A stretch of 64,000 bases of DNA from Marinobacter halotolerans. Lineage in GTDB: Bacteria > Pseudomonadota > Gammaproteobacteria > Pseudomonadales > Oleiphilaceae. Both the position numbers and the translations under genes were made by a program. The stretch covers positions 992,001 through 1,056,000 of the forward strand of contig NZ_VMHP01000002.1 in NCBI RefSeq assembly GCF_008795985.1, read 5' to 3'. This document shows positions 1 through 64,000 of the stretch, piece by piece; position 1 is the stretch's first letter; each line of letters begins with the position of its first letter. The notes beneath the pieces are model-generated. The model was given only the letters and a program-made list of their open reading frames with translations. It was not told where the DNA came from and did no database searches.

Positions 1-1
1 G

Positions 2-667
2 CGCCCGCCCGGCCATCACGCTGAGCCGGTTCGGGCGCGGGGCTTCTGTGTTCTGAATAACGTTGCTGTAGCGGCAGCTCATGCTCAGGCAAAACTCGGC
101 TGCGAGCGGGTTTTGATCATCGACTGGGATGCACATCACGGTAATGGTACCCAGGGTATCTTCTGGGCAGACCCGGACGTCCTGTTTTTTGATTCCCATG
201 TTGCCGCCCCATTCTATCCCGGTTCCGGAGATATAGACGAAGTCGGTGCCGGGTTTGGTGAGGGCTACACTGTCAATGTACCGCTTCCGGAATCAGCCGG
301 GGACATCGCTTTTGAAAAGGCATACCGGGAAATACTTGTACCGGCGGCCGACTATTTTAAGCCCGATCTGGTGCTGGTCTCGGCAGGATTCGATCCTCAC
401 CGTAATGATATGGCCCTGAATCTGTCCTACGACGGTTTCAAGGTTATCACGCGCATTATCCAGGAGGTCGCTGACAAGCACTGCGACGGCAAGTTGGCAT
501 TGGTGCTGGAAGGTGGCTACAACCTGACATCCCTGGCAAAGGGCGTTCACGCCGTGCTTGAGACACTCTCGGGGGGAGATGTTCCGGAGTTGTACGAGGC
601 GGGTGTAAAAGAAGTGGAAGAGGCTGCGAAATTCCACCTTTCCGCTTTCAGTGATGAAGACGAGTAA
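2..667 (+). CDS. Histone deacetylase family protein (AcuC/HDAC-like), 5' end outside window
   Basis: This is the C-terminal part of a zinc-dependent deacetylase of the histone deacetylase / acetoin-utilization superfamily. The frame is open from base 2, so the true start lies upstream; the first in-frame GTG is not the real start. Family motifs appear in order: RPPGHHA at the very beginning, the metal-binding DWDAHHGNGTQ near fragment residue 41, FYPGSGD, SAGFDPH (the third zinc-ligand Asp) and LEGGYN near the end. All expected catalytic and metal residues in the visible part are present, so the enzyme is probably active on an acetylated amine or lysine; the substrate is unknown. It converges on the ATP-grasp gene, with a long perfect hairpin between them. 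Confidence 0.93.
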   Translation, partial: RPPGHHAEPVRARGFCVLNNVAVAAAHAQAKLGCERVLIIDWDAHHGNGTQGIFWADPDVLFFDSHVAAPFYPGSGDIDEVGAGFGEGYTVNVPLPESAGDIAFEKAYREILVPAADYFKPDLVLVSAGFDPHRNDMALNLSYDGFKVITRIIQEVADKHCDGKLALVLEGGYNLTSLAKGVHAVLETLSGGDVPELYEAGVKEVEEAAKFHLSAFSDEDE

Positions 668-689
668 CAGGGGGCTGCTTTAACGAAGA

Positions 690-732
690 ACGCCCGTGAT
701 TCTGAAGTCTTGTTGACCAGAATCACGGGCGT
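690..732. terminator. Perfect 14-bp stem hairpin between convergent genes
   Basis: ACGCCCGTGATTCT at 690-703 is exactly complementary to AGAATCACGGGCGT at 719-732, with a 15-base loop. It lies between the stop codons of two convergent genes (667 and 779), so it probably terminates transcription in both directions. There is no long T-run on the plus side, so factor-independent termination is likely but not certain. Confidence 0.7.
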
Positions 733-778
733 CTAAACTGCTACAACTTATTGACTTCTAAATTCGCTGTGCCAGTCA

Positions 779-2086
779 CTAGACGTAGAAGTCCAGGTCC
801 TCCTGAGCTTTCAGCAAGTCCCGCATCTTGATCGGATCGTCCCCGAAGAAGAACACAAGACCCCAGTGAGTACCGAAGGCTGACCGATCAGGAACGGTTT
901 CTTCCGTCGGCGCCACCAGCTCGTGGGACTCGAAGTAGGGGTGGTCCACACATTCAGGCGGCATTTCCAGCTTGCTGACCACACGACGGCGAGGATAAAC
1001 ACCGAAGCAGCCTGCATAACCTTTCGCGCCCTCGACTTCTTTCGGGAAGAACGCAGCAACTTCCTCTTTTGTACTCTTCGGATCGAAAACAAGCATGGAC
1101 GCCTGATAAGCACTGAACCCGTAGGCTTTTTCAATCAGTTCGAAGGCTTTGAAGCCCGGTGGGCGATACGCTACCTCACCAAAGTACATCTCGCCGTCTG
1201 CGGTTACGAAGTACTCTGGGTGAATCAGGCCGAACTTGATATCGAAAGTCTTAATCAGCAGTTCGATCTGCTTGGTGATTGCATTCCTCCAGCTCTCAAG
1301 CTCCTTGGTTGCCGGCACAAATACCGAATAACCCAGAGTGACGTACTCGGAAATGTTGAGGAACTGGATCTTGCCATCGTGAATCCAGGCTTCGACCGCG
1401 AATTCCCAGCCACTCAGGTGGCTTTCCATCAGCAGGGGATATTCCTCATCCGGAATATGCTCGATTTCTTCCAGAGTCCGGATCATCCGGTGGCCCAGGC
1501 AGCCGGCCTTGTCGAACGCCTTGACGTGGATCGGGTCATCCGGGTCGCCGTCGAGTTTCAGCAGGGTCTGGTTGACGCGCTTCATAAAGCGGACGATGTC
1601 TTCTTTTTCGTGGGCTTCCTCAAAGATGCCTACACGAATGCCGCCAAGCTGGGCGCGGCGCTTCATCAGGGCCTTGTCGCGGAACAGAATGGACTGTCCA
1701 TACATGCGAGGGCTGTCCATAAGGACAGAGTTGATCGCACCGGACCATTCAACCGTCTCTTCAAAGAGCGGGATGGCAACATCAACGCCTTCTTCTTTCA
1801 GCCGTACGGCGATCTCCATCGAGCGATCGTTTAACCGGATAAAATCCCATGGAATGAACGGTATGTTGTTGGCGGTACAAAAATCTGCAGCCCACTCCGG
1901 CGCAACAACAATATAGCGACGGTCAAAGTTCTGTGCAGCCTTGATCGCATTGACGCTCCAGCCGAGCAGGGCGATGTAGCCTTTGTTCGGATCCTTCGGC
2001 TTCTCTGTGCCTTTGACCGAGGGCATCTCCGGATCGCGCCATGCTGCTACTTCTGGAGCCAGTTCGCTTGCTGGTGTTATCGACAT
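779..2086 (-). CDS. ATP-grasp domain protein
   Basis: A 435-residue protein of the ATP-grasp superfamily (carboxylate-amine/thiol ligases such as carbamoyl-phosphate synthase or biotin carboxylase). The N-terminal half has a Rossmann-like pre-ATP-grasp segment (IALLGWSVNAIKAAQ, then DVAIPLFEETVEWSG). The middle resembles the ATP-binding subdomain (HVKAFDKAGCLG, LLMESHLSGWEFAVEAW), and a Mg-binding-like GLIHPEYFVTADGEMYFGEVAYRPPG follows. The start is supported by AAGGAG upstream of the ATG. The ligated substrates cannot be read from sequence. It is a single gene convergent with the deacetylase-like gene; a functional link between them is only a guess. A 267-base gap separates it from the next plus-strand gene. 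Confidence 0.75.
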   Translation of the reverse strand: MSITPASELAPEVAAWRDPEMPSVKGTEKPKDPNKGYIALLGWSVNAIKAAQNFDRRYIVVAPEWAADFCTANNIPFIPWDFIRLNDRSMEIAVRLKEEGVDVAIPLFEETVEWSGAINSVLMDSPRMYGQSILFRDKALMKRRAQLGGIRVGIFEEAHEKEDIVRFMKRVNQTLLKLDGDPDDPIHVKAFDKAGCLGHRMIRTLEEIEHIPDEEYPLLMESHLSGWEFAVEAWIHDGKIQFLNISEYVTLGYSVFVPATKELESWRNAITKQIELLIKTFDIKFGLIHPEYFVTADGEMYFGEVAYRPPGFKAFELIEKAYGFSAYQASMLVFDPKSTKEEVAAFFPKEVEGAKGYAGCFGVYPRRRVVSKLEMPPECVDHPYFESHELVAPTEETVPDRSAFGTHWGLVFFFGDDPIKMRDLLKAQEDLDFYV

Positions 2087-2353
2087 TCATTGTTCTCCTT
2101 GCTGTCTACCCGAACTAATTGCGCCGACATTAAAGCGCGCCAGGTAATCTGAGCGTTTAGACAATGTCGTTTTACTGGATTTATGAATCCCAATCAGCCT
2201 TACCAATATAGTCTCTGTGGTTACAAATAGAAAACAAAAGTCCGGAAGTGTTTGCCACCAGATCCCCTGAAGAGCATCGTTGACCTACGATGGATAGCCG
2301 ATTCATACAATTTGGAGCAACCATAGGTACGAACAAATATACTTAAGAGATCA

Positions 2354-2929
2354 ATGCCTTACTGGCGGCCTTTGACAAGGCTCTTGAGGAACTTGCAATT
2401 ACGCCAGGCCAACCCTGCGGCGCCTAACACTGAGGTGCTGGCAGCGTCGCTGAAAGTTATGGCAGCCCCCGGTGGACTGCACGGTCTTTACGCACGTGTG
2501 CCCGAAATGGAAGCCCTGAGTGAACTGCGCCTGCTTGCCGTAGCCATGGGCGATTACCGCCATTCCGGAATTTCCGCAGAGCGAGCCAGAAACTTTCTGA
2601 CCCAGGTGACGGCATTAAACCTGGATCTGTTATCCGGCCAGATGAGCGAAGCCGACCGGGAACGACCGGACGGCCTGGGCGAAATCGTCAATGCACTTTA
2701 TCAGTTTCTGCTTACCAGACTGGGTTATGAGAGCATTCTGGACCGTCTTGTGGACGAAGTGGGGCGGCTGAGCGGCGTGCGTGATGACGATCTGCACCGC
2801 TGGATCAACCCGGAAATGTATGGCTGGTGGGTAGGGCACGGATTTCTCAGCGTTATAAGCCGGGAAACCGGTAAAATCCAAGAATATGAGGACTTTATCC
2901 GCCACTTTTATGCCTGTTATCACCCCTGA
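2354..2929 (+). CDS. Conserved-looking hypothetical protein
   Basis: I do not recognise this 191-residue protein. It has no signal peptide or obvious transmembrane segment and looks mostly alpha-helical. Tryptophans and tyrosines are conspicuous near the C-terminus (WINPEMYGWWVGHG, then FIRHFYACYHP). The ATG at 2354 is preceded by AAGAGA, and an in-frame TAG at 2324 limits upstream extension. It converges on the binding-protein gene with an 11-base gap. Its codon use resembles the neighbouring genes, which supports it as a real gene, but no function is assigned. Confidence 0.6.
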   Translation: MPYWRPLTRLLRNLQLRQANPAAPNTEVLAASLKVMAAPGGLHGLYARVPEMEALSELRLLAVAMGDYRHSGISAERARNFLTQVTALNLDLLSGQMSEADRERPDGLGEIVNALYQFLLTRLGYESILDRLVDEVGRLSGVRDDDLHRWINPEMYGWWVGHGFLSVISRETGKIQEYEDFIRHFYACYHP

Positions 2930-2940
2930 CACCGTGGACA

Positions 2941-3783
2941 TTAATCGCCGGGGTTGCAAATGGAAACGAATCCACTGAAATCCACCAGCTTGTGCCGCAG
3001 CATTTCCGCGGTTGCTGGCTGACTGTTGGCGGCAATCGCGTTGGCGATGATGGCTTCATACCGCCCACTTTCACGAAGCTCGGCCAGTCCCTGGTTGAAT
3101 GCGCGCCTCAGCTCCGGGGCTTTGGTAGAGTCCTTATCAAACAGCAGGTGGTAGTGCGCCTGTCGTAGGGGTTTTGGATGAAACGCAAGCCGGAAAGACT
3201 GGGCTGGAAGCTGATTTTTAATGATTGCTTCGCCGACCACCGGGTCCATCGGGAACAGGTCGATGCGCCCGAGTAGCAGTTTCTTGAAATTTGCCAGATC
3301 AGACGTTGTTACATCTGCCGTAATAAAGCCGCTGTCGATGGTACCGCTGAGCGTGGTGCCGTAGCTGTAATCCTGAGTCAGACCGACGCTTTTGCCTTTC
3401 AGATCGTCAAAAGACGACCATTCGAAATCCTCATCAGCCCGGTGATAGAACACATACTGGTAGGGCAGGATGGACGCTGAATACAAAAACTCCCGGCTTC
3501 TTGCTTCAGTACAGGACCAAACCGCCGACGCCGCATAACGACCCGCCTTAACCATCGCCAGTGATCGCGACCAGGGAAGGAATACCAGCTCGACGTCGTA
3601 GCCTTGAACGCGGAATGATTCACTGACGATCTGCGCAAGAAATCCGTTTTCCGGCAACGCCTGGCTCAGATAGGGAGGCCAGTGTCCGGAGGAGATCTTT
3701 ATTTTCCCGGCAGAGGTCGAACTCTGGCTGAACAGGATCAGCAACAGTGCCGCAAACAGTGGGAAGTACCTTTTAGAGGTCAT
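2941..3783 (-). CDS. Periplasmic substrate-binding protein, family 3 type
   Basis: A 280-residue secreted protein when started at the ATG at 3783. A further open stretch upstream was rejected because this start places a clean signal peptide first (MTSKRYFPLFAALLLILFSQSSTSA). The mature part resembles family 3 solute-binding proteins: ISSGHWPPYLS at the N-terminus, FLPWSRSLAMVKAGRYAAS, a DLKGKSVGLTQDYSYG lobe-2 segment, and a GLAELRESGRYEAI C-terminal helix. No permease or ATPase lies nearby, so it could be an orphan binding protein or a sensory partner rather than part of a transporter. The ligand is unknown, though amino acids are typical for the family. Confidence 0.75.
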   Translation of the reverse strand: MTSKRYFPLFAALLLILFSQSSTSAGKIKISSGHWPPYLSQALPENGFLAQIVSESFRVQGYDVELVFLPWSRSLAMVKAGRYAASAVWSCTEARSREFLYSASILPYQYVFYHRADEDFEWSSFDDLKGKSVGLTQDYSYGTTLSGTIDSGFITADVTTSDLANFKKLLLGRIDLFPMDPVVGEAIIKNQLPAQSFRLAFHPKPLRQAHYHLLFDKDSTKAPELRRAFNQGLAELRESGRYEAIIANAIAANSQPATAEMLRHKLVDFSGFVSICNPGD

Positions 3784-3864
3784 TAAATCGAGACGTCCTG
3801 AGTGGTAGTCATTGCAGAGTAGTATGTTTGGGGAGCAAATTAAACGTTGGTGGTTAATCGTGTG

Positions 3865-3905
3865 AATGGCAATACCGTGAGATGTCGACGCCATTGTGGT
3901 AAAAT
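3865..3905 (+). promoter_or_regulatory. Candidate promoter/operator of the toxin-antitoxin operon
   Basis: An inverted repeat, AATGGC at 3865-3870 and GCCATT at 3890-3895, sits directly upstream of a TAAAAT -10-like hexamer (3900-3905) and 27 bases before the antitoxin start. Antitoxins of this family commonly autoregulate by binding such repeats. The assignment here is inferred from position only. Confidence 0.3.
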
Positions 3906-3931
3906 TAATGTGCCAAATGCCGGGAGGTTTT

Positions 3932-4438
3932 ATGTCAGCAATCACCGAGAAAAAACAAAGCCCCAAAAAGCACGTTGGGCCCGCCAAGGCGAATATAAAA
4001 GCCGTGTACTCGGGTCGAGATGCCGCGAAAGCTCATCGCGGAACCGCTACGGGCAAGTTTGTGTTTTCCGGCGTCCAGGGCGTGAAAAAGATCCGCCGCG
4101 GCGGCAAGGCCAGAGACCTGGATGCTTTGAAGGCCCTATACGACATAGACGACGCCACGCTGTGCAAGCTGTTGGATATTTCCCCGCGCACCCTGGTTCG
4201 ACGTCGTGAAGAGGGCGTCGTGAACAAGGCGGAACTGGATCGGGTAGCCACTTTACAGCTGGTGATGCGTAACGCTGTGGAACTGTTTGAAGGTGACCGG
4301 GAAAAGGCACAGCGCTGGCTGAAGTGTCCGGCGCGAGCTTTGGAGCACCAGTGCCCGATTGATCTGCTGGATACCGAGGCCGGTATTCGTATGGTACGGG
4401 ATCTGATCGGGCAGCTTGAGCACGGCGTGTACCCGTGA
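3932..4438 (+). CDS. Xre/MbcA/ParS-type antitoxin (DUF2384) of a RES-Xre pair
   Basis: A 168-residue antitoxin candidate. The ATG at 3932 is chosen because GGGAGG at 3922-3927 precedes it; a longer open frame upstream lacks such a site. The N-terminal third is basic and probably disordered. The middle holds an Xre-like helix-turn-helix (LCKLLDISPRTLVRRREEG), and the C-terminus has the DUF2384 region (ELFEGDREKAQRWLKCPARALEHQCPIDLL, then a short C-terminal helix) that in this family contacts the toxin active site. The stop codon overlaps the toxin start (GTGA), so the two are translationally coupled. It probably neutralises the RES toxin and represses the operon. Confidence 0.88.
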   Translation: MSAITEKKQSPKKHVGPAKANIKAVYSGRDAAKAHRGTATGKFVFSGVQGVKKIRRGGKARDLDALKALYDIDDATLCKLLDISPRTLVRRREEGVVNKAELDRVATLQLVMRNAVELFEGDREKAQRWLKCPARALEHQCPIDLLDTEAGIRMVRDLIGQLEHGVYP

Positions 4439-4899
4439 AGGCGTACCGGATCACCAAACGGAAGCACAAGGACACCGCGTTTTCTGGATTTGGTGCGCGC
4501 CAATATGGAGGGCGCTGGAATCTCCCCAATTATCCCGCGGTATATCTGTCCGAAAGTATTGCACTTGCTCAGTTGGAAACACTGGTGAATCTGGGTGACG
4601 AGGACAGCCTGAAGAACTATGTGCTGCTCCAGCTTGAGGTGCCGGACAATCTGGTTATGGTCCTGGCAGACGACGCTTACCCGAAAGACTGGAAAGGTAC
4701 ACGAGTGTCCGCGGGCACCCAGGAGATAGGGACTAACTTCCTCATGGACGGAGCGGCGCTTGCACTAGCAGTCCGTTCATGTGTTGTGCCGCAGGAATAT
4801 AATCTCGTTTTTAATCCGGAACATCCTGACGCAGAAGCGGTTATCGAAGAGGGCGTTGAGGTAACGTTCCAGTTTGATGATCGGCTGGTTTCTGATTGA
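4435..4899 (+). CDS. RES-domain toxin (NAD-depleting family)
   Basis: A 154-residue RES-domain protein, the toxin half of the pair. It starts at a GTG at 4435 that overlaps the antitoxin stop. Family landmarks are visible: GGRWN near residue 25, VYLSESIALAQLETLVN near 38-54, the central DW.GT segment, and the AALALAVRSCVVPQEYNLVFNPEHP stretch with the conserved serine. Characterised RES toxins degrade or consume NAD+, arresting growth until the antitoxin recovers. The reading frame is intact. It ends 92 bases before the inverted-repeat end of the mobile segment, so the pair borders the island but lies outside its apparent boundary. Confidence 0.88.
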   Translation: MKAYRITKRKHKDTAFSGFGARQYGGRWNLPNYPAVYLSESIALAQLETLVNLGDEDSLKNYVLLQLEVPDNLVMVLADDAYPKDWKGTRVSAGTQEIGTNFLMDGAALALAVRSCVVPQEYNLVFNPEHPDAEAVIEEGVEVTFQFDDRLVSD

Positions 4900-4975
4900 G
4901 GGGTTTCTATTGTGTGGTTAATATTGTATTTAACATAATATACATTATACGCAGTACGATATACGTTTGAATAAT

Positions 4976-4990
4976 ATTATTACGGATTTT
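4976..4990 (+). repeat. 15-bp direct repeat, copy 1
   Basis: ATTATTACGGATTTT occurs here, immediately outside the left inverted-repeat tip, and again at 5533-5547 upstream of the recombinase pseudogene. The copies are identical over 15 bases and 557 bases apart. This could reflect a recombinase core site, a target sequence or an internal duplication. Confidence 0.75.
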
Positions 4991-5067
4991 TGGACGACCA
5001 CAGAAAGTGCTAAAGAATAGCCACAGAAAGTACTAAATTTTCACAGGAAGTACTAAATTCGTCGCCC
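4991..5067 (-). repeat. Left-end repeat cluster (three 17-bp copies)
   Basis: Copies of CCACAGAAAGTRCTAAA lie at 4998-5014 and 5021-5037, and a variant, TCACAGGAAGTACTAAA, at 5041-5057. They are packed with 3-6 bases between them. The innermost copy is followed by TTCGTCG, matching the CGACGAA that borders the innermost right-end copy. Probable transposase-binding sites. Confidence 0.85.
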
Positions 5068-5595
5068 ACTTTTCTATATCCATGATTTTGAACGTTTTTA
5101 GGTTCTTTCTCGAATAGCGCTTATGGGACGTTCAGTGCCCTGGATTATGGCGGTTAATTTCGATTGTGGAATGGCGTCAGCTCCGACGGAACTCCGCAGT
5201 TTTAGATAATGCCCTAGGCGCGAAAGGTATTAAGCGATGCCAGTGAAAGACATCCCCTAGACCTCTCGATAAGTATCAGGTGAATCGGAGCGCGGATTTT
5301 TGTTATGGCAGCCTCGCAACCTCTCTGTGATATGAGAGAAAACTAGGAGCGGTGTTGTCGATAATCCGGTTTAGACGAGATCCGTCTCCTGACTATTGAA
5401 AACTGTAGTCGTCAGCTCTCGAAGAAATCGACGATACGACGCGCAACCAATGTCATTTTGGGATGATTGGGTCTGCCTGGGTGCCCTGAGCACAATAACT
5501 CTCTACTTAACTTCAGAAATCCGTTAAAAAACATTATTACGGATTTTATCTTTACCCTCTCCTTGCATCCTTGCGGCTTACCGGGAGCTTATCCG
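5068..5595. other. AT-rich left interior of the mobile element without a confident gene
   Basis: No reading frame here has a convincing start, a ribosome-binding site and family similarity together. A short ATG frame at 5237 stops after seven codons. The stretch contains the second copy of the 15-bp direct repeat (5533-5547). An open frame leading into the recombinase extends back to 5467, but its first 43 residues look like translated non-coding sequence. Confidence 0.6.
5533..5547 (+). repeat. 15-bp direct repeat, copy 2
   Basis: Second exact copy of ATTATTACGGATTTT (first at 4976-4990). It sits about 50 bases before the likely start of the tyrosine recombinase pseudogene, a usual place for a recombinase recognition site, although this is not demonstrated. 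Confidence 0.75.
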
Positions 5596-6400
5596 ATGAG
5601 CAAAACCGGCCAGGCACGCGTGCTCACGCCCGAACAGTTCGCCCACCTCTTGGGTGAGATCAAAGAGCATCGTTACCCGGAAAAGAATACGGCTCTGGTT
5701 CAGATCAGCTTCAAGCTCGTACTTCGAGTTCAGGAGATCGCGCTACTCCAGATCAAAGACGTCGCCGAGCTTGGCCCTGGGAGTTCGGGTTCTGGTCAGC
5801 GCTCTTTCAAACTTAAGGAAATCCTTGCGTTGCCTGCGGCTTACACTCAGGGTGCCGATGCGTTGAAGCGGTCCAAATCCGCGTATCAGCGGCGTCGGAT
5901 CAGTTTTAGTGTGCACGACTTCCACCAGCTTGTTCAGCAAATTGAAACCATGGCCAAGGCCGGCGCCGAGATCAAACCTGAGGATTTTTATCCTGAGGTC
6001 AAAAAACATCGTGGTAAATCGCGTGATCTTCCAATGGATGACATCGCGCTGAGAACTGCTATCGAAAATCACCTTGCAATCCGCTTGGCCGCGCGACCTT
6101 CAGTGAAAAAGACCGATCCCCTATTCCTGACTCAAAAAGGAGGCCCCTATTCTCCCAATACTCTCCAGGAACACTTCGCTCTCATGCAGCGGCATTGGGC
6201 AGGTATTGAGCGAGCCAGCTCCCACAGTGGCCGAAGGACTTTAATGACGAATATCATTCATGAACAAAAGAAGTCCGTTAAAGGTCGCTCAAAAGATTGC
6301 TGGCCATGTGTCACCGTCAACAACGCTTATCTACGAAGAATCTCCTGAGGAGTCGTTAAAGGAAGCGTTGCAGGATGCCGGCTACAAATATGTTGGTTAG
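5596..6400 (+). pseudogene. Tyrosine recombinase/integrase, frameshifted near the C-terminus
   Basis: The intact part runs from an ATG at 5596 (GGGAG upstream) and encodes a phage-integrase-family catalytic domain: an early KLVLRVQEIALLQIKD segment (box I region, conserved Arg), then HSGRRTLMTNI (the box II H-x-x-R). Around 6275-6280 the frame shifts by one base. The original frame runs on in non-family sequence to 6348. The next frame instead reads KVAQKIAGHVSPSTTLIYEES, with the expected GH and catalytic Tyr, to a TAG at 6398-6400. One extra base therefore separates R-H-x-x-R from the Tyr, and the protein should be inactive unless the base is a sequencing error or is bypassed. It may once have served cargo integration within the element. 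Confidence 0.85.
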
Positions 6401-6590
6401 TCCAACACCCGAATAACATTTGAAGCGCAGTCGTTATTAGTTTCCACATGCCTCGAATGCCCTTGGTCTGCGTACATGACCGGTTAAAATTTTCAGCTCA
6501 CTTGTCATGAAACTTTTTGATAGCGCCGGATACAGATAGCTGCCCTGCCCCTTCGACATCGACTCATATGACGACTCCGACCCACCCAAC

Positions 6591-7049
6591 GTGGATTTCA
6601 TTGCTAATGGGATACGCCAGACTGAAGAGCGAGGTTGGGTTTGGTCGCAAAGCGAACATTCATATTCGGCGATAACGCGTAACCGGTACCAGAACGTTAG
6701 CCAGGTCTTCGATCGTTTAAGACTCGAACAACATCCTGACAAGACATTTATTGGCAGGATCGAAAAGGGTTTCGATTTTCTGGGCTATCAGTTTGGAGAA
6801 GGTAAACTCACTGTTTCAGCACGAACACATCAGAACCACATTCGTCGCTACACCCGGCTTTATGAGCAGAAGCTACGCCAGCGCTCTTCACGAGAAGATA
6901 TACTGGCGCGCCTTGAGAGGTATCGACGTCGCTGGATCCAATGGACCTTTGCAGGATTACAACCATCGACTTTACACGTAGACCTGCTACATGACTTACA
7001 GGGTTTTACGATGAATTCGGCGCTTCAATCCCAGCCCCAGAAGACCTAG
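6591..7049 (+). pseudogene. Reverse transcriptase (group II-like), C-terminal fragment
   Basis: From about 6691 this frame encodes the thumb-side end of a bacterial reverse transcriptase of the group II-intron-like type: VFDRLRLEQHPDKTFIG, then GFDFLGYQF and a basic C-terminus (RLERYRRRWIQWTFAGL). The palm domain with YxDD is absent. The upstream 100 bases in frame do not resemble the family, and an in-frame TAG lies at 6537. It is thus a 5'-truncated remnant. The frame runs 54 bases into the 3' end of the oppositely oriented PEP-CTERM gene. No intron RNA domains V/VI were recognised by eye. Confidence 0.7.
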
Positions 7050-7691
7050 CGACAACAACGCGAAGGTGCCGGGCTCGGGCACAGACACCGACCTGACAAG
7101 GGCAACGCCATAATCACCATAGGTGATGTTCGTAGAAAAAGGAAATATCGCAAAAGTGGTGCGTGCGTCGCGTAATTGCGGATATGCAGGATTTAACACG
7201 GTTGTATCTTCATCAACCCGAACAAAGCTGAAGAAATCGCCGTCGGCAGCTGAGCCATACCATGCGGCAGCTCTGGAATATGGGTCAGCCGTGCCGTAAT
7301 CATTATCATCCTCGAAAGCGGTGCGTCCGAAAAGGTCTACGAAATCACGGTGTGGGCCAGTTTCAGCGGTATTCCATGACGTGTCAACGGTCTGGCCCGG
7401 ACTTTCGATAGTTGAAAAATTCAGTCCGAAGGTAAAAGAGTTGAAAAGGGCGGCCATTTCAGTGTACGAAGCTAAACGCCAGCCGTCGCTCGCATATGTC
7501 CCAAGTGCGGTGTCGATAGACTGTCCGTCAGTTTCACTCCACTGTAACCATTCTAATCCACCGCCCTGTACGATATTGGATGAAGAAACGCGCGTGTAAC
7601 CAGTGTCGTGGTCGATAAGAACCGCGTGAGTCGTAACGGGCATGGCCACGATGCACGCGGCCAACAAAATCTTTTGGATACACTTATTCAT
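6996..7691 (-). CDS. PEP-CTERM sorting domain protein
   Basis: A 231-residue exported protein with an N-terminal signal peptide (ending near THA, residue 23). Its C-terminal sorting signal has a VPEPGTFALL motif, a hydrophobic helix (SLGLLGLGL) and a basic tail (KRRIHRK). Such proteins are processed by exosortase and are usually surface or exopolysaccharide-associated. The body (DGWRLASYTEMAALFNS, then repeated aromatic and Asp residues) resembles DUF1566-like extracellular domains. No exosortase or PEP-CTERM assembly gene is in the window. It lies inside the inverted-repeat-bounded segment, overlaps the RT remnant at its 3' end and has an AT-rich upstream region. It may be cargo. Confidence 0.8.
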   Translation of the reverse strand: MNKCIQKILLAACIVAMPVTTHAVLIDHDTGYTRVSSSNIVQGGGLEWLQWSETDGQSIDTALGTYASDGWRLASYTEMAALFNSFTFGLNFSTIESPGQTVDTSWNTAETGPHRDFVDLFGRTAFEDDNDYGTADPYSRAAAWYGSAADGDFFSFVRVDEDTTVLNPAYPQLRDARTTFAIFPFSTNITYGDYGVALVRSVSVPEPGTFALLSLGLLGLGLKRRIHRKTL

Positions 7692-8362
7692 TGCCTAACT
7701 CGCTATTTGGGTGGTGTGTGCGATTCGACATCCATGTCTCAGAATTAATTACTCCCAAATGTATCGGCAAAAAGCGTACCGGAATCTATATATAACTGTT
7801 TTTTATAACAAATATAATTTTTAGTCTTTTCTTGTATGGATAGAGTGTAAATTAGCCCGACACTTTACGCCGTTGATCAGCGCCGCAAGTCATCGTTTAT
7901 CAGTGCAGATAATTGCTTTTATTGAACTGCGAAAATAGAGAGGAAGAGCATAAATATCACCAACGACCTGCCGCATTAGCCAACCTCACTCGCAGCGGTT
8001 TCAGCAGCAGGCTCTTCAAATAAGACAATATTCTCGGACCCGACTCCTGCCGCTGGTCGAGGCCTTGGCAGTTCTGGCCCTTGAGGCCCATTTGTGACCT
8101 GACCTGCTTTTTGGACTCCTCGACAAAAAGAGAGATGAACTCGGTGCCTAGACCCCCCTCTCTCTCATCCCTTTCCAGCACAGACACTCATCCCACTACT
8201 AAAGCTATAAGGACCGCTTTTATCGGGCATTAGGCATTTGTGAAAAACGTATCGGCAAGTCATTCGAATGTTCGCTTTTGTTTAATAGCGTCCCTTGCTA
8301 CAAATGCCTGTTGCTCGCCCCTAATCTTTCGGTTCCAGAGAGACTAATCCGAACCCTGAGTC
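7692..8362. other. Gene-poor right interior of the mobile element
   Basis: The first 170 bases are very AT-rich and probably hold the promoter of the PEP-CTERM gene. A minus-strand frame at 7957-8187 could encode 76 residues but lacks a ribosome-binding site and recognisable similarity, so it is not called. GGCATTTGT (8233-8241) and ACAAATGCC (8300-8308) form a long-range inverted repeat of unknown meaning. Confidence 0.55.
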
Positions 8363-8511
8363 GGACGACGAATTTAGCACTTTGTGTGGAAACCAGAATG
8401 ACCACCCTATTCTCGAATCTACTTTAAGTTTGTTTAGCACTTTGTGTGGATTTTGGTGGGTAAGATACTGATGTTTGGTTGCAGAGGTTTAGTACTTTGT
8501 GTGGTCGTCCA
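8363..8511 (+). repeat. Right-end repeat cluster (three 17-bp copies)
   Basis: TTTAGYACTTTGTGTGG occurs at 8373-8389, 8433-8449 and 8488-8504, all in the same direction and each the inverted complement of the left-end copies. The innermost is preceded by CGGACGACGAA; the outermost is followed by TCGTCCA, closing the terminal inverted repeat at 8511. Confidence 0.85.
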
Positions 8512-8635
8512 GTACTCAGGTTATTAATACGATTTTCTCAACCTCGGACACTCGTTCGGACTAGATCTATGCCTAGGCCTTTGCTTCTGCAAAGGTGTCC
8601 GGTTTAAATGGGGCTACTACAACAACGGATTGCCC

Positions 8636-9946
8636 ATGAACCAGGACGACAGAACACCCCACCGGGTCGCACCAAAACTCGCATCGTTGGCGCTCCTCCT
8701 GCTGGCAACCCTGATGATGTACGTAAGCCAGGGATTAACGCATACGCTGGTTCCGCTTCGGCTCGCCAGTGGCTCTGTCTCAGGTTTTGTCACAGCGTGT
8801 TATTTCGTGGGGTTCGGCCTGGGTGCTTTTCTGGGCCCCCTGCTTATCCAGCGCGTTGGCCATATCCGCGCCTTTGGCGGCCTGTTGGGTATTGCCATCT
8901 TTGCCGTGTTGTCCCTCGCGCTGATCGACGCCCTCTGGTTTTGGGGAATGATCCGACTACTGCATGGCGCAAGTATTGCTGCTGTAGCAGTTGTGGTTGA
9001 AGCCTGGTTGGTCAGTGCCTCCGGCCCCGGGGCACGCGGACGGGTACTTGCAGTCTACACCCTCGCAGTTTACGGAGGCATTGGCATCGGGCCACTGTTT
9101 CTGATCTTCTTGTCAGACACTCTCTGGCAACCATTCAGCGTCGCGGCAATCGTCCTGTGCCTGGCAGCGGTGCCGGTACTGTTCTGGCGCACCGACGCGC
9201 CGGCAATACCCACCCGTGCCCCAGCCAGCTGGCGACGCATCGTAAATGTCTCGCCAGTCAGCCTGGCAACGGCCACTGCGGCCGGCTTTTCGGGGGGTGC
9301 CCTTACCGCACTGGGGCCGATCTACGCGCTCTCATTGGGCCTGGACACGACCGGCGTCGCGCTTATGATGAGCGTGCCCGTTATTCTCGGCCTGATTCTG
9401 CAATGGCCAGTGGGAACGCTATCCGACCGTTTCGAGCGCCGCCGGGTAATGTCCGGCGCAATACTGGTCAGCGCCTGTTTCGCACTCACGCTCATCTGGG
9501 GTCAGAGCCTGGGATTGGTCGCGATCTACTGCCTGCTGGCGGGTCTCCACGGTATTCTTTACGCGCTTTACCCCCTCGCCCTCGCCCATGCTAACGACCG
9601 CGTCGGGACGCCCACCGATACCGCTGACATCGGTGCCGGGCTACTGTTGGGCTACGGTATAGGTGCGGCGGCGGGACCCGCCATTGCTGGCGGCGTTGCT
9701 CTTGCTATGGGAGCTGAATCAGGATTCCTCGTGGCCATGGTAGCCTTGGCGCTGACGGGCTCCTACATCCTGCTGGATGTTCACCGCCATGCCCGGGTCG
9801 CCATTGTCGATAAGGGCGCTTACACCAACCTTCCTTCCTCGACGCCGGAGGTGTTTGAACTGGAGCCGCGGACCGTACCCGATAACGTGACTGAAAACGA
9901 CCTAACCACTTCCCTCACCGATGAGCAAAAGGGCCCGAATTTATGA
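8636..9946 (+). CDS. MFS transporter, YcaD-like
   Basis: A 436-residue major facilitator with about twelve hydrophobic segments. Sequence resembles the YcaD/UMF-type family: an N-terminal MYVSQGLTHTLVPLRL helix, GFGLGAFLGPLLIQRVGHIRAFG covering the loop 2-3 motif A region, and a second-half equivalent, WPVGTLSDRFERRRVM. The extra hydrophilic C-terminal tail (residues 390-436) is acidic and Thr-rich. The ATG at 8636 is preferred over a TTG two codons earlier; neither has a strong ribosome-binding site. A CCTTTGC-TTCT-GCAAAGG hairpin lies in the leader at 8578-8595. The substrate is unknown. The gene sits between the right element end (8511) and a lone repeat copy (10246), so it may have been mobilised. 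Confidence 0.85.
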   Translation: MNQDDRTPHRVAPKLASLALLLLATLMMYVSQGLTHTLVPLRLASGSVSGFVTACYFVGFGLGAFLGPLLIQRVGHIRAFGGLLGIAIFAVLSLALIDALWFWGMIRLLHGASIAAVAVVVEAWLVSASGPGARGRVLAVYTLAVYGGIGIGPLFLIFLSDTLWQPFSVAAIVLCLAAVPVLFWRTDAPAIPTRAPASWRRIVNVSPVSLATATAAGFSGGALTALGPIYALSLGLDTTGVALMMSVPVILGLILQWPVGTLSDRFERRRVMSGAILVSACFALTLIWGQSLGLVAIYCLLAGLHGILYALYPLALAHANDRVGTPTDTADIGAGLLLGYGIGAAAGPAIAGGVALAMGAESGFLVAMVALALTGSYILLDVHRHARVAIVDKGAYTNLPSSTPEVFELEPRTVPDNVTENDLTTSLTDEQKGPNL

Positions 9947-10045
9947 TGGTCAGGGGGAAGTCCACATTACACTTCTGGTCAGCCCGATACCCTGGTTGAG
10001 CATATACTCTTATGGTTATCCATTCTGACCCCAGGAGGTTTGGAC

Positions 10046-10217
10046 ATGGCGACTCCCAGCCGTGAGGAGCTTCTGGATGAGCGCCAACCTGGCTGTTGAT
10101 GGCTTCAGCATGGCGGTGAGCAACTACGAGGCAGGCCAGGCACAATTGGCTCAGATTGCTAGCGCTAAAAAGGTCGAACTGACCTGCTCCCTTTTATCCA
10201 AACCACTCTCTGACTAG
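10046..10217 (+). pseudogene. Small frameshifted reading frame of unknown identity
   Basis: AGGAGG at 10033-10038 is followed after seven bases by an ATG (10046) encoding MATPSREELLD before the frame runs into TGA. A second frame beginning at an ATG at 10077 carries MSANLAVDGFSMAVSNYEAG and continues to a TAG at 10215-10217. Together they read as one small protein of about 55 residues broken by a one-base shift. I do not recognise the product. The quality of the translation signal suggests this was a genuine gene start. Confidence 0.35.
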
Positions 10218-10234
10218 GAAGGGCCACATCCAGG

Positions 10235-10268
10235 CGGACGACGAATTTAGCACTTTGTTTGGTCGCCC
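10235..10268 (+). repeat. Lone copy of the element-end repeat
   Basis: GCGGACGACGAATTTAGCAC at 10235-10254 continues as TTTGTTTGGTCGCCC. The core 10246-10262 (TTTAGCACTTTGTTTGG) matches the right-end motif with one change, and the flanking CGGACGACGAA matches that of the innermost right-end copy. It is a seventh copy, 1.7 kb outside the segment, in the same direction as the right end. Confidence 0.8.
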
Positions 10269-10305
10269 AAACGGACTCAACTCACCTGCTTTGCGATCAC
10301 ATTCC

Positions 10306-10719
10306 TTAGTGATAGGAACGATCAAAAACCCGACAGACATATCGAGCAACGTCGCTGTTAGACATCAAACCGACCGGCATGCATTCCCGCAGCCCAATGG
10401 GCGAGCGCTGCTGCATGAGGAAGTTAATGAACTGTTGTCTCGACTTGTCGGGCCCGATAAGGACAAGTTCATCCGCCGTTTTGATGCGTCGGTAGATTTT
10501 GCGGAAGTAGTCCAGCATCTCCGCAGCGTACTTGGGTTGTCGGTGATTCTCGGCGGCTACATCCTGATGCGGATATGGGGCTTGCTGTCGATGCCCTCCC
10601 GAGGTTCTTGACGGTAATTCTGCATCCAATTCGATGATGGACATATCTAGGCTATCCTTGCCCAGGATAACAGTGACCGCCTTCCTTTGGTCGATCCAAA
10701 TGCCAGCGAAAATACTCAT
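10306..10719 (-). CDS. Small protein, tentatively eRF1/Vms1-like domain
   Basis: A 137-residue protein. The ATG at 10719 is selected because GGAGG precedes it; a frame extending 13 codons upstream lacks this. The N-terminus (IFAGIWIDQRKAVTVIL) and the C-terminal half (DELVLIGPDKSRQQFINFLMQ, resembling the eRF1 family's LIxGPGxxK turn) recall bacterial eRF1-like or VLRF1/baeRF proteins. This protein is much shorter than those and lacks a GGQ-like motif. Its middle is hydrophilic, with a PYPHQD stretch. The assignment is weak, and a stress-related host gene of unknown role is equally possible. Confidence 0.5.
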   Translation of the reverse strand: MSIFAGIWIDQRKAVTVILGKDSLDMSIIELDAELPSRTSGGHRQQAPYPHQDVAAENHRQPKYAAEMLDYFRKIYRRIKTADELVLIGPDKSRQQFINFLMQQRSPIGLRECMPVGLMSNSDVARYVCRVFDRSYH

Positions 10720-10837
10720 GCCCCGCCTCCGCCCTTTAAAATGCCAGTTGCTTCTCAAGGACTTTAATGCATTTTTAAAACGCGAATTTGATTAAGCTCA
10801 AACTTCAGGAAGGTTTTGGGATAATCACTTGCCTCTG

Positions 10838-11104
10838 TCAGTGAGACTGGATGGAACCCAGCCCTTCGGTAAAGGCCTTCCAATCGATGATATTGCCTTC
10901 AGCGTCGAAATGGACAAACCCAGCGTAGTCGTCTTCGTGGCGCCAGGTCTTGATGTAGCCAACAACTTCGCCATCCTCGGAAAGCATTTCGAAAGAAACG
11001 CGATTATTTCCACCCGACTGTACATCAGACTTGTCGTGGCTGATTTCACTGAGTGTGTGATTCGGATCTTTTAATACGGCAAAGGCAAGCAAATCAGGGT
11101 CCAT
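10838..11104 (-). CDS. Hypothetical small acidic protein
   Basis: An 88-residue protein starting at the ATG at 11104, with GGGAG eight bases upstream; an ATG six codons earlier lacks this spacing. It is soluble and rich in acidic and aromatic residues (VVGYIKTWRHEDDYAGFVHF, then DAEGNIIDWKAFTEG). I do not recognise a family. It is oriented the same way as the preceding small gene and lies upstream of it in transcription, separated by about 120 bases. A plus-strand frame covering the same DNA is less plausible by composition. Confidence 0.5.
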   Translation of the reverse strand: MDPDLLAFAVLKDPNHTLSEISHDKSDVQSGGNNRVSFEMLSEDGEVVGYIKTWRHEDDYAGFVHFDAEGNIIDWKAFTEGLGSIQSH

Positions 11105-11367
11105 TGGGAAGCTCCCATTCATTGGTCAAGGTGGGAATTTCTACTCAAAAATATGAGCCAAGCATCGGCTATAAAGTTCTGAGAAAAATGAAGAGACTCA
11201 AGACTGTTTTTGCATAAAAAATAGCCAGACCATAACCTTGTCCGTCTTTCACTCCATGTGTGATCACAGGTGGGCTTGGTCTATTTTTATTTGGAATAGC
11301 TTAATAAATAACAAAGTAACTTAAATAGAGACGGCACCCTTACATTCAGCCATCGAAGGAGCCACCG

Positions 11368-12282
11368 ATGAGCAACCTTGAGAGATCCATGGAGGTCGAA
11401 TGCGATTTTGTCAGATCCCGTGGGGCCATTGAGTTACTGATACAGTCCAGAACGAAGGATCTCGGCGGGTTTTCTGTACGAAGGGTGTTACCAACGAGGG
11501 AACGACAGATGGTCGGTCCCTGGATATTTTTCGACCACATGGGGCCGGCCCGTTTCTCTGCCGGGGACGGTATCAATGTCCGCCCTCACCCGCACGTTAA
11601 TCTGGCCACCGTAACCTATCTGTTTGAGGGAGAAATTCTACACCGGGATTCACTGGGCAATTTGCAGCCAATAAAACCGGGTGACATTAACCTCATGGTG
11701 GCCGGTAGGGGCATAGTGCATTCCGAAAGGGAACGCCCTGAAGTCACCGCCTCCGACCATACCCTGCACGGCCTGCAATTGTGGTTGGCGCTGCCAGAAG
11801 ACAAAGAGGAAATGGACCCTGCGTTTATGCACTATCCGAGCGACCAGATACCGGCCACTGAGGTTGATGGTGTGCAGGTGCGGGTCATTATGGGTAGTGC
11901 CTTTGGCCTGACCTCACCGGTCGCGGTATATTCAGACACTCTTTACGTCGAAGCCCACCTGCAGCCCGGACAAAAGCTTACCCTGCCCCACGCCGAAGAG
12001 CGGGCGATCTATGTTGCACAAGGCTCGCTTGCCGCCCGAGGTACCGACATCCCAACATTTAACATGGCGGTTTTGGGCCCCGACTCTGACATTGAAGTCG
12101 TCGCCAGCGAAGACACACGAATAGCGCTGATTGGGGGGGAACCATTCAAGCCACGCTTTATGGCCTGGAACTTTGTTTCCAGCCGTGCCGAACGAATCGA
12201 GCAGGCAAAATCAGACTGGAAAACGGGGCGCTTTCCACTCGTCCCCGGCGATGAAAACGAGTTTATTTCGCTACCGGAGTAG
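11368..12282 (+). CDS. Pirin family protein
   Basis: A 304-residue bicupin of the pirin family (some members are quercetinases or redox-responsive regulators). The N-terminal cupin includes VGPWIFFDHMGPARF and the metal-ligand region RPHPHVNLATVTYLFEG, followed by HRDSLGN and GRGIVHSER, giving the expected three His plus Glu set. The C-terminal domain (YVEAHLQPGQKLTLPHAEERAIYVAQG, then LIGGEPF) matches the pirin C-terminal cupin. The ATG at 11368 follows GAAGGAGCC. Length is typical. Its 3' end overlaps a possible minus-strand gene by 20 bases. Substrate unknown; a cytoplasmic iron protein is expected. Confidence 0.92.
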   Translation: MSNLERSMEVECDFVRSRGAIELLIQSRTKDLGGFSVRRVLPTRERQMVGPWIFFDHMGPARFSAGDGINVRPHPHVNLATVTYLFEGEILHRDSLGNLQPIKPGDINLMVAGRGIVHSERERPEVTASDHTLHGLQLWLALPEDKEEMDPAFMHYPSDQIPATEVDGVQVRVIMGSAFGLTSPVAVYSDTLYVEAHLQPGQKLTLPHAEERAIYVAQGSLAARGTDIPTFNMAVLGPDSDIEVVASEDTRIALIGGEPFKPRFMAWNFVSSRAERIEQAKSDWKTGRFPLVPGDENEFISLPE

Positions 12283-12553
12283 TCTTTTCCGGTATGGTGA
12301 AATCCACGTTTTCCAGAATTCTGGCCGCCTTACGTATCCGTGCAAAAGAAGGCCCGGAGATTTTAATCACCTTGCGTCTGTAGAGCGAACCCACCGACAG
12401 CAGAAAGGGCTTTTGCTCATTCGGTTTGGCGGAAGCTTCAATTTCCTTGGCGGCAGTCTGCGCTTTTTCCATGATGCCCTCTTCCCTGGGAGCTCGGGCT
12501 TCCTTGCGCTGGAATTCTTTGATGGCAACAGGGATTTTGTCGAGCATGGCCAT
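12263..12553 (-). CDS. Possible hypothetical protein, low confidence
   Basis: A 96-residue frame starting at an ATG at 12553 with GGAAG just upstream. The product is basic and helical (IPVAIKEFQRKEARAPREEG, then EKAQTAAKEIEASAKPNEQ). I do not recognise it. It overlaps the 3' end of the pirin gene by 20 bases and starts 54 bases from the divergent DUF1127 gene. A longer version from 12658 would overlap that gene and is less likely. It could be an artefact. Confidence 0.4.
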   Translation of the reverse strand: MAMLDKIPVAIKEFQRKEARAPREEGIMEKAQTAAKEIEASAKPNEQKPFLLSVGSLYRRKVIKISGPSFARIRKAARILENVDFTIPEKTTPVAK

Positions 12554-12607
12554 AGCTTCCTGCTTCAGGGGAAGGCTGGCCCCCGGGAAAATAATTCGAA
12601 AGAGAAC

Positions 12608-12751
12608 ATGATTCAGCGGCTTAACCGTTGGTACATCAACTATCGAACCCGTCGGCAATTGGCAAGGCTTCCCGACGCCATGCTTAAAGACATCGGTGTG
12701 TCACGAATTGACGCTGAACAGGAAGCGAGTAAGGCTTTCTGGAAAGATTGA
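12608..12751 (+). CDS. DUF1127 small protein
   Basis: A 47-residue basic protein of the DUF1127 (YjiS-like) family, recognised by RLNRWYINYRTRRQLARLPD followed by MLKDIGVSRIDAEQEASK. These tiny proteins have an arginine-rich amphipathic helix; in alphaproteobacteria some members bind RNA and influence phosphate or carbon metabolism. Its role here is unknown. The start ATG at 12608 has a weak AAGAG upstream. Confidence 0.8.
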   Translation: MIQRLNRWYINYRTRRQLARLPDAMLKDIGVSRIDAEQEASKAFWKD

Positions 12752-12898
12752 TGATCGCAGGGGTATGCAGAAACGAAACAAACCAATCACGGATGAGGGA
12801 TTGTTACTACATGGGCCACATTCCAAATGCTATCAGTCATTGAAAATTGGGTTCATACTGGATATTGGAAGTATGGGCATCAGACAAAGGTGGACAGC

Positions 12899-13015
12899 AT
12901 GAGTAAAGGCCAGGACAGAAAGAAAGACACGAAAAAGAAACCGCTCTTAACCGCCAAGGAAAAGAAGAAAGAGAAAAACGCAAAGAAAAACGAAAAGGAT
13001 GTACTGGGGCATTGA
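12899..13015 (+). CDS. Lysine-rich 38-residue protein
   Basis: A short frame (MSKGQDRKKDTKKKPLLT and onward) in which about 40% of residues are lysine; its last residues are VLGH. Similar tiny Lys-rich proteins occur in pseudomonads and marine relatives, but no function is known to me. The ATG at 12899 has no strong ribosome-binding site. A hairpin follows five bases after the stop. It may bind nucleic acid, judging only from charge. Confidence 0.5.
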   Translation: MSKGQDRKKDTKKKPLLTAKEKKKEKNAKKNEKDVLGH

Positions 13016-13020
13016 TTCAA

Positions 13021-13042
13021 AGGGGAGATTGATATCTCCCCT
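13021..13042. terminator. Hairpin between convergent genes
   Basis: AGGGGAGAT (13021-13029) pairs with ATCTCCCCT (13034-13042) across a 4-base loop. It lies between the Lys-rich gene and the 3' end of selO. No T-run follows directly on either strand, so its efficiency as a terminator is uncertain. Confidence 0.5.
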
Positions 13043-13084
13043 ATCCCAAAAAAACGGCCAATAGCTCGGGCCTGCAATGGGTAG

Positions 13085-14800
13085 TCACGACGAGCAGCTA
13101 TAGTGTGACAATCCACCAACATCAAAGAACTCGGGTGGCTTCAGCCTGTAGTATTTCGTCTCTATACCCTCCGATTGCTCGGCGTATGGCTGCGTCATCA
13201 CGTCCTGCAGCTCTCGAAGCAAAGTGTAATCCCCCGCTGCTGCTCGCTCATAGGCAGGCGCGACGAACCACTCTTTCAGACTATACTTCGGGTTCACGAG
13301 CTTCATCTGACGGGAAAGCTCTTCACGTTTGCCGGGGCTTAGGCGCGATTGCCAATCTGTCAGCCACGCTGACCAGCGTTTGTCCATCCCATCGGGGTCT
13401 GCGTCATAAGCTCGGCCTTTGTAAAAGCTCTTCTTGAGCGGCTCAATGTCTTCCGGCAACGATGAGAGTTCCCGGAAAAATAGCGTGTAGTCCACGGGCG
13501 TTTGCATCATCAACGTGGCCAGTTCGCGAAACAACGCCGAGTCAAATGCGTTGAGTCCGAGCTTGTCAGCCCACATCTTCTCCATCTGCTCTTGCATCAC
13601 CTTGGGAAAATCACCTTGAATCTCCTCCAGTTGCTGCAAGTAGTCTGGATGCCCTGTCAATAACGGCCGAACCGCCGAACAGAACGATTGGAAGTTGCGT
13701 TCCGCCGCTGCTGGCTGGTTGAGGAACGCAAAGTGTTGGCCGCCCCCGGTCCATGGTTGGAACTGAGGATTGAATGCATCGCAGAACCCAAAGGGGCCAT
13801 AGTCGAGCGTGAATCCGCCCACCGCACAGTTGTCGCTGTTGAAGTTGCCCTGGCAGTAGCCAACACGGATCCAGTTCGCAATCAGCGAGGTCAGCCTGCC
13901 GCGAAACTCACGTGCAAGCAAAACCACTTTTTCGGCGGTACCCATTGTTTGTTTGCTCAGGTCACGGTATTCACGTTCAATCACGTGCAGGACGATTTGC
14001 TCAAGCTCCTGAATCGCGTTCGGATGTTCCTGCTTGCGGGCACGACGACCAAAGAGCTCTAGCTGCCCTACCCTAATAAAGGACGGTGCAACCCGCGTGG
14101 AGATGGCAACCGGCTCGGAGATAAGCACATCCGGATCAAGTGAGTGTGAGCCCTCCGAATACCAGGGACGCCTGACAGTCTCGGTTTTCGACACGTACAG
14201 GCTTAAAGACCGCGAGGTGGGCACACCGAGCGCATGCATGTGCTCCTGTGCCAGGAATTCCCGCACACTGGACCGCAAAACGGCCCGGCCGTCGCCGCCG
14301 CGGCAGTATGGCGTGCGCCCTGCCCCTTTCAATTGCATTTCCCAGCGCTGCCCGTTGATGACAGCCTCGAGCACCGAAATAGCGCGACCGTCGCCGTAGC
14401 CATTGCCGGTCTGGAACGGACACTGCTGGTAGAATTCGTTGCCATAGATAGAAAGCGCGTAGCCACAGGCCCACCCGACCTTGCGCAAAGGCTCCGGAGC
14501 CCGGGACAAGTCACCCGAGAACATGCGCACGAAGTCATCTGACTGCGCCAGACTATTGGCAAGACCCAGCTGCTGAAACAGATTTTCGCTATGGGCGACG
14601 TATTCTGGGCTTTCGATGGGCGTGGGCTTGACTGGAACATAGTGGCCCGAGAAAACCTGTCTTGGCGCATGGTCGGCTCCGCTTGCCCTCCCTTCCGGAT
14701 CGCAGTTGAGCGTGTCCATGAATGAATAGTCTGCCAACGGTGCGAGATCGTCGAGGGTCGCGACAGTTTTGGGTATTTCCCGGTGACGTCGCGTTACCAT
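13085..14800 (-). CDS. selO: Protein adenylyltransferase SelO
   Basis: A 571-residue pseudokinase-fold enzyme of the SelO/YdiU family, which transfers AMP from ATP to Ser/Thr/Tyr of target proteins and is linked to redox stress. Signature segments are present: [20 protein letters not shown] near residue 155, [32 protein letters not shown], and [14 protein letters not shown] (the metal-binding DYGPF). The C-terminus ends CSS, with cysteine at the position taken by selenocysteine in some homologues. Length is somewhat above the 480-550 of many relatives because of the N-terminal 70 residues; a later in-frame start is possible. A single gene with a hairpin beyond its 3' end. Confidence 0.95.
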
Positions 14801-14974
14801 AGGGGCTCCTCATACATTGGTTTGATTATGGGTAACAGTTTGAGTGTACATTATTTGCGTCTACGACTGCGTTCAGTAGGCTGATTGCAGCCAATCTTGA
14901 ACTTAGCGCGTATGAGTAAGTCTCATAGCGTGAAATGCAACGTTCTTTTTATCGACAGCACATAAGGACAACAA

Positions 14975-15538
14975 ATGAAACTGCAAAACAAATCGCGTAT
15001 AGGACCTTCTCTTGCTCTTTGCCTGGGGCTCCTCTGCACTGCATCCTTGGCCAACGCACATGAAACGTCGACGGGATCTCCTTCAGGCCCAGACGCGGGT
15101 CAGGCCGGCGGCGACAAAGCGGCTGGCATGAATCGCCATCACTCTTACGGCGATGACCATAATGGACACCACGGCAAGAACGGATACTCCGGTCATCACG
15201 GCAAGAGCGGTCATGGCGGGATGCAGACGGCCCCCACCATAGAATTGGATCTTGATGCTGATCAGCTAGAAGACATTGCTGAGATTCAGCGGGAACTTCG
15301 CTCAGATCTAACGGACCTGAAAGTTGAAAGGTACGAAGCATCGCTCAAGCTTGAGGAACTCTACGCCGCGGAAGAGCTGGATGCCGGCGACATTGTCGAT
15401 CAACAGCAAAAGGTTTTTGACGTCATCAAGGAAATCACGGAACTGCAGGTGGAAGCCCAGCAGGACATCCGCGATCTGTTGACCGACGAGCAGAAAAATA
15501 AGCTGCTGCAGTCGGGTGACTGGCTCATGCCAAACTAA
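14975..15538 (+). CDS. Spy/CpxP-like periplasmic protein with His-rich linker
   Basis: A 187-residue exported protein (signal peptide ending ANA, residue 28). Residues 54-82 form a His/Gly-rich stretch (HHSYGDDHNGHHG) that could bind copper, zinc or nickel. The C-terminal half is a long helical region with the Spy/CpxP/CnrX signature LTDEQ near residue 168 and heptad-like charge (ELRSDLTDLKVERYEASLKLEELYA). Family members are chaperones or metal sensors of the envelope. The stop codon lies in an 8-bp hairpin, CTAAACCC-ATT-GGGTTTAG (15535-15553). It precedes the oxygenase pair by 63 bases; co-transcription is possible. Confidence 0.8.
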   Translation: MKLQNKSRIGPSLALCLGLLCTASLANAHETSTGSPSGPDAGQAGGDKAAGMNRHHSYGDDHNGHHGKNGYSGHHGKSGHGGMQTAPTIELDLDADQLEDIAEIQRELRSDLTDLKVERYEASLKLEELYAAEELDAGDIVDQQQKVFDVIKEITELQVEAQQDIRDLLTDEQKNKLLQSGDWLMPN

Positions 15539-15601
15539 ACCCATTGGGTTTAGCTGACTCTGATCGACTAATGCACAGGCAAGACTCAAGGATTATCAAC
15601 G

Positions 15602-16540
15602 ATGACAGATGGCATCGTGACACCGGTGAGCCAGGCGCTGGCAGAAGGCAAGTTGACCCGTGACGAGTTGAAATCCCTGATGCAGCGCTCGGACGGCCCG
15701 GCGTTTCGACATCTGGCCGTCTGGGTGCTGGTTCTGGCCGGCACGACGACGCTAATCACGCTGGCCTGGAACAGCTGGCTGATCTGGCCCGCCATGTTCC
15801 TGCATGGCATCGTGCTGGTGCATCATTTCTCGCTTCAGCATGAATGCGTGCATTACACCGTGTTCCGCACCCGCGAATTTAACAATATCGCTGGGCAGAT
15901 CTGCGGGCTCATTATAATGCTGCCACACCGTTTCTTCCGCTATGAGCATTGCGATCACCATACCTACACGCAACTTGACGGCGAGGATCCAGAGCTGATT
16001 CCGATGCCGGAAACCTATGGTGAATACCTGCTTTACCTCTCTGCAATTCCCTACTGGAAGACAAAGTTCAGCGAGATAACAAGCCACGCCCTGGGGCGGC
16101 TGTCGGATGCTGAAAAACGGTTCGTTCCGAAAGAGGAGCATGGGTCGATATACCGCGAAGCGCGGATCATGCTGGGAATTTATGCGCTGATCTTTGCGGG
16201 CATGGCAGTCACCGACTGGTGGGGACTGGTCTGGTACTGGCTCATCCCGTTGTTTCTTGGCGAACCGGTCATGCGTTTCATCCGGATGACGGAACACGTG
16301 GGTCGCCCGACCGTGACGAAGATGACTGAAAACACCCGCACCAACCTGGTCTCGGCGCCCTGGCGGTTTCTGTGCTGGAACATGAATTATCACGCGGAAC
16401 ATCACTATGTGCCCCTGGTGCCCTACCACACCCTGCCTCTCCTCCATGAAAAGCTGCGTGACCATATTCACATAGAGCCCGGCGGCTATCTCGGCGCGCA
16501 TAGGGACATCCTGGGGAAGATCCACGAGGCACGGGCATGA
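15602..16540 (+). CDS. Fatty-acid desaturase-superfamily oxygenase, MocD-like
   Basis: A 312-residue membrane diiron enzyme. Three histidine clusters define the desaturase/hydroxylase superfamily: HECVHYT (about residue 81), HCDHHTYTQ (about 119) and NYHAEHHYVP (about 263). A fourth conserved-looking histidine is in the TEHVGRP segment. Hydrophobic helices lie near residues 43-62 and 187-215. The direct overlap with a Rieske ferredoxin gene matches mocD/mocE, where the pair acts as an oxygenase with dedicated electron donor. The substrate is unknown; rhizopine breakdown itself is not implied. ATG at 15602 follows a poor ribosome-binding site. Confidence 0.85.
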   Translation: MTDGIVTPVSQALAEGKLTRDELKSLMQRSDGPAFRHLAVWVLVLAGTTTLITLAWNSWLIWPAMFLHGIVLVHHFSLQHECVHYTVFRTREFNNIAGQICGLIIMLPHRFFRYEHCDHHTYTQLDGEDPELIPMPETYGEYLLYLSAIPYWKTKFSEITSHALGRLSDAEKRFVPKEEHGSIYREARIMLGIYALIFAGMAVTDWWGLVWYWLIPLFLGEPVMRFIRMTEHVGRPTVTKMTENTRTNLVSAPWRFLCWNMNYHAEHHYVPLVPYHTLPLLHEKLRDHIHIEPGGYLGAHRDILGKIHEARA

Positions 16541-16851
16541 CCGACAAACCATGGCGCGATGTGATCGCGGTGAACGAGCTGGAAACTAACTGGGTTACTC
16601 GGGTCGAGGTCGGGCGGAAAACCATCGCTGTCTATGATACGCCCAACGGTATCTATGCCTCGCTGGCACTTTGTACTCATGCTGGGGCGGATCTGTGCGA
16701 CGGCTATTTTGACGATCATGTGATTGAATGCCCGTTGCACCAGGGCGCCTTTGACGTTCGGGACGGAAAGCCCGTCGCGGCGCCGGCAACTCGGCCTTTG
16801 CAGGTACTGGAGGTTCGCGTGCGAGATGGCATGGTTCAGATACGGGTTTAA
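16537..16851 (+). CDS. Rieske [2Fe-2S] ferredoxin, MocE-like
   Basis: A 104-residue soluble Rieske protein with both cluster-binding boxes, CTHAG (residues 47-51) and CPLHQG (about residues 66-71), giving the two Cys and two His ligands. It overlaps the oxygenase gene by four bases (ATGA), so the two are translationally coupled, and this protein probably supplies electrons to the diiron enzyme. No ferredoxin reductase gene is next to it; the reductase must be elsewhere. Length and domain content are typical of single-domain Rieske ferredoxins. Confidence 0.92.
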   Translation: MTDKPWRDVIAVNELETNWVTRVEVGRKTIAVYDTPNGIYASLALCTHAGADLCDGYFDDHVIECPLHQGAFDVRDGKPVAAPATRPLQVLEVRVRDGMVQIRV

Positions 16852-16883
16852 AACAGCATTCCAAGCGTCGCGAAATGCGCTTG

Positions 16884-19442
16884 TCAGGTGGCTTGTTGGC
16901 GCCTCGCCCAATCACAGAATTCGTCAATTGGCATGGGTTTGGCGAAGTGATATCCCTGTACGCGATCGCACCCCAGCTTGTGCAACATTGCCAGGGTGTC
17001 GGCATCCTCAACGCCCTCGGCCACCGTTTCCAGGTTGAGGGTCTGTGCCAGTTTCAGGGTATTTTCGACAATGGAAAGGTCATGGCGGCTGGAACACATC
17101 TGGCTGACAAAACAGCGGTCGATTTTCAGCTCGTTTATGGGAAGGCGGCTGAGATAAGCGAGGGATGAATACCCGGTGCCAAAGTCATCCAGAGCCACCT
17201 TGCAGCCAGCGTCCGAAATCAGAAGCAGTGAGCCGACTACGGCGTCTATGTTGTGCATCATCGAGGTTTCAGTCACCTCGAAAATCAGAAGATCCATAGG
17301 GATGGCGTGCTCTTTCGCATCGCTCAGCAGGTAGGACACAAAGCCGCTGTTGGTCAGGTTCTGCACAGACAGATTAATGCTGCAGGTGATGTTCAGATTA
17401 TGCGATTGCAAAGCCTTGATAGTTGCCCAGGCCTCGCTGATGACGAAACGGGACAGCAAATCCATCAATCCGGCATTTTCCGCAATATCGATCAACTCAC
17501 CGGCAGGGACGGGACCGAAGCGTGAGCTGTTCCAGCGTATCAGAAGCTCAACGCCTACCAGTCTTTGCCCCGACTCGTTCATCTGGGGCTGCAGATACAG
17601 CTCCAACTCGCCTGCTTCAATGGCGGGCGGCAAAGCTCCCATCAACGCCAGGCGGCGTCTTGCAAAGGACGAAATATCCTCGTTATACACCCGTACAGGC
17701 ACGGTTTCCCGGGCACTACTGTCCCGGGCGGCAGAGGCATTCTGAAAGAGCACTTCGGCTTTTTCACCATGCTCCGGGTAGATTGCCACACCGCAGTGAA
17801 GGTTCATAAACAGTGGCAGCCGTATGGAGTTAACCGACACCTCGTGATAACCGACTACCTGTTCAATAAAGGGCTCCAGTCGGGCGTCCCACCCATCGAG
17901 ATCCATCAGAAAGGCAATGGAGCCAAACTCGGGGGTTGCCAGGTACGCTGGTCCGGTATTTTCAAGGCAGATAATACAACCCGGGCCGGCAAGGGCGTGA
18001 TTGAAGTTACGCACCAACTGGCGGAACATTTCCTCGGCCAGGCTACGGCCCATGCTGGAGGCAATCTCTTTCACCTGGGGATAGTGAACCAGCACCAACG
18101 CTACCCTTTCGCCCTTTTGGGCCGTTTCCTGCAACCGACGGTTGAGCAGTGAGGTGTTCGGCATCTTGGTCACCGAGTCATGCGAGGCCTCGTCAAGGGA
18201 CTTCAAGTGCAGTGTTCTGACCTGTCGTTCAGCGTCCTGTTGCAGCTGAAGCGCAGAGATCTTGTGAGCCCGTTCCTCTTTGATTCGATGGGCCAACGCA
18301 AAGGATAACAGCAGCACTTCGGCGGCGGAGCCTGCTGCCAGCGCGTTGCTGGTAATGGTATTAACTGGCAATACGTCGAAAATATTCAACAGGTAGGTGA
18401 AGGCGCCAACGGCAAAGGCCGTCCAGGCGAGCACGAAATAGCGGGCGATCGCTACTCCCGCACGCAAACCGCCAACGCCTGCAGTGATCAGAAGTGCCAC
18501 CACAAGCGCGCCGAGGAGCCCTGCCAGCCTTGCGCCACTGATTGGATCAAACAGCGTGTAAACAATCAGCACCCCAGCCAGGCCGGCGGCTACTGTCATG
18601 CTGCGGTTCAGTTTCGGGGAAAACCCGGGCCACTTCAGGAATTGCCGCGCGAAGAACAAGGCCCACAACGATAAAAACCCGGTACCTATCGGCAATGCAT
18701 AGCGTGTAAACAGAGGGTTATGAGGCCAAACAAACGTTGTGCCCACCCCCGAAATGCTAAGCATGACAAAACTCAGTGCGCCCAGGTAAAGCACGTAGTA
18801 GCCATAGGCCGGGTCACGAATCGACAGGAACAGAAACAGGTTGTAAACCACAAGGGCTACAAGAATTCCGAAGTAGCCGCCCCAGTAAAAGCTTTGCTCC
18901 GAATATTGATCAATCAGGTAGTCCTCGCGCCAGAATTCGAGAGGAACTTGCAGCGATGTGGAGGAATCCGCGCGAAGTACCAGATCAAGATTTCCGCTCA
19001 GCCCCTCGGGGAAAGGCAGGCTGACGGAATAGCCATCGGAGTGTTTGGGTCCTTGCAGAACCTGTTCGCGAGTGATCTGGTAAATGGCCGGTAAACGACC
19101 GTCCTGAAGTACGTGCAGTTCTGCCTCTTCCAGCAAAGGATAAGGAATCACCACGTACCACTGTTCATCGGTCGCTTCTGGGATACGGATCGACGCTTTG
19201 ACCCACACAGGCGCAATCGTGAAGCCCAGGTTCAGTACACGCTCAGACTTCTCAAGCCACTCGCCCTGCTCCATTACTTCCTGCAGGGTCGCCTGGCCGG
19301 TGGGGTCGACTGAATAGACCAACCCCTCGTTCAGTGAGTAATGATCAGTTTCGTCCTGAACGACTACTTCCGCCGCCAGGGCGGGACAAATGGCCACTGC
19401 CAGAGCCAGGATCATCAAGCTCGACCACATTCTTCCAATCAT
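16884..19442 (-). CDS. 7TM-DISM sensor with degenerate GGDEF and intact EAL domain
   Basis: An 852-residue membrane protein. It has a signal peptide (ending ALA), a periplasmic 7TMR-DISMED2-like domain (about 25-165), seven transmembrane helices (about 185-385), a short coiled segment, a GGDEF-like domain in which ATPEF replaces the signature, and a C-terminal EAL domain. The EAL domain keeps its catalytic set: ELLIRW, NLSVQNL, FEVTETS, LDDFGTGYSSL, ELKIDR, EGVED and QGYHFAKP. The predicted activity is therefore cyclic-di-GMP hydrolysis, with the GGDEF domain at most regulatory. The PilZ gene lies 20 bases upstream on the same strand, so the two could be co-transcribed. Confidence 0.92.
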   Translation of the reverse strand: MIGRMWSSLMILALAVAICPALAAEVVVQDETDHYSLNEGLVYSVDPTGQATLQEVMEQGEWLEKSERVLNLGFTIAPVWVKASIRIPEATDEQWYVVIPYPLLEEAELHVLQDGRLPAIYQITREQVLQGPKHSDGYSVSLPFPEGLSGNLDLVLRADSSTSLQVPLEFWREDYLIDQYSEQSFYWGGYFGILVALVVYNLFLFLSIRDPAYGYYVLYLGALSFVMLSISGVGTTFVWPHNPLFTRYALPIGTGFLSLWALFFARQFLKWPGFSPKLNRSMTVAAGLAGVLIVYTLFDPISGARLAGLLGALVVALLITAGVGGLRAGVAIARYFVLAWTAFAVGAFTYLLNIFDVLPVNTITSNALAAGSAAEVLLLSFALAHRIKEERAHKISALQLQQDAERQVRTLHLKSLDEASHDSVTKMPNTSLLNRRLQETAQKGERVALVLVHYPQVKEIASSMGRSLAEEMFRQLVRNFNHALAGPGCIICLENTGPAYLATPEFGSIAFLMDLDGWDARLEPFIEQVVGYHEVSVNSIRLPLFMNLHCGVAIYPEHGEKAEVLFQNASAARDSSARETVPVRVYNEDISSFARRRLALMGALPPAIEAGELELYLQPQMNESGQRLVGVELLIRWNSSRFGPVPAGELIDIAENAGLMDLLSRFVISEAWATIKALQSHNLNITCSINLSVQNLTNSGFVSYLLSDAKEHAIPMDLLIFEVTETSMMHNIDAVVGSLLLISDAGCKVALDDFGTGYSSLAYLSRLPINELKIDRCFVSQMCSSRHDLSIVENTLKLAQTLNLETVAEGVEDADTLAMLHKLGCDRVQGYHFAKPMPIDEFCDWARRQQAT

Positions 19443-19462
19443 AATTCATCCCTGTCTCACCC

Positions 19463-20794
19463 CTATTCCGCCAGGGGCTTGATCAGCCGACCAGTAAATC
19501 CCATTCCCTCGGCCTGTTGACAGAAGGAAAGAAATTCACCCCCCTCAAGTTCGGGTCGTTGTAGCAACACCAGAGCCTCTACAAGGCAGCCCGGGATGTC
19601 ACGGCGGTTCCAGGATGGCATGCGCGGCCACATTAGAAACTCCGAATGCGAGAGTACCACTTTCTCGACGGTAATCTCCCTTTCAAGCAATTTTTCCCGA
19701 ACATTCAAGCTGATGCATGGGTGAGTGTCGTCTGCTATTAGCGACCCCTTGGGCATATGTTGAAACATATCCAGGACAACATCACCGTGGGACATTAGCC
19801 CGATGTAGAGTTTTTGATCATGCAGTCGGGCGACGTTGGATGTGCGCAACACAGTTCCCTGATCTGTCGTTATCTCTTCATCTTGTTCGTAGCGCGGGTC
19901 GTAAGCGATCACTTTTTCATAAAGCCCGCTCAGATCGTCACAGACCGCATTGCCAATGCGCCCTGCTCCGCCTAGCACGACAATACTGGTCTCTTGTGAA
20001 TATTCCGGACGCGCTTTCATCTGCTTGGCCACATCCCAGATCATATAACGCGTGCCCAGACTGCCCTCGACAAGAGGATCTGAAATGTCGATGCCGGCCT
20101 TCTTGACGAAGTTGGGCAGTCGACCTACCAGCGCAATCCGCTTCACATCCGGAAAATCCCGTTGGAGCTGGCCCATATACTCACGGACTTTGTCCGAATC
20201 CGCCTGCAACTCGTGCTCAAGGGTTTGCGAGGCCACCAGAAGCCCTCGCGCATTCTGGTTCCGGATAAAGCCCAACACCAGATTTGGCGGCATTCGTTTT
20301 GCCAGTTCGGGCGAAAAATAGGTGTCAGCGTCCCGTCTGTTGCCATAAACCGCAAACACGAAATCCGGTTTGGTAAGCCGGATGATCAGCGAACGAAAGA
20401 AGGTGTTCGCAAAGAAAACCGCAAACCGGCGGCTGTCTCTCCAGAGCCGACGCTTGCTATTAACCAGCAGCCGCTGCCAGGCGGGGGCCAGGTCATAGAG
20501 CTCCCTGAGCTCGAAATCCGAGAAGCGTTTCTCGTCAAACTGAATGCCGATATGGGATTTGCCCATATTGGCCACCAGGGCCGGCATTGGTTCCAGGCTG
20601 GCGCCCCGGAAGGAGATATCAATCGTTTTTCCGGGCTGGATAAATAGCCCGCTAGGCCGCTTTAACCGTAGTCCGCCGGCGGACATGTTCAGCGAACTGG
20701 TTTCAATCGTCGCTTCTGCGTAATTGAGATTGACCGGCAAACGTATACCTAATCGCCGGTCGCGCCGCCGCTCTCTCTGAGTCCTGTTTGTCAT
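19463..20794 (-). CDS. PilZ domain fused to a Rossmann-like domain
   Basis: A 443-residue protein. The N-terminal ~110 residues form a PilZ c-di-GMP-binding domain, with the RxxxR-type RRDRRLGIRL and the NMSAGGLRL switch motif. The rest is not a standard PilZ partner. It includes a GFIRNQNARGLLVASQTL region, VKRIALVGRLPNFVKKAG, and a nucleotide-binding fingerprint VVLGGAGRIGNAV (about residue 270), then a YDPRYEQDEE acidic strand end typical of NAD(P)-binding folds, with a loose likeness to aldehyde or acyl-thioester reductases. Activity is unknown. It lies just upstream of the EAL phosphodiesterase gene on the same strand, suggesting a local c-di-GMP circuit. Confidence 0.8.
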   Translation of the reverse strand: MTNRTQRERRRDRRLGIRLPVNLNYAEATIETSSLNMSAGGLRLKRPSGLFIQPGKTIDISFRGASLEPMPALVANMGKSHIGIQFDEKRFSDFELRELYDLAPAWQRLLVNSKRRLWRDSRRFAVFFANTFFRSLIIRLTKPDFVFAVYGNRRDADTYFSPELAKRMPPNLVLGFIRNQNARGLLVASQTLEHELQADSDKVREYMGQLQRDFPDVKRIALVGRLPNFVKKAGIDISDPLVEGSLGTRYMIWDVAKQMKARPEYSQETSIVVLGGAGRIGNAVCDDLSGLYEKVIAYDPRYEQDEEITTDQGTVLRTSNVARLHDQKLYIGLMSHGDVVLDMFQHMPKGSLIADDTHPCISLNVREKLLEREITVEKVVLSHSEFLMWPRMPSWNRRDIPGCLVEALVLLQRPELEGGEFLSFCQQAEGMGFTGRLIKPLAE

Positions 20795-20900
20795 CCTGAT
20801 TCCCTTTCGAAAGTTTGGCTAAGTATATGACTTTTATGCAGATCGGATATGTGATCTAAGTCGACATATTCACCCAACCCCCCGGGGAAAGCCTTGCTCG

Positions 20901-21311
20901 CTATCCCTCGGGATGGCTGGCCAGCTCTTTCAGTGCTTCCATGGCTTCGTCGATTCGATCGCTGGGTACAAACATGTGGTCATGATAGAACCCGGCGATG
21001 ACATTGGTGGTAATGCCTCGCTCGGCGAGCAGGCTGGTTACCACGGAGGTAAGCCCGAGGGCTTCAAGGCTTGAGTGCCCCTCAAGTGTGATACGGCGGA
21101 ACACTCGGTAGTAGTCCAGGCCTTCGGCTTTGGCCTGTTCCAGAGGAATGACCAGGGTGAGGCCTTCCAGTTCGGCAATGCTGACAATGGGTTTGAGCTT
21201 TTCGAGCTCACCATACTTTGCGCGAGCCACCGTACAGTAGACGTAGGTGGTCGAATCCAGGGTTGGCGAGAGCTGCTTGATTAAATCCTGTAGAAACTGT
21301 GATCGCTTCAT
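20901..21311 (-). CDS. ACT domain protein
   Basis: A 136-residue soluble protein with a tandem ACT-like fold of the small stand-alone type (DUF2241/ACT_7-like): TYVYCTVAR at residue 22, then an ELEGLTLVIPLEQAKAEGL strand-helix, and a second unit with TSVVTSLLAERGITTNVIAGFYHDHMFVP. Such proteins bind amino acids as allosteric modules, but a stand-alone copy has no known target. It starts at the ATG at 21311 and stands between the PilZ and chemoreceptor genes without tight coupling. Confidence 0.82.
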   Translation of the reverse strand: MKRSQFLQDLIKQLSPTLDSTTYVYCTVARAKYGELEKLKPIVSIAELEGLTLVIPLEQAKAEGLDYYRVFRRITLEGHSSLEALGLTSVVTSLLAERGITTNVIAGFYHDHMFVPSDRIDEAMEALKELASHPEG

Positions 21312-21375
21312 CTTTTGGCTATCCTCCGGGCCGACGTTATGGTTACTCGGTATAGGTACCTGGTAAATGTAGCAG

Positions 21376-23313
21376 TCACTCGATCCGGTAGCGCCCCATT
21401 TCCTCTCTTAACTGCTTCGTCATGTTCGCCACTCTCTGACTTTGAGATGTGGTGTCCTTTGCAGATTCGGTATTGCTCTTGGCGGCCTGGGAAATATGGT
21501 CGAGGGTTTCGCTGATCTGGGCAGACACCTGGCTCTGTTCTTCAGCGGCACTGGCGATATCGGTATTGCGCTCACCGATCATCGACATGGCGCTGTTGAT
21601 TTTGGCCATTGCCGATAGGCAACGGGCTGCCAGTTCGTTAAGGGTTTCTGAATGCTCTCGCGCGCTGTTGATATTGTCGGACATGGATTTCGAGCTGCTT
21701 TGAAGCCCGTCAATGCGTGACCGGATATCTTCCACGGCATCCTGGGTACGCTTTGCAAGGTTTCGTACTTCGTCCGCAACCACCGAGAAGCCCCGTCCGT
21801 GTTCGCCGGCACGTGCGGCTTCAATGGCTGCATTCAGGGCCAGCAGGTTGGTCTGCTCTGCAATGGAGTTGATCATGTCCAGCACTTCCCCGATGCCATC
21901 TGACTGACCCCGAAGTTCATTCACGGACGAATGGCATCTGGACACTGCGTCCAGCTGTTTTTTGATGCTCTGAACAGTTGCTTCCAGCTGCTCTTCACCG
22001 TCTTTTGCTTCCCGGGATCCTTCTCTGGCGACATCCTGGGCGTGTACAGCGCTCTCGGCGACGGAGGTGGCGGTTGCGCTCATTTCGTGAACGGAAGTCG
22101 ACGCCGTGCCCAGGTCCTCGCCCTGACGCTCACTGGACTCAAGCGTGGCTTTTGCCATGTCCGAAAGATGTCCGGAGACGTCAGCAAGTTCGTGCCCCAA
22201 CCCGTTGACGGTTTTCATCGTGGACTGGAATTTCTCCAGGACCGAATCAAAACCATTCGCCAGCTCGCCAAATTCATCTCGGCGCTTCGAATTGAAGCGC
22301 ACGGTCAGATCGCCCTCGCCGCTTGAAAGGTTGCTTACTACCTCTCTAAGTGCGCTCAGTGGCCGCTCAACGATGAGTTTGATGGCGACACCCAGGCTGG
22401 CAAGAATAATCAGTGCCGCCAGCCCAATAAACCCTGCGGTACTCATTGACTCAGAAAGAATCCGGGAAGACACCTCGTTACGAGAAGCAACGGCAACCAC
22501 CTGGTAATCCCATGGCTCAAACTGAGCAACTTCAATGTCCCACTCGTCATTGGTTCCCGCTTCAATGATCTTTTGTGCCGCCTCCACGCCACCTTCAAGA
22601 TTGCTGCTAACGGTGCGAACGCGGTCCTTGTCATCGACCAGGACCACGAATCCGCGATCCAGTACATGCAGCTTGGAAATAATGTCTTCGATAAACGTAA
22701 GATCGGCGCTGTAGCCCACATACCAGATGCCGATAACCTCACCCCTTGCATTCAGCATGGGGACGTATCCCGTCAGATAGGGTGAATTAAGGATATCGAT
22801 CTGGCCGAAATAGGATTGTTTGTTCTGGATCTTCTGATAGACCGCGCCGCCGGGTGTAAGAATGGTGCCGGTTGCACGGGCGTCGCCTTTTTTGACATTG
22901 GTGGCCACGCGAACAAAGTCTTCACCGGATTTCACAAAAAGGGTTGCCGTGCCGCCCATTTTTGCGGTCAGCTGGTCCACCAGCTCGTAATCCAGAGCCT
23001 GCGGAGAATCGCCCAGATACAGTTGCGGCACGGTGCGGTCGCCCACCCTCACCTCTTCATTGCCCAGGCGGGGTTGGCCGAGGCGAAGGCCGTCCTCGAT
23101 CAGCTGCTTCATACTAGCCTGGACTCGCGCAGACATAAGCTCGTCACTGATTGTCAGCGCCCGGGATACGTCATTGATAGCGCTTTGCTTGGCAGTTTTC
23201 GCTTCCCTCTCAAGGCTTTGGGAGGTGGCAAATACGCTGAAAAGAATGGCTGCAATGCCTACTGTGGCAATAACTCCAATAACGACCAGGAACAGCTTTA
23301 CGCGAATCGACAT
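21376..23313 (-). CDS. Methyl-accepting chemotaxis protein with Cache sensor
   Basis: A 645-residue chemoreceptor. The ATG at 23313 is preferred over one three codons upstream because AAGGAAG sits at the right distance. Layout: transmembrane helix (about 7-27), periplasmic Cache_3/Cache_2-type sensor (about 35-275, including [19 protein letters not shown] and [12 protein letters not shown]), second transmembrane helix (about 290-310), HAMP, then the signalling hairpin with [19 protein letters not shown] at its tip. There is no C-terminal CheR-tethering pentapeptide: the tail ends MGRYRIE. The ligand is unknown. Cache_3 receptors often sense small carboxylic acids. Confidence 0.93.
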
Positions 23314-23574
23314 AACCAACATCTTCCTTTTGCAGGTCCCATCCAGGCGACGACTACCCTTCAGCGTAAAAACGCTGTTCTGTCGGGAGTAAGGCTCCCA
23401 TCCTTCACTTAACGACCTGTTGTCGGGGTTCTGAACAGGAATCTGATTTTATTTCTGGATTTCACCCTGTCGGAATCCTGTTCGGCACTATTACGGGCAA
23501 TGATCCCGGAGGACCTGAACCGCGTACTCAAAGAGGTTCAAACCAATTTAGAACAAATTGAAAGGATCCGATCT

Positions 23575-23958
23575 ATGAACCTGTCCAGTCCAGAAAACCG
23601 TGTGCCTACCACTCTGGCCAAGTCTTTCGCGTTTGCCGCGCTTTTGGTGCCCGCAATGGCCGGCGCGGCAGATGCGCCCAGCGCTGACGCGATCGCCAAC
23701 GCGGTCAGCAATCATTCCTACCAGGGCAGCATGAGTGAAGCTAACTCCGGCTTCAACGAATATTACGCGCCGGACGGTACAATTCATGGGAAGGGCTATA
23801 AAGGCAAGTGGACCACCAAAGACGGCGAAATGTGTTTCGCCTATGGGGAAGCTCCCACCTGTTATGGTGTCAGCATTGACGGGCCATCCATGGTCCTGCG
23901 CCAGGACGGTGACATTAAAGGCAATGGTATGTTGATTGAAGGCAATACCGTTAAATGA
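23575..23958 (+). CDS. Small exported protein of unknown function
   Basis: A 127-residue protein starting at the ATG at 23575 with AAGGAT upstream; an open frame further back to 23500 is probably leader. It has a signal peptide ending AGAA near residue 32. The mature protein contains NEYYAPDGTIHGKGYKGKWT, followed by GEMCFAYGEAPTCYGVSIDG, so two cysteines could form a disulfide. Alternating aromatic and glycine residues suggest a small beta-barrel fold. A clear terminator follows the stop. The function is not recognised. Confidence 0.72.
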   Translation: MNLSSPENRVPTTLAKSFAFAALLVPAMAGAADAPSADAIANAVSNHSYQGSMSEANSGFNEYYAPDGTIHGKGYKGKWTTKDGEMCFAYGEAPTCYGVSIDGPSMVLRQDGDIKGNGMLIEGNTVK

Positions 23959-23963
23959 ATGAT

Positions 23964-23990
23964 CAGGGCTGCCTGCATCGGGCAGCCCTG
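23964..23990 (+). terminator. Intrinsic terminator
   Basis: CAGGGCTGCC (23964-23973) pairs with GGCAGCCCTG (23981-23990) across a 7-base loop, directly followed by TTTCTG. It lies six bases after the stop of the small exported protein and before the convergent mqo gene. Confidence 0.8.
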
Positions 23991-24003
23991 TTTCTGAGGG
24001 CGA

Positions 24004-25464
24004 TTACGCCTCGGACTTGTTGATGCCCAGACGCTGGTTCACCGCATCACGTATTTCCCGGTACCGATCAGCATCATTGGCCAATCGTTCAAGATTGTCT
24101 TCCGGGAAGATTTTCTTGATCTTTTCTTTGACCTCGTCTTTCTCATAGACCGCTGGCAGCAATTGTTGCAGAGCCCTCAACATAACCTCGGGCGATACCG
24201 AAGCCCCGGGCGATGCCCCGAGCAGGGTGCCGTAGGTCTTGTCTCTGGACACCAGAATCTCTGTACCCATCTGCAGATCTCCGTCCTTGATGATCTGCAC
24301 CCGCTGACCGGCTTCGATCGGTTCCCAGTCGAACTTCTTGCTAAGACCGGGGGCAAAGGACTCGAGTTCCTCCATCATGCTCTTTCTGCCCTTGAAGGTT
24401 TCGGACACCAGGTATTTCACCAGCGGGAAGTGCTCAAGGCAGACATTCAGCAGGCCCGGAATATCGTGCAGGCGAATCGATTTGAGGTAATCAAAAAATC
24501 CGCGGCCCCGCTCAAGCACCGGTTTGAAGGATGCAAACGGACCGAACAGCAGATAATGCTTGCCGTCCACGACCCGCAGATCCAGATGCGGAACCGACAT
24601 GGGAGGCGCACCAACCTTGGCTTTACCGTAGGTTTTTGCACGGTAGTCTTTCGCCTGTTCTTCAGTAAGAGGCGCCTGGAGGAACCGCCCGCCCACCGGG
24701 AAGCCGGTGAACCGGTTGCGGAACGGCAGGTGGCTCTTTTTCAGCAAGGGGAATGCGCCGCCGCCGGCACCGACAAACAGAACGTCTGCTTTATGCTGAA
24801 CCGGCCGCCCTTCCTGCTCGGCCTCAATCACCCAGCGTCCGGTGGGGCTTTTATGGACGCGCTTTACGTGAGTGCCGTATTCAATTTTTACGCCCAGGTC
24901 ATTCACCGCGTGAGAAGCCATCTGGCGGGTCAGGGCGCCAAAATTGACGTCTGTGCCGGTTTCAATAACGGTCGCTGCCATTTTTTCATGGCGTGGGCGC
25001 CCTTCCATTGTGTAGGGAATCCACTCCTTGATCTGGTCGAAGTCCTCGGAATAGCGCATGTTCTCGAAGAAATGGTGGGCGGACATTTCTTTATAGCGTA
25101 ACCGCAGCTCCTCTATTGCCGGCTCCGGAACGATGGTGCAGTGCTTGGTCTGGTTAATGAAGCTCTGCGGGTCCTTGATGGCGCCCTTCTCGACCAGGTG
25201 GGCCCAGAACTGTTTGGCCACGTTGAACTGGGCGTGAATCTTCAGCGCCTTTTCGACTGAAATAACCTCTTCATCCACCGGAGTGTAGTTCAGCTCACAG
25301 TTGGCCTCATGCCCTGTGCCGGCGTTCCAGAAAGCCGAGGAGTTGCCCTCGCCGGGTCCCCCGAGCCTTTCCAGAATGGTGATGTCTAGATCCGGTGCCA
25401 TTTCCTTTGCCAGTGTCGCAAAGGTGGTACCCATGATCCCTGCGCCGATGATGATTACGTTCAT
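24004..25464 (-). CDS. mqo: Malate:quinone oxidoreductase
   Basis: A 486-residue FAD enzyme that oxidises malate to oxaloacetate at the cytoplasmic membrane and passes electrons to quinone. The FAD-binding GAGIMGTTFA is at residues 7-16. The family segment GEGNSSAFWNAGTGHEANCE is near 38-57, with FVGAGGGAFPLLKKS and FPVGGRFL in the middle. LLGASPGASVSPEVML and the KIKKIFPED C-terminal segment are typical of Mqo. Length matches the family. An in-frame start with MNVIIIGAG is clear. Separated by 48 bases from the upstream XdhC-type gene, it may have its own promoter. Confidence 0.96.
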   Translation of the reverse strand: MNVIIIGAGIMGTTFATLAKEMAPDLDITILERLGGPGEGNSSAFWNAGTGHEANCELNYTPVDEEVISVEKALKIHAQFNVAKQFWAHLVEKGAIKDPQSFINQTKHCTIVPEPAIEELRLRYKEMSAHHFFENMRYSEDFDQIKEWIPYTMEGRPRHEKMAATVIETGTDVNFGALTRQMASHAVNDLGVKIEYGTHVKRVHKSPTGRWVIEAEQEGRPVQHKADVLFVGAGGGAFPLLKKSHLPFRNRFTGFPVGGRFLQAPLTEEQAKDYRAKTYGKAKVGAPPMSVPHLDLRVVDGKHYLLFGPFASFKPVLERGRGFFDYLKSIRLHDIPGLLNVCLEHFPLVKYLVSETFKGRKSMMEELESFAPGLSKKFDWEPIEAGQRVQIIKDGDLQMGTEILVSRDKTYGTLLGASPGASVSPEVMLRALQQLLPAVYEKDEVKEKIKKIFPEDNLERLANDADRYREIRDAVNQRLGINKSEA

Positions 25465-25512
25465 AGAATCTGCCCGTCAGTGTGCATTTTTCTGAATTTA
25501 AACAACAAAGTC

Positions 25513-26529
25513 TTATGGTTGAAGGGTATCGGTGTCAATCCGGACATGGTGTTTCCCACGCCTGACCCGCACGATATCCGCCATGATGGACAACGCTATT
25601 TCGGCCGGTGTCTTGCTGCCGATGTCCAGTCCGATCGGCATGTGAATGCGGGCGATCTCGGCCTCACTCAGCCCCCCGGTGCGCCGCAGACGCTCTGCCC
25701 GCGCACCGCTGGTGCGCATTGAGCCCATCACACCGATATAGCTGGCGCCGGTCTTGACCGCTGCCATCATCGCCAGGTCGTCAATCCGGGGATCATGGGT
25801 TACGGCAACCACCGCGGTCGAAGCACCACAGGCACCGTCCGAGGCAATATACAGGGAAGGAAGCAATGGCACGAACTCAACGCCCTCCGGCATCGCAAGC
25901 CCTCGGGTCACCTCTTCCCTTGGGTCACAGAGCACCACTTCGTAGCCCAGACTGACCGCAAACGTGGCGCAGGCTTCCGCAACCGTTGAGTACCCGGCAA
26001 GAATCAGTCTGGCCACAGGGCCAACACGAATTTCGACACGGTCTTCAGCGTTATCTCTGACAACCCTGGGGCCGATGGGGGCACCCTTTTCCAGCCAGTG
26101 GGTACCATCAGCCAGTCGAACATGCCGGGTCTGGTCTCCTTTGCCGGCAAGCGCTGCTTTTACCAGTTCCAGGTGGTCAATGCTTTCCGGTTGGGGTGAT
26201 AACCGCTCCACTAATACGTCAAGAATGCCGCCACAAGGTAGGCTGATGCGGGAATTTTCCTGACCATCAGCAGGGTCGCCATAACGCACAACAACCGTTG
26301 GTAGTAAATATTCGCCGTTCGTCACCCGTTCCAGAAAATCGTCTTCGACACAGCCACCGGACAGCGATCCCAGATGCTCTCCGTCGGATGCGGCAACCAT
26401 CATTGAACCCGGCTCCCGGGGTGACGAGCCAAAAGTGGACAGCACGGTGCACAGCCATACCGTTCTGTCGCTGGCCAACCATTCGACGGCCTGTTCGATA
26501 ACCCGATAATCCAGGCTTTGCATGGTCAT
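25513..26529 (-). CDS. XdhC/CoxF-family molybdoenzyme maturation protein
   Basis: A 338-residue XdhC-like protein. The N-terminal XdhC/CoxI domain has STFGSSPREPGSMM and SGGCVEDDFL (residues about 31-63); its Cys is conserved in the family. The C-terminal Rossmann-like domain begins ARLILAGYSTVAEACATFA and includes VAVTHDPRIDDLAMMAA and SYIGVMGSMRT. Family members deliver or sulfurate molybdenum cofactor for xanthine or CO dehydrogenase-type enzymes. No molybdoenzyme is encoded nearby, so the client is unknown. It follows the DUF4139 gene by 12 bases, an operon-like spacing. Confidence 0.88.
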   Translation of the reverse strand: MTMQSLDYRVIEQAVEWLASDRTVWLCTVLSTFGSSPREPGSMMVAASDGEHLGSLSGGCVEDDFLERVTNGEYLLPTVVVRYGDPADGQENSRISLPCGGILDVLVERLSPQPESIDHLELVKAALAGKGDQTRHVRLADGTHWLEKGAPIGPRVVRDNAEDRVEIRVGPVARLILAGYSTVAEACATFAVSLGYEVVLCDPREEVTRGLAMPEGVEFVPLLPSLYIASDGACGASTAVVAVTHDPRIDDLAMMAAVKTGASYIGVMGSMRTSGARAERLRRTGGLSEAEIARIHMPIGLDIGSKTPAEIALSIMADIVRVRRGKHHVRIDTDTLQP

Positions 26530-26541
26530 CCGTTCAGTTGA

Positions 26542-28119
26542 TCAGTTTGTAGGGCCGGTCTGGAATTCAGGCGGCAGTTCAGCCTCTTCCGGTACACGCA
26601 GTTCAAAACCTGACTGCAGTGTCAGCGTTGCACCGGGTTCGATCGTCCGCTGCCATGCAAGTATTCCCTTGATGTCCCGGGCATTGCGGGAAACCGGTTC
26701 AGTTATTTCCAGGGGCTCCACGGTCAGGCTGTCCTGTCGGGAGACCGGAAGCCTGTCAAACACCCGAACGGCCACCGATTTCGGGTGGTTGTTGGTGATT
26801 TCGTAACGATTGATATGGCGGACGTATTTTTTGCCATTGAAGATGCCCCGCTGCCCCTGCTGGTTCTGGACATTAACCACCTCTGCAACCACGCGGTCGT
26901 TAACTCCGAAGCCCATGGACAGCTCACTTCCCGCTGAAAGCTTTTCAATAAAGACGCGACCTACCGACTGCCCGTCACGATAGAGGGTAACCGGGCCTGA
27001 CTGCAGCGATACCTCACCATCGTAGGTGCCGGTGGCATGAATGAACCCGTTGGTGTCCATCGCGGGAAAGAAGCGTGTCTCTATGGAAACCGGCATCTTG
27101 TAGGTGGCAACGGCAACGAACTGTTCCTGATTTCCACTGGCCAGTGTTACCGGTGCTTCCAGTCGGTAGCTTTGGGTGAACGCGCCTTCGTTCTGAACGC
27201 TGGCGCTCCGGGGAGCACTCATGGCCTCTGACTGGATCATGTCCATGGACGCAGGCGCACCTTTTGCCCGATACAGCGAGTTCACGCCGGGCGATACCAC
27301 CCAGGGGTTAAGAGGCGGAATGTCGGTTCCCAGGTTGGTGTTTGCAGTGGAAAGGGAAAGCCGGATATCCGTCCAGTCTATTCCCGTGGCCTGGCGGATG
27401 GATGCCAGATGCTCCAGCTTCAGGCTTCCGTCGGTGCCACTCTGCTCCGTTGCAAGCCTCGCATTGTACTGGCTGTGCCAGCCCGCATCCGGGGTCTGGT
27501 ACTGAAGTTCAATGGTTGCCTGCCCTGCTCTTGGTGCCTGATAGACGATGGTTACGTTCTTGGTGGCCCTGGCATTCTGGGATGTGGCGGCGAGCTCTCG
27601 CTTGATCCGGTCCCGTTCAGCGATGTCGTTGGCCATGGCCTGTCTGATCTCGCGAATTCTGGCCAGAGCCTTGCGGGTGCTCTCCTGTACCGTATTTGCC
27701 AGTGATACCAGCTCCGATGCGGTGACTTCCCCCGGGGTAGCGGCCGCTTTGGCCATCAGCGTCACCTGTTGATTCCAGGCCTGGATCTCGTCTTCCCGGG
27801 TACCGATCGCCTGTTCTACCTTTTCCAGCGCGAGTTGCAATTGCCGGGTGGATTCAGCGACAACTTCCGCCTGCTCCACCTGCCGAATCCCGACCCGTTG
27901 TATCTGAACGCCGGTAACACCCTGTAACTCTGCCATCAGGGTCTGGTCCTGCATGGAAACAGGCAGCCCACGAACGGTTATCTCGCCGCCGCCTTCTTTG
28001 AGGGATGCGGTTTCCTCCCACACAACCTGCGCATGGGATGGAAATAGCGTGGCGGATGTTACCTTTGCCTGGGCTGAAAACGGCAGGCCGAGAACAAGCA
28101 GAGCGATTGGCAGTTTCAT
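26542..28119 (-). CDS. DUF4139/DUF4140 (MuiA-like) exported protein
   Basis: A 525-residue protein with a signal peptide (MKLPIALLVLGLPFSAQA). It has the DUF4140 N-terminal region (SATLFPSHAQVVWEETASL), a long coiled coil (about residues 85-190), and a DUF4139 beta-rich C-terminal half with WHSQYNARL and NRYEITNNHPKSVAVRVFDRLPVS. Members have been called mucoidy-inhibitor A-like; their biochemical role is unknown. It probably resides in the periplasm or on the outer membrane. The binding-protein gene ends 16 bases upstream and the XdhC gene begins 12 bases downstream, so the three probably share a transcript. Confidence 0.88.
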   Translation of the reverse strand: MKLPIALLVLGLPFSAQAKVTSATLFPSHAQVVWEETASLKEGGGEITVRGLPVSMQDQTLMAELQGVTGVQIQRVGIRQVEQAEVVAESTRQLQLALEKVEQAIGTREDEIQAWNQQVTLMAKAAATPGEVTASELVSLANTVQESTRKALARIREIRQAMANDIAERDRIKRELAATSQNARATKNVTIVYQAPRAGQATIELQYQTPDAGWHSQYNARLATEQSGTDGSLKLEHLASIRQATGIDWTDIRLSLSTANTNLGTDIPPLNPWVVSPGVNSLYRAKGAPASMDMIQSEAMSAPRSASVQNEGAFTQSYRLEAPVTLASGNQEQFVAVATYKMPVSIETRFFPAMDTNGFIHATGTYDGEVSLQSGPVTLYRDGQSVGRVFIEKLSAGSELSMGFGVNDRVVAEVVNVQNQQGQRGIFNGKKYVRHINRYEITNNHPKSVAVRVFDRLPVSRQDSLTVEPLEITEPVSRNARDIKGILAWQRTIEPGATLTLQSGFELRVPEEAELPPEFQTGPTN

Positions 28120-28135
28120 AGTGTTTCCATCTGTG

Positions 28136-29269
28136 TCAGCGAAAACCGGGGCTCAGGGCGCCCATGAATTGGTCCAGCAGCCCGGATGCTGTGACCGGTT
28201 CTGAACGAATACGTTCGTTGTAATAACGGCTGAAGCGCCTGAAATCTGCCAACTCCCAGTTTAGCGGGTCCATCACCTGGCGGACGGCAGGCAGGTTACT
28301 CTGGTCCGCCACGGTGAACCGATAATTCATGGACACGTTACCCTGATCAGCAAAATCGTATCCGGAGTGAAAATCGCGAATCAGCAACAGGGCCAGGCCG
28401 CCCCCCATGAAGTGTCGCCCCAGGCTGAGTTCCAGCCGGCCTTCTGCAATCTCATCAAGTGCCCGGGGTTCCCAGTCTATACCGCCCACAAACGCATCCT
28501 GTCCCGGGACGAGTCCTTTGTTTTCGAGGGCGGCAATCGCCCCAAGCGCCATACCGTCACTGGCGCTCCAGACCAGATCCAGTTGCGGGTATCGATCGAT
28601 CAGCCGCCCCACCTTTTCAGCCGCTTCCTGGCTCTCCCAGTTGGCGAAAACTACTTGGCTAACCAGAGGCGAATATTCCGAAAGCGCAGTGTACAGGCCC
28701 TGGTTTCGGTCAACGGCCGCCGAGGAGTCTCGTGTACCGGTAAGGCCGATCAGCGCCTGGGGTGCTGCCCCGTTCAGGTGCCAGTGTCGCTGATAGAGTT
28801 CATTGGCCAGGGTGTAACCGGCCGTAAAATTGTCAGGAGAAACGTGGCCGATCCAGTGGGCGAGCTTTTCCCTCGGTTGCCCGGTCAGGCGAATTTCTTC
28901 GTCCGGAACTGCTGTATTGAAAGTGAACGCCTCGACCCCGGCTTCACCGATCATGGTGAGCATCTCGTGTGTCACCTTTTCTTTACACATCAGAATAATG
29001 TAATCGGGCCGGTCTGGGCGGGAAAGTACGGTTTCCAGTAGTTCGCGATAACTGTAACGGTTCTTGCTCTGGTCCGTATAGATGGTGAGATCGATTTCAA
29101 GATCGTCGGCAACGGCTTCCATGAATCCGCCAACCAACTGCCAGAAACGCGAAGTGTCCGGAGACAGGAAGACAACCTCAATGGATGATGACCCGTCCGT
29201 CGCCCTGGCCGGTGAAGTGAATAAAAAGGCATGACTCAGGATCAGAATGGCAAACGCCTTTAAACGCAC
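28136..29269 (-). CDS. Type I periplasmic binding protein (sugar/autoinducer type)
   Basis: A 377-residue protein starting at a GTG at 29269 with GAGGAG upstream; this start is followed by a clean signal peptide (ending ARA), unlike the ATG 39 codons earlier. The mature part resembles Peripla_BP_4 proteins such as ribose-binding or LuxP-type: VVFLSPDTSRFWQLVGGFME, then PDYIILMCKEKVTHEML, LTGTRDSSAAVDRNQGL, DLVWSASDGMALGAIAAL and AFVGGIDWEPRAL. No ABC permease or ATPase is nearby, so it may feed a sensor rather than a transporter. It heads the run with the DUF4139 and XdhC genes. Confidence 0.82.
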   Translation of the reverse strand: MRLKAFAILILSHAFLFTSPARATDGSSSIEVVFLSPDTSRFWQLVGGFMEAVADDLEIDLTIYTDQSKNRYSYRELLETVLSRPDRPDYIILMCKEKVTHEMLTMIGEAGVEAFTFNTAVPDEEIRLTGQPREKLAHWIGHVSPDNFTAGYTLANELYQRHWHLNGAAPQALIGLTGTRDSSAAVDRNQGLYTALSEYSPLVSQVVFANWESQEAAEKVGRLIDRYPQLDLVWSASDGMALGAIAALENKGLVPGQDAFVGGIDWEPRALDEIAEGRLELSLGRHFMGGGLALLLIRDFHSGYDFADQGNVSMNYRFTVADQSNLPAVRQVMDPLNWELADFRRFSRYYNERIRSEPVTASGLLDQFMGALSPGFR

Positions 29270-29478
29270 AATAACTCCTCGGAAAGGTTGCCGGTTTACT
29301 CGGCCTATTATCAACCGAAATAAACTACCACTGCCACTGAACCGCCTTAAAGCTACCTTTTGAAACACTTCATTACTTTTCTGCAATTGTTAACTGCGTC
29401 ATGGGTTGGTGCGGCGTTTACTGATACTTTGAAAACTCAATAAAAAAGCACCGTAAGTCTTCCATGGAGGATGACCTC

Positions 29479-30414
29479 ATGAGACGTCGACTGGCTGTTG
29501 CCCCTGTTTTGAAAGGCGCCTGTTTGTCCGCCGCGCTGACAGCCTGCTCCATTGCCCAGGCCGCATCGGTACAAGCGGTATTTTCCGCGGAAAACGCACT
29601 TTATGGCGCTGGATACAGCATCGGTCAGGCGGATGGCTGGATCGATGACAGCTTTCGCCAGGCACTCCGCAAATTCCAGGCAGACCGGCCGGGGCTCGCA
29701 GCCACCGGTGAACTGGATTCTGACACGCTGAATGCGCTGGGTATTTCCGGGCAGTCGTCCGAGTTGATGGGTGGCAATGTCGTGGCAAGCCGAGAGGCAG
29801 CGCGGAAAGAACTGGGGCTTGTTGCCGCTTCCCTGGCCAAGCCGGCGCCCCGAACCGCCCCGGAACCGCAGCCCCGTTCGAGGCCTGAACCTCAGCCAGA
29901 GCCAGAGCCTGTGGTCGCGGCTGTGAGTGCACCGGTACCTGAACCCGAGCCGAAGCCAGCACCGGAACCCGTGGTCGTGGAAAAAGCGGCGCCGGTGGTG
30001 AAGAAAGCTCCAGAAACCCGTTCAGAGCCCGAGCCTGAACCACAAGTCGTCACTGCACCGCCTGAGCCTGCCAAACCTGAAGCCAATGCACAGACTCCTG
30101 TTCAGAAGCAGCCTGAGTCGGAGCCGACGTCGGAACCCATACAAATTGCATCAATCACTCGATCTGACAACCAGCCGATTGACAAAAACAAGCCTGAGGC
30201 CAAACAGGCGGACGCTGAGGATGCCGGGGATAAAAGCGTTGAAGTGGCCGGTGACGATGTAAACGATGTGGCGAGCATGGAAGCGACGCAAGGCGTTCAA
30301 CAAGCTGCGGAGCGGCCCCTGGAAAGCAGTTCCCCGGAGCGCCCCGCGTCATCAGAAAGCAGTGGTAACTTCCTGACGAAGATGTTCGATTTTCTGTTCG
30401 GATGGATGGTCTGA
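29479..30414 (+). CDS. Peptidoglycan-binding-domain protein with Pro/Glu-rich linker
   Basis: A 311-residue protein. The ATG at 29479 is chosen because GGAGG lies eight bases upstream; an ATG five codons earlier overlaps that site. It has a signal peptide (ending AQA, about residue 28), then a PG_binding_1-like domain (ALYGAGYSIGQADGWIDDSF, then LRKFQADRPGLAATGELD). A long low-complexity region follows, dominated by EPEPxP repeats (about 120-225), like the periplasm-spanning linkers of TonB-type proteins. A short hydrophobic C-terminal helix (FLTKMFDFLFGWMV) ends it. It probably anchors in the envelope. Transcribed divergently from the binding-protein operon. Confidence 0.75.
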   Translation: MRRRLAVAPVLKGACLSAALTACSIAQAASVQAVFSAENALYGAGYSIGQADGWIDDSFRQALRKFQADRPGLAATGELDSDTLNALGISGQSSELMGGNVVASREAARKELGLVAASLAKPAPRTAPEPQPRSRPEPQPEPEPVVAAVSAPVPEPEPKPAPEPVVVEKAAPVVKKAPETRSEPEPEPQVVTAPPEPAKPEANAQTPVQKQPESEPTSEPIQIASITRSDNQPIDKNKPEAKQADAEDAGDKSVEVAGDDVNDVASMEATQGVQQAAERPLESSSPERPASSESSGNFLTKMFDFLFGWMV

Positions 30415-30431
30415 GCCGCGTTTCCGCAGGT

Positions 30432-30587
30432 TCAGACAAATTTCCAGAATGGTGTTTTGAGACGCTGCTCAATGATTTCGGGCCGATAACCCACGTCGTT
30501 GAGTAGTCTTGCGTCTTTAGTCAGCACCAGGTTAATGAAGTCCCGCTTTTTACGCCAACCTTTGAATACTGATACCGCCTTCTTCAT
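30432..30587 (-). CDS. DUF1127-like small protein
   Basis: A 51-residue protein beginning MKKAVSVFKGWRKKRDF, then LTKDARLLNDVGYRPEIIEQ and ending FWKFV. The arrangement of a basic N-terminal helix followed by LxxDxRLLxDVG is that of the DUF1127 family. AGAGGA lies ten bases upstream of its ATG (30587). Its 3' end is 17 bases from the stop of the peptidoglycan-binding gene (convergent). Function unknown. This is the second DUF1127-type gene in the window. Confidence 0.7.
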   Translation of the reverse strand: MKKAVSVFKGWRKKRDFINLVLTKDARLLNDVGYRPEIIEQRLKTPFWKFV

Positions 30588-30795
30588 TTCTTTTCTGTCC
30601 TCTGAGTGATCAATCCGGCATTGCCGGAGGTTTATCTGAATAGGTTGCTATTGTATGGAATCTGCCCAGCCGCCCCCATACTTGGATACACCTATTAAGC
30701 CTTTGACAAATCGCTAATAGCTGCGGGAGGTTTCGGGGGTATAGGATGGTTGCAGACTTAATCCGAAACCATCCGTGGACCTGAAGGAAAACTGC

Positions 30796-31764
30796 ATGAC
30801 CTATGCGCGAATTGCCGGGACGGGTTCCTATCTTCCCGACAATGTCATGACCAACCGGGAGATGGAGAAGCTTGTTGACACCAGTGACGAGTGGATTCGT
30901 GAACGCACCGGCATTGAGCAGCGCCACATAGCGATTGAAGGTCAGACCACGGTCGATCTTGCCGAGCAGGCGTCGCGGCGGGCAATCGAAGCGGCTGGCA
31001 TTAATCCGTCAGACATTGATCTGATCGTATTCGCCACCTCTACCCCGGACAAGATCTTCCCCAGTTCGGCGTGCATTCTTCAGGCCCGACTGGGCATTCA
31101 CGGCTGTCCGGCGTTTGATATCCAGGCTGTCTGCAGCGGTTTCGTCTACGCCCTATCGGTGGCGGACAAATTCATCAAAACCGGCAGCAGCAAGAAAGTT
31201 CTGGTTGTGGGGTCTGAGCTGTTCTCCCGGATTCTCGACTGGGAAGACCGCGGCACCTGTGTTCTGTTCGGGGACGGCGCCGGCGCCGTAATCCTGGAGA
31301 CCAGTGAGGAAACCGGCATTCTGTCGACCCACATTCACGCCGATGGCCAATACCAAAACCTGCTTCACGTGCCCTACGGGATTGGTGACGGTTTTGACCA
31401 GGTACGTGCTGGCAAGGGCCATGTTCACATGAAAGGCAACGAGGTGTTCAAGATTGCCGTCAATACCCTGGGCAAGATTGTGGATGAAACCCTGGAAGCC
31501 AATCAGATGCAGAAGTCCGATGTAGACTGGCTGGTGCCTCACCAAGCCAACCTGCGTATCATTTCTGCAACGGCCCGAAAGCTTAATATGTCCATGGACC
31601 AGGTGGTGGTTACCGTGAATAAACACGGCAACACCTCCGCCGCCTCCATTCCCCTGGCGCTGGACGTTGCCGTTCGCGACGGCAGAATCCGGCGCAACGA
31701 AGTTGTTTTGCTGGAAGCCTTCGGGGGCGGCTTTACCTGGGGCTCGGCACTGCTGAGATACTGA
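30796..31764 (+). CDS. fabH: Beta-ketoacyl-ACP synthase III
   Basis: A 322-residue condensing enzyme that starts fatty-acid synthesis by joining acetyl-CoA (or another acyl-CoA) to malonyl-ACP. The catalytic triad is intact: Cys in [11 protein letters not shown] (about residue 114), His in [11 protein letters not shown] (about 249) and Asn in [12 protein letters not shown] (about 279). The C-terminal [14 protein letters not shown] is typical. The ATG at 30796 has AAGGA upstream, favoured over the GTG seven codons earlier. It stands alone rather than in a fab operon, so it may be a second, specialised FabH. It converges on dabA with three bases between stops. Confidence 0.95.
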
Positions 31765-31767
31765 TTC

Positions 31768-34164
31768 TCACGCCACGCTTACCCACAGGCCATTGTCGTA
31801 ACGCTCGGCGCCGTTAGCCGCCAACCGGTGCAGGCATACCCACTGGTTATCGACCAGTGCGGCGACATCCGGCTGGCGCTGAATCACCGATTCGATCCGT
31901 TCAGCGGGTGCATCGATCAATACCGTCAGGCGCAATGGCTCATGGCGCCAGTGCTTGCCATCATGTACCGATTGAATCGGTAGGCCGATTCTGAGCTCGC
32001 TGCTATTGCCCTCCACAACCCCCAGATTTCCCCCGACGACAGAATGAAGCAGCTTGTTCCCCGATCCGTAGGTATCGGGACCGGTCACCGACGCAAAGTA
32101 CTGAAGGTTGATCCAGTTGGCGACGACCATCGGAGCGGCCAACAGGCCTTCCAGCAGGCTACCGTCCTCATCCTGCGTGGGGTCATAGTCGTGCAGGAAT
32201 ACCCGTCCGCCCAGATTCCTGCCGCGGGTTCGGCTGCGTTTGGCGAAAATGATGGCCGCGTTATTCGCCAGGCCCCATTCCGGCCGAACTTCGGACCAGT
32301 CACGGGTTCTCATCTCCATGGCGTCTTTCAGATCCTGGTCGCCCAAACCGTTCAGCTTCAGCGCGGTGGCGCGTTCCCGGCGAACCGCCAGACCTGCTTC
32401 TGCAAATGCGTTCTCCAGGTCGGCCAGTCTCTGGATATGGGAATCAGGCACCTGATGGCGATCGGCAATGGACACGGTATCGGTGACCGTGCAGTGTTCG
32501 GCAGCAATCGCCCAGGTGTAATCGGGAATCCGGATGCCCTGCTCTGCCAGCCCGGCCCGCACCTGAGGATCGTTCACCAGACTGGCTGCAAGACGGGCGT
32601 TCACGCCACCGCTCTGGCCGCCACAGGCACCGCATTCCAGCCCGGCATGATTCGGGTTGTTATTGGTATGGCTGCCATGCCCGACAAATGTCAGCAGCGG
32701 CGCAAATCCGCTGGTTAATGACATACCGCGAAGCATGTTGGCGACCATTGTTGCTTTCTCTTTGTCGGACAGCGGGTCGCCGCTGTAGCCGTGTACCAGC
32801 CGCCCTTCGACAGTTTGCTGAGAACTGCTGCTCGGGCCAATTTTGAGGCTGTCCCTGAGCAGTTTCCAGGCCCAGGCCAGGCCAGTGGTCTCCACCAGAG
32901 TGAAGGTGGACAGGCTGCCGTACTTGGCCTCCCGGACTGACTCCCGTGTGATCTCCTTCTGGTCTCTGGCTCTGTTCTCCGCCATGTCCTCTTTAAGACT
33001 ACCTTTGGTATCGACCAGGCGGCAGGAGGAAGGCAGCAACCCGGGAAGGCGTCGTTTGGGTTCGAATGGCCCGTGCTGGTGGTGTTCGATGGGCATGCCA
33101 AAGAAGCCGGCAAAGCCGATCGTCTGCACACCCGGGTAGGCCTGCTCGAGGTGCCGGCGAATCACTTCAGAGCGCACATCGATACAGAACACCGCCTGGG
33201 CTTCAGGTGCCGCCGGCTCCGGCAGTGACGGTGGCTTTTCCTTCGAACCAGACGAGTCCAGTGCGTGCCACAGACTGCGCTGATAGCCAATCTCCAGGGC
33301 TCGCTGCCAGACCCATAGTGCGGCACGGTCGGAATGATTGCCGCCTCGATGGAGATGGGTTTTGCGCTTTTGCCAATCGGCCTTCTGGCTGGTAGACGCA
33401 AAATGAAAGCCCAGGGATTCCCAGACCAGCATGATGGCCAGCAATTCGCCGCAGCGGTAGGAGGATTTTCCCTCAAGCCCGGCACGCCAATCCACTCCGC
33501 GGCACCACGAGGCCCAGCCATTGATTCCGAGAAGCAGGCTGTGACTAAGCGCTTCGAGATCTCGACCGGAGACGCCGATCGCTTTGACGGCGTTGGCAAT
33601 CGCATCATCCATGGTATCCGGTACGGATTTGAAGAACGCCCGGGCGCCAGTAAGGCCGGTGCTGAAATCCAGGGACCGGTCCTCACGTACAGACTCCAGC
33701 CAGAAGGCAAAAAGATCAGTCTCAGAGCCGCATTTACCTGTGGACCAGCGGCCCTGCCTCTGGTCAAAGAAGGCTCCACATGCTTTGGACACCTTATCCC
33801 GGGCGGTCTGCGCCAGGTTTCTGTCCAGTATCGAGAATTGGCCGGGTTCTGTGGACGCAGCAGGGCGTTTAATCAAGGCAAGATAATCAGCGGCAACCCG
33901 CCCGTCCTGTCCAATCTCCTCAATGCTCGCTTGCAGATCCTGTTGCTGGATCCGCCCGCCCTCCCAGGCCTCACGATAGAAATCCCGGGGCATAAGCGTA
34001 CTGATACCCGCTCTTTCCTGCAGCAGCCCGTCAACCCGTGACGCTGGCAGGTGTCTCAGCCCCCAGAACGGGTTCACGGCAATCCATTGATCCAGGGGCC
34101 AGACTGGAGCCACAAGATCGCAAGCTTTGCTAAAAGAGTCCCGCCAGTTTTCCAGACCGATCAT
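31768..34164 (-). CDS. dabA: DabA subunit of the DAB inorganic-carbon transporter (DUF2309)
   Basis: A 798-residue protein of the DUF2309/UPF0753 family. DabA is a beta-carbonic-anhydrase-like, zinc-containing cytoplasmic subunit thought to hydrate CO2 unidirectionally, driven by cation flux through DabB. Proposed zinc ligands are present: Cys and Asp in VFCIDVRSEV (about residue 326) and His/Cys in GHGSHTNNNPNHAGLECGAC (about 503-520). The N-terminal ~45 residues (VAPVWPLDQWIAVNPFWG) match the family. It overlaps dabB by four bases and lies downstream of it. A divergent LysR-type gene is upstream of dabB. Confidence 0.95.
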   Translation of the reverse strand: MIGLENWRDSFSKACDLVAPVWPLDQWIAVNPFWGLRHLPASRVDGLLQERAGISTLMPRDFYREAWEGGRIQQQDLQASIEEIGQDGRVAADYLALIKRPAASTEPGQFSILDRNLAQTARDKVSKACGAFFDQRQGRWSTGKCGSETDLFAFWLESVREDRSLDFSTGLTGARAFFKSVPDTMDDAIANAVKAIGVSGRDLEALSHSLLLGINGWASWCRGVDWRAGLEGKSSYRCGELLAIMLVWESLGFHFASTSQKADWQKRKTHLHRGGNHSDRAALWVWQRALEIGYQRSLWHALDSSGSKEKPPSLPEPAAPEAQAVFCIDVRSEVIRRHLEQAYPGVQTIGFAGFFGMPIEHHQHGPFEPKRRLPGLLPSSCRLVDTKGSLKEDMAENRARDQKEITRESVREAKYGSLSTFTLVETTGLAWAWKLLRDSLKIGPSSSSQQTVEGRLVHGYSGDPLSDKEKATMVANMLRGMSLTSGFAPLLTFVGHGSHTNNNPNHAGLECGACGGQSGGVNARLAASLVNDPQVRAGLAEQGIRIPDYTWAIAAEHCTVTDTVSIADRHQVPDSHIQRLADLENAFAEAGLAVRRERATALKLNGLGDQDLKDAMEMRTRDWSEVRPEWGLANNAAIIFAKRSRTRGRNLGGRVFLHDYDPTQDEDGSLLEGLLAAPMVVANWINLQYFASVTGPDTYGSGNKLLHSVVGGNLGVVEGNSSELRIGLPIQSVHDGKHWRHEPLRLTVLIDAPAERIESVIQRQPDVAALVDNQWVCLHRLAANGAERYDNGLWVSVA

Positions 34165-35783
34165 GACCTTTTCTCCAGTGTGAAGGGATGATGAGGAACC
34201 CGGCGAACCATGGAAGGTACTTCCAGGGCTTTCGTCGCAAGCCGGCCCGTTAGCCGGTCGAACGGCAACTCAAGATACAAGCCATGACGGAAATGTCCGC
34301 AAAGCCGCCGGGCAAAACGGTAACGGCTACCAAGCTGAATGAGCAGTGAAAGAGTGGCCAGCAATCCCACCATCATGGTGCCAAGCACATAAGCGACTGC
34401 GGGTATCTGTATTGGCGAGTCGTGGGCACCAACCGCAGGTCCCACCAGCAGATGAAGGAGCGAATAGACCGGCACGAGCAATAGCGCCATCAGGGCCAGT
34501 CGGAAGCGGAGTGCTGGCCCGGCTCCTGCGGGTATGCCAAGAGCCGAGGCGGTAACGGCAAACACTAGCAGTGAACCGAGAATCGCGTTTTCTTCCACAA
34601 TCCAGGGAGCCTGAACCAGTATCAGGGCCGCTACCAGGCCAGTTGAACCCGCCAGGAACAGACGCCTGGCAATTGGTGCCTGGGGGAAACCTCCACTGGC
34701 AGAAACAGCGACCGTCCGACCGGCAGCGAGAAAGGAGTGGGCCTTGTAAAGGGAATGGGCCAAAAGATGAAGAAGCGCCAGGGTGTAAGCGCCCATGCCG
34801 ATCTCAAAAAGCATGAACCCCATTTGGGCGCAGGTAGACCAGGCAAGAGCGTGCTTTACCGAGTGTTGGGTCATCATGGTAAGCACCGCCACCAGCGCGG
34901 TAAATCCACCAACGGTCAGCAGTATCAGATGGCCGAGGGTAAAGCCGTCAAATACGGGGAAAAGACGCAGCCACAGGAAGCCACCAAGGTTGATCACTCC
35001 AGCATGCAGCAGAGCTGAAACCGGCGTCGGCGCCTCCATCACACGGATAAGCCAGCCATGAAAGGGTATCTGGGCGCATTTGAGTGCCGCCGCCAGTGCC
35101 AGAACGACAGAAGCCATGGTCAAATGCTCTGAGCCACCTGCCCTTGCCGACTCGTTAGCGATCATCTCGGGCAGGTAGAAGGTTCCGTAATGCAGATACA
35201 GGAAGATAACACCGGCAACCACCATCAGGTCGCCGATGCGGCTGACGATAAATTTCTGGACCGCGGCCATTCGCGCCTGGGGCCGCTCCTGGTAGAGCGT
35301 CAGCAGATGGTGTAACGCCAGGCTGACGCCGATCCAGGCGCCGGTCATGACCAGCAGATGATTGGTAAACACAAGCACCAGAACCGACGCAATGGTGACC
35401 AGGAACCAGGGAAGAAACCGGTCACGCCCCGGATCCTGGCTAAGGTAGGTATCGGCGTACCGCAGGATTACCCAGCCAACAAAGGCAACCATCAATGCCA
35501 TCCAGACTGCGATGCCATCGGGATACAGGCCGATCCTGTTACCAAGCGTGGCAAGAGTCGTGTTACCCGAACCGGCCGACGGCTGGATAACGAGAAGCAG
35601 CGCAACGATCAGTGAGGCAGCCATGGAACCCAACAAGAGGCCACCGGCGATACGCCAGCAGTGATCAATTTTGAGCGGGTTTTTGAGCCAGCTACTCAAC
35701 CCGGCAAGAAAAAAGAGTGCAACCGGCACCATCAGCCAGAGTGTCAGGCCCAGCAACGTTGTAAATTCAGCGAGCGGATTCAT
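34161..35783 (-). CDS. dabB: DabB subunit, NuoL/MrpA-like membrane protein
   Basis: A 540-residue polytopic membrane protein of the proton-conducting NADH-dehydrogenase subunit 5 family, the coupling partner of DabA. Antiporter-family landmarks include a lysine in the MAAVQKFIVSRIGDLM helix, LKCAQIPFHGWLIRVMEAPTPVSALLHAG (about residues 240-270), HSVKHALAWSTCAQMGFM (about 310-328) and HLLAHSLYKAHSFLAAG. Multiple hydrophobic helices span the length. It is the first gene of dabBA, with the dabA start overlapping its stop (ATGA). It is shorter than full NuoL, as is usual for DabB. Confidence 0.93.
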   Translation of the reverse strand: MNPLAEFTTLLGLTLWLMVPVALFFLAGLSSWLKNPLKIDHCWRIAGGLLLGSMAASLIVALLLVIQPSAGSGNTTLATLGNRIGLYPDGIAVWMALMVAFVGWVILRYADTYLSQDPGRDRFLPWFLVTIASVLVLVFTNHLLVMTGAWIGVSLALHHLLTLYQERPQARMAAVQKFIVSRIGDLMVVAGVIFLYLHYGTFYLPEMIANESARAGGSEHLTMASVVLALAAALKCAQIPFHGWLIRVMEAPTPVSALLHAGVINLGGFLWLRLFPVFDGFTLGHLILLTVGGFTALVAVLTMMTQHSVKHALAWSTCAQMGFMLFEIGMGAYTLALLHLLAHSLYKAHSFLAAGRTVAVSASGGFPQAPIARRLFLAGSTGLVAALILVQAPWIVEENAILGSLLVFAVTASALGIPAGAGPALRFRLALMALLLVPVYSLLHLLVGPAVGAHDSPIQIPAVAYVLGTMMVGLLATLSLLIQLGSRYRFARRLCGHFRHGLYLELPFDRLTGRLATKALEVPSMVRRVPHHPFTLEKRS

Positions 35784-35861
35784 GGGGCAAACTTCCTGTT
35801 TTCCGTTACGTTCGAAGGATTCCGCTACTCTGCCCCAGCTAGAATCATATAAAAAATGGTT

Positions 35862-35867
35862 TATAAT
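35862..35867 (+). promoter_or_regulatory. Candidate -10 element for the LysR-type regulator
   Basis: A consensus TATAAT lies 35 bases upstream of the LysR start in the 118-base divergent region shared with dabB. No convincing -35 hexamer is seen at the normal distance, so activation by a bound protein, perhaps the regulator itself, is plausible. This is position-based inference. Confidence 0.3.
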
Positions 35868-35901
35868 GAACGCTTCATTCGTTTTTAAAGAACGTTATTC
35901 G

Positions 35902-36813
35902 ATGAAGCTCAATTATCATCATCTTTACTATTTCTGGAAGGTGGCCCGCACTGGCCATCTCACAAAGGCGGCTGAATCCCTCCATATCTCCCAGTCTGCC
36001 CTGTCCGGCCAGATCCGGAAGCTGGAGGAGAGCCTCGGCCACGACCTGTTTATCCGGGAAGGCCGCCGACTTAAATTGTCCGAAGCGGGTCGCATGGCGT
36101 TTTCCTACGCAGAAGAGATTTTCCGTCAGGGAGAAGAGCTGTCTGCGCTGTTCGCCAACGGTGCGCAGCCGAACCGGGAAATCCTGCGGATCGGTGCGGT
36201 GGCGACTCTGTCGCGAAATTTTCAGGAGGGGTTTCTTCAGCCGTTGCTGAACCGGGAAGACCTCGAGCTGAGCCTGCAGAGCAGCCATATCGATGAACTA
36301 CTGAGGCGGCTATCGGCTCACCGGTTGGATCTGATTCTCTCCAATCAGGCCGTTCAGGGAGATGAACAGAACCCTTGGCGGTCCCGACTGATTGCGAAAC
36401 AACCCGTAAGCATTATTGGACCGCCTGGAGTAACGTTTACCGGCGATTTTGTGGGGATGCTGCGGGGGCAAAGCCTTATCGTTCCCGGTCAGAACAACAA
36501 TATTCGCCAGGCCTTTGATCAGCTTTGCGAGTACCACCTGCTTCGCCCAAGCATCGCTGCCGAGGTAGATGACATGGCGATGATGCGCCTGCTTACCCGT
36601 GATACTGGCCATTTCGCCATTCTGCCACCGGTTGTGGTGCGGGATGAACTGAAATCCGGTGCACTGGCAGATTATGGCGCCCTGCCCGGCGTTTTCGAGG
36701 AATTCTATGCCATCAGTATCCGGCGGCAGTTCGAGACACCGGCCCTGCGGGAGCTACTCGCCCAGCCAGCCGACAGCTTCCTGAACTGGCCGGCCGGTGA
36801 TCATTCTGACTAG
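35902..36813 (+). CDS. LysR-family regulator, NhaR-like
   Basis: A 303-residue LysR regulator starting at the ATG at 35902; an open stretch to 35671 is dabB antisense. The N-terminal helix-turn-helix begins NYHHLYYFWKVARTGHLTKA and includes HISQSALSGQIRKLEESL, very like E. coli NhaR (a sodium-responsive activator), followed by LFIREGRRLKLSEAG. The C-terminal half is a LysR substrate-binding domain. Divergent placement from dabBA suggests that it controls dissolved-inorganic-carbon uptake or responds to ion conditions. The effector is unknown. Confidence 0.88.
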   Translation: MKLNYHHLYYFWKVARTGHLTKAAESLHISQSALSGQIRKLEESLGHDLFIREGRRLKLSEAGRMAFSYAEEIFRQGEELSALFANGAQPNREILRIGAVATLSRNFQEGFLQPLLNREDLELSLQSSHIDELLRRLSAHRLDLILSNQAVQGDEQNPWRSRLIAKQPVSIIGPPGVTFTGDFVGMLRGQSLIVPGQNNNIRQAFDQLCEYHLLRPSIAAEVDDMAMMRLLTRDTGHFAILPPVVVRDELKSGALADYGALPGVFEEFYAISIRRQFETPALRELLAQPADSFLNWPAGDHSD

Positions 36814-36900
36814 CCGGGCTGTTGTGAAAAGTCATCTCACTATTGAATCACTCCCCTTATACTACCGTCGGAGATAAGATCCACCACCCTGAGGACAGCC

Positions 36901-38388
36901 ATGCCGATGAATCACCAGAGCAATCAAAGAGATCCGTCGATTCTGATTATCGGAACCGGGTTTGGCGGCCTCTGCATGGCGATCCAGCTCAAAGAGGCCG
37001 GATTCAGCCAGTTCACGTTGCTGGAAAAGGCGTCTGAGGTTGGCGGCACCTGGCGGGATAACACCTATCCCGGGGCAGCCTGCGACGTGCAGTCCCATTT
37101 TTATTCGTTTTCTTTCGAGCCGAAACACGATTGGTCCAGGAAATTCGGGCTGCAGCAGGAAATCCTGGGCTATATGAAGTCCTGCGTGGATAAATACGGC
37201 CTGGCAGAACACATCCGGCTCAACCAGGAAGTGCTTTCGGCCAGTTTCAATGAGTCCACCAACCAATGGCGGGTGGAAACCTCTGGGGGTGACGCTTACA
37301 TCGCCGACATTGTGATTACCGCGACGGGTCAGCTCAATCAGCCAGCCTGGCCGAATATTCCGGGCCTGGATTCGTTTAAGGGGAAGCTTTTCCATTCCGC
37401 CCGCTGGGACCACGATTACCCGCTTGAGGGGCGCAATGTTGCCGTGATCGGCACCGGTGCCAGCGCCATCCAGTTTGTGCCGGAAATTGTTCCGAAAGTG
37501 AAATCCCTGAGCCTGTTCCAGCGATCTGCGGCCTGGGTTCTGCCGAAACCGGATCGCCCTTTCAGGAAATGGGAGCAGACGCTGTTTCAGAAGATTCCAG
37601 CCTGGGACAGGCTTTATCGGTTCCTGATCTATTGGAAGAACGAAAGCCGTGCACTGGCCTTCACACGGTTTAACAGCCTGCTGAATATTTTCGCCTGGCA
37701 GGCCAAACGCTTCGCCCGTAGCCAGGTTCGCAACCGCCAGAAACGCAGGGATCTGATCCCTGATTACCAGATTGGCTGCAAACGCATACTGATATCCAAC
37801 GATTGGTATCAGGCTGTGGACCAGGAGCACGTTGACCTGGTTACCACTGACATCGAGCGTGTTGTTCGTGACGGTGTGGTGACCACCGATGGCGCGCTGC
37901 ACAAGGCCGATACACTCATTCTTGGAACCGGATTTGCCGCATCACAGTTTCTGACACCCATGACCATTGCCGGGCGTGATGGCAAAAGCCTGAACGAGGC
38001 CTGGCGCAATGGTGCCGAAGCTTATAAAGGTATTACCATATCCGGCTTCCCGAACTTTTTTATGCTCTATGGCCCCAACACTAACCTGGCCCATAACAGC
38101 ATCGTTTTCATGCTGGAATCCCAGGTACGCTATGTGATGAGCTGTATCACCCGATTGCAGGAGACTCCGGGACTGGCAATGGACGTAAAACCCGAGCGAC
38201 TGGAACGGTTTGCCTCGCACATACAGGAACGACTGACCAACAGTGTCTGGGAATCAGGCTGCCATTCCTGGTATCTGAACAAGAACGGCAAAAACACCAT
38301 TAACTGGCCGGGGTTCACCTTTACCTATCGCCGAGAGACTGCCAGCGTGGATCCGGAAGATTTTGATTTCTTCCGGCCCACTGGCTAA
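36901..38388 (+). CDS. Flavin monooxygenase, Baeyer-Villiger type
   Basis: A 495-residue two-dinucleotide-fold flavoprotein. The FAD fingerprint GTGFGGLCMA is at about residue 18, with EVGGTWRDNTYPGAACD. The Baeyer-Villiger signature FxGxxxHxxxW reads FKGKLFHSARW (about residue 160), followed by the NADPH fingerprint VIGTGASAIQF. The C-terminal part includes YGPNTNLAHNSIVFMLE. Such enzymes insert oxygen into ketones or oxidise heteroatoms; the substrate is unknown, but marine alkane or ketone degraders often carry several. The gene stands alone, 87 bases after the LysR gene, and its GTC-rich context gives no operon partner. Confidence 0.92.
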   Translation: MPMNHQSNQRDPSILIIGTGFGGLCMAIQLKEAGFSQFTLLEKASEVGGTWRDNTYPGAACDVQSHFYSFSFEPKHDWSRKFGLQQEILGYMKSCVDKYGLAEHIRLNQEVLSASFNESTNQWRVETSGGDAYIADIVITATGQLNQPAWPNIPGLDSFKGKLFHSARWDHDYPLEGRNVAVIGTGASAIQFVPEIVPKVKSLSLFQRSAAWVLPKPDRPFRKWEQTLFQKIPAWDRLYRFLIYWKNESRALAFTRFNSLLNIFAWQAKRFARSQVRNRQKRRDLIPDYQIGCKRILISNDWYQAVDQEHVDLVTTDIERVVRDGVVTTDGALHKADTLILGTGFAASQFLTPMTIAGRDGKSLNEAWRNGAEAYKGITISGFPNFFMLYGPNTNLAHNSIVFMLESQVRYVMSCITRLQETPGLAMDVKPERLERFASHIQERLTNSVWESGCHSWYLNKNGKNTINWPGFTFTYRRETASVDPEDFDFFRPTG

Positions 38389-38401
38389 TGGGTCAGCGCT
38401 G

Positions 38402-39031
38402 CTAACCGCCACCACCCATGCCACTGAACAGGGTCGCGAGGACAGCCAGTGCCACAATCCAGCCCACCACCGCAGGCCAGAAATTTACCATCTGTGGTTG
38501 CTGATCGTCCGACGCTTCCGCTCTGCCTCCCTCCCGCTGCTGAGGGTCATCCTGCAGATCCTGAACCTGCTCAGAGCTGAACCAGCCAAACCAGTTCCCC
38601 AGGTATTCGGCGACTGGTGCCGGGAAGTTGCCGTTTTCAGCCATCGGCCGCAGCTGCGGTTCAAGCTGCCGGCCAATCTCGCGACGAAGCGGTGGCTGGT
38701 CTGCAGGCGGCTCGTTAAGAATAGCCTTCCAGATGCCCAGGTCACGGGCCCGGGATGAATCGTTCAGCAGGGCCTTGATCTGAATGACCACTTCCCGCAC
38801 CACCTGGCTTTCATTGCCATCCAGGGCGCGGTCTTCCCCTTCTGTTATCTGTTTCGACTCGCTCGCCTCTTCAACCAAAGGCGCTGAATTGTCCCCCACT
38901 GCTTCACGGTACGCCTCTTCAAGGCGACGAGTCTCTTCTCCGGAAGCAAACCGCAGCTGCTGCTCATAAGCATCCTGGATACGGCGGCGATCATCCGTAG
39001 GTTCAATTCCAAGGATTTCCCAACAATTCAT
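38402..39031 (-). CDS. Degenerate J-domain-like membrane-anchored protein
   Basis: A 209-residue protein starting at the ATG at 39031, preceded by GGGGAG; an ATG 16 codons earlier is less well placed. The N-terminus looks like helices I-II of a J domain (NCWEILGIEPTDDRRRIQDA, then YEQQLR), but the HPD loop is missing and the chain passes directly to a second helix (ETRRLEEAYREAV). The middle is acidic and low in complexity. One transmembrane helix ends the protein (VVGWIVALAVLATLFSGMGGGG), so the bulk should face the cytoplasm. It cannot stimulate DnaK in the classical way. Function unknown. Confidence 0.7.
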   Translation of the reverse strand: MNCWEILGIEPTDDRRRIQDAYEQQLRFASGEETRRLEEAYREAVGDNSAPLVEEASESKQITEGEDRALDGNESQVVREVVIQIKALLNDSSRARDLGIWKAILNEPPADQPPLRREIGRQLEPQLRPMAENGNFPAPVAEYLGNWFGWFSSEQVQDLQDDPQQREGGRAEASDDQQPQMVNFWPAVVGWIVALAVLATLFSGMGGGG

Positions 39032-39164
39032 ACAGCTGCCACTCCCCGGCCTGAGATTCATTACATTTTTGAGAGACAAAAAGCCCGCAGTCCCCTACGA
39101 TAGCCTGTAAATATAATAAACAGACTTACACGTCTTCCACTCGGCAGATTATAGAACGACAACC

Positions 39165-41405
39165 ATGGCCTTTACGACCGACCGACGCGCCAAAACACAG
39201 AAAACATACCCCATCCGACCGCCGCTTCCATTGTCCCCGCGCCTTTTTGCATTTGCCGCTGGCCTGACACTGGCTGCAGTGCCGGCTTACGGTGCTGAAC
39301 CCGGTAACACAGACAGTGATGGAGGCTTTTACGGCTTTAGCGATTCGCTACCGGAAGTGCTGACTACCACCCGCCTTCGTCAGCCAAAAACCCGCGTTCC
39401 CGGTTCCACCACCGTTATCGAAGGCGACATGATCCGGGATTTGGGCATCATGCATCTGGTGGAGGTGTTTCGTTTGGTTCCCGGTATGGTGGTTGGCCAT
39501 GTCGGTAGCAGTACGCCGGTAACGACTTACCACGGCACCGTACACTACGAACAGAGACGAATGCAGGTCCTTGTAGACGGGCGAACTGCACATCGTGCAA
39601 CGCTCTCGGACATGGACTGGCAGACCATGCCAGTACCGCTAGAGCTGATTGAGCGGATTGAAGTCAGCCGAGGCCCCAACTCTGCCGCCTACGGCATCAA
39701 CGCCTTCCTGGGAACTATCAATATCATTACCCGGGATCCGGCGGATACGGTCGGGGCCGAAGTACGAGCGGTCCGGGGTTCCCGACAATATATTCGCACC
39801 TTTGCATCCATTGGTGATGCAAGCCAGGATTACGACTGGCGGCTGGCCTTTGAAAAACGTCAGTTCGAGGGTTTTGATTACCAGTTGGTAGATGACCCCG
39901 TCACCGACGAGATCATCAGAGTTCCTTTCAATGATGGTCACGATATCAATGTCCTCAATTACGATTCCCGGCTGACAGTCAGCCCGGCGTTCAATGCGGA
40001 ATTCCGTGCTGGTGTAGTTGATGGTGAGAATGAAGAAGACGTCAACAAAAGCGGTGAACTTGGTGCAACTGCAAATCCCGATATTGATGTGCGGGACTAT
40101 TACCTTCAGACCCGACTGAACTTTACCCCTTCAGAGCAGCATTTTTACCATCTGCAATTCAGTTTCGAAAATTTTAAACGTCGCCAGAGCTGGCCAATTT
40201 CGATCCCGGAATCGGCGGTTAACTGTCTACGCAATGGAACCCTCGTATTCTGGCGGGAAAATCGGGATGTATGCTTTGCCGAACCAGCTCCTGGGGCGAC
40301 ACCGCTGACCGCAGATGTCAATGCGCATTCAGAGGATTCACGCCTGGAATTCGAGCTCCAGGACACCATCATTTTCAACAGGGACCTGAAGCTTGTGACC
40401 GGCGCCGGCTATCGGCAGGACATCTACCGCTCGGAAACCTATTTCAACGGTCGCGGAAGCAACTACCAATCCCGTGTGTTCGGCAATGTGGAATACACAC
40501 CCGTCCGCTGGCTGACCCTCAATGGCGGCGGTAACTGGGAACGGACAACCACCACCGACGAAAGCTACTTTTCCCCGAGAGTCGCAGCGAACTTCGTGTT
40601 CACCCCCAATCATGCGCTACGCTTTGTCTATTCAAAGGCAGTGCGAACACCAGATGGATTTGAACAGAATCCCGACTACGGATTCACGCTCAGGAACGTG
40701 GAGCCCGCCCAGTATTCAGATTTCGAGGGTTATCGGGTGGAGAACACCGATGTCTGGGACAACCCCTCGCTGGTTACCCTTGGCCGGGAACTAGAAGAAG
40801 AACGGATAACCTCGAAGGAAATAAGCTACTTCGGCCAGTTTCCCGCCGGGGCTGCACTTTTCACATTGGAAGTGCGAGCATTCAGGGATCAGTTGCGGGA
40901 CATGATCAGTGGGATAATCCAGTTCGATGACTGGACCATTGATAACAACGTCGACCTCAATCAGAAGGGCTTTGAAGTCGAGGCGTCGATGGAGTACCCG
41001 GGTACAACCCTGCGTACGAGTTACGGCTATCTTGATCAGGATGGCTCGTACAATGGTCCCCAGATTTTCGACGACGACGGCAACGTTGATGCCGGTGAAA
41101 AGCAGTACAACGTTGATTTGCTGGGACGCCTGTCAGTTCGACATTCGGGAAGCGTTGCACTGATACAGGACCTGACTGCCGGATTTCTGGGATCTGCTGC
41201 TTTCTACTGGGCTGACGAGTTCGAACGAGGTACGCATTCTGAAAGGCTCGATCTGCGGTTGGCGAAAAAGATCTTTCAGCCCAATTACACGGCCGAGATT
41301 GCGCTTACTATGCAGCATTGGGTGAATGAACAGCCAGATCTCAGTGCGGATAACAACATCAAACACCAGAACCAGTTTTTCATAGAAGCGGGCGTCCGCT
41401 TCTAA
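39165..41405 (+). CDS. TonB-dependent outer-membrane receptor
   Basis: A 746-residue outer-membrane receptor. A hydrophobic signal segment ends near PAYGAEP (about residue 45). There is a plug domain (about 60-180: VPGSTTVIEGDMIRDLG, VLVDGR, ELIERIEVSRGPNSAAYG, FLGTINIITR) and a 22-strand-type barrel ending in phenylalanine (EAGVRF). There is no N-terminal signalling extension. Siderophore, heme and B12 receptors share this layout, and the ligand cannot be assigned. It starts an apparent operon with a periplasmic binding protein (34 bases on) and a hybrid kinase. Confidence 0.92.
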   Translation: MAFTTDRRAKTQKTYPIRPPLPLSPRLFAFAAGLTLAAVPAYGAEPGNTDSDGGFYGFSDSLPEVLTTTRLRQPKTRVPGSTTVIEGDMIRDLGIMHLVEVFRLVPGMVVGHVGSSTPVTTYHGTVHYEQRRMQVLVDGRTAHRATLSDMDWQTMPVPLELIERIEVSRGPNSAAYGINAFLGTINIITRDPADTVGAEVRAVRGSRQYIRTFASIGDASQDYDWRLAFEKRQFEGFDYQLVDDPVTDEIIRVPFNDGHDINVLNYDSRLTVSPAFNAEFRAGVVDGENEEDVNKSGELGATANPDIDVRDYYLQTRLNFTPSEQHFYHLQFSFENFKRRQSWPISIPESAVNCLRNGTLVFWRENRDVCFAEPAPGATPLTADVNAHSEDSRLEFELQDTIIFNRDLKLVTGAGYRQDIYRSETYFNGRGSNYQSRVFGNVEYTPVRWLTLNGGGNWERTTTTDESYFSPRVAANFVFTPNHALRFVYSKAVRTPDGFEQNPDYGFTLRNVEPAQYSDFEGYRVENTDVWDNPSLVTLGRELEEERITSKEISYFGQFPAGAALFTLEVRAFRDQLRDMISGIIQFDDWTIDNNVDLNQKGFEVEASMEYPGTTLRTSYGYLDQDGSYNGPQIFDDDGNVDAGEKQYNVDLLGRLSVRHSGSVALIQDLTAGFLGSAAFYWADEFERGTHSERLDLRLAKKIFQPNYTAEIALTMQHWVNEQPDLSADNNIKHQNQFFIEAGVRF

Positions 41406-41439
41406 GACCAGTCATGGACGGTTCCAGACCCGGGATGGT

Positions 41440-42426
41440 ATGACAGAACACAGGTATCGGTTTGCATCGCTGATCTCCAGGGTAGCCAGGCTTTCCAACG
41501 CCTGGCTCGCCGCTGTGCTGTTTACGCTGGCGTTGACGCTTCCTTTCTCCACTCCGCTATCCGCCAGTGAAACTATCCCCAGGACCGTCTACTTTGTCGG
41601 GTCCGGTAACGCCGAGCTGGACCAGCACATTACCAGCCTGTTCAGAGAAACTCTGCCAGAGCAGATCTCGCTGGAAGTGATCGGGAGTGATCAGTTAACA
41701 GCCATCCGCGATTCAGTAGTGATTACCATTGGCCCAGGCACCTTTTCAAAGGTTCGGCAGGCCAACCGCAATGCCGCGATTGTTGCGATGCTGACAGAGC
41801 GCGAGTTCCTGCAGGACTACGCTCAGAGAGCCCCGGGCCAGGTCTCCGGTGTTTTTTTCGATGTCCCACTGGTACAGCAAGCGCTGACCGGCAAGGCCAT
41901 TCTTCCACATGCCACACGGATTGCTCTGCTGGCCACGCCGGAATCCCTGGCCCTTTACGAGCCGCTGATCGATAAGCTGCCAGCCTATGGTCTATCCGCC
42001 AAAGCTTTCCTGGTAGAAAGCAGAGATCGCCTTATCCCTACACTGATAAGGGCACTGGATTACGGTGACTTCCTGCTGGCCGCACCGGACAGCGCCATTT
42101 ATAATCCGCGTACCATTAAACATATCCTGCTGACCGCTTATCGCCGGAATAAAATCCTGATCGGCCCCACCCAGGCTTATGTAAAAGCAGGGTCCCTGGC
42201 TTCCGCTTATGCGCCCTTTTCAGAGATGGTGCAGCTGGCAAGTGAATTTACGAAGACCTACCTCGAAACAGGAAAGCTGCCGCCGCCAGCCTATCCGGAA
42301 CAATACCAGGTTGAAACAAACAGGCAGGTTGCCCGTTCGCTGAATATTCCAATGCCTGACCGGGAGGAGATCATCAACTGGGTCAATGAGCAGCTTCACG
42401 CCGATGGGGAGGCATCCGATGAGTAA
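41440..42426 (+). CDS. Orphan ABC-type periplasmic binding protein (TrpX/DUF534-like)
   Basis: A 328-residue exported protein with an N-terminal hydrophobic segment at about 22-42. The fold is type I binding-protein-like: ITSLFRETLPEQISLEVIG, then VSGVFFDVPLVQQALTGKAI, RIALLATPESLALYEPLIDKL and LLAAPDSAIYNPRTIKHILL, resembling TrpX/ABC-sub_bind proteins. The C-terminal region (PPPAYPEQYQVETNRQVARSLNI) is also found in that group. No permease or ATPase genes follow. Instead its end overlaps the kinase start by eight bases, so it probably presents a ligand to the kinase sensor domain. Confidence 0.82.
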   Translation: MTEHRYRFASLISRVARLSNAWLAAVLFTLALTLPFSTPLSASETIPRTVYFVGSGNAELDQHITSLFRETLPEQISLEVIGSDQLTAIRDSVVITIGPGTFSKVRQANRNAAIVAMLTEREFLQDYAQRAPGQVSGVFFDVPLVQQALTGKAILPHATRIALLATPESLALYEPLIDKLPAYGLSAKAFLVESRDRLIPTLIRALDYGDFLLAAPDSAIYNPRTIKHILLTAYRRNKILIGPTQAYVKAGSLASAYAPFSEMVQLASEFTKTYLETGKLPPPAYPEQYQVETNRQVARSLNIPMPDREEIINWVNEQLHADGEASDE

Positions 42427-44362
42427 TCTGATCAGACAGCAACGTCCCCTGTCCCGTAAGCTTCTGCTGCTTGGCGCGCTACCGGCCGTTGTCATGTTTG
42501 TGGTGCTGATGGTGTTTTTCACTTCGGCTCGCCTGGAGGATGCCCGACGGGATCTTTCCAATAGCAGCCAGATGCTGGCCGACAGCCTGGCGCCAGCGCT
42601 TGAATACGCAGTTGTAGCGGGCAATACCAGTGCGCTTGATCAGATACTTTCCCAGTCGCTGCGCCGCAGCCGTGCAGACTGGGTACGGGTAACCGATGTG
42701 ATGGGAGAGCAAGTCGGATTTGTGTCCCACAACCCGGTCAACCTGCCAGAGAACCTGGATCGATTCAGGGTTTATGAGGCGGAAATTCTCCAGCAGCCGC
42801 TGGAGGTGGGTTCGGATCGTTCCGCCGAATGGTTCGAGCCGGATTATGGCCTTGGTTCCGGTTCATTGCGGGTTGGCACAGTGGAGGTCGGCGTAGACGT
42901 AGACGAGTTGGCAAGCCGTCGGCAAGATATCATCTGGACCTCTACTGCCGTAGGCGTGGCGTTATTGTTGTTCACGATGCTGATCATAAGCCATTTCCTC
43001 GGTGCCATTCTCGCGCCGATCCGGGATCTGGCCGGTCGGATCGGCAGACTGACCGCCGGCGACTATGAAGAGGCACCGCTTAATACCCACCGAAGCTCGC
43101 AGGAAGTGGTGGCCATCGAAGAGCAGCTGAACCAGCTTGCGGCCCACCTTTCCAGCCTCAAGCACGCGCGGGACAATACACTGGCGGCGTCCGAAAATGC
43201 CCGCGAAAAGGCAGAGATGGCGAATCACGCGAAATCCGAATTTCTCGCGACCATGAGCCACGAACTTCGCACCCCGCTGAACGGTGTTCTGGGTATGGTG
43301 GAACTGATTCAGGACGACCCATTGACCCATCGCCAGCGGGATTACCTGAACACGGCGCGTCAATCCACAGAAGATCTGCTGACGGTAATCGACGACATCC
43401 TGGATTATTCCCGACTCGACAGCGGCACCCTGAGCCTGGAAAACCAGGCCTTTGACCTGAAACAGCTGGTCTCCAACTGCTCTGCCACCTACCGGCATGT
43501 TGCGGAGCAACAGGGGCTGGCGCTCAACCTCAAGTTCTACGGCGACTGGCCGGATTCACCGGTGGTCAATGGCGACCCTGCCCGCCTAAGGCAGCTGCTG
43601 GCCGGTCTGATTGACAACGCTATCAAGTTTACCAATGACGGCTTTATCAATATTCAGGCCGGCTGTTTCGATCTGGAGGGCGACTGCGTTCGGTTCAATT
43701 GTTCAGTCAGTGATTCCGGCTCCGGCATCCCCACGGAACGTCTGAGTGATATTTTCAACTCCTTTGAACAGCTTGATGGCAGCAATAGTCGCGCCCATGG
43801 GGGCACAGGGCTGGGACTGTCTTTGGTTCAGCGGCTGGTTGAGCTTATGGGCGGGCACATCCAGGTAGAAACGGACCTGGGGAAAGGTTCATCTTTCCGG
43901 TTTGAACTGCCCCTTGAACTGGCAAAGACGAGCTCTGACCCTGTCCAGAAAGTCATTCCCGCCCGGGAACCGGTGAATGACACTCGCTATGCGTTGGTGG
44001 TGGAGGACAACCCGGTGAATCAGCGTGTGGCGACCGCAATGCTGGACCGGCTGGGTTTCATGACGGATTCAGCCAATAACGGCGATGAGGCTGTGCAGAA
44101 GGTCAGGACCAATCACAAAGGTTACGATGTGATTCTTATGGACTGCCAGATGCCGGTGATGGACGGTTACGAGGCGACGCGAAATATTCGTGAGTGGGAA
44201 CAGAGCAACGGGCAATCCGGCACTCCGATCATCGCTTTGACCGCCGACGTGCTGCCAGGTACCGAGAAAACCTGCCTGGGGTGTGGCATGAATGACTATC
44301 TGGCCAAACCCGTGCGCAAGGAGAACCTGCGCGAAGTATTGAGCCGCTGGATATTACTCTAG
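42419..44362 (+). CDS. Hybrid sensor histidine kinase (HAMP-HisKA-HATPase-REC)
   Basis: A 647-residue membrane kinase. It has a transmembrane helix (about 15-37), a ~130-residue periplasmic sensor, a second helix (about 175-200), HAMP (about 200-255), and HisKA with MSHELRTPLNG (phospho-His about residue 280). HATPase_c follows with N-box LIDNAIKFT, G1 DSGSGIP and G2 GGTGLGLSL. The C-terminal receiver domain begins VVEDNPVNQR and has the phospho-Asp in LMDCQMP (about 577). There is no Hpt domain, so a separate phosphotransfer protein is needed. The sensor's N-terminus recalls GacS/BarA. It is translationally coupled to the binding-protein gene. Confidence 0.93.
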   Translation: MSNLIRQQRPLSRKLLLLGALPAVVMFVVLMVFFTSARLEDARRDLSNSSQMLADSLAPALEYAVVAGNTSALDQILSQSLRRSRADWVRVTDVMGEQVGFVSHNPVNLPENLDRFRVYEAEILQQPLEVGSDRSAEWFEPDYGLGSGSLRVGTVEVGVDVDELASRRQDIIWTSTAVGVALLLFTMLIISHFLGAILAPIRDLAGRIGRLTAGDYEEAPLNTHRSSQEVVAIEEQLNQLAAHLSSLKHARDNTLAASENAREKAEMANHAKSEFLATMSHELRTPLNGVLGMVELIQDDPLTHRQRDYLNTARQSTEDLLTVIDDILDYSRLDSGTLSLENQAFDLKQLVSNCSATYRHVAEQQGLALNLKFYGDWPDSPVVNGDPARLRQLLAGLIDNAIKFTNDGFINIQAGCFDLEGDCVRFNCSVSDSGSGIPTERLSDIFNSFEQLDGSNSRAHGGTGLGLSLVQRLVELMGGHIQVETDLGKGSSFRFELPLELAKTSSDPVQKVIPAREPVNDTRYALVVEDNPVNQRVATAMLDRLGFMTDSANNGDEAVQKVRTNHKGYDVILMDCQMPVMDGYEATRNIREWEQSNGQSGTPIIALTADVLPGTEKTCLGCGMNDYLAKPVRKENLREVLSRWILL

Positions 44363-44382
44363 GGGTGGCAAAGCCGGCGGTA

Positions 44383-45759
44383 TCAGAGCACCGGCTCGCG
44401 CATGGTGACAAACTCTTCGGCAGAGGTCGGATGAATGCCAAGGGTGCTGTCGAACTGAGCCTTGGTGGCACCAGCCTTAATGGCTACCGCCAGACCCTGG
44501 GTGATTTCGCCCGCCTCCGGGCCCACCATATGGGCGCCCAGCACCCGATCGGTTTCGTCATCAACCACAAGTTTCATCAACGCCCGTTCATCCCGGCCCG
44601 TGAGGGTATGTTTCATCGGTTTGAACTCTGAACGGTAGATTCGCAGCGTGTAGCCCGCCTCTTGCGCTTCTTCTTCGGTCAGACCCACCGTACCGATGTT
44701 GGGTTGACAGAACACTGCGGTGGGGATGCTGCTGTAATCCATCTCGCCCTGACCATCCCCGAACAACCGACGCGAGAGCACCATGCCCTGCCCCAGCGCC
44801 ACAGGCGTGAGCTGAGGAGTGCCAATGACATCACCAAGCGCGGTAATGGACGGCACGGCGGTCTGGAAATGCTTGTCGACCGCAACATGGCCCGAATCGG
44901 TCATGTTCACGCCCAGGGCTTCCAGCCCGAGACCTTCCACCAGTGCTCGCCGACCGGTGGCCGCCATGACCAGGCCGGTGCTCAATTTGCTGCCGTCCGT
45001 CAGATGCACCTGGTACTGGCCACCCTCACTTTCAACTCGCTCAATATTGACGCCAAAACGGAGATCAACGCCCTTTTTCACCATTTCCTGGGCCATGAAA
45101 CGTCGGATATCGCCGTCAAAGCCCCGAAGGAAGAGATCGCCGCGATACAGCAAGGTGGTTTCCACACCCAGTCCCGCCAGAATCCCGGCAAATTCCACCG
45201 CGATATAGCCACCACCCCAGACCACGGCCTGACGGGGTAGTTGCGGCAGAAAGAACATTTCATTGGAAGACAGCATGTATTCGCTGCCCGGCACGTCGGG
45301 AATCGATGGCCAGCTGCCGGTCGCAACGGTGATATGTTTAGTGGAATAGCGTTGATCCCCCACCACCACGGTATTAGGATCTGCCAGCGTGGCGGTGCCA
45401 TTGATCACGGTGACCCCGGCATTGTCGAGCATTCGCGCGTAGATACCGTTCAGCCGGTCAATTTCAGCATTCTTGTTGGCCACCAACCGAGCCCAGTCGA
45501 ACTTTACCTGGTCTCCTGGAACGCTCCAGCCATAGCCCGCGGAGTCTTCAATATCCTCACCGGCATGGGAACCGTAAACAAAGAGCTTTTTGGGAACACA
45601 TCCCACGTTGACACAGGTGCCACCCAGATAGCGGGATTCAACCACTGCTACCCTGGCGCCTTTGGCAGCTGACATCCGCGCCAACCTCACGCCGCCGGAG
45701 CCGGCTCCAATTACGATCAGATCAAAGTCCTGATGGTCAGCCACGATGTCTCCTGTCAT
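44383..45759 (-). CDS. gor: Glutathione-disulfide reductase
   Basis: A 458-residue FAD/NADPH enzyme that regenerates reduced glutathione. The FAD fingerprint [10 protein letters not shown] is at residues 18-27, the redox-active disulfide in [13 protein letters not shown] (about 46-58), the NADPH fold in [14 protein letters not shown] (about 180), and the dimer-interface catalytic [12 protein letters not shown] at the C-terminus. These make glutathione reductase much more likely than a lipoamide or mercury reductase. It follows the GNAT gene by 12 bases on the same strand and converges on the kinase gene. Confidence 0.95.
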
Positions 45760-45771
45760 TGCCGGAAATAA

Positions 45772-46443
45772 TTAATCGACGGACGTTTCGCCGGCCCCGG
45801 TCGGCCAGACTTCACGGAAGAGAATATGATCTTCAAAATCGCCCAGCTTAACGGTTCCAATACTACGGAAGCCTTCGGATTCGTAGAACGGCAGGTAGGC
45901 GCTGCTTCCGGTGTCCAGAACCAGGCCACTGCCCCGCGGATTTTCCGCGCACAGAGTTTCGACGGTTTTCAGAAGCATGCGGCCGTAGCCCTTGTTCTGA
46001 TAGGCCGGATTGACCCCCATCAGCGGCAATTGATGAGCCTGGGGTTGGGGCAAAAGCGCCTTGATCCGCTCATGATAATCCATGTAACGCCGGGTGCTGG
46101 CGAATCCGGCGGTCAGGGTCATACGGATGCGCCAGCTTATCTGATCACTCAGGTTAAGACGCAACTCTGGCTCGCCGATAAACGCGACTGCAACAAGGGA
46201 ATCGTTAACCAGGATTCCGATGGCTTCCTGGTCCAGTTCAAAATACAGGTCGATCAGTTCGCGTACGGTCGCTCGCACCCGCTGCTGATAGCCGGGCTTG
46301 CGGTGGTCAAACAGATAACGAAAGGTCGGTTCGTCCCGATAGGCATGGACCAGAATCGAGATTGCCTCGTTTCGCGCACTGGCATCAAGGCGCACAATCG
46401 TTGGTTCTGCGGGTTTGTTCTGGGTGGCTGTGCCAGCGCTCAT
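45772..46443 (-). CDS. GNAT family N-acetyltransferase
   Basis: A 223-residue acetyltransferase. The GNAT acetyl-CoA-binding region is visible as LMGVNPAYQNKGYGRMLLKT, with its NKGYGRML (Q/RxxGxG/A-type) motif at about residue 147, then GSGLVLDTGSSAYLPFYESEGF as the C-terminal strand-helix motif. The N-terminus (ISILVHAYRDEPTFRYLF) is like other GNATs that act on small molecules. The substrate is unknown. It is upstream of gor with tight spacing, which suggests co-transcription. The gspM gene ends 73 bases upstream on the same strand. Confidence 0.85.
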   Translation of the reverse strand: MSAGTATQNKPAEPTIVRLDASARNEAISILVHAYRDEPTFRYLFDHRKPGYQQRVRATVRELIDLYFELDQEAIGILVNDSLVAVAFIGEPELRLNLSDQISWRIRMTLTAGFASTRRYMDYHERIKALLPQPQAHQLPLMGVNPAYQNKGYGRMLLKTVETLCAENPRGSGLVLDTGSSAYLPFYESEGFRSIGTVKLGDFEDHILFREVWPTGAGETSVD

Positions 46444-46516
46444 AATCGGTCTCTTCTATTGTTATTGGCGATACTTTCTTCGTCTGCCTTCATCTGGCTT
46501 CGTCTGGACCGGTTAT

Positions 46517-47047
46517 CTAGATAGTCAGTGTCAGCCTGACGGACACCATTCCCGGCTCATCCTGTCGATCCATTGAGGCCTGCTCGATCTCGACGCCATA
46601 TTCGGTGTTCAATCTCTCAAGCCAGCCTGCGACCTGGCTGAAAGGTACCTGCTCAAGCCAGACCCGGATGGCATCGTCGCCACTGGGTTCGAAGCGCTGG
46701 AGGGACAGACCGGAGGCGCCGGCCGTGCGCGTCACAACAGCCATCAGGGCGCGGCCATCGGCAGGTTTGTCGGGGCTGCCCGATGCGCCGGCAGAGGCCC
46801 CGCTGGACAGCCGCTGTAGCAATTCACGGTTCGCGCCCAACCAGGCCTGTAGCTCTTCCGCGTTCTCGCGACTGTTCAGCGCACTATCATGATAGGACAC
46901 CGCAGGCCGCCAGATGGCAAAATACAGGATGCCCAGAAAAACTGCGATAGCCAGCACAAACAGCGCTTGCTGATCACGCCGGGGTAGCTGATCATACTGG
47001 GCGGTGAGTTTGCCCACCAGAGGATGCTCTTTCAATCGATTCATCAT
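46517..47047 (-). CDS. gspM: Type II secretion protein GspM
   Basis: A 176-residue inner-membrane protein. A single transmembrane helix near residues 28-48 (ALFVLAIAVFLGILYFAIW) follows a short cytoplasmic N-terminus with LPRRDQQAL. The periplasmic part has a ferredoxin-like fold typical of GspM (LSLQRFEPSGDDAIRVWLEQ, then VAGWLERLNTEYGVEIEQAS). GspM binds GspL in the assembly platform. It is the last gene of the gspE-M run, and its start is one base from the gspL stop. No gspN is present. Confidence 0.9.
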   Translation of the reverse strand: MMNRLKEHPLVGKLTAQYDQLPRRDQQALFVLAIAVFLGILYFAIWRPAVSYHDSALNSRENAEELQAWLGANRELLQRLSSGASAGASGSPDKPADGRALMAVVTRTAGASGLSLQRFEPSGDDAIRVWLEQVPFSQVAGWLERLNTEYGVEIEQASMDRQDEPGMVSVRLTLTI

Positions 47048-47048
47048 G

Positions 47049-48353
47049 TTATCCCCCGGAGACCGTCAATCGACCACGAGCGCCATCGGGCTCATTCACC
47101 ACAGATCCGATTTGGGCCTCAAGACCTTTCCCGGACAAACCGGTACGCAGCGCGCTCAATTTGTCGTAGCTGTCGGCTCGCACATCCACCACCAGCTCTC
47201 CCCTGCTCTGGCTGTAATTAACGGAGTTAAAGACAACGGAGCCGGCACCGGACAGGTTCGAATACTCACTTCCCGTGTATTTCATAAGGGCGATGAACCC
47301 CGCGTCCGTGCCGCTCTCTTGTAACTGGTTCAATTGGCCCTGAACAACCCGTCTTACATTGCCAGCGTGGGTTCTGGTGTCGCCGGGGAAGGCATTGCGA
47401 TAGATTTCCATAGCCTGTGCCCGCGCCTGCTCAGCCTGCTGAGTGTGGTAATAGCCAAAACCGACTTCCACTGCAACCTGAATGACAAACCAGAGGCTGG
47501 CCACAGCGATCAGCGGTTTCCAGACCCCGAACAGGCCGGAGGACTCGCGTTTCAGGGAGTAAGTACCCTGGCACAGGTTGATCGGGTGGCAAAGATGATG
47601 GTGGTGAGCGTGGGCCAGAAGCTCCAGTGGTATCAGTTCCAGTGTCTTCTCCGCCACCGCAAGCCTGGGCGATGCTTTGAGGACGCTGATGTCCGACTGA
47701 AGATGTTCGAACTCGGCATCGGTTCCAAACAGGGTCACCGGAACCTCCGCGACTACATCCTCTGAGGGAGGCGCGGCCAGTGTCTGGGCAAACATGGCCA
47801 GGTTGCGGGACTGGACACTCAGCCACTCGCCCTGATCGCTGGCCAACATGACATTATCGCCATCGAGGCAGATTGACCATCCGCCGTCTGTCACCGGCAA
47901 AAGCGCTGCGTCCGGATAGATAGCCTCGAGCCGCGCGGACTCCCAGTCGCTGAACAGGCGTAGCCATTGGCCCATCTGCTGGTGATCAATCGCGGCCACC
48001 CGGTAGCCGGCGGCTGAGTGGGAACCAATAGCGAGATGAACTGATTCAATGTCCTGGGCAATCTGTTCTTCTACCGCGAAAGGCAGGGCCTGCTGGATAA
48101 AGCGGCTCTGTTTAGCGGGAATATCCGCGACACAGAACAGGGCATCCTCGCCGGGAATCAGGCCGATCAGCCGCACCCCTTCAAGATCGTTCTGTGCCAG
48201 AGTCTGCTCAATTGCATCCCGGGTGTCACCGCCCCCATGGGCCTGGCTGTCGCCACTGGCATCCAGCAGAGCCCAATTGTAAAGCTGTTCGACAGGCTCC
48301 GCCCCTGGCGCGGGGAACGGTGCTATAGGCCTGACATAAAGGCGATAAGACAT
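47049..48353 (-). CDS. gspL: Type II secretion protein GspL
   Basis: A 434-residue platform protein linking GspE to GspM. The cytoplasmic actin-like domain covers about residues 1-245 (RLIGLIPGEDALFCVADIPA, then QQALPFAVEEQIAQDI), with a transmembrane helix near 280-300 (KPLIAVASLWFVIQVAVEV). A periplasmic ferredoxin-like domain ends the protein (SGAGSVVFNSVNYSQSRGEL). An unusual His cluster, LLAHAHHHHLCHP (about 245-257), interrupts the region before the membrane helix and could bind metal. Gene order gspK-L-M is standard. Confidence 0.93.
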   Translation of the reverse strand: MSYRLYVRPIAPFPAPGAEPVEQLYNWALLDASGDSQAHGGGDTRDAIEQTLAQNDLEGVRLIGLIPGEDALFCVADIPAKQSRFIQQALPFAVEEQIAQDIESVHLAIGSHSAAGYRVAAIDHQQMGQWLRLFSDWESARLEAIYPDAALLPVTDGGWSICLDGDNVMLASDQGEWLSVQSRNLAMFAQTLAAPPSEDVVAEVPVTLFGTDAEFEHLQSDISVLKASPRLAVAEKTLELIPLELLAHAHHHHLCHPINLCQGTYSLKRESSGLFGVWKPLIAVASLWFVIQVAVEVGFGYYHTQQAEQARAQAMEIYRNAFPGDTRTHAGNVRRVVQGQLNQLQESGTDAGFIALMKYTGSEYSNLSGAGSVVFNSVNYSQSRGELVVDVRADSYDKLSALRTGLSGKGLEAQIGSVVNEPDGARGRLTVSGG

Positions 48354-48374
48354 ACTTAATCCAGATCCTTGATG

Positions 48375-49454
48375 CTAATCGGGAACACTGACCGGTTCCT
48401 TGGTTATTCGATTTTTCTGACCGGTATCCCGGCGAACGGTCTGTACTTCACCTTCCGGGTTCCGGTAAACAAGGCTAACCAGGTTAACGACCCGGTTATC
48501 GTAAGTAATCCGTGACACAACCTCAAAAAAAGCGGTTCTGACCTGTAATCCCGATGCTTTCAGGCCAAGGCCCGCAAACTCAGGAAGCGCCAGAAACTCC
48601 TGCACTGTCTCGAACGGCTCTTCCGCGCGCTTTTCGATCACGGCCTCGGCCTGCGCCAGTGTCAGCTCATTATGCAACGACGCGATCACCTCCGCTGTCG
48701 CCGTATTCACATTAATACCGGCTCCGGAAACGGGCAAGGCGGCAACATGCGGCAAAAGCGCACGATAGGCTTCTTCGGTCATCCCTTCGATCAGTCGCAA
48801 CTCGGAAACACTGGTGAAGAGCTGATTGGCAGCACGGTAGGCAGGCTCTGCCAGCAGGTACGCGCCATCCTCGGCACCGTAGGCCGTGACCGTCTGATCG
48901 TTGGCGTCAATCCAGTCGATAAGGGCGTCGACCCGGAAGCCGGTAATCTCCAGAACTGCCAGTAAATTGGCTACCCGCTCTTTGGTGACCGGCTCCACGG
49001 CTTCTCCACCGCGAACAAGATCGTTAAGGTTGATGCGGCCACCCAGGCCGTCGATCTGTACCTCGGCCACGGCGATAACCCTTGGCGTGCCTTCGTTGGT
49101 GCTTTCTACCGGAAGTACAGCGGAATTGGCCGCCCAGACCTCTTCCAGATTGTCCACCAGGGCATTATCTTCCTTGTCGTCCTCATAGTCCCGTACCAGA
49201 ATCCGCTGGGCAAAGGCTTCAGCGCCCAACGCAATGCTATAACCCTGCTGCTGTGCCAGATAGTGGCCGGCACTGAAAATGCGCAGTTCCTGCTTGGGGA
49301 CCATACCGGCCGCAACCAGCGTGACCAGTGCCATCGCCAGGAGCACCATGATCAGCGCCACGCCGGATTGCTTTGTGCAACCGACTGTTCTTATCGACCG
49401 ATCAACCACCACTGCCCCCGGCCGGCTCACCGGTGTTGCCCGCCCCGGTTTCAC
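48375..49454 (-). CDS. gspK: Type II secretion minor pseudopilin GspK
   Basis: A 359-residue minor pseudopilin, the largest tip subunit. The prepilin-like segment is GVALIMVLLAMALVTLVAAG; as usual for GspK, the +5 Glu is absent. The globular part includes IDGLGGRINLNDLV, EITGFRVDALIDWIDANDQT and GINVNTATAEVIASL (helix-hairpin-helix-like). The ATG at 49454 lies 52 bases inside gspJ and gives a long leader; GTG codons at 49412 and 49409, overlapping the gspJ stop, would give a leader nearer the usual length and may be the true start. Confidence 0.9.
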   Translation of the reverse strand: MKPGRATPVSRPGAVVVDRSIRTVGCTKQSGVALIMVLLAMALVTLVAAGMVPKQELRIFSAGHYLAQQQGYSIALGAEAFAQRILVRDYEDDKEDNALVDNLEEVWAANSAVLPVESTNEGTPRVIAVAEVQIDGLGGRINLNDLVRGGEAVEPVTKERVANLLAVLEITGFRVDALIDWIDANDQTVTAYGAEDGAYLLAEPAYRAANQLFTSVSELRLIEGMTEEAYRALLPHVAALPVSGAGINVNTATAEVIASLHNELTLAQAEAVIEKRAEEPFETVQEFLALPEFAGLGLKASGLQVRTAFFEVVSRITYDNRVVNLVSLVYRNPEGEVQTVRRDTGQKNRITKEPVSVPD

Positions 49455-50124
49455 CCTCGGCAGGGTCCGCCTCTTCGTTGGCCTGATTCAGCGCCGCCTC
49501 CGGATCGAAATCCGGTAACGGGAAGGTGCGGGTCAATGTCCCGAACCGTTCATGATTGATCGTGACTTCGATGCCGGTTGGCAAAGGCACTTCCGGCTTT
49601 GCTCCCAGTGCCTGGCTGGCCAGGCTCTCGTCCGTCGGCCAGTCGTCGCGCCAGTTTCGCTGCTGGTCCATAAACCGGATGCTGAAATTGGTGACCCTCT
49701 CCAGCATGAGTGTATCCGTGCTTTCGTCTTCCTGTCCCTGATCCACCGAGACCCAGTACCTGCGCCGGACTTCGTCGCCAGTATACTCCCAGGCCACCCG
49801 CTGAAGGCTGCTGCGGCGCAGGCCCAGGGGGTTGCGCCAACCCTGGCGCGTTAGCATCAGGGCATAATCGGTTTCGCGGCTGGTCAGTGCCAGTTCGTAA
49901 TCCCCATAGATATTTCGCGCCGGACGATTGACCACCTGGGTAATGTCTCTTTCCAGCAGCAGCATCGTGCGCTGAAGTGCTTCAAACTGAGTGGCCAGTT
50001 CATCAACCCGATCCCGGGACTGCACTATACCCGACAGCACCTGCCAAACCCCCAGGCCGATCACCGCGGTAATGCCGATGGCAATCAGCACCTCGAGCAA
50101 CGTGAACCCGCGTTGAGACCGCAT
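49402..50124 (-). CDS. gspJ: Type II secretion minor pseudopilin GspJ
   Basis: A 240-residue minor pseudopilin with the prepilin peptidase site RG|FTLLEVLIAIGITAVIG, including the +5 Glu. The globular part carries typical GspJ sequence (LLERDITQVVNRPARNIYGD, then LQRVAWEYTGDEVRRRYW). The C-terminal 40 residues are acidic and Gly-rich. Its start overlaps the gspI stop by one base. GspJ forms the pseudopilus tip with GspI, GspK and GspH. Confidence 0.93.
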   Translation of the reverse strand: MRSQRGFTLLEVLIAIGITAVIGLGVWQVLSGIVQSRDRVDELATQFEALQRTMLLLERDITQVVNRPARNIYGDYELALTSRETDYALMLTRQGWRNPLGLRRSSLQRVAWEYTGDEVRRRYWVSVDQGQEDESTDTLMLERVTNFSIRFMDQQRNWRDDWPTDESLASQALGAKPEVPLPTGIEVTINHERFGTLTRTFPLPDFDPEAALNQANEEADPAEGETGAGNTGEPAGGSGG

Positions 50125-50498
50125 TAGTTGGCCCCGATAAAGGCAGCAAGGGAATGAAGCTGTACCGGCTCGGATCCATCACCACGGAACTTTGCTACCG
50201 ACACTTCGACACGGCGTATGGTCGGGTCCTGGGTATTAATGATCGCGGTTTCTATCTGCCAGCGGAACGGGCCATATTCGAGGTTTCTGCTGGTTTCGGA
50301 CACCGGGGGCAGCTTTGCCTGCAGGCGGAGCTCGTTGATGCGGTTATCCGCGACCCAGCCAGCCAGGGTCTTGTCGCGAACCCGCTCATAGGTAGCAATA
50401 TACTGGCTGCTCATCTGCGCGGCGATGGTGGCAATAATGCTGAAAACCAGCAACGCCACCAGCACCTCGATCAATGTAAAACCCCGGGAAGCCCTCAT
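50124..50498 (-). CDS. gspI: Type II secretion minor pseudopilin GspI
   Basis: A 124-residue minor pseudopilin. It has a cleavable leader (MRASRG) followed by FTLIEVLVALLVFSIIATIA with the +5 Glu, and a compact C-terminal domain (LAGWVADNRINELRLQAKLP, then LEYGPFRWQIETAIINTQDP) characteristic of GspI. The start overlaps the gspH stop by four bases. It nucleates the pseudopilus tip with GspJ and GspK. Confidence 0.93.
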   Translation of the reverse strand: MRASRGFTLIEVLVALLVFSIIATIAAQMSSQYIATYERVRDKTLAGWVADNRINELRLQAKLPPVSETSRNLEYGPFRWQIETAIINTQDPTIRRVEVSVAKFRGDGSEPVQLHSLAAFIGAN

Positions 50499-51058
50499 TC
50501 CACTGGCGCCTCTTCCTTGCCGGGATTATCCCAGACGATGCCCGAAACACCGTCGGACAAAAGGCTGTGTGCGTAGTCGCTGTCAGTCAGGGTTTCCGAG
50601 CCAATGGTAAGCTCAAGTTCGAAGGGCGTGGTTTCGCCACTGGAAAACAGAACGACATCCGGCGTTACGCGTTCCTCGCCATCGTCATTACCTCTGGCAA
50701 GGCGCGGTGCGTCGCTCTCAATGTACTTTGTCACCACCAGCCATTCCGGCAGACTGCGCATGCGGAAAAGGCGTTCCTGAGGTGGTTTCCAGGTCCCACT
50801 CTGCTCATCGTAGGCCAGAAACCGGTACTGTTCTTCGTCAATAACCAACCCGAATTCGGTGTTATTGAGCACTGCCTGTTCGGATACGGTCTGCATCAGC
50901 AAAAACAGCTTCTGCGCCTCGTTATCCAGGTCCCGCCGCAGTGAGTTGCCACCCATGGTGAAAGTGGCAAGCGCCACCAACATGCCCACCACAACCAGCA
51001 CCACCATGATTTCTATCAGGGTGAAGCCGGCTGCGTTCTGCGGTGACCGTTTAATCAC
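50495..51058 (-). CDS. gspH: Type II secretion pseudopilin GspH
   Basis: A 187-residue minor pseudopilin. It starts with a GTG (51056-51058) immediately after the gspG stop. The leader ends AAG, followed by FTLIEIMVVLVVVGMLVALA with the +5 Glu. The globular part includes EAQKLFLLMQTVSEQAVLNN and EFGLVIDEEQYRFLAYDE, which fit GspH/FimT-like pseudopilins. It probably links the tip complex to the GspG major fibre. Confidence 0.92.
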   Translation of the reverse strand: MIKRSPQNAAGFTLIEIMVVLVVVGMLVALATFTMGGNSLRRDLDNEAQKLFLLMQTVSEQAVLNNTEFGLVIDEEQYRFLAYDEQSGTWKPPQERLFRMRSLPEWLVVTKYIESDAPRLARGNDDGEERVTPDVVLFSSGETTPFELELTIGSETLTDSDYAHSLLSDGVSGIVWDNPGKEEAPVE

Positions 51059-51517
51059 TTACTCCTTAACCTGCCAGACGCTGATGTCGGCGTTGTCTCC
51101 CTCGCCACCCTGTACGCCGTCGGCGCCAAAGGAATAGAGATCGTAGGGCCCCTCGGTACCCGGGCTGATGTACTGATACTCCGTTCCCCAGGGGTCTACC
51201 GGAACGGCTTTCATATAGCCGTCGGGGTTCCAGTTACGGGGCTCCGGGCTGCCGCTGGGCTTTGACACCAGCGCTTCAAGACCCTGCTGCGTCGACGGAT
51301 AGTGACTGTTATCCAGACGATACAGGTCCAGGGCGTTGGCAATCTGGCGCATCTGGGCCTCGGCGGCGGTTACCCGGGCCTGGTCACCACGGCCGATGAT
51401 GTTTGGCGCAACGATGGCGATCAGCAGGCCAAGAATAACCAGCACCACCATGATTTCGATCAGAGTGAAACCGCGCTGCGACGGGTGGGTTACAAGTCGT
51501 CTGTTTTTCATTTTCAA
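51059..51517 (-). CDS. gspG: Type II secretion major pseudopilin GspG
   Basis: A 152-residue major pseudopilin. A 15-residue basic leader (MKMKNRRLVTHPSQRG) precedes FTLIEIMVVLVILGLLIAIV, with the +5 Glu. GspG hallmarks follow: NALDLYRLDNSHYPSTQQGL, then GYMKAVPVDPWGTEYQY and the C-terminal calcium-site segment YDLYSFGADGVQGG. The fibre is built from this subunit. It lies 41 bases downstream of gspF. Confidence 0.96.
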   Translation of the reverse strand: MKMKNRRLVTHPSQRGFTLIEIMVVLVILGLLIAIVAPNIIGRGDQARVTAAEAQMRQIANALDLYRLDNSHYPSTQQGLEALVSKPSGSPEPRNWNPDGYMKAVPVDPWGTEYQYISPGTEGPYDLYSFGADGVQGGEGDNADISVWQVKE

Positions 51518-51558
51518 CTGCCTCTTACTCCATAAATTGATCGGGTCGCCGGGACGGC

Positions 51559-52773
51559 TCAGGCGATCAGGTTGCTCATATTCAGTATCGGTAACATGAT
51601 GCCCAAAACGATGATCAGCACGACCCCGCCCATGAAAAGCAGCATCAGGGGCTCGAACAGGCCGACCATCGTCGCGATTTTCGCCTGCAGTGCGTTCTCC
51701 TGCATGCTGGCCGTCCGTTCAAGCATGTTATCCAGCTCGCCACTGGCTTCACCACTGGCGATCATGTGCAGCATCATCGGTGGAAAATAGCCCGTCTGGT
51801 CCAGCGCACGGTGCAACGAGCCACCCTCGCTGACCTTGCGGGCCGCATCTTTCAGAACCAACCGCAGGTGGTCATTTCCCAGTACTTCGCCGGCAATTCT
51901 CATGGCGTCCACCAGGGGAACACCGCTGGTGGTAAGGATACTCAGTGTGCTGGCGTACTGCGCTGTACTCACCCCCCTGACCATATCCGAGAAAAGCGGC
52001 ACGTTCAGCAGGCTCTGGTGGAACCGCATTCGGAATCCCGGCTTACGGAGGGCAACCCGGAACCCAGCAATGCCCGCCACAATCAGCAGAAAAACGTAGA
52101 GACCGTAATTGGCAATAAAGCCGGATACCGACAGCAATGCCCCGGTCAGCGCGGGCAGATCCTGCCCCTGGTTCACGAACACTTCGATAATGTCCGGCAC
52201 CACATAGGTCAGCAGGAACACCACGATGGCGATAGCGACCACGCTCAGAATAATCGGATAAATCGCCGCCAACTGGATCTTCTGGCGCGACTCCTGCCGG
52301 GTCTGGGTGTAGTCCGCCAGGCGGTTCAGCACCAGATCCAGATGCCCCGCGTGTTCCCCCGCTGCCACGGTTGACCGGTAGAGCCGCGGGAAGGCTTTGG
52401 GAAACTCACCCAGACTATCCGCAAGGCTGTAGCCTTCCATTACTTTGGCGCGGATGGCAATCAGCATACTGCGAATGCGGGGTTTATCAGATTGGCGGGA
52501 CGTCGCCGACAGAGCCTGCTCGATCGGAATGCCGGACTGGATCAATGTGGCAAGCTGGCGGGTAATCAATGCCAGATCAGGAACACTGATCGAACCGCGG
52601 CCAGCCAGCGGACTGCCGCCCTTCTGCGTTTTTTCCGTGGCATGCTCCACTTCCAGGGGCGTCATGCCGCGTTCCCGCAAAAGCTGACGCACGGCTCTGG
52701 CCGCGTCGGCTTCCATTACCCCCTTTTTCTGCTTGCCTCGACTATCAAGCGCTTTGTACTCAAATGCGGGCAT
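51559..52773 (-). CDS. gspF: Type II secretion inner-membrane protein GspF
   Basis: A 404-residue polytopic platform protein with two GspF domains. Typical segments are FEYKALDSRGKQKKGVMEAD at the start, LALITRQLATLIQSGIPIEQ, and FPRLYRSTVAAGEHAGHLDL, repeated in the second domain as FPPMMLHMIASGEASGELDN. Three transmembrane helices are expected (about 170-190, 220-245 and 375-400). It starts four bases after the gspE stop, and translational coupling is likely. Confidence 0.96.
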   Translation of the reverse strand: MPAFEYKALDSRGKQKKGVMEADAARAVRQLLRERGMTPLEVEHATEKTQKGGSPLAGRGSISVPDLALITRQLATLIQSGIPIEQALSATSRQSDKPRIRSMLIAIRAKVMEGYSLADSLGEFPKAFPRLYRSTVAAGEHAGHLDLVLNRLADYTQTRQESRQKIQLAAIYPIILSVVAIAIVVFLLTYVVPDIIEVFVNQGQDLPALTGALLSVSGFIANYGLYVFLLIVAGIAGFRVALRKPGFRMRFHQSLLNVPLFSDMVRGVSTAQYASTLSILTTSGVPLVDAMRIAGEVLGNDHLRLVLKDAARKVSEGGSLHRALDQTGYFPPMMLHMIASGEASGELDNMLERTASMQENALQAKIATMVGLFEPLMLLFMGGVVLIIVLGIMLPILNMSNLIA

Positions 52774-52777
52774 CTGG

Positions 52778-54286
52778 CTATCGGCTCCGGTGGGTAACGC
52801 GCAGGACTTCTTCCACCGTTGTCACCCCATCCAGGATCTTCTGCACGCCATCGGCATGGATGCTGGGGCCGTGACGTCGGGCTTCGTGCTCAAGATCCAG
52901 TTCACCGGCGCGCTTGTGAATCAGGGCGCTGATTTCCTCGTTGACCTCGACCACTTCATAGATACCAATACGGCCTTTGTAGCCCAGCTGGTTGCAGGCG
53001 TCACAACCGGTGGCGCGATAGAGTGTGGGAGGATTGGCAGGATCTTTCTGAATGAACTCGCAGTGTTCTTCTGTCGGCGTGTAGGGCTCCCGGCATTCCG
53101 GGCACAACACACGAACCAGTCGCTGGGCCACCAGACCCACCAGGCTGGAAGAGATCAGAAACGGTTCGATACCCATGTCCATCAATCGGGTGATCGCACC
53201 GACGGCGGTATTGGTGTGCAGGGTCGAGAACACCAGGTGGCCGGTCAGACTCGCCTGAACGGCAATTTCTGCGGTTTCGATGTCGCGGATTTCGCCGATC
53301 ATCACCACGTCCGGGTCCTGACGCAGAATCGCCCGCAGCCCCCGGGCAAAGGTCATGTCCACTTTGGTATTGACCTGGGTCTGCCCGATTCCGGGCAGAT
53401 TGTATTCAATGGGGTCTTCCACCGTCAGGATGTTGCGAGTGCGGTCGTTGATTTCCTGCAGCCCCGCGTAAAGAGACGTGGATTTACCTGAACCGGTCGG
53501 GCCGGTGACCAGCAGAATGCCATAGGGACGCTGAATCAGTCGCCGCAGGACTTTCAGATCCCATGGGGCCATACCCAGGGATTCCAGGCGGATGGCGCCG
53601 GCCTGTTTATCCAGCAGTCGCAGTACCACCCGCTCGCCGCTGGACGATGGCATGGTGGACACTCGCAGGTCGATCTCGCGCCCGCCGACACGAAGTGCAA
53701 TCCGGCCGTCCTGGGGAACGCGCTTTTCAGCAATGTCGAGTTTGGCCATAACCTTGATCCGCGAGACCAGCAAAGGCGCCAGCGCGCGCTTCGGTTGAAC
53801 CACCTCGCGAAGCACCCCATCAACCCGGAATCTCACAACCAGGCGCGTTTCGTAGGTCTCAATGTGGACATCCGATGCACCGGTCTTGACGGCTTCCGTA
53901 AGAATGGCGTTAATCAGCCGGATGATCGGCGCGTCGTCTTCCTGCTCAAGGAGGTCCTCGGTTTCAGGTACAGAATCCGCAAGTGACGCCAGATCCATTT
54001 CATCGCCAATGCCCTCCACCATTTGCATGGCTTCGGCGGAATCGCTCTGGTAGGCCGCGTTCAGGGCGGAATCAAACTGGCTGGGGTCGATAGTGGCAAA
54101 GCGGGCATTTCCCCCACTCATGCGGTTCGCCTCGGCCAACGCCGAGTGGCCCGCACCGGGTTTAACAAGGATCACTGGATCGCCGTCGTCGTCCCGCGTC
54201 AGAATGACACCGTTACGCTTGGCGAACATAAACGGAAGTCGCCCTAGCGGAGCATCCTGCGCCTGTAATTCTGTGTCTATATCCAC
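52778..54286 (-). CDS. gspE: Type II secretion ATPase GspE
   Basis: A 502-residue hexameric ATPase that powers pseudopilus assembly. The N-terminal N1E-like domain contacts GspL. The catalytic part has Walker A GPTGSGKSTSL (about residue 260), an Asp box (LTVEDPIEYNLPGIGQTQVN), Walker B-like LRQDPDVVMIGEIRD and the His box LVFSTLHTNTA. The zinc-binding tetracysteine insert is intact (CPEC and CDAC, about 398-430). It is the first gene of gspE-M, divergent from gspC across 164 bases. Confidence 0.96.
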   Translation of the reverse strand: MDIDTELQAQDAPLGRLPFMFAKRNGVILTRDDDGDPVILVKPGAGHSALAEANRMSGGNARFATIDPSQFDSALNAAYQSDSAEAMQMVEGIGDEMDLASLADSVPETEDLLEQEDDAPIIRLINAILTEAVKTGASDVHIETYETRLVVRFRVDGVLREVVQPKRALAPLLVSRIKVMAKLDIAEKRVPQDGRIALRVGGREIDLRVSTMPSSSGERVVLRLLDKQAGAIRLESLGMAPWDLKVLRRLIQRPYGILLVTGPTGSGKSTSLYAGLQEINDRTRNILTVEDPIEYNLPGIGQTQVNTKVDMTFARGLRAILRQDPDVVMIGEIRDIETAEIAVQASLTGHLVFSTLHTNTAVGAITRLMDMGIEPFLISSSLVGLVAQRLVRVLCPECREPYTPTEEHCEFIQKDPANPPTLYRATGCDACNQLGYKGRIGIYEVVEVNEEISALIHKRAGELDLEHEARRHGPSIHADGVQKILDGVTTVEEVLRVTHRSR

Positions 54287-54450
54287 TATCGGTGGAATCC
54301 TTATAATTCAAATAATTCTGAAGGCTATCACAGGAATTGGAACCGCTGAATAACCCGGTACACTATACTGCCAATTAAACTTTACAGTCTGATAACTTGT
54401 GGACTTTTTCACGTCTGCTTGACACCTGCTATCGCATTTCAGGACCGCAC

Positions 54451-55098
54451 ATGCCCCAGATAAGTCCAAGGTTACCACTGCTACTGGCGCTCGCAGCAGC
54501 GTTGGCAATGGTTTTCATCACCGCCTGGCAGGGTTATGCTTTCTGGCAGCCCGAGATAGACGCATCAACCGCTACGGGCCGATACGGGATGGCAGAGAGA
54601 CCGCAAACCGAAGCCAAGGTTCCTGATATCGACCTGGCGTCGATTTCACTGTTTGGTAGTGAGGATCAGACCGTTGCGCGCCCCGAGCAAGATATCGAAG
54701 ATCTTCCGGAGACCAATCTGCGGCTTGTGTTGAGAGGGGTAATGGCAGCCTCAGGTGATTTTCCGGGCAGTGCCCTGGTTGAAGATAGCAAAAACCAGAC
54801 CGAAGCCTATGTAGTCGGCGATGAGCTACCTGGCAACGCCACCCTCAGAGCGGTGCGGCCAGATCGGATCATTATTGAGCGGGCTGGCGCCCTTGAAAGT
54901 CTGTTTTTCCCTGAGAATGAAGATCGCTCCGGAATGGAGCTGGCGACTAATGAAGATCAGGGTGAGCCGGAATACGTCGAACAGCAGGCAAGGCCTGCCA
55001 GCTTCCCAGGCCCGGACAACAACCCTACCAGCGACGCCAGGCGGGAGGAAATCCGGCAACGCCTGGAGCAACTGCGTAACCGGCTAAGAAATAACTGA
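54451..55098 (+). CDS. gspC: Type II secretion protein GspC
   Basis: A 215-residue bitopic inner-membrane protein. The ATG at 54451 is chosen because AGGA lies six bases upstream; a TTG 18 codons earlier is possible. One transmembrane helix (about 12-32) is followed by the homology region that binds the secretin GspD (IDLASISLFGS, then LRLVLRGVMAASGDFPGSAL and NATLRAVRPDRIIIERAG). The C-terminus is a short Arg/Gln-rich helix (REEIRQRLEQLRNRLRNN), with no PDZ domain, as in XcpP. It is transcribed away from gspE, and gspD does not follow. Confidence 0.9.
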   Translation: MPQISPRLPLLLALAAALAMVFITAWQGYAFWQPEIDASTATGRYGMAERPQTEAKVPDIDLASISLFGSEDQTVARPEQDIEDLPETNLRLVLRGVMAASGDFPGSALVEDSKNQTEAYVVGDELPGNATLRAVRPDRIIIERAGALESLFFPENEDRSGMELATNEDQGEPEYVEQQARPASFPGPDNNPTSDARREEIRQRLEQLRNRLRNN

Positions 55099-55118
55099 TA
55101 GCTAACTGAGGCAAACTA

Positions 55119-55736
55119 ATGTCAAGAATCCACTCTTTCGGTCGCTCCCTTATAGCGCTTTTTCTGGCGGTCTTTGCCCTGGCCCTGCTGGCCGGCTGCT
55201 CCAACAGCGACCAGAACTGGAACGCAAAAGACATCAGTGGACTGATGCCCGAGCTGGCTTACCAGCTTGTGGACACGTCCGGGGAATCGGTCTCGGCCCA
55301 GGACACGGGCGGGAACATAAGACTGATGTTCTTCGGATTCACCTCCTGTCCGGATATTTGCCCGACCACGCTCCAAAAGCTGTCCAAAGCGGTCAATGGG
55401 CTGCCTGAACCCATGCAAAAGGACGTTCGGATTCTTTTCGTCAGTGTGGACCCGAACCGGGACACTCCTGAACGGATTAAAAGCTATGTCGAGTTTTTCA
55501 GCGACCAGATTGTTGGCCTGACCGGACCTGAGGAAAACCTGAGAGAGCTCAGCAAACGCTATCGCACCACCTTTGGCTACGAAGATCCGAATGAAAACGG
55601 CAACTACGCTGTTTCCCACAGTAATGCGGTGTATGTCTTTGACCGTCAGGGCGAAGCCCGGCTGCTGGTTCGCCCGGATCAGACCATTGAAGCCCTGCAG
55701 GACGACCTAAAGGCACTTGCCAACGAGGACGCGTGA
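55119..55736 (+). CDS. SCO/SenC-family copper protein
   Basis: A 205-residue thioredoxin-fold protein, probably a lipoprotein (signal segment ending LLAGCSNSD, so Cys at about residue 27). The copper-binding CPDICPTT motif is present (about 83-90), with the conserved His in NYAVSHSNAVYVFD. SCO proteins deliver copper to the CuA site of cytochrome c oxidase or act as thiol-disulfide enzymes. It begins 20 bases after the gspC stop, in the place where gspD is found in xcp-like clusters. Confidence 0.93.
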   Translation: MSRIHSFGRSLIALFLAVFALALLAGCSNSDQNWNAKDISGLMPELAYQLVDTSGESVSAQDTGGNIRLMFFGFTSCPDICPTTLQKLSKAVNGLPEPMQKDVRILFVSVDPNRDTPERIKSYVEFFSDQIVGLTGPEENLRELSKRYRTTFGYEDPNENGNYAVSHSNAVYVFDRQGEARLLVRPDQTIEALQDDLKALANEDA

Positions 55737-55866
55737 CGATCTGGTTCAATTAAGAACCACCCAAAACGAACTGACGCCAGAAACGGCACTTTAGCGTCGC
55801 AATTTCTTGAATAACCAGCCGCCTCGACTAATATGAAACCAGTCATTCAGAACCGGGGCAGCTAAC

Positions 55867-56553
55867 TTGCGAATCCACGCTTTCCTTGATGCCAAGGGCT
55901 CAAACCAGAGCCTGCCTGAGATCAGGGACCTATTTGAAACCTTTGCCCGGCGCAAGGGGCATGGTATTTCAGCCTTCTATAATGAGCAGGATCTTCCAGA
56001 AACCCGCAGCAGTCTGATCCGACTCCTGCGGGATAAAGGACTCGCAATTGCATCACCGGGCCGCCGGGAAACGCAGCCCCGCCTGGATGCCACCGACGAA
56101 CTGTTCCGGCTTTTGAAGCAGGCCCGCCCGGGAGACGTGTTGCTGATTCAGCGCATCGGCCTGTTCGGTTCACTGAGCCACAAGCAATGGCAGAGCTTCC
56201 GTCAGCAGATCAGAAACCGGAAGATCCGGATTGTCTCAATGGATGTGGAAGCATCCTGGATGATGGTCAGCAGTGAAAGTGCCATGGCCCCGCTGGCAAA
56301 ACAACTGACGGCAACGATCATGGATATGGTTGACGCTCTGGGTGCCAGTGAAAAGCAGCACCACCGCGCCCGCCAGCTGGAAGGCATCGCCCGAGCGAAG
56401 TCGCAGGGCAGATACAAGGGCCGTCCCATTGATCAGGGAAAACACCAGCGTATTCGCGCCCTGCTTGATGAAGGTTTTAGCTGGTCAGATGTGTGCAAAA
56501 AAACCGGTGCATCAAGGTCAACCATTGCTCGGGTGGTTAAATCTGATGGGTAG
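55867..56553 (+). CDS. Serine-recombinase relative lacking catalytic residues, with HTH
   Basis: A 228-residue protein starting at a TTG at 55867. Its overall plan is that of a small resolvase: an N-terminal resolvase-fold domain, a long helix (QLTATIMDMVDALGASEKQHHRARQLEGIARAKSQG), GRYKGRPID, and a C-terminal helix-turn-helix (EGFSWSDVCKKTGASRSTIARVV). The usual ARxST catalytic-serine motif is replaced by AFLDAKG, and DRLxR is replaced by IGLFGS, so the catalytic Ser, Asp and Arg set of gamma-delta resolvase is absent. It may be a DNA-binding protein derived from a recombinase. It ends nine bases from tRNA-Cys. Confidence 0.8.
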   Translation: MRIHAFLDAKGSNQSLPEIRDLFETFARRKGHGISAFYNEQDLPETRSSLIRLLRDKGLAIASPGRRETQPRLDATDELFRLLKQARPGDVLLIQRIGLFGSLSHKQWQSFRQQIRNRKIRIVSMDVEASWMMVSSESAMAPLAKQLTATIMDMVDALGASEKQHHRARQLEGIARAKSQGRYKGRPIDQGKHQRIRALLDEGFSWSDVCKKTGASRSTIARVVKSDG

Positions 56554-56562
56554 TGCGAAAAA

Positions 56563-56636
56563 TGGAGGCGCGGGTCGGAATCGAACCGGCGTTAACGGAG
56601 TTGCAGTCCGCTGCATAACCACTCTGCCACCGCGCC
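56563..56636 (-). tRNA. tRNA-Cys (anticodon GCA)
   Basis: A 74-base tRNA with encoded CCA. The acceptor stem pairs GGCGCGG with CCGCGCC, the T loop is GGTTCGATTCC, and the anticodon loop is CTGCAAC, giving anticodon GCA. It lies downstream of tRNA-Gly in the same transcript. A short T-run follows the CCA end. Confidence 0.97.
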
Positions 56637-56701
56637 GGGAAAAGTCCGAAGGGGATTCGTAACTTTTTGCTCTCAGGTGGGCATTGAGAGACTGTGTTAA
56701 T

Positions 56702-56776
56702 TGGAGCGGGAAACGAGATTCGAACTCGCGACCCCAACCTTGGCAAGGTTGTGCTCTACCACTGAGCTATTCCCGC
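56702..56776 (-). tRNA. tRNA-Gly (anticodon GCC)
   Basis: A 75-base tRNA with encoded CCA. The acceptor stem GCGGGAA pairs with TTCCCGC, the D arm is AGCTCAGTGGTAGAGC, the T loop is GAGTTCGAATCTC, and the anticodon loop is CTTGCCAAG, with anticodon GCC. It is the first gene of the Gly-Cys tRNA transcript. Confidence 0.97.
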
Positions 56777-56793
56777 TTGATCAACGTGGGCGT

Positions 56794-56821
56794 ATTCTAC
56801 GGATTCGCCCGATTGCGTCAA
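56794..56821 (-). promoter_or_regulatory. Sigma-70-type promoter of the tRNA-Gly/Cys transcript
   Basis: Read on the minus strand, TTGACG (56816-56821) and TAGAAT (56794-56799) are separated by 16 bases. The -10 ends about 17 bases before the tRNA-Gly 5' end. Both hexamers are close to consensus. Confidence 0.7.
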
Positions 56822-56862
56822 CCTCTTTTTGAAAATTTTGTTTTACTTCAGGTGTTAACGAC

Positions 56863-57987
56863 ATGCCCCCACAGGACCAGCTTGTTTTAGAAAACGAACG
56901 CATGATTCTGGGAGGCAACTGGACGCTTCCCCACTATGCGGATCTGAAAGCCAGGATTGAACACACAGGCCCCATTCAATCAACCGTCCTGAAAACCGCC
57001 AACCTGAACGCCATTGATGCATTGGATACCGCTGGCGCTTCGCTGCTAGCCGAGCTGTTCGGAGTTGAACAGCTGAAACGGTTGATCCGGGATGATGACC
57101 GTCTGAGCGAGGAACGGAGGGCCCTGATTGATATCGTACTGCAGTCGGTGGCCACCACCGATAAGCCCGCTGCCAAAGAGGTCGCAGGTGTTCGGGAGTG
57201 GCTTGCCACAGTTGGAAAACGCGTCATCGACGCAGGTCTTCAGTTTCGATTACTTGTCGGGTTTGGCGGCCAGCTGATTGTCACGGCTTTGGCCATTCTA
57301 CCCCGGCCCTCCCGTTGGCGAGTCACCTCTTTCGTCACCCATGTCCACCAGACCGGGCTCAATGCTCTGCCCATTGTGGCGTTACTGTCGTTCCTGGTGG
57401 GTGCGGTGGTTGCCTTTCTTGGCGCCACCATCCTGGATGATTTCGGGGCCACCATTTACACGGTGAACCTGGTCGCTTTCTCTTTCCTGAGGGAATTCGG
57501 GGTGATGCTGGCCGCCATTCTTGTCGCCGGCCGGACAGCCAGCGCCTATACGGCACAGTTGGGGTCCATGAAGGCCAATGAAGAAATCGATGCCCTTAAA
57601 GCCCTGGGCCTTAGCCCCATGGAGTTGCTGGTTATTCCGCGAGTGCTGGCCATGGTTGTATCCCTGCCTATCCTGGCGCTCGTTGGGATTATTAGTGGGA
57701 TTATCGGCGGCTCACTGGTGTGCATATTCGTGCTGGATATCGCCCTGCCCCAGATTCTTAACATCCTGGAAGAAAAAATTCCGGTCATTCATTTTTACGT
57801 GGGCATGAGCAAGGCCCCGGCCTTTGCCTTTGTGATTGCTATCATTGGCTGCCTTGAAGGATTTAAAACCAGCGGTAGCGCACAGTCTGTCGGTGAGCAC
57901 ACCACGTCGGCCGTGGTACAGTCCATCTTTATGGTGATACTGCTGGATTCAATCGCGGCAATCTTTTACATGGAGATGGGATGGTGA
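56863..57987 (+). CDS. MlaE-type ABC permease with N-terminal STAS-like domain
   Basis: A 374-residue inner-membrane permease of the MlaE/YrbE family, which moves phospholipids with an MCE protein. Residues about 1-85 form an MlaB-like STAS domain (LPHYADLKARIEHTGPIQ, then NLNAIDALDTAGASLL) fused to the permease. The MlaE core includes SFVTHVHQTGLNALPIVALL, EFGVMLAAILVAGRTASAYT, and the coupling-helix region MKANEEIDALKALGLSPMEL. In E. coli, MlaB is a separate protein; here it is fused. It starts 86 bases from the divergent tRNA gene and overlaps the ATPase gene by seven bases. Confidence 0.92.
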   Translation: MPPQDQLVLENERMILGGNWTLPHYADLKARIEHTGPIQSTVLKTANLNAIDALDTAGASLLAELFGVEQLKRLIRDDDRLSEERRALIDIVLQSVATTDKPAAKEVAGVREWLATVGKRVIDAGLQFRLLVGFGGQLIVTALAILPRPSRWRVTSFVTHVHQTGLNALPIVALLSFLVGAVVAFLGATILDDFGATIYTVNLVAFSFLREFGVMLAAILVAGRTASAYTAQLGSMKANEEIDALKALGLSPMELLVIPRVLAMVVSLPILALVGIISGIIGGSLVCIFVLDIALPQILNILEEKIPVIHFYVGMSKAPAFAFVIAIIGCLEGFKTSGSAQSVGEHTTSAVVQSIFMVILLDSIAAIFYMEMGW

Positions 57988-58805
57988 CCAATCCCCCGGA
58001 CACCCCCCAGGCGGTGATCAGGGTCAAGGGACTGAGCAACCGGTTTGGCAACCAGGTAGTCCATAACAATCTCGATCTTGACCTTTTCCGCCGCGAGATT
58101 CTGGGCGTGGTCGGCGGGTCCGGCACCGGTAAATCCGTGCTCCTGCGCACGTTGGTGGGTCTGCATGCTCCGGACGAGGGAACAGTCGAGATCTTCGGCC
58201 AGCAGTTGCACAAGCTTAGTGGTAAGCGCAGGTCGGGGCTCGAACGGCGGCTGGGGGTTCTGTTTCAGAGCGGCGCTTTATTTACGTCGTTGACCCTTCT
58301 TGAGAATGTCGCGCTGCCTTTAATTGAACACCTGCAACTGAGTCGAGCGGACGCAGAGCACCTGGCCCTTACTAAACTTTCGCTGGTGGGCCTGCCGCTA
58401 CACGCTGCGGACAAATACCCGGCCATGCTGTCAGGCGGGATGGTCAAGCGCGCCGCTCTGGCCCGGGCCCTTGTGCTGGATCCGGAAATTCTGTTTCTTG
58501 ACGAGCCTACCGCCGGCCTCGACCCGATCGGGGCGGCCGCATTCGACCGTCTGATTGTGACCCTGCGCAATGCCCTGGGGTTTACCGTCTTTCTGGTGAC
58601 TCACGACTTGGATACACTTTACGCCAGTTGTGACCGGGTCTCCGTCCTGGCGGACCAGCGCGTCCTGATAACCGACACCCTGTCCAATGTGGAAGCCATG
58701 GACAATGACTGGGTCAAAGCCTATTTCCATGGACCCCGGGGGCGGCAGGCCAAAGCTTCCAGAGAAGCCGGCAACGCAACCGACACTGTCAGAAAGGAAG
58801 CCTGA
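57981..58805 (+). CDS. MlaF-type ABC ATPase
   Basis: A 274-residue ATPase. Walker A is GGSGTGKSVL (about residue 45), the Q-loop is LFQSGALFTSLTLLENVALP (typical of MlaF), the signature is LSGGMVKRAALARAL (about 152), Walker B is LFLDEPTAGLDP and the H-loop is VTHDLDTLYASCD. It powers lipid movement by the STAS-MlaE permease. The C-terminal tail (GPRGRQAKASREAGNATDT) is basic and longer than the core fold needs. It is followed after two bases by the MCE gene. Confidence 0.94.
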   Translation: MVTNPPDTPQAVIRVKGLSNRFGNQVVHNNLDLDLFRREILGVVGGSGTGKSVLLRTLVGLHAPDEGTVEIFGQQLHKLSGKRRSGLERRLGVLFQSGALFTSLTLLENVALPLIEHLQLSRADAEHLALTKLSLVGLPLHAADKYPAMLSGGMVKRAALARALVLDPEILFLDEPTAGLDPIGAAAFDRLIVTLRNALGFTVFLVTHDLDTLYASCDRVSVLADQRVLITDTLSNVEAMDNDWVKAYFHGPRGRQAKASREAGNATDTVRKEA

Positions 58806-58807
58806 TT

Positions 58808-59746
58808 ATGGAACCAAGGGCGCATCACGTACTGATCGGCCTGTTTGCCCTGGCGGCGGTCGCCAGCGGGCTGTTTTTTGCGCTGTGGATGAATAACTCC
58901 GAGGGCGACCGGGACTATTCCTGGTATGAAATCGTTTTTGACCAGGGCGTAAGTGGCTTATCAGAGGGCAGCCCGGTCAAATACAGCGGTATTCGGGTTG
59001 GCAACGTTGACAGGCTGAGATTGGATCCGCAGGACCCCCGCAAGGTCAGGGCCATGGTCAGAATCTACAGCTACGTTCCGATTCGGGAGAACACGACGGC
59101 CTCACTTGCACTAACCAACATCACCGGCAGTATGAGCATCGAGTTGAAGGGCGGAACCCCGGACAAGCAAATTCTGCAGGGGTCCCGAAGCGAACCTCCC
59201 CAGATATATGCCGAGCCGTCGGCTTTGAATTCGTTAATGGACACCGGCGAGAATTTGCTGGCGAAGCTGGACCGCCTGCTGACTAATTCCAATCAGGCGA
59301 TGTCCGAGGAGAATATCCAGAACCTGACCCGCAGCCTGGCCAATCTTCAGGCGCTATCCTCTGGCTTGATGGACAGACGGGACGAGGTGAACGACGTGTT
59401 TACTCGCCTGAAGCAGATTACCGTCGAAACCCGGGCCACACTCGACACCTTCCAGCAGGTTGGAACCAAAGCGGATTCACTTCTGGATAACGAGGTTAAA
59501 ACGTTTGTTGATTCAGCCCGAACCGCCACCGCAACCCTGAAACAGTCAGCGAGCCGGATTGACCGGCTACTTGCGGAGAATGAACAGGCCCTGAATCAGG
59601 GAGTGCAGGGAGTCAGTGAACTGGGCCCCGCCCTGCGGGACATGAGGTCGACCCTTAAAAACCTGGACGGGCTGATCAATCGCCTCGAGGAAGATCCTGC
59701 CGGCCTGTTGCTGGGGAACGAACCCCTGCCCGAATTTCAACCGTGA
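58808..59746 (+). CDS. MCE-domain (MlaD-like) periplasmic lipid-binding protein
   Basis: A 312-residue protein anchored by an N-terminal transmembrane helix (about 9-30). The single MCE domain spans about 38-118 (WYEIVFDQGVSGLSEGSPVK, then YSGIRVGNVDRLRL and TNITGSMSIELKGG). A long helical tail (about 135-300) could form the bundled channel seen in related PqiB/YebT or MlaD proteins. It binds lipid between the membranes with the MlaE and MlaF partners. Its stop overlaps the lipoprotein start by four bases. Confidence 0.92.
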   Translation: MEPRAHHVLIGLFALAAVASGLFFALWMNNSEGDRDYSWYEIVFDQGVSGLSEGSPVKYSGIRVGNVDRLRLDPQDPRKVRAMVRIYSYVPIRENTTASLALTNITGSMSIELKGGTPDKQILQGSRSEPPQIYAEPSALNSLMDTGENLLAKLDRLLTNSNQAMSEENIQNLTRSLANLQALSSGLMDRRDEVNDVFTRLKQITVETRATLDTFQQVGTKADSLLDNEVKTFVDSARTATATLKQSASRIDRLLAENEQALNQGVQGVSELGPALRDMRSTLKNLDGLINRLEEDPAGLLLGNEPLPEFQP

Positions 59747-60441
59747 ACAATGCCATGATGAAACGTCCAGACATGAATCCACCACTGAAAACAGGTATTG
59801 CTGCTCTGCTCGCGGCCACCCTGCTTGCCGGTTGCACCCTTCTGCCAGAGCGCGCAGCCATCAGTACCTTTCGGTTGCCGGATCCGCAGATGCCGACTGC
59901 GGATGAGGCGACTGTACCCATGACGCTGCGCGTGCTGACACCAGCGGCCACGCCTCCATTGAACAGCACACGCATTCTGGTCAATCCCCGCGGACTGGAA
60001 GTACAGGCTTACAGCGGCGCCCGGTGGAGCAATCCTCCACCGTTACTGCTGCGCGACTACTGGATAGACAGCTTTCGACAAAACGGTAATCTGAAGGCCG
60101 TCATCAGCGACGCCAGCAGTGCCGGCAGTGAGCTGTCCCTGACCAGTGATCTGATGCGATTTCAGCTTGTCTACAACCAGGGAGAACCGGCTGTGATGGT
60201 ACAGGTGGATGCACAGGTGTTGGCGACCGACTCGCGGCGGGTGCTGGCAGCCCGGCGTTTTCAGTCACGACAGCCGGTGGAGGATCAGCCTGTGGAAGCC
60301 GTGATTGCCGGCTTCGCCGTTGCCAGTGAGCGTGTCACCCGGGACATGGTCAACTGGCTGCACTCGGTCAGTCGTGACTTTTACGGGGAAACAGATCCGG
60401 CCAGGCCGCCTTCAGGTACAGGATCATTGACCAGAGAGTGA
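59743..60441 (+). CDS. ABC-type transport auxiliary lipoprotein (PqiC-like)
   Basis: A 232-residue lipoprotein: signal peptide with lipobox LLAGC (Cys about residue 31), then a beta-rich domain ([39 protein letters not shown], and [20 protein letters not shown]). This fold is found in PqiC and other outer-membrane partners of MCE proteins. The start is a GTG at 59743 overlapping the MCE gene; an ATG just after could also serve. Its 3' end overlaps pgsA, on the opposite strand, by 74 bases. Confidence 0.88.
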
Positions 60442-60925
60442 GGCCTGCAGCGACGTAGAGCAGTGCCAGACCCGCGTAGGTCCAGGTCTGGCCCACGGGA
60501 AACGCCAGCAGGAGCGTAATCGACGTCATCTGTGCCGTAGTTTTGATTTTGCCGATGTAGGACACCGCCACACTGGCACGGCTTCCGATCTCCGCCATCC
60601 ATTCACGCAACGCTGAAATCACGATTTCGCGCCCGATGATCACCGTGGCGGGAATGGTAAGAATAAAGCTGGCATGGGCTTCAACCAACACAGTCAGCGC
60701 CACCGCTACCATCAACTTGTCGGCAACTGGGTCCAGGAACGCTCCGAAAGGCGTGCTCTGGTCAAGACGGCGAGCAAGATAACCATCCAACCAGTCAGTT
60801 GCCGCAGCGAGTGCAAAAATGGCGGCGCTGACAAAGTAACCCCACTCCCCCGGCAAATAGAAAATGATCACGAACACCGGGATCATGATGATTCGCGAGA
60901 GGGTCAGTATATTCGGTAAATTCAT
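60368..60925 (-). CDS. pgsA: CDP-diacylglycerol-glycerol-3-phosphate 3-phosphatidyltransferase
   Basis: A 185-residue membrane enzyme that makes phosphatidylglycerol-phosphate. The CDP-alcohol phosphotransferase motif DG-x2-AR-x8-G-x3-D-x3-D is intact ([20 protein letters not shown], then LDPVADKLM, about residues 55-80). Four to five hydrophobic helices are expected. The ATG at 60925 is preferred, with TAGGA just upstream and seven bases after the uvrC stop; an earlier ATG at 60943 would overlap uvrC. Order gacA-uvrC-pgsA is as in pseudomonads. Confidence 0.93.
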
Positions 60926-60932
60926 CGGGTTC

Positions 60933-62813
60933 CTACTCGCCATGGAGCGCTGCGTAGATGGTTTCCGCCAGGTTTCGGCTGATGCCCTGGACTTTGCTCA
61001 TTTCTTCAATGCTGGCCTTTTTCAAGTCCTGGATGCCGCCGAAATAGCGGATCAGATCCCGCCGGCGCTTCGGCCCTACCCCTTCGATTCCTTCAAGGGT
61101 CGAGCTGCGGCGTTTCTTGTCTCGCCGTGCCCTGTGACCGGTGATGGCGAATCTGTGGGATTCGTCCCGAATGTGCTGAATCAGATGCAGGGCCGGTGAA
61201 TCGGCGGGCACCCTGAACACGGTGTCGGTCATGGCATCAATCAACTGCTCCATGCCGGCACGACGGGTGATGCCCTTGGCAACGCCGATCAGCGGTATGT
61301 CCAGCAATCCCAGCTCATCAAAGACCGCCTTGGCGATACCCAACTGTCCTTTGCCACCATCAATAAACACCAGGTCCGGCCGTTTTCCCTCGCCAGCAAC
61401 CACGCGTTTGTATCGGCGGGTCAGCACCTGTTGCATGGCCGCGTAGTCGTCCCCCGGCGTTACCCCTTCAATATTGTAGAGCCGGTAGTCACTTTTCAGG
61501 GGTCCATTCTCGTCGAAAACCACGCAGGATGCGACCGTGTTTTCCCCTTGACTGTGGCTGATATCGAAACATTCCATTCGCGACGGGGTTTCCGGCAATT
61601 CCAGCAAATCCCTCAGTGCCAGCAGCCTGCGATACACGGTTTCCTTGCTGGCCAGGTGTGTCAAAAGCGTCTGCCGGGCGTTGGTCATTGCCAGCTCCAC
61701 CCAACGCCGTCTTTCCCCGCGAACGTTCTTGCGGATACGGGTATCGCGCCCCGCTGTTTCCGTCAGCGCCTGGGATAGAAGCTCCTGTCCGTCGACATCC
61801 AGCGGCACCAGAATATCCGGCGGGATTTCCCGGCGGGTGCTTCCGCCGAAATAGTACTGGCCCAGAAAGGCACTGAGCAGCTCGCCCTCGGACTGTTCAA
61901 TACTGTAGCGCGGGAAATAGTCCTTGGTGCCCAGCACGCGGCCACCGCGGACAATAATTACCACGATACAGACCACACCCGCGTCCTGGGCAATGGCCAC
62001 CACATCAGCATCACCACCTCCGCCGTCGACACTCTGCTGCTCCTGCACATGGCGCAGATAATTAAGTTGGTCACGGTAGGCCGCGGCTTTCTCGAATTCG
62101 AGTGATTTTGAGGCTTCTTCCATTGCCGCCATCAGGTCCTGGAGAATCGCCGGGTTTTTTCCTTCCAGAAACATGGTCGCCCGACGCACATCCGCCAGAT
62201 AGTCCTCTGGAGCAATAAAGCCAACACAGGGCGCCGTGCAGCGATTGATCTGGTACTGCAGACAGGGCCTGGTTCTATTCCGGAAAAAGCTTTCGCTACA
62301 GTCTCTTATACGGAATATCTTTTGTAGAATATTAAGACTTTCCTTGACCGCGCCGGAACTTGGAAAAGGCCCGTACCAGGTGCCGCCGCCCTTTTTGGTT
62401 CGCCCTCTCCTGAACGTCAGTGATGGGTAGTCATCGTGTGCGGAACGATAGATATAGGGGTAGGATTTGTCGTCCCGAAGGAGAATATTATAGGGCGGAC
62501 GCAGCGACTTGATGAGGTTCTGCTCAAGCAGAAGAGCCTCTGTTTCACTGCCGGTAATGGTGACTTCGATGGACTCGATACGCGATACCAGCGCTTCGGT
62601 TTTCGGCGCCAGGCCGGATTTTCTGAAGTAGCTGCTAACGCGCTTTTTGAGATTGCGGGCTTTTCCCACATACAGAACGCCGCCAGAGGCGTCATACATG
62701 CGGTAAACCCCGGGCCGCTCGGTCAGCCGCTTGAGGAAGTGCTTTACATCAAAGGATTCGCCGGATGACTTGTCCGTCGATTCGTCAGCCGGTTCTTCAG
62801 ACCTGGTCCGCAT
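60933..62813 (-). CDS. uvrC: Excinuclease ABC subunit C
   Basis: A 626-residue nuclease of nucleotide-excision repair. The N-terminal GIY-YIG nuclease domain is [20 protein letters not shown] (about 35-55). A Cys-rich segment ([15 protein letters not shown]), a UVR motif ([16 protein letters not shown]), the RNase H-like C-terminal nuclease ([20 protein letters not shown], with FIDGGKGQL), and two helix-hairpin-helix motifs ([18 protein letters not shown]) complete it. The ATG at 62813 overlaps the gacA stop region by 17 bases; an ATG 14 codons earlier is deeper in gacA and less likely. Confidence 0.96.
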
Positions 62814-63459
62814 CAAGTAACCCAAGCCTGACTGCCATGAGCGCCAATTCCACATCGCTGGAGATTTCCAGCTTCTCGAAAATCCGGTAGCGGTAGCTGT
62901 TTACCGTTTTGGGGCTCAAACAGAGTTTGTCCGAAATATCCTGTACCTTCTGGCAGTCGACCACCATCATGGCGATCTGCATCTCGCGCTCGGAAAGCCT
63001 GTCAAATAGCTGTAACTGGCCGTCCTCGTCCCTTACATCGCCCCCCAACTGCTTGAGCGCCATTTTCTGGGCGATTTCCGGGCTGATGTAACGCTGGCCG
63101 GAGTGGGCCATGCGTATGGCACGTACCATCTCCTTGATGTCCGCGCCCTTGGTGATATAAGCGGTGGCGCCCGCCTGCATCACCCGCGTGGGATAGGGGT
63201 CGTCGGCACAGGCCGTCACCACGATAACGCGGATGGAATCGTCAATGCGCAGAATGCGCCGTGTGGCTTCCAGGCCGCCAATTCCGGGCATGCGGATATC
63301 CATTAACACGATGTCGGGCCGGTCCCGACGGACGGCGTCAATGGCTTCCTCTCCGGAGGACGACTCGCCGATGACCTCGAGGTCCGGGTTGTCGGCCAGC
63401 ATCCGGGTGATCCCGGACCGGACCAAATCATGGTCGTCTACAACCAATACCCTGATCAA
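62797..63459 (-). CDS. gacA: GacA/UvrY response regulator
   Basis: A 220-residue response regulator. The receiver domain has VVDDHDLVRSG (acidic pocket) and the phospho-Asp in VLMDIRMPG (about residue 54), with Lys in YITKGADI. The C-terminal LuxR-type helix-turn-helix reads LSEREMQIAMMVVDCQKVQD, then ISDKLCLSPKTVNSYRYRIF. Sequence and its position upstream of uvrC identify GacA/UvrY, which activates small regulatory RNAs (RsmY/Z, CsrB type). Its partner kinase GacS is not in the window, unless the hybrid kinase above is related. Confidence 0.95.
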   Translation of the reverse strand: MIRVLVVDDHDLVRSGITRMLADNPDLEVIGESSSGEEAIDAVRRDRPDIVLMDIRMPGIGGLEATRRILRIDDSIRVIVVTACADDPYPTRVMQAGATAYITKGADIKEMVRAIRMAHSGQRYISPEIAQKMALKQLGGDVRDEDGQLQLFDRLSEREMQIAMMVVDCQKVQDISDKLCLSPKTVNSYRYRIFEKLEISSDVELALMAVRLGLLDADQV

Positions 63460-63544
63460 ACTTCACCTCACATGCGGCATGTACTGAAACGATCCGGATT
63501 GTACCGGTTAAGCCGCGCATTCGATAGCTGCACAATGAGTACAC

Positions 63545-63584
63545 AAACACAAAAACACTAGCGCGGCGGGCTAAGACCCGCGCT
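63545..63584 (-). terminator. Intrinsic terminator of the YheU-like gene
   Basis: On the minus strand, AGCGCGG (63578-63584) pairs with CCGCGCT (63560-63566), with further pairing inside, followed by a T-rich stretch (AGTGTTTTTGTGTTTGTG). The stop codon lies in the base of the stem. Confidence 0.7.
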
Positions 63585-63809
63585 GTTCTCGACGGGATCA
63601 AACCATACCACCAGATCGCCCCGTTTTACCGCCGCCCTGACTCTCTCCCGCTCTTCCATGGGGTTCTCGGTGTCATTCAGCCCGTGATAGCGGGTGCAAT
63701 ATTCATCAATCAGGCCGTCGAGCTGGTCTTTCGTAAGCAACTCCGTTTCCACCACGAATTTCTCTTCACGTGGGTCCGGCTGCGCCTGCTGGCCTGTTTC
63801 ATCATTCAT
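63558..63809 (-). CDS. YheU-family small protein
   Basis: An 83-residue protein starting at the ATG at 63809 (MNDETGQQAQ); an ATG eight codons earlier is possible. The C-terminal two thirds (LTKDQLDGLIDEYCTRYHGL, then MEERERVRAAVKRGDLVVWF and VENSAGLSPP) match E. coli YheU, whose function is unknown. The N-terminus is longer and more acidic than in YheU. It is transcribed divergently from the acylphosphatase gene, with a terminator at its end. Confidence 0.75.
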   Translation of the reverse strand: MNDETGQQAQPDPREEKFVVETELLTKDQLDGLIDEYCTRYHGLNDTENPMEERERVRAAVKRGDLVVWFDPVENSAGLSPPR

Positions 63810-63946
63810 TTTCAACTCCGCCCAATCAGGCAATGGTAATGGGTTTGGGACCTATGTAGAAGGCCGAATCAGGCTTTTACCCGGCCCTCGGGACGCGATA
63901 ACCTAGGACTAAGCAACCGTCGGTCGATCAAAGGAGGAGCCGGACT

Positions 63947-64000
63947 ATGACCTATCAAAGACGGACTCTACTCATAAGTGGCAAGGTTCAGGGCGTGAGC
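63947..64000 (+). CDS. Acylphosphatase, start only (truncated by window end)
   Basis: The first 18 codons read MTYQRRTLLISGKVQGVS, where GKVQGV is the phosphate-binding loop of acylphosphatases. AGGAGG at 63932-63937 precedes the ATG. The rest lies beyond the window. Acylphosphatases hydrolyse carboxyl-phosphate bonds such as acetyl- or carbamoyl-phosphate. Confidence 0.75.
   Translation, partial: MTYQRRTLLISGKVQGVS

What the first reader, a model, noticed from the sequence alone, without database searches (positions are those of the whole stretch)
4991..8511. Inverted-repeat-bounded 3.5-kb segment with three-copy repeats at each end but no transposase
The tips are TGGACGACCACA and its exact complement. 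Each end carries three copies of a 17-bp motif in opposite orientation, dense on the left and spaced on the right. IS21 and Tn7/Tn5053-type elements use such multi-site ends, yet no matching transposase or ATPase is encoded between them and no target duplication is visible. The cargo is a broken tyrosine recombinase, a reverse-transcriptase fragment and a PEP-CTERM gene. It may be a non-autonomous element moved in trans, or the wreck of an unfamiliar one.
Basis: partly seen in the sequence, partly recalled or inferred. Interest (0 to 1): 0.7.

Follow-up and report, generated by a model that had tools for sequence, protein, structure and literature searches.

The report
Transposon remnant docked at chromosome dif
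The 3.5-kb segment looks like a transposase-less member of a Tn7-like transposon family of marine bacteria that settles at a fixed distance from dif, the site where bacteria separate joined sister chromosomes, so an odd repeat-bounded scrap points to a transposon family with an unusual and widely available landing place.

Summary
The repeats are real. They are the two ends of a Tn7-like transposon family of Marinobacter: a compact R end (4991-5066) and a long L end (8362-8511), three sites each. Elements of about 33 kb in two sister species carry the same ends, 5-bp target duplications and a divergent tnsA-tnsB-tnsC-tnsD-type operon. The window copy has no transposase and no TnsB relative was found in its genome: a non-autonomous, partly decayed member.

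In 38 of 116 Marinobacter genomes with a dif match, an end stands 30-60 bp from dif; of 39 such ends 34 are R, none L, 5 unclear. Two elements without TnsB (1.6 and 7.0 kb) at dif have exact 5-bp duplications, so movement in trans is likely. In G076 dif lies beside selO without the 8.1 kb that separates them in the window.

dif-hunting IS (ISAjo2/IS1202) and res-hunting Tn5053 are known; my searches showed no TnsABCD-type family using dif. New variant of a known kind; how dif is sensed is inferred.

The parts
4928..4955 (-). dif (XerC arm 4945-4955, spacer, XerD arm 4928-4938), the docking site; outer edge of the XerC arm is 35 bp from the R tip
   Evidence: 25-mer within 1 mismatch, single in the genome; coordinates; arm scheme as in Table 5 of PMC10132070
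4967..4990 (+). half of a tyrosine-recombinase core site between dif and the R tip, direct repeat of 5524-5547
4991..5066 (+). R (dense) transposon end; sites at 4998-5014, 5021-5037, 5041-5057
5516..5547 (+). full recombinase core palindrome upstream of the recombinase gene
5596..6400 (+). tyrosine recombinase gene, broken by a frame change near its 3' end
6591..7049 (+). fragment of a group II intron reverse transcriptase/maturase
   Evidence: E 1.1e-6, below curated cut-off
6996..7691 (-). PEP-CTERM protein gene, cargo
8362..8511 (-). L (spaced) transposon end; sites at 8488-8504, 8433-8449, 8373-8389; conserved shell reaches 8267
8630..9946 (+). MFS transporter gene, probable cargo of a second, R-less element
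   Evidence: position between the L end and the L relic
10246..10269 (-). single-site L-type relic of a second element
13085..14800 (-). selO, the neighbour on the far side of the inserted DNA; next to dif in G076
   Evidence: PF02696; synteny

Best explanation
4991-8511 is a non-autonomous, decaying member of a Tn7-like transposon family whose chromosomal attachment site is dif. Proposed working: TnsB (DDE transposase) and TnsA (nuclease) supplied by a full element bind the three sites of the R and L ends; TnsC (ATPase) and a TniQ/TnsD-like selector bring the complex to dif; insertion falls about 35 bp outside the Xer core, mostly on the XerC side, R end facing dif, with a 5-bp duplication. 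Repeated insertion at one spot builds head-to-tail cargo islands between dif and selO. Shown by sequence: the ends, the operon in relatives, distance and orientation, duplications in some elements, a relative lacking the DNA. Inferred: that this operon moves these elements, that it acts in trans on cargo-only copies, and that the selector reads dif or Xer-bound dif.
For: Same L and R ends around tnsABCD-type operons with duplications ATCCT (G006) and ATTAG (G017). TnsB identity: D214, D319, E356 invariant in 9 of 9, Mu-transposase C-terminal weak matches in 7 of 9, profile best hit PseTnsAB E 0.0021. TnsD: profile best hit TniQ E 0.0027. Ends at dif in 38 of 116 genomes, 34 of 39 ends R and 0 L, 31 of 35 XerC-side ends at 36-41 bp. 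TnsB on the dif contig in 12 of 14 TnsB-bearing genomes, 1.3-89 kb away. Elements without TnsB, with exact duplications, in G093 and G120. Relative without the DNA: G076. Shell shared with the G023 element, cargo different.
Against: No target duplication at the window copy. Most elements with both ends lack an exact duplication. 78 of 116 genomes show no end at 30-60 bp from dif. Alone, the TnsB and TnsD proteins reach no curated family cut-off; structure models are poor. Four ends lie on the XerD side. G076 has a degenerate end on the other side of dif, so it is not a pristine site. Of four other-genus genomes with dif on the TnsB contig, I read 5-7 kb at dif and saw no end next to dif in G287 and G417. 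No transposition was tested.
Confidence: 0.88

Rival explanations
1. Chimera: R end from one insertion and L end from another, joined by deletions within a dif-docked array; the 3.5-kb unit itself never moved.
For: Flanks ATTTT and GTACT differ; an L relic further right shows that the array has decayed; cargo 6679-8266 has no match among fetched loci.
Against: The R shell (84%) and L shell (95.5%) both match one 7.1-kb element of G023, as expected for one element with exchanged cargo.
Confidence: 0.4
2. The tyrosine recombinase near the R end, not a Tn7-like machine, moves these segments beside dif; the multi-site ends are regulatory.
For: Recombinase gene and core lie near R ends; half cores lie beside dif in 10 of 116 genomes, 9 at exactly 16 bp; G034 and G135 have core and recombinase directly at dif without an R end.
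Against: Exact 5-bp duplications at the tips fit a DDE transposase; many R ends at dif have no half core and no recombinase gene nearby (19 of 36); the same ends bound tnsABCD-type operons.
Confidence: 0.05
3. The terminus merely tolerates insertions, and the closeness to dif reflects lack of essential genes there.
For: Termini are known to collect acquired DNA (general knowledge, not tested here).
Against: Narrow distance and single end type facing dif.
Confidence: 0.02

Closest known systems
Tn7 and Tn7-like transposons (TnsABC + TnsD/TniQ)
   Same: Four-gene operon of the same kind and order, compact R and long L ends with several ~20-bp sites, 5-bp duplication, fixed distance and orientation to an attachment site
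   Different: Attachment site is dif rather than a gene such as glmS (recalled) or comM; TnsB and TnsD are very divergent; tips TGG...CCA rather than TGT...ACA
ISAjo2 group of the IS1202 family (dif site hunters; PMC10132070)
   Same: TnsB-like transposase, 5-bp duplication, one orientation, XerC side of dif or pdif
   Different: Single-gene IS of 1.5 kb, 5 bp from the XerC arm, no TnsA/C/D, tips TGT/ACA; here a multi-gene system with large cargo about 35 bp away
Tn5053/Tn402 (res site hunters; Minakhina 1999, title seen)
   Same: Tn7-related machinery that docks at a recombination site of its host replicon
   Different: Target is a serine-resolvase res site, mostly on plasmids, and TnsA is lacking (review passage; rest recalled)
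Tn6022 TnsF and Tsy (PMC10293859)
   Same: A Tn7-like element and a tyrosine-recombinase element use one docking gene; here both seem to use the flank of dif
   Different: Target is comM; TnsF has lost its catalytic site, whereas both recombinases here keep the Arg, HxxR, His and Tyr positions by alignment; no selector role is shown

Membership tests
Tn7-like transposon (full elements of this family) | TnsA, TnsB, TnsC, TnsD/TniQ-type genes in one operon | tested here: met
   TnsB and TnsD only by profile, residues and a low-confidence fold, not by a curated cut-off
Tn7-like transposon (full elements of this family) | Ends with several ~20-bp sites, asymmetric R and L | tested here: met
Tn7-like transposon (full elements of this family) | 5-bp target duplication | tested here: met
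   G006 ATCCT, G017 ATTAG, G093 ATTCT, G120 CTCGA; G014 and most other elements with both ends do not show it
Tn7-like transposon (full elements of this family) | Fixed distance and orientation to one attachment site | tested here: met
   31 of 35 XerC-side ends at 36-41 bp from the pattern start, 34 of 39 ends R, none L
Tn7-like transposon (full elements of this family) | Tips TGT...ACA | tested here: not met
   TGG...CCA, with TAG or TGA variants; a recalled and published convention (PMC10132070), not needed for the mechanism
Tn7-like transposon (the window copy) | Encodes its own tns genes | tested here: not met
   no TnsB relative in the genome
IS1202 family (ISAjo2 group) | Single-transposase IS about 5 bp from the XerC arm | tested here: not met
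   Operon of four genes; distance about 35 bp
Tn5053/Tn402 | res-site target, no TnsA | tested here: not met
   Target dif; TnsA-type gene present
IS21 | istA/istB between the ends | tested here: not met
   Same ends enclose tnsABCD-type genes
Selection of the target by sensing Xer proteins on dif | Insertion depends on XerC or XerD | not testable with these tools
   Needs an assay in xer deletion strains

The most novel reading that the evidence does not exclude
A clade of Tn7-like transposons spread through Gammaproteobacteria finds its landing site by sensing the cell's own XerC (less often XerD) bound at dif, a protein-marked and almost universal attachment site, and builds cargo islands at the replication terminus, largely from transposase-less elements moved in trans; the Xer-like 246-aa recombinase encoded beside tnsA may take part in the sensing.
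Probability: 0.35. Interest if true: 0.85.

Novelty: new variant of a known kind. Interest (0 to 1): 0.72.

Why it matters
Target selectors of Tn7-like elements are under active study because they allow site-specific insertion. dif is present in nearly every bacterium with a circular chromosome, so a selector aimed at dif or at Xer-bound dif would be a portable landing rule. The family joins two separately described habits, res hunting (Tn5053) and dif hunting (ISAjo2), with full TnsABCD-type transposons, and makes it testable whether a transposon can read a recombinase-DNA complex. It also explains how terminus cargo islands form in Marinobacter.

Tried and rejected
IS21: rejected, the same ends enclose tnsABCD-type genes. 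Random insertion near the terminus: rejected by distance and orientation. Single-strand folding of dif: nothing (z 0.3). Ends next to dif in G287 and G417: none seen in the 5-kb pieces read, although TnsB lies 36 and 89 kb away. AlphaFold of TnsB and TnsD: low confidence (mean pLDDT 49.7 and 39.2); TnsD was not fold-searched, and the TnsB fold search rests on a poor model. TnsA profile against solved structures: nothing relevant. Plasmid TnsB relatives: 31 records, two opened; each has a tyrosine recombinase gene several kb away, too common on plasmids to count. Distance test of TnsB to dif: Fisher p 5.7e-15 for 12 of 14 genomes (G093, with dif on another contig, and G510, without a dif match, were left out) and 9e-6 for the four other-genus genomes; it assumes uniform positions and unrelated genomes, so it is only a guide. 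The chance figures for duplications used denominators 17 and 19 chosen before I set aside chance L matches; I do not lean on them. Statements about what is in print rest on searches and on passages of the papers named; many listed papers were not opened, and the library lacks most subscription journals.
Full report
1. What is there. The window carries a 24-bp inverted repeat (4991-5014 and 8488-8511) with three site copies on each side, close on the left (23, 20 bp) and wide on the right (60, 55 bp). With up to one mismatch the 17-mer gives six hits in the own genome, all at window 4998-10262, and hits in 22 of 37 same-genus genomes; the reversed control gives 0 in those 37 and 3 in the other 21 genomes of that search. 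Alignments of 12 R ends and 19 L-type ends show conserved blocks of about 75 and 150 bp, much longer than the tips; three of the 12 R rows and one of the 19 L rows (the relic at window 10246-10269, which aligns only over its first site) depart clearly from the rest, others in part.

2. What the ends belong to. In G006 (Marinobacter changyiensis, named through) and G017 the same L and R ends bound elements of about 33 kb with exact 5-bp duplications, ATCCT and ATTAG. Inside lies a four-gene operon: a 229-aa TnsA-type protein (PF08722, just over its cut-off), a 638-aa protein without a Pfam hit at E 0.001 but with D214, D319 and E356 invariant in 9 of 9 relatives, weak Mu-transposase C-terminal matches in 7 of 9 and profile hits to PseTnsAB, retroviral integrases and, weakly, Tn6677 TnsB; a 321-aa AAA ATPase (its G100 counterpart also weakly matches TniB); and a 546-aa protein with zinc-finger cysteines and no Pfam family, whose profile best matches TniQ (E 0.0027). 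The low-confidence model of the 638-aa protein has TnsB, TnsABCD and Mu transpososome entries as its 12 best Foldseek hits. I read this as a divergent Tn7-like transposon. The window's genome has no such TnsB at the thresholds used.

3. The target. Reading outward from the R tips showed the same 25-bp sequence, dif, near many of them. dif (up to 3 mismatches) occurs once in each of 116 of 124 Marinobacter genomes, and KOPS-type octamers change polarity there (109 loci pooled: 165 against 12 upstream, 13 against 188 downstream; in the window 1 against 0 on the left and 1 against 10 on the right). In 38 of the 116 genomes a tip-plus-site stands 30-60 bp from dif, 78 show none; 2 hits occur in 6.43 Mb of simulated sequence. 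These are 39 ends (one genome has one on each side): 35 on the XerC side, 31 of them 36-41 bp from the start of the 25-mer, which is 3 bp inside the 11-bp XerC arm, and 4 on the XerD side at 34-36 bp; 34 are R, none L, 5 unclear. In the window the R tip is 35 bp from the XerC arm. Outside the genus, G037 has an R-type end at 41 bp and G299 a diverged three-site end at 40 bp (my count); in G324 an AAA gene in the tnsC position ends about 250 bp from dif with short repeats between. TnsB relatives were found in 9 of 124 Marinobacter genomes and 5 of 369 class genomes; 12 of these 14 have dif on the same contig, 1.3-89 kb away. G093 has dif on another contig; G510 has no dif match.

4. Copies without TnsB. 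Ends at dif (38 of 116 genomes) are commoner than TnsB genes (9 of 124). Two elements without TnsB, 7,011 bp in G093 (which has a TnsB on another contig) and 1,607 bp in G120 (R end, one larger ORF of 259 aa, L end; no TnsB in that genome), have exact duplications ATTCT and CTCGA. One search lists 17 loci; in two (G006, G017) the listed L tip is a chance inner match because the true L end lies outside the piece, and some of the other 15 have weak L tips. Exact duplications: 2 of those 15, plus G006 and G017; G014 has none. The window element shares its R shell (4990-6678, 84%) and L shell (8267-8511, 95.5%) with the 7.1-kb element of G023, while the RT and PEP-CTERM part has no half-length blastn match among the fetched loci: same shell, different cargo.

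5. Relative without the DNA, and arrays. In G076 the stretch matching window 4921-4989 (dif and flank) is followed after 10 bp by selO, which in the window starts at 13085 (PF02696), so 8,095 bp with both elements are absent. G076 carries a degenerate end on the other side of dif, so it is an empty variant of this side, not a proven ancestral state. In G136 a 3.2-kb R-L element fills the interval between dif and selO. Tips of neighbouring elements stand 5 bp apart in L021, L023 and L039, as expected for repeated insertion at one spot.

6. The tyrosine recombinases. The broken recombinase of the window belongs to a family found near R ends and preceded by a palindromic core. Half of that core also lies beside dif in 10 of 116 genomes, 9 at exactly 16 bp. 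In the window the two copies (4967-4990, 5524-5547) flank the R end as direct repeats; in G135 the order is dif, core, recombinase gene, L end, with no R end seen. I infer that this recombinase has an integration site of its own beside dif and may delete R ends; this resembles the TnsF/Tsy pair at comM (PMC10293859, passages) without showing kinship. A second, 246-aa Xer-like recombinase lies beside tnsA; it is 95-98% identical between three elements whose TnsB are 60 and 35% identical to the first, occurs in 19 of 124 genomes at E 1e-20 and keeps the Arg, HxxR, His and Tyr positions by alignment to XerD-type structures. Its role is open.

7. Comparison. dif hunting by a TnsB-like transposase is in print for ISAjo2-group IS of Acinetobacter (PMC10132070: abstract, sections 15 and 20 and passages; PMC9455709: one passage), and res hunting for Tn5053 (reference title). 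The held main texts of two large Tn7 surveys (PMC8649781, PMC10293859; passages read) do not contain the whole word 'dif' or XerC/XerD. Searches, with passages of PMC12907356, PMC8754128, PMC8987985 and PMC11472951, showed no TnsABCD-type element at dif; other listed papers were not opened. Hence: a new variant of a known kind.

8. Verdict. Whether this 3.5-kb unit itself ever jumped or is a chimera of two insertions is undecided, because the duplication is missing. How dif is recognised is inferred from geometry alone: about 35 bp outside the core on either side, with strong preference for the XerC side.

Noticed in passing
L042 (pMAQU01 of M. nauticus VT8) 14866-15098: R- and L-type ends only 233 bp apart, a miniature of the family, about 30 bp from another palindrome (CTATGTCAAATACTGCTAAGTATTTGACATAG) and near an annotated tyrosine recombinase gene: perhaps a plasmid resolution site as target.
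   Followed up: partly
L033 (G009:C6) 1130 and outward: An R-type end about 40 bp from a second, dif-like site with another spacer, possibly a plasmid dif; the contig was not typed.
   Followed up: no
L022 8718-9455, L024 11463-12200, L198 6286-7023: 246-aa Xer-like recombinase, 95-98% identical beside tnsA genes of strongly diverged elements: recent exchange or strong constraint.
   Followed up: partly
window 4967-4990 and 5524-5547: Direct repeats of a recombinase half core flank the R end; recombination between them would remove the R end, as the layout in G135 suggests.
   Followed up: partly
window 8395-8425 (L end): A TTCTAGAA palindrome between L sites 2 and 3 is conserved in most aligned L ends; function unknown.
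   Followed up: no
window 5058-5070 and 8362-8372: The inner border of both ends reads TTCGTCGTCC or similar, a reverse likeness of the tip.
   Followed up: no
window 3896-4899: Xre-type antitoxin and RES-domain toxin pair directly on the other side of dif.
   Followed up: no
L239 14206-14853 (pMAQU02): A PEP-CTERM gene also lies near L-end matches on this plasmid, like the cargo of the window element.
   Followed up: no
L022 9523-13460: OLD-type nuclease and UvrD-type helicase genes as cargo next to the tns operon; they look like an anti-phage pair (recalled, not searched in PADLOC).
   Followed up: no
L240, L241 (plasmids of Janthinobacterium and Azonexus): Distant tnsB-type operons, each with a tyrosine recombinase gene some kb away; worth testing for docking at plasmid resolution sites.
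   Followed up: no
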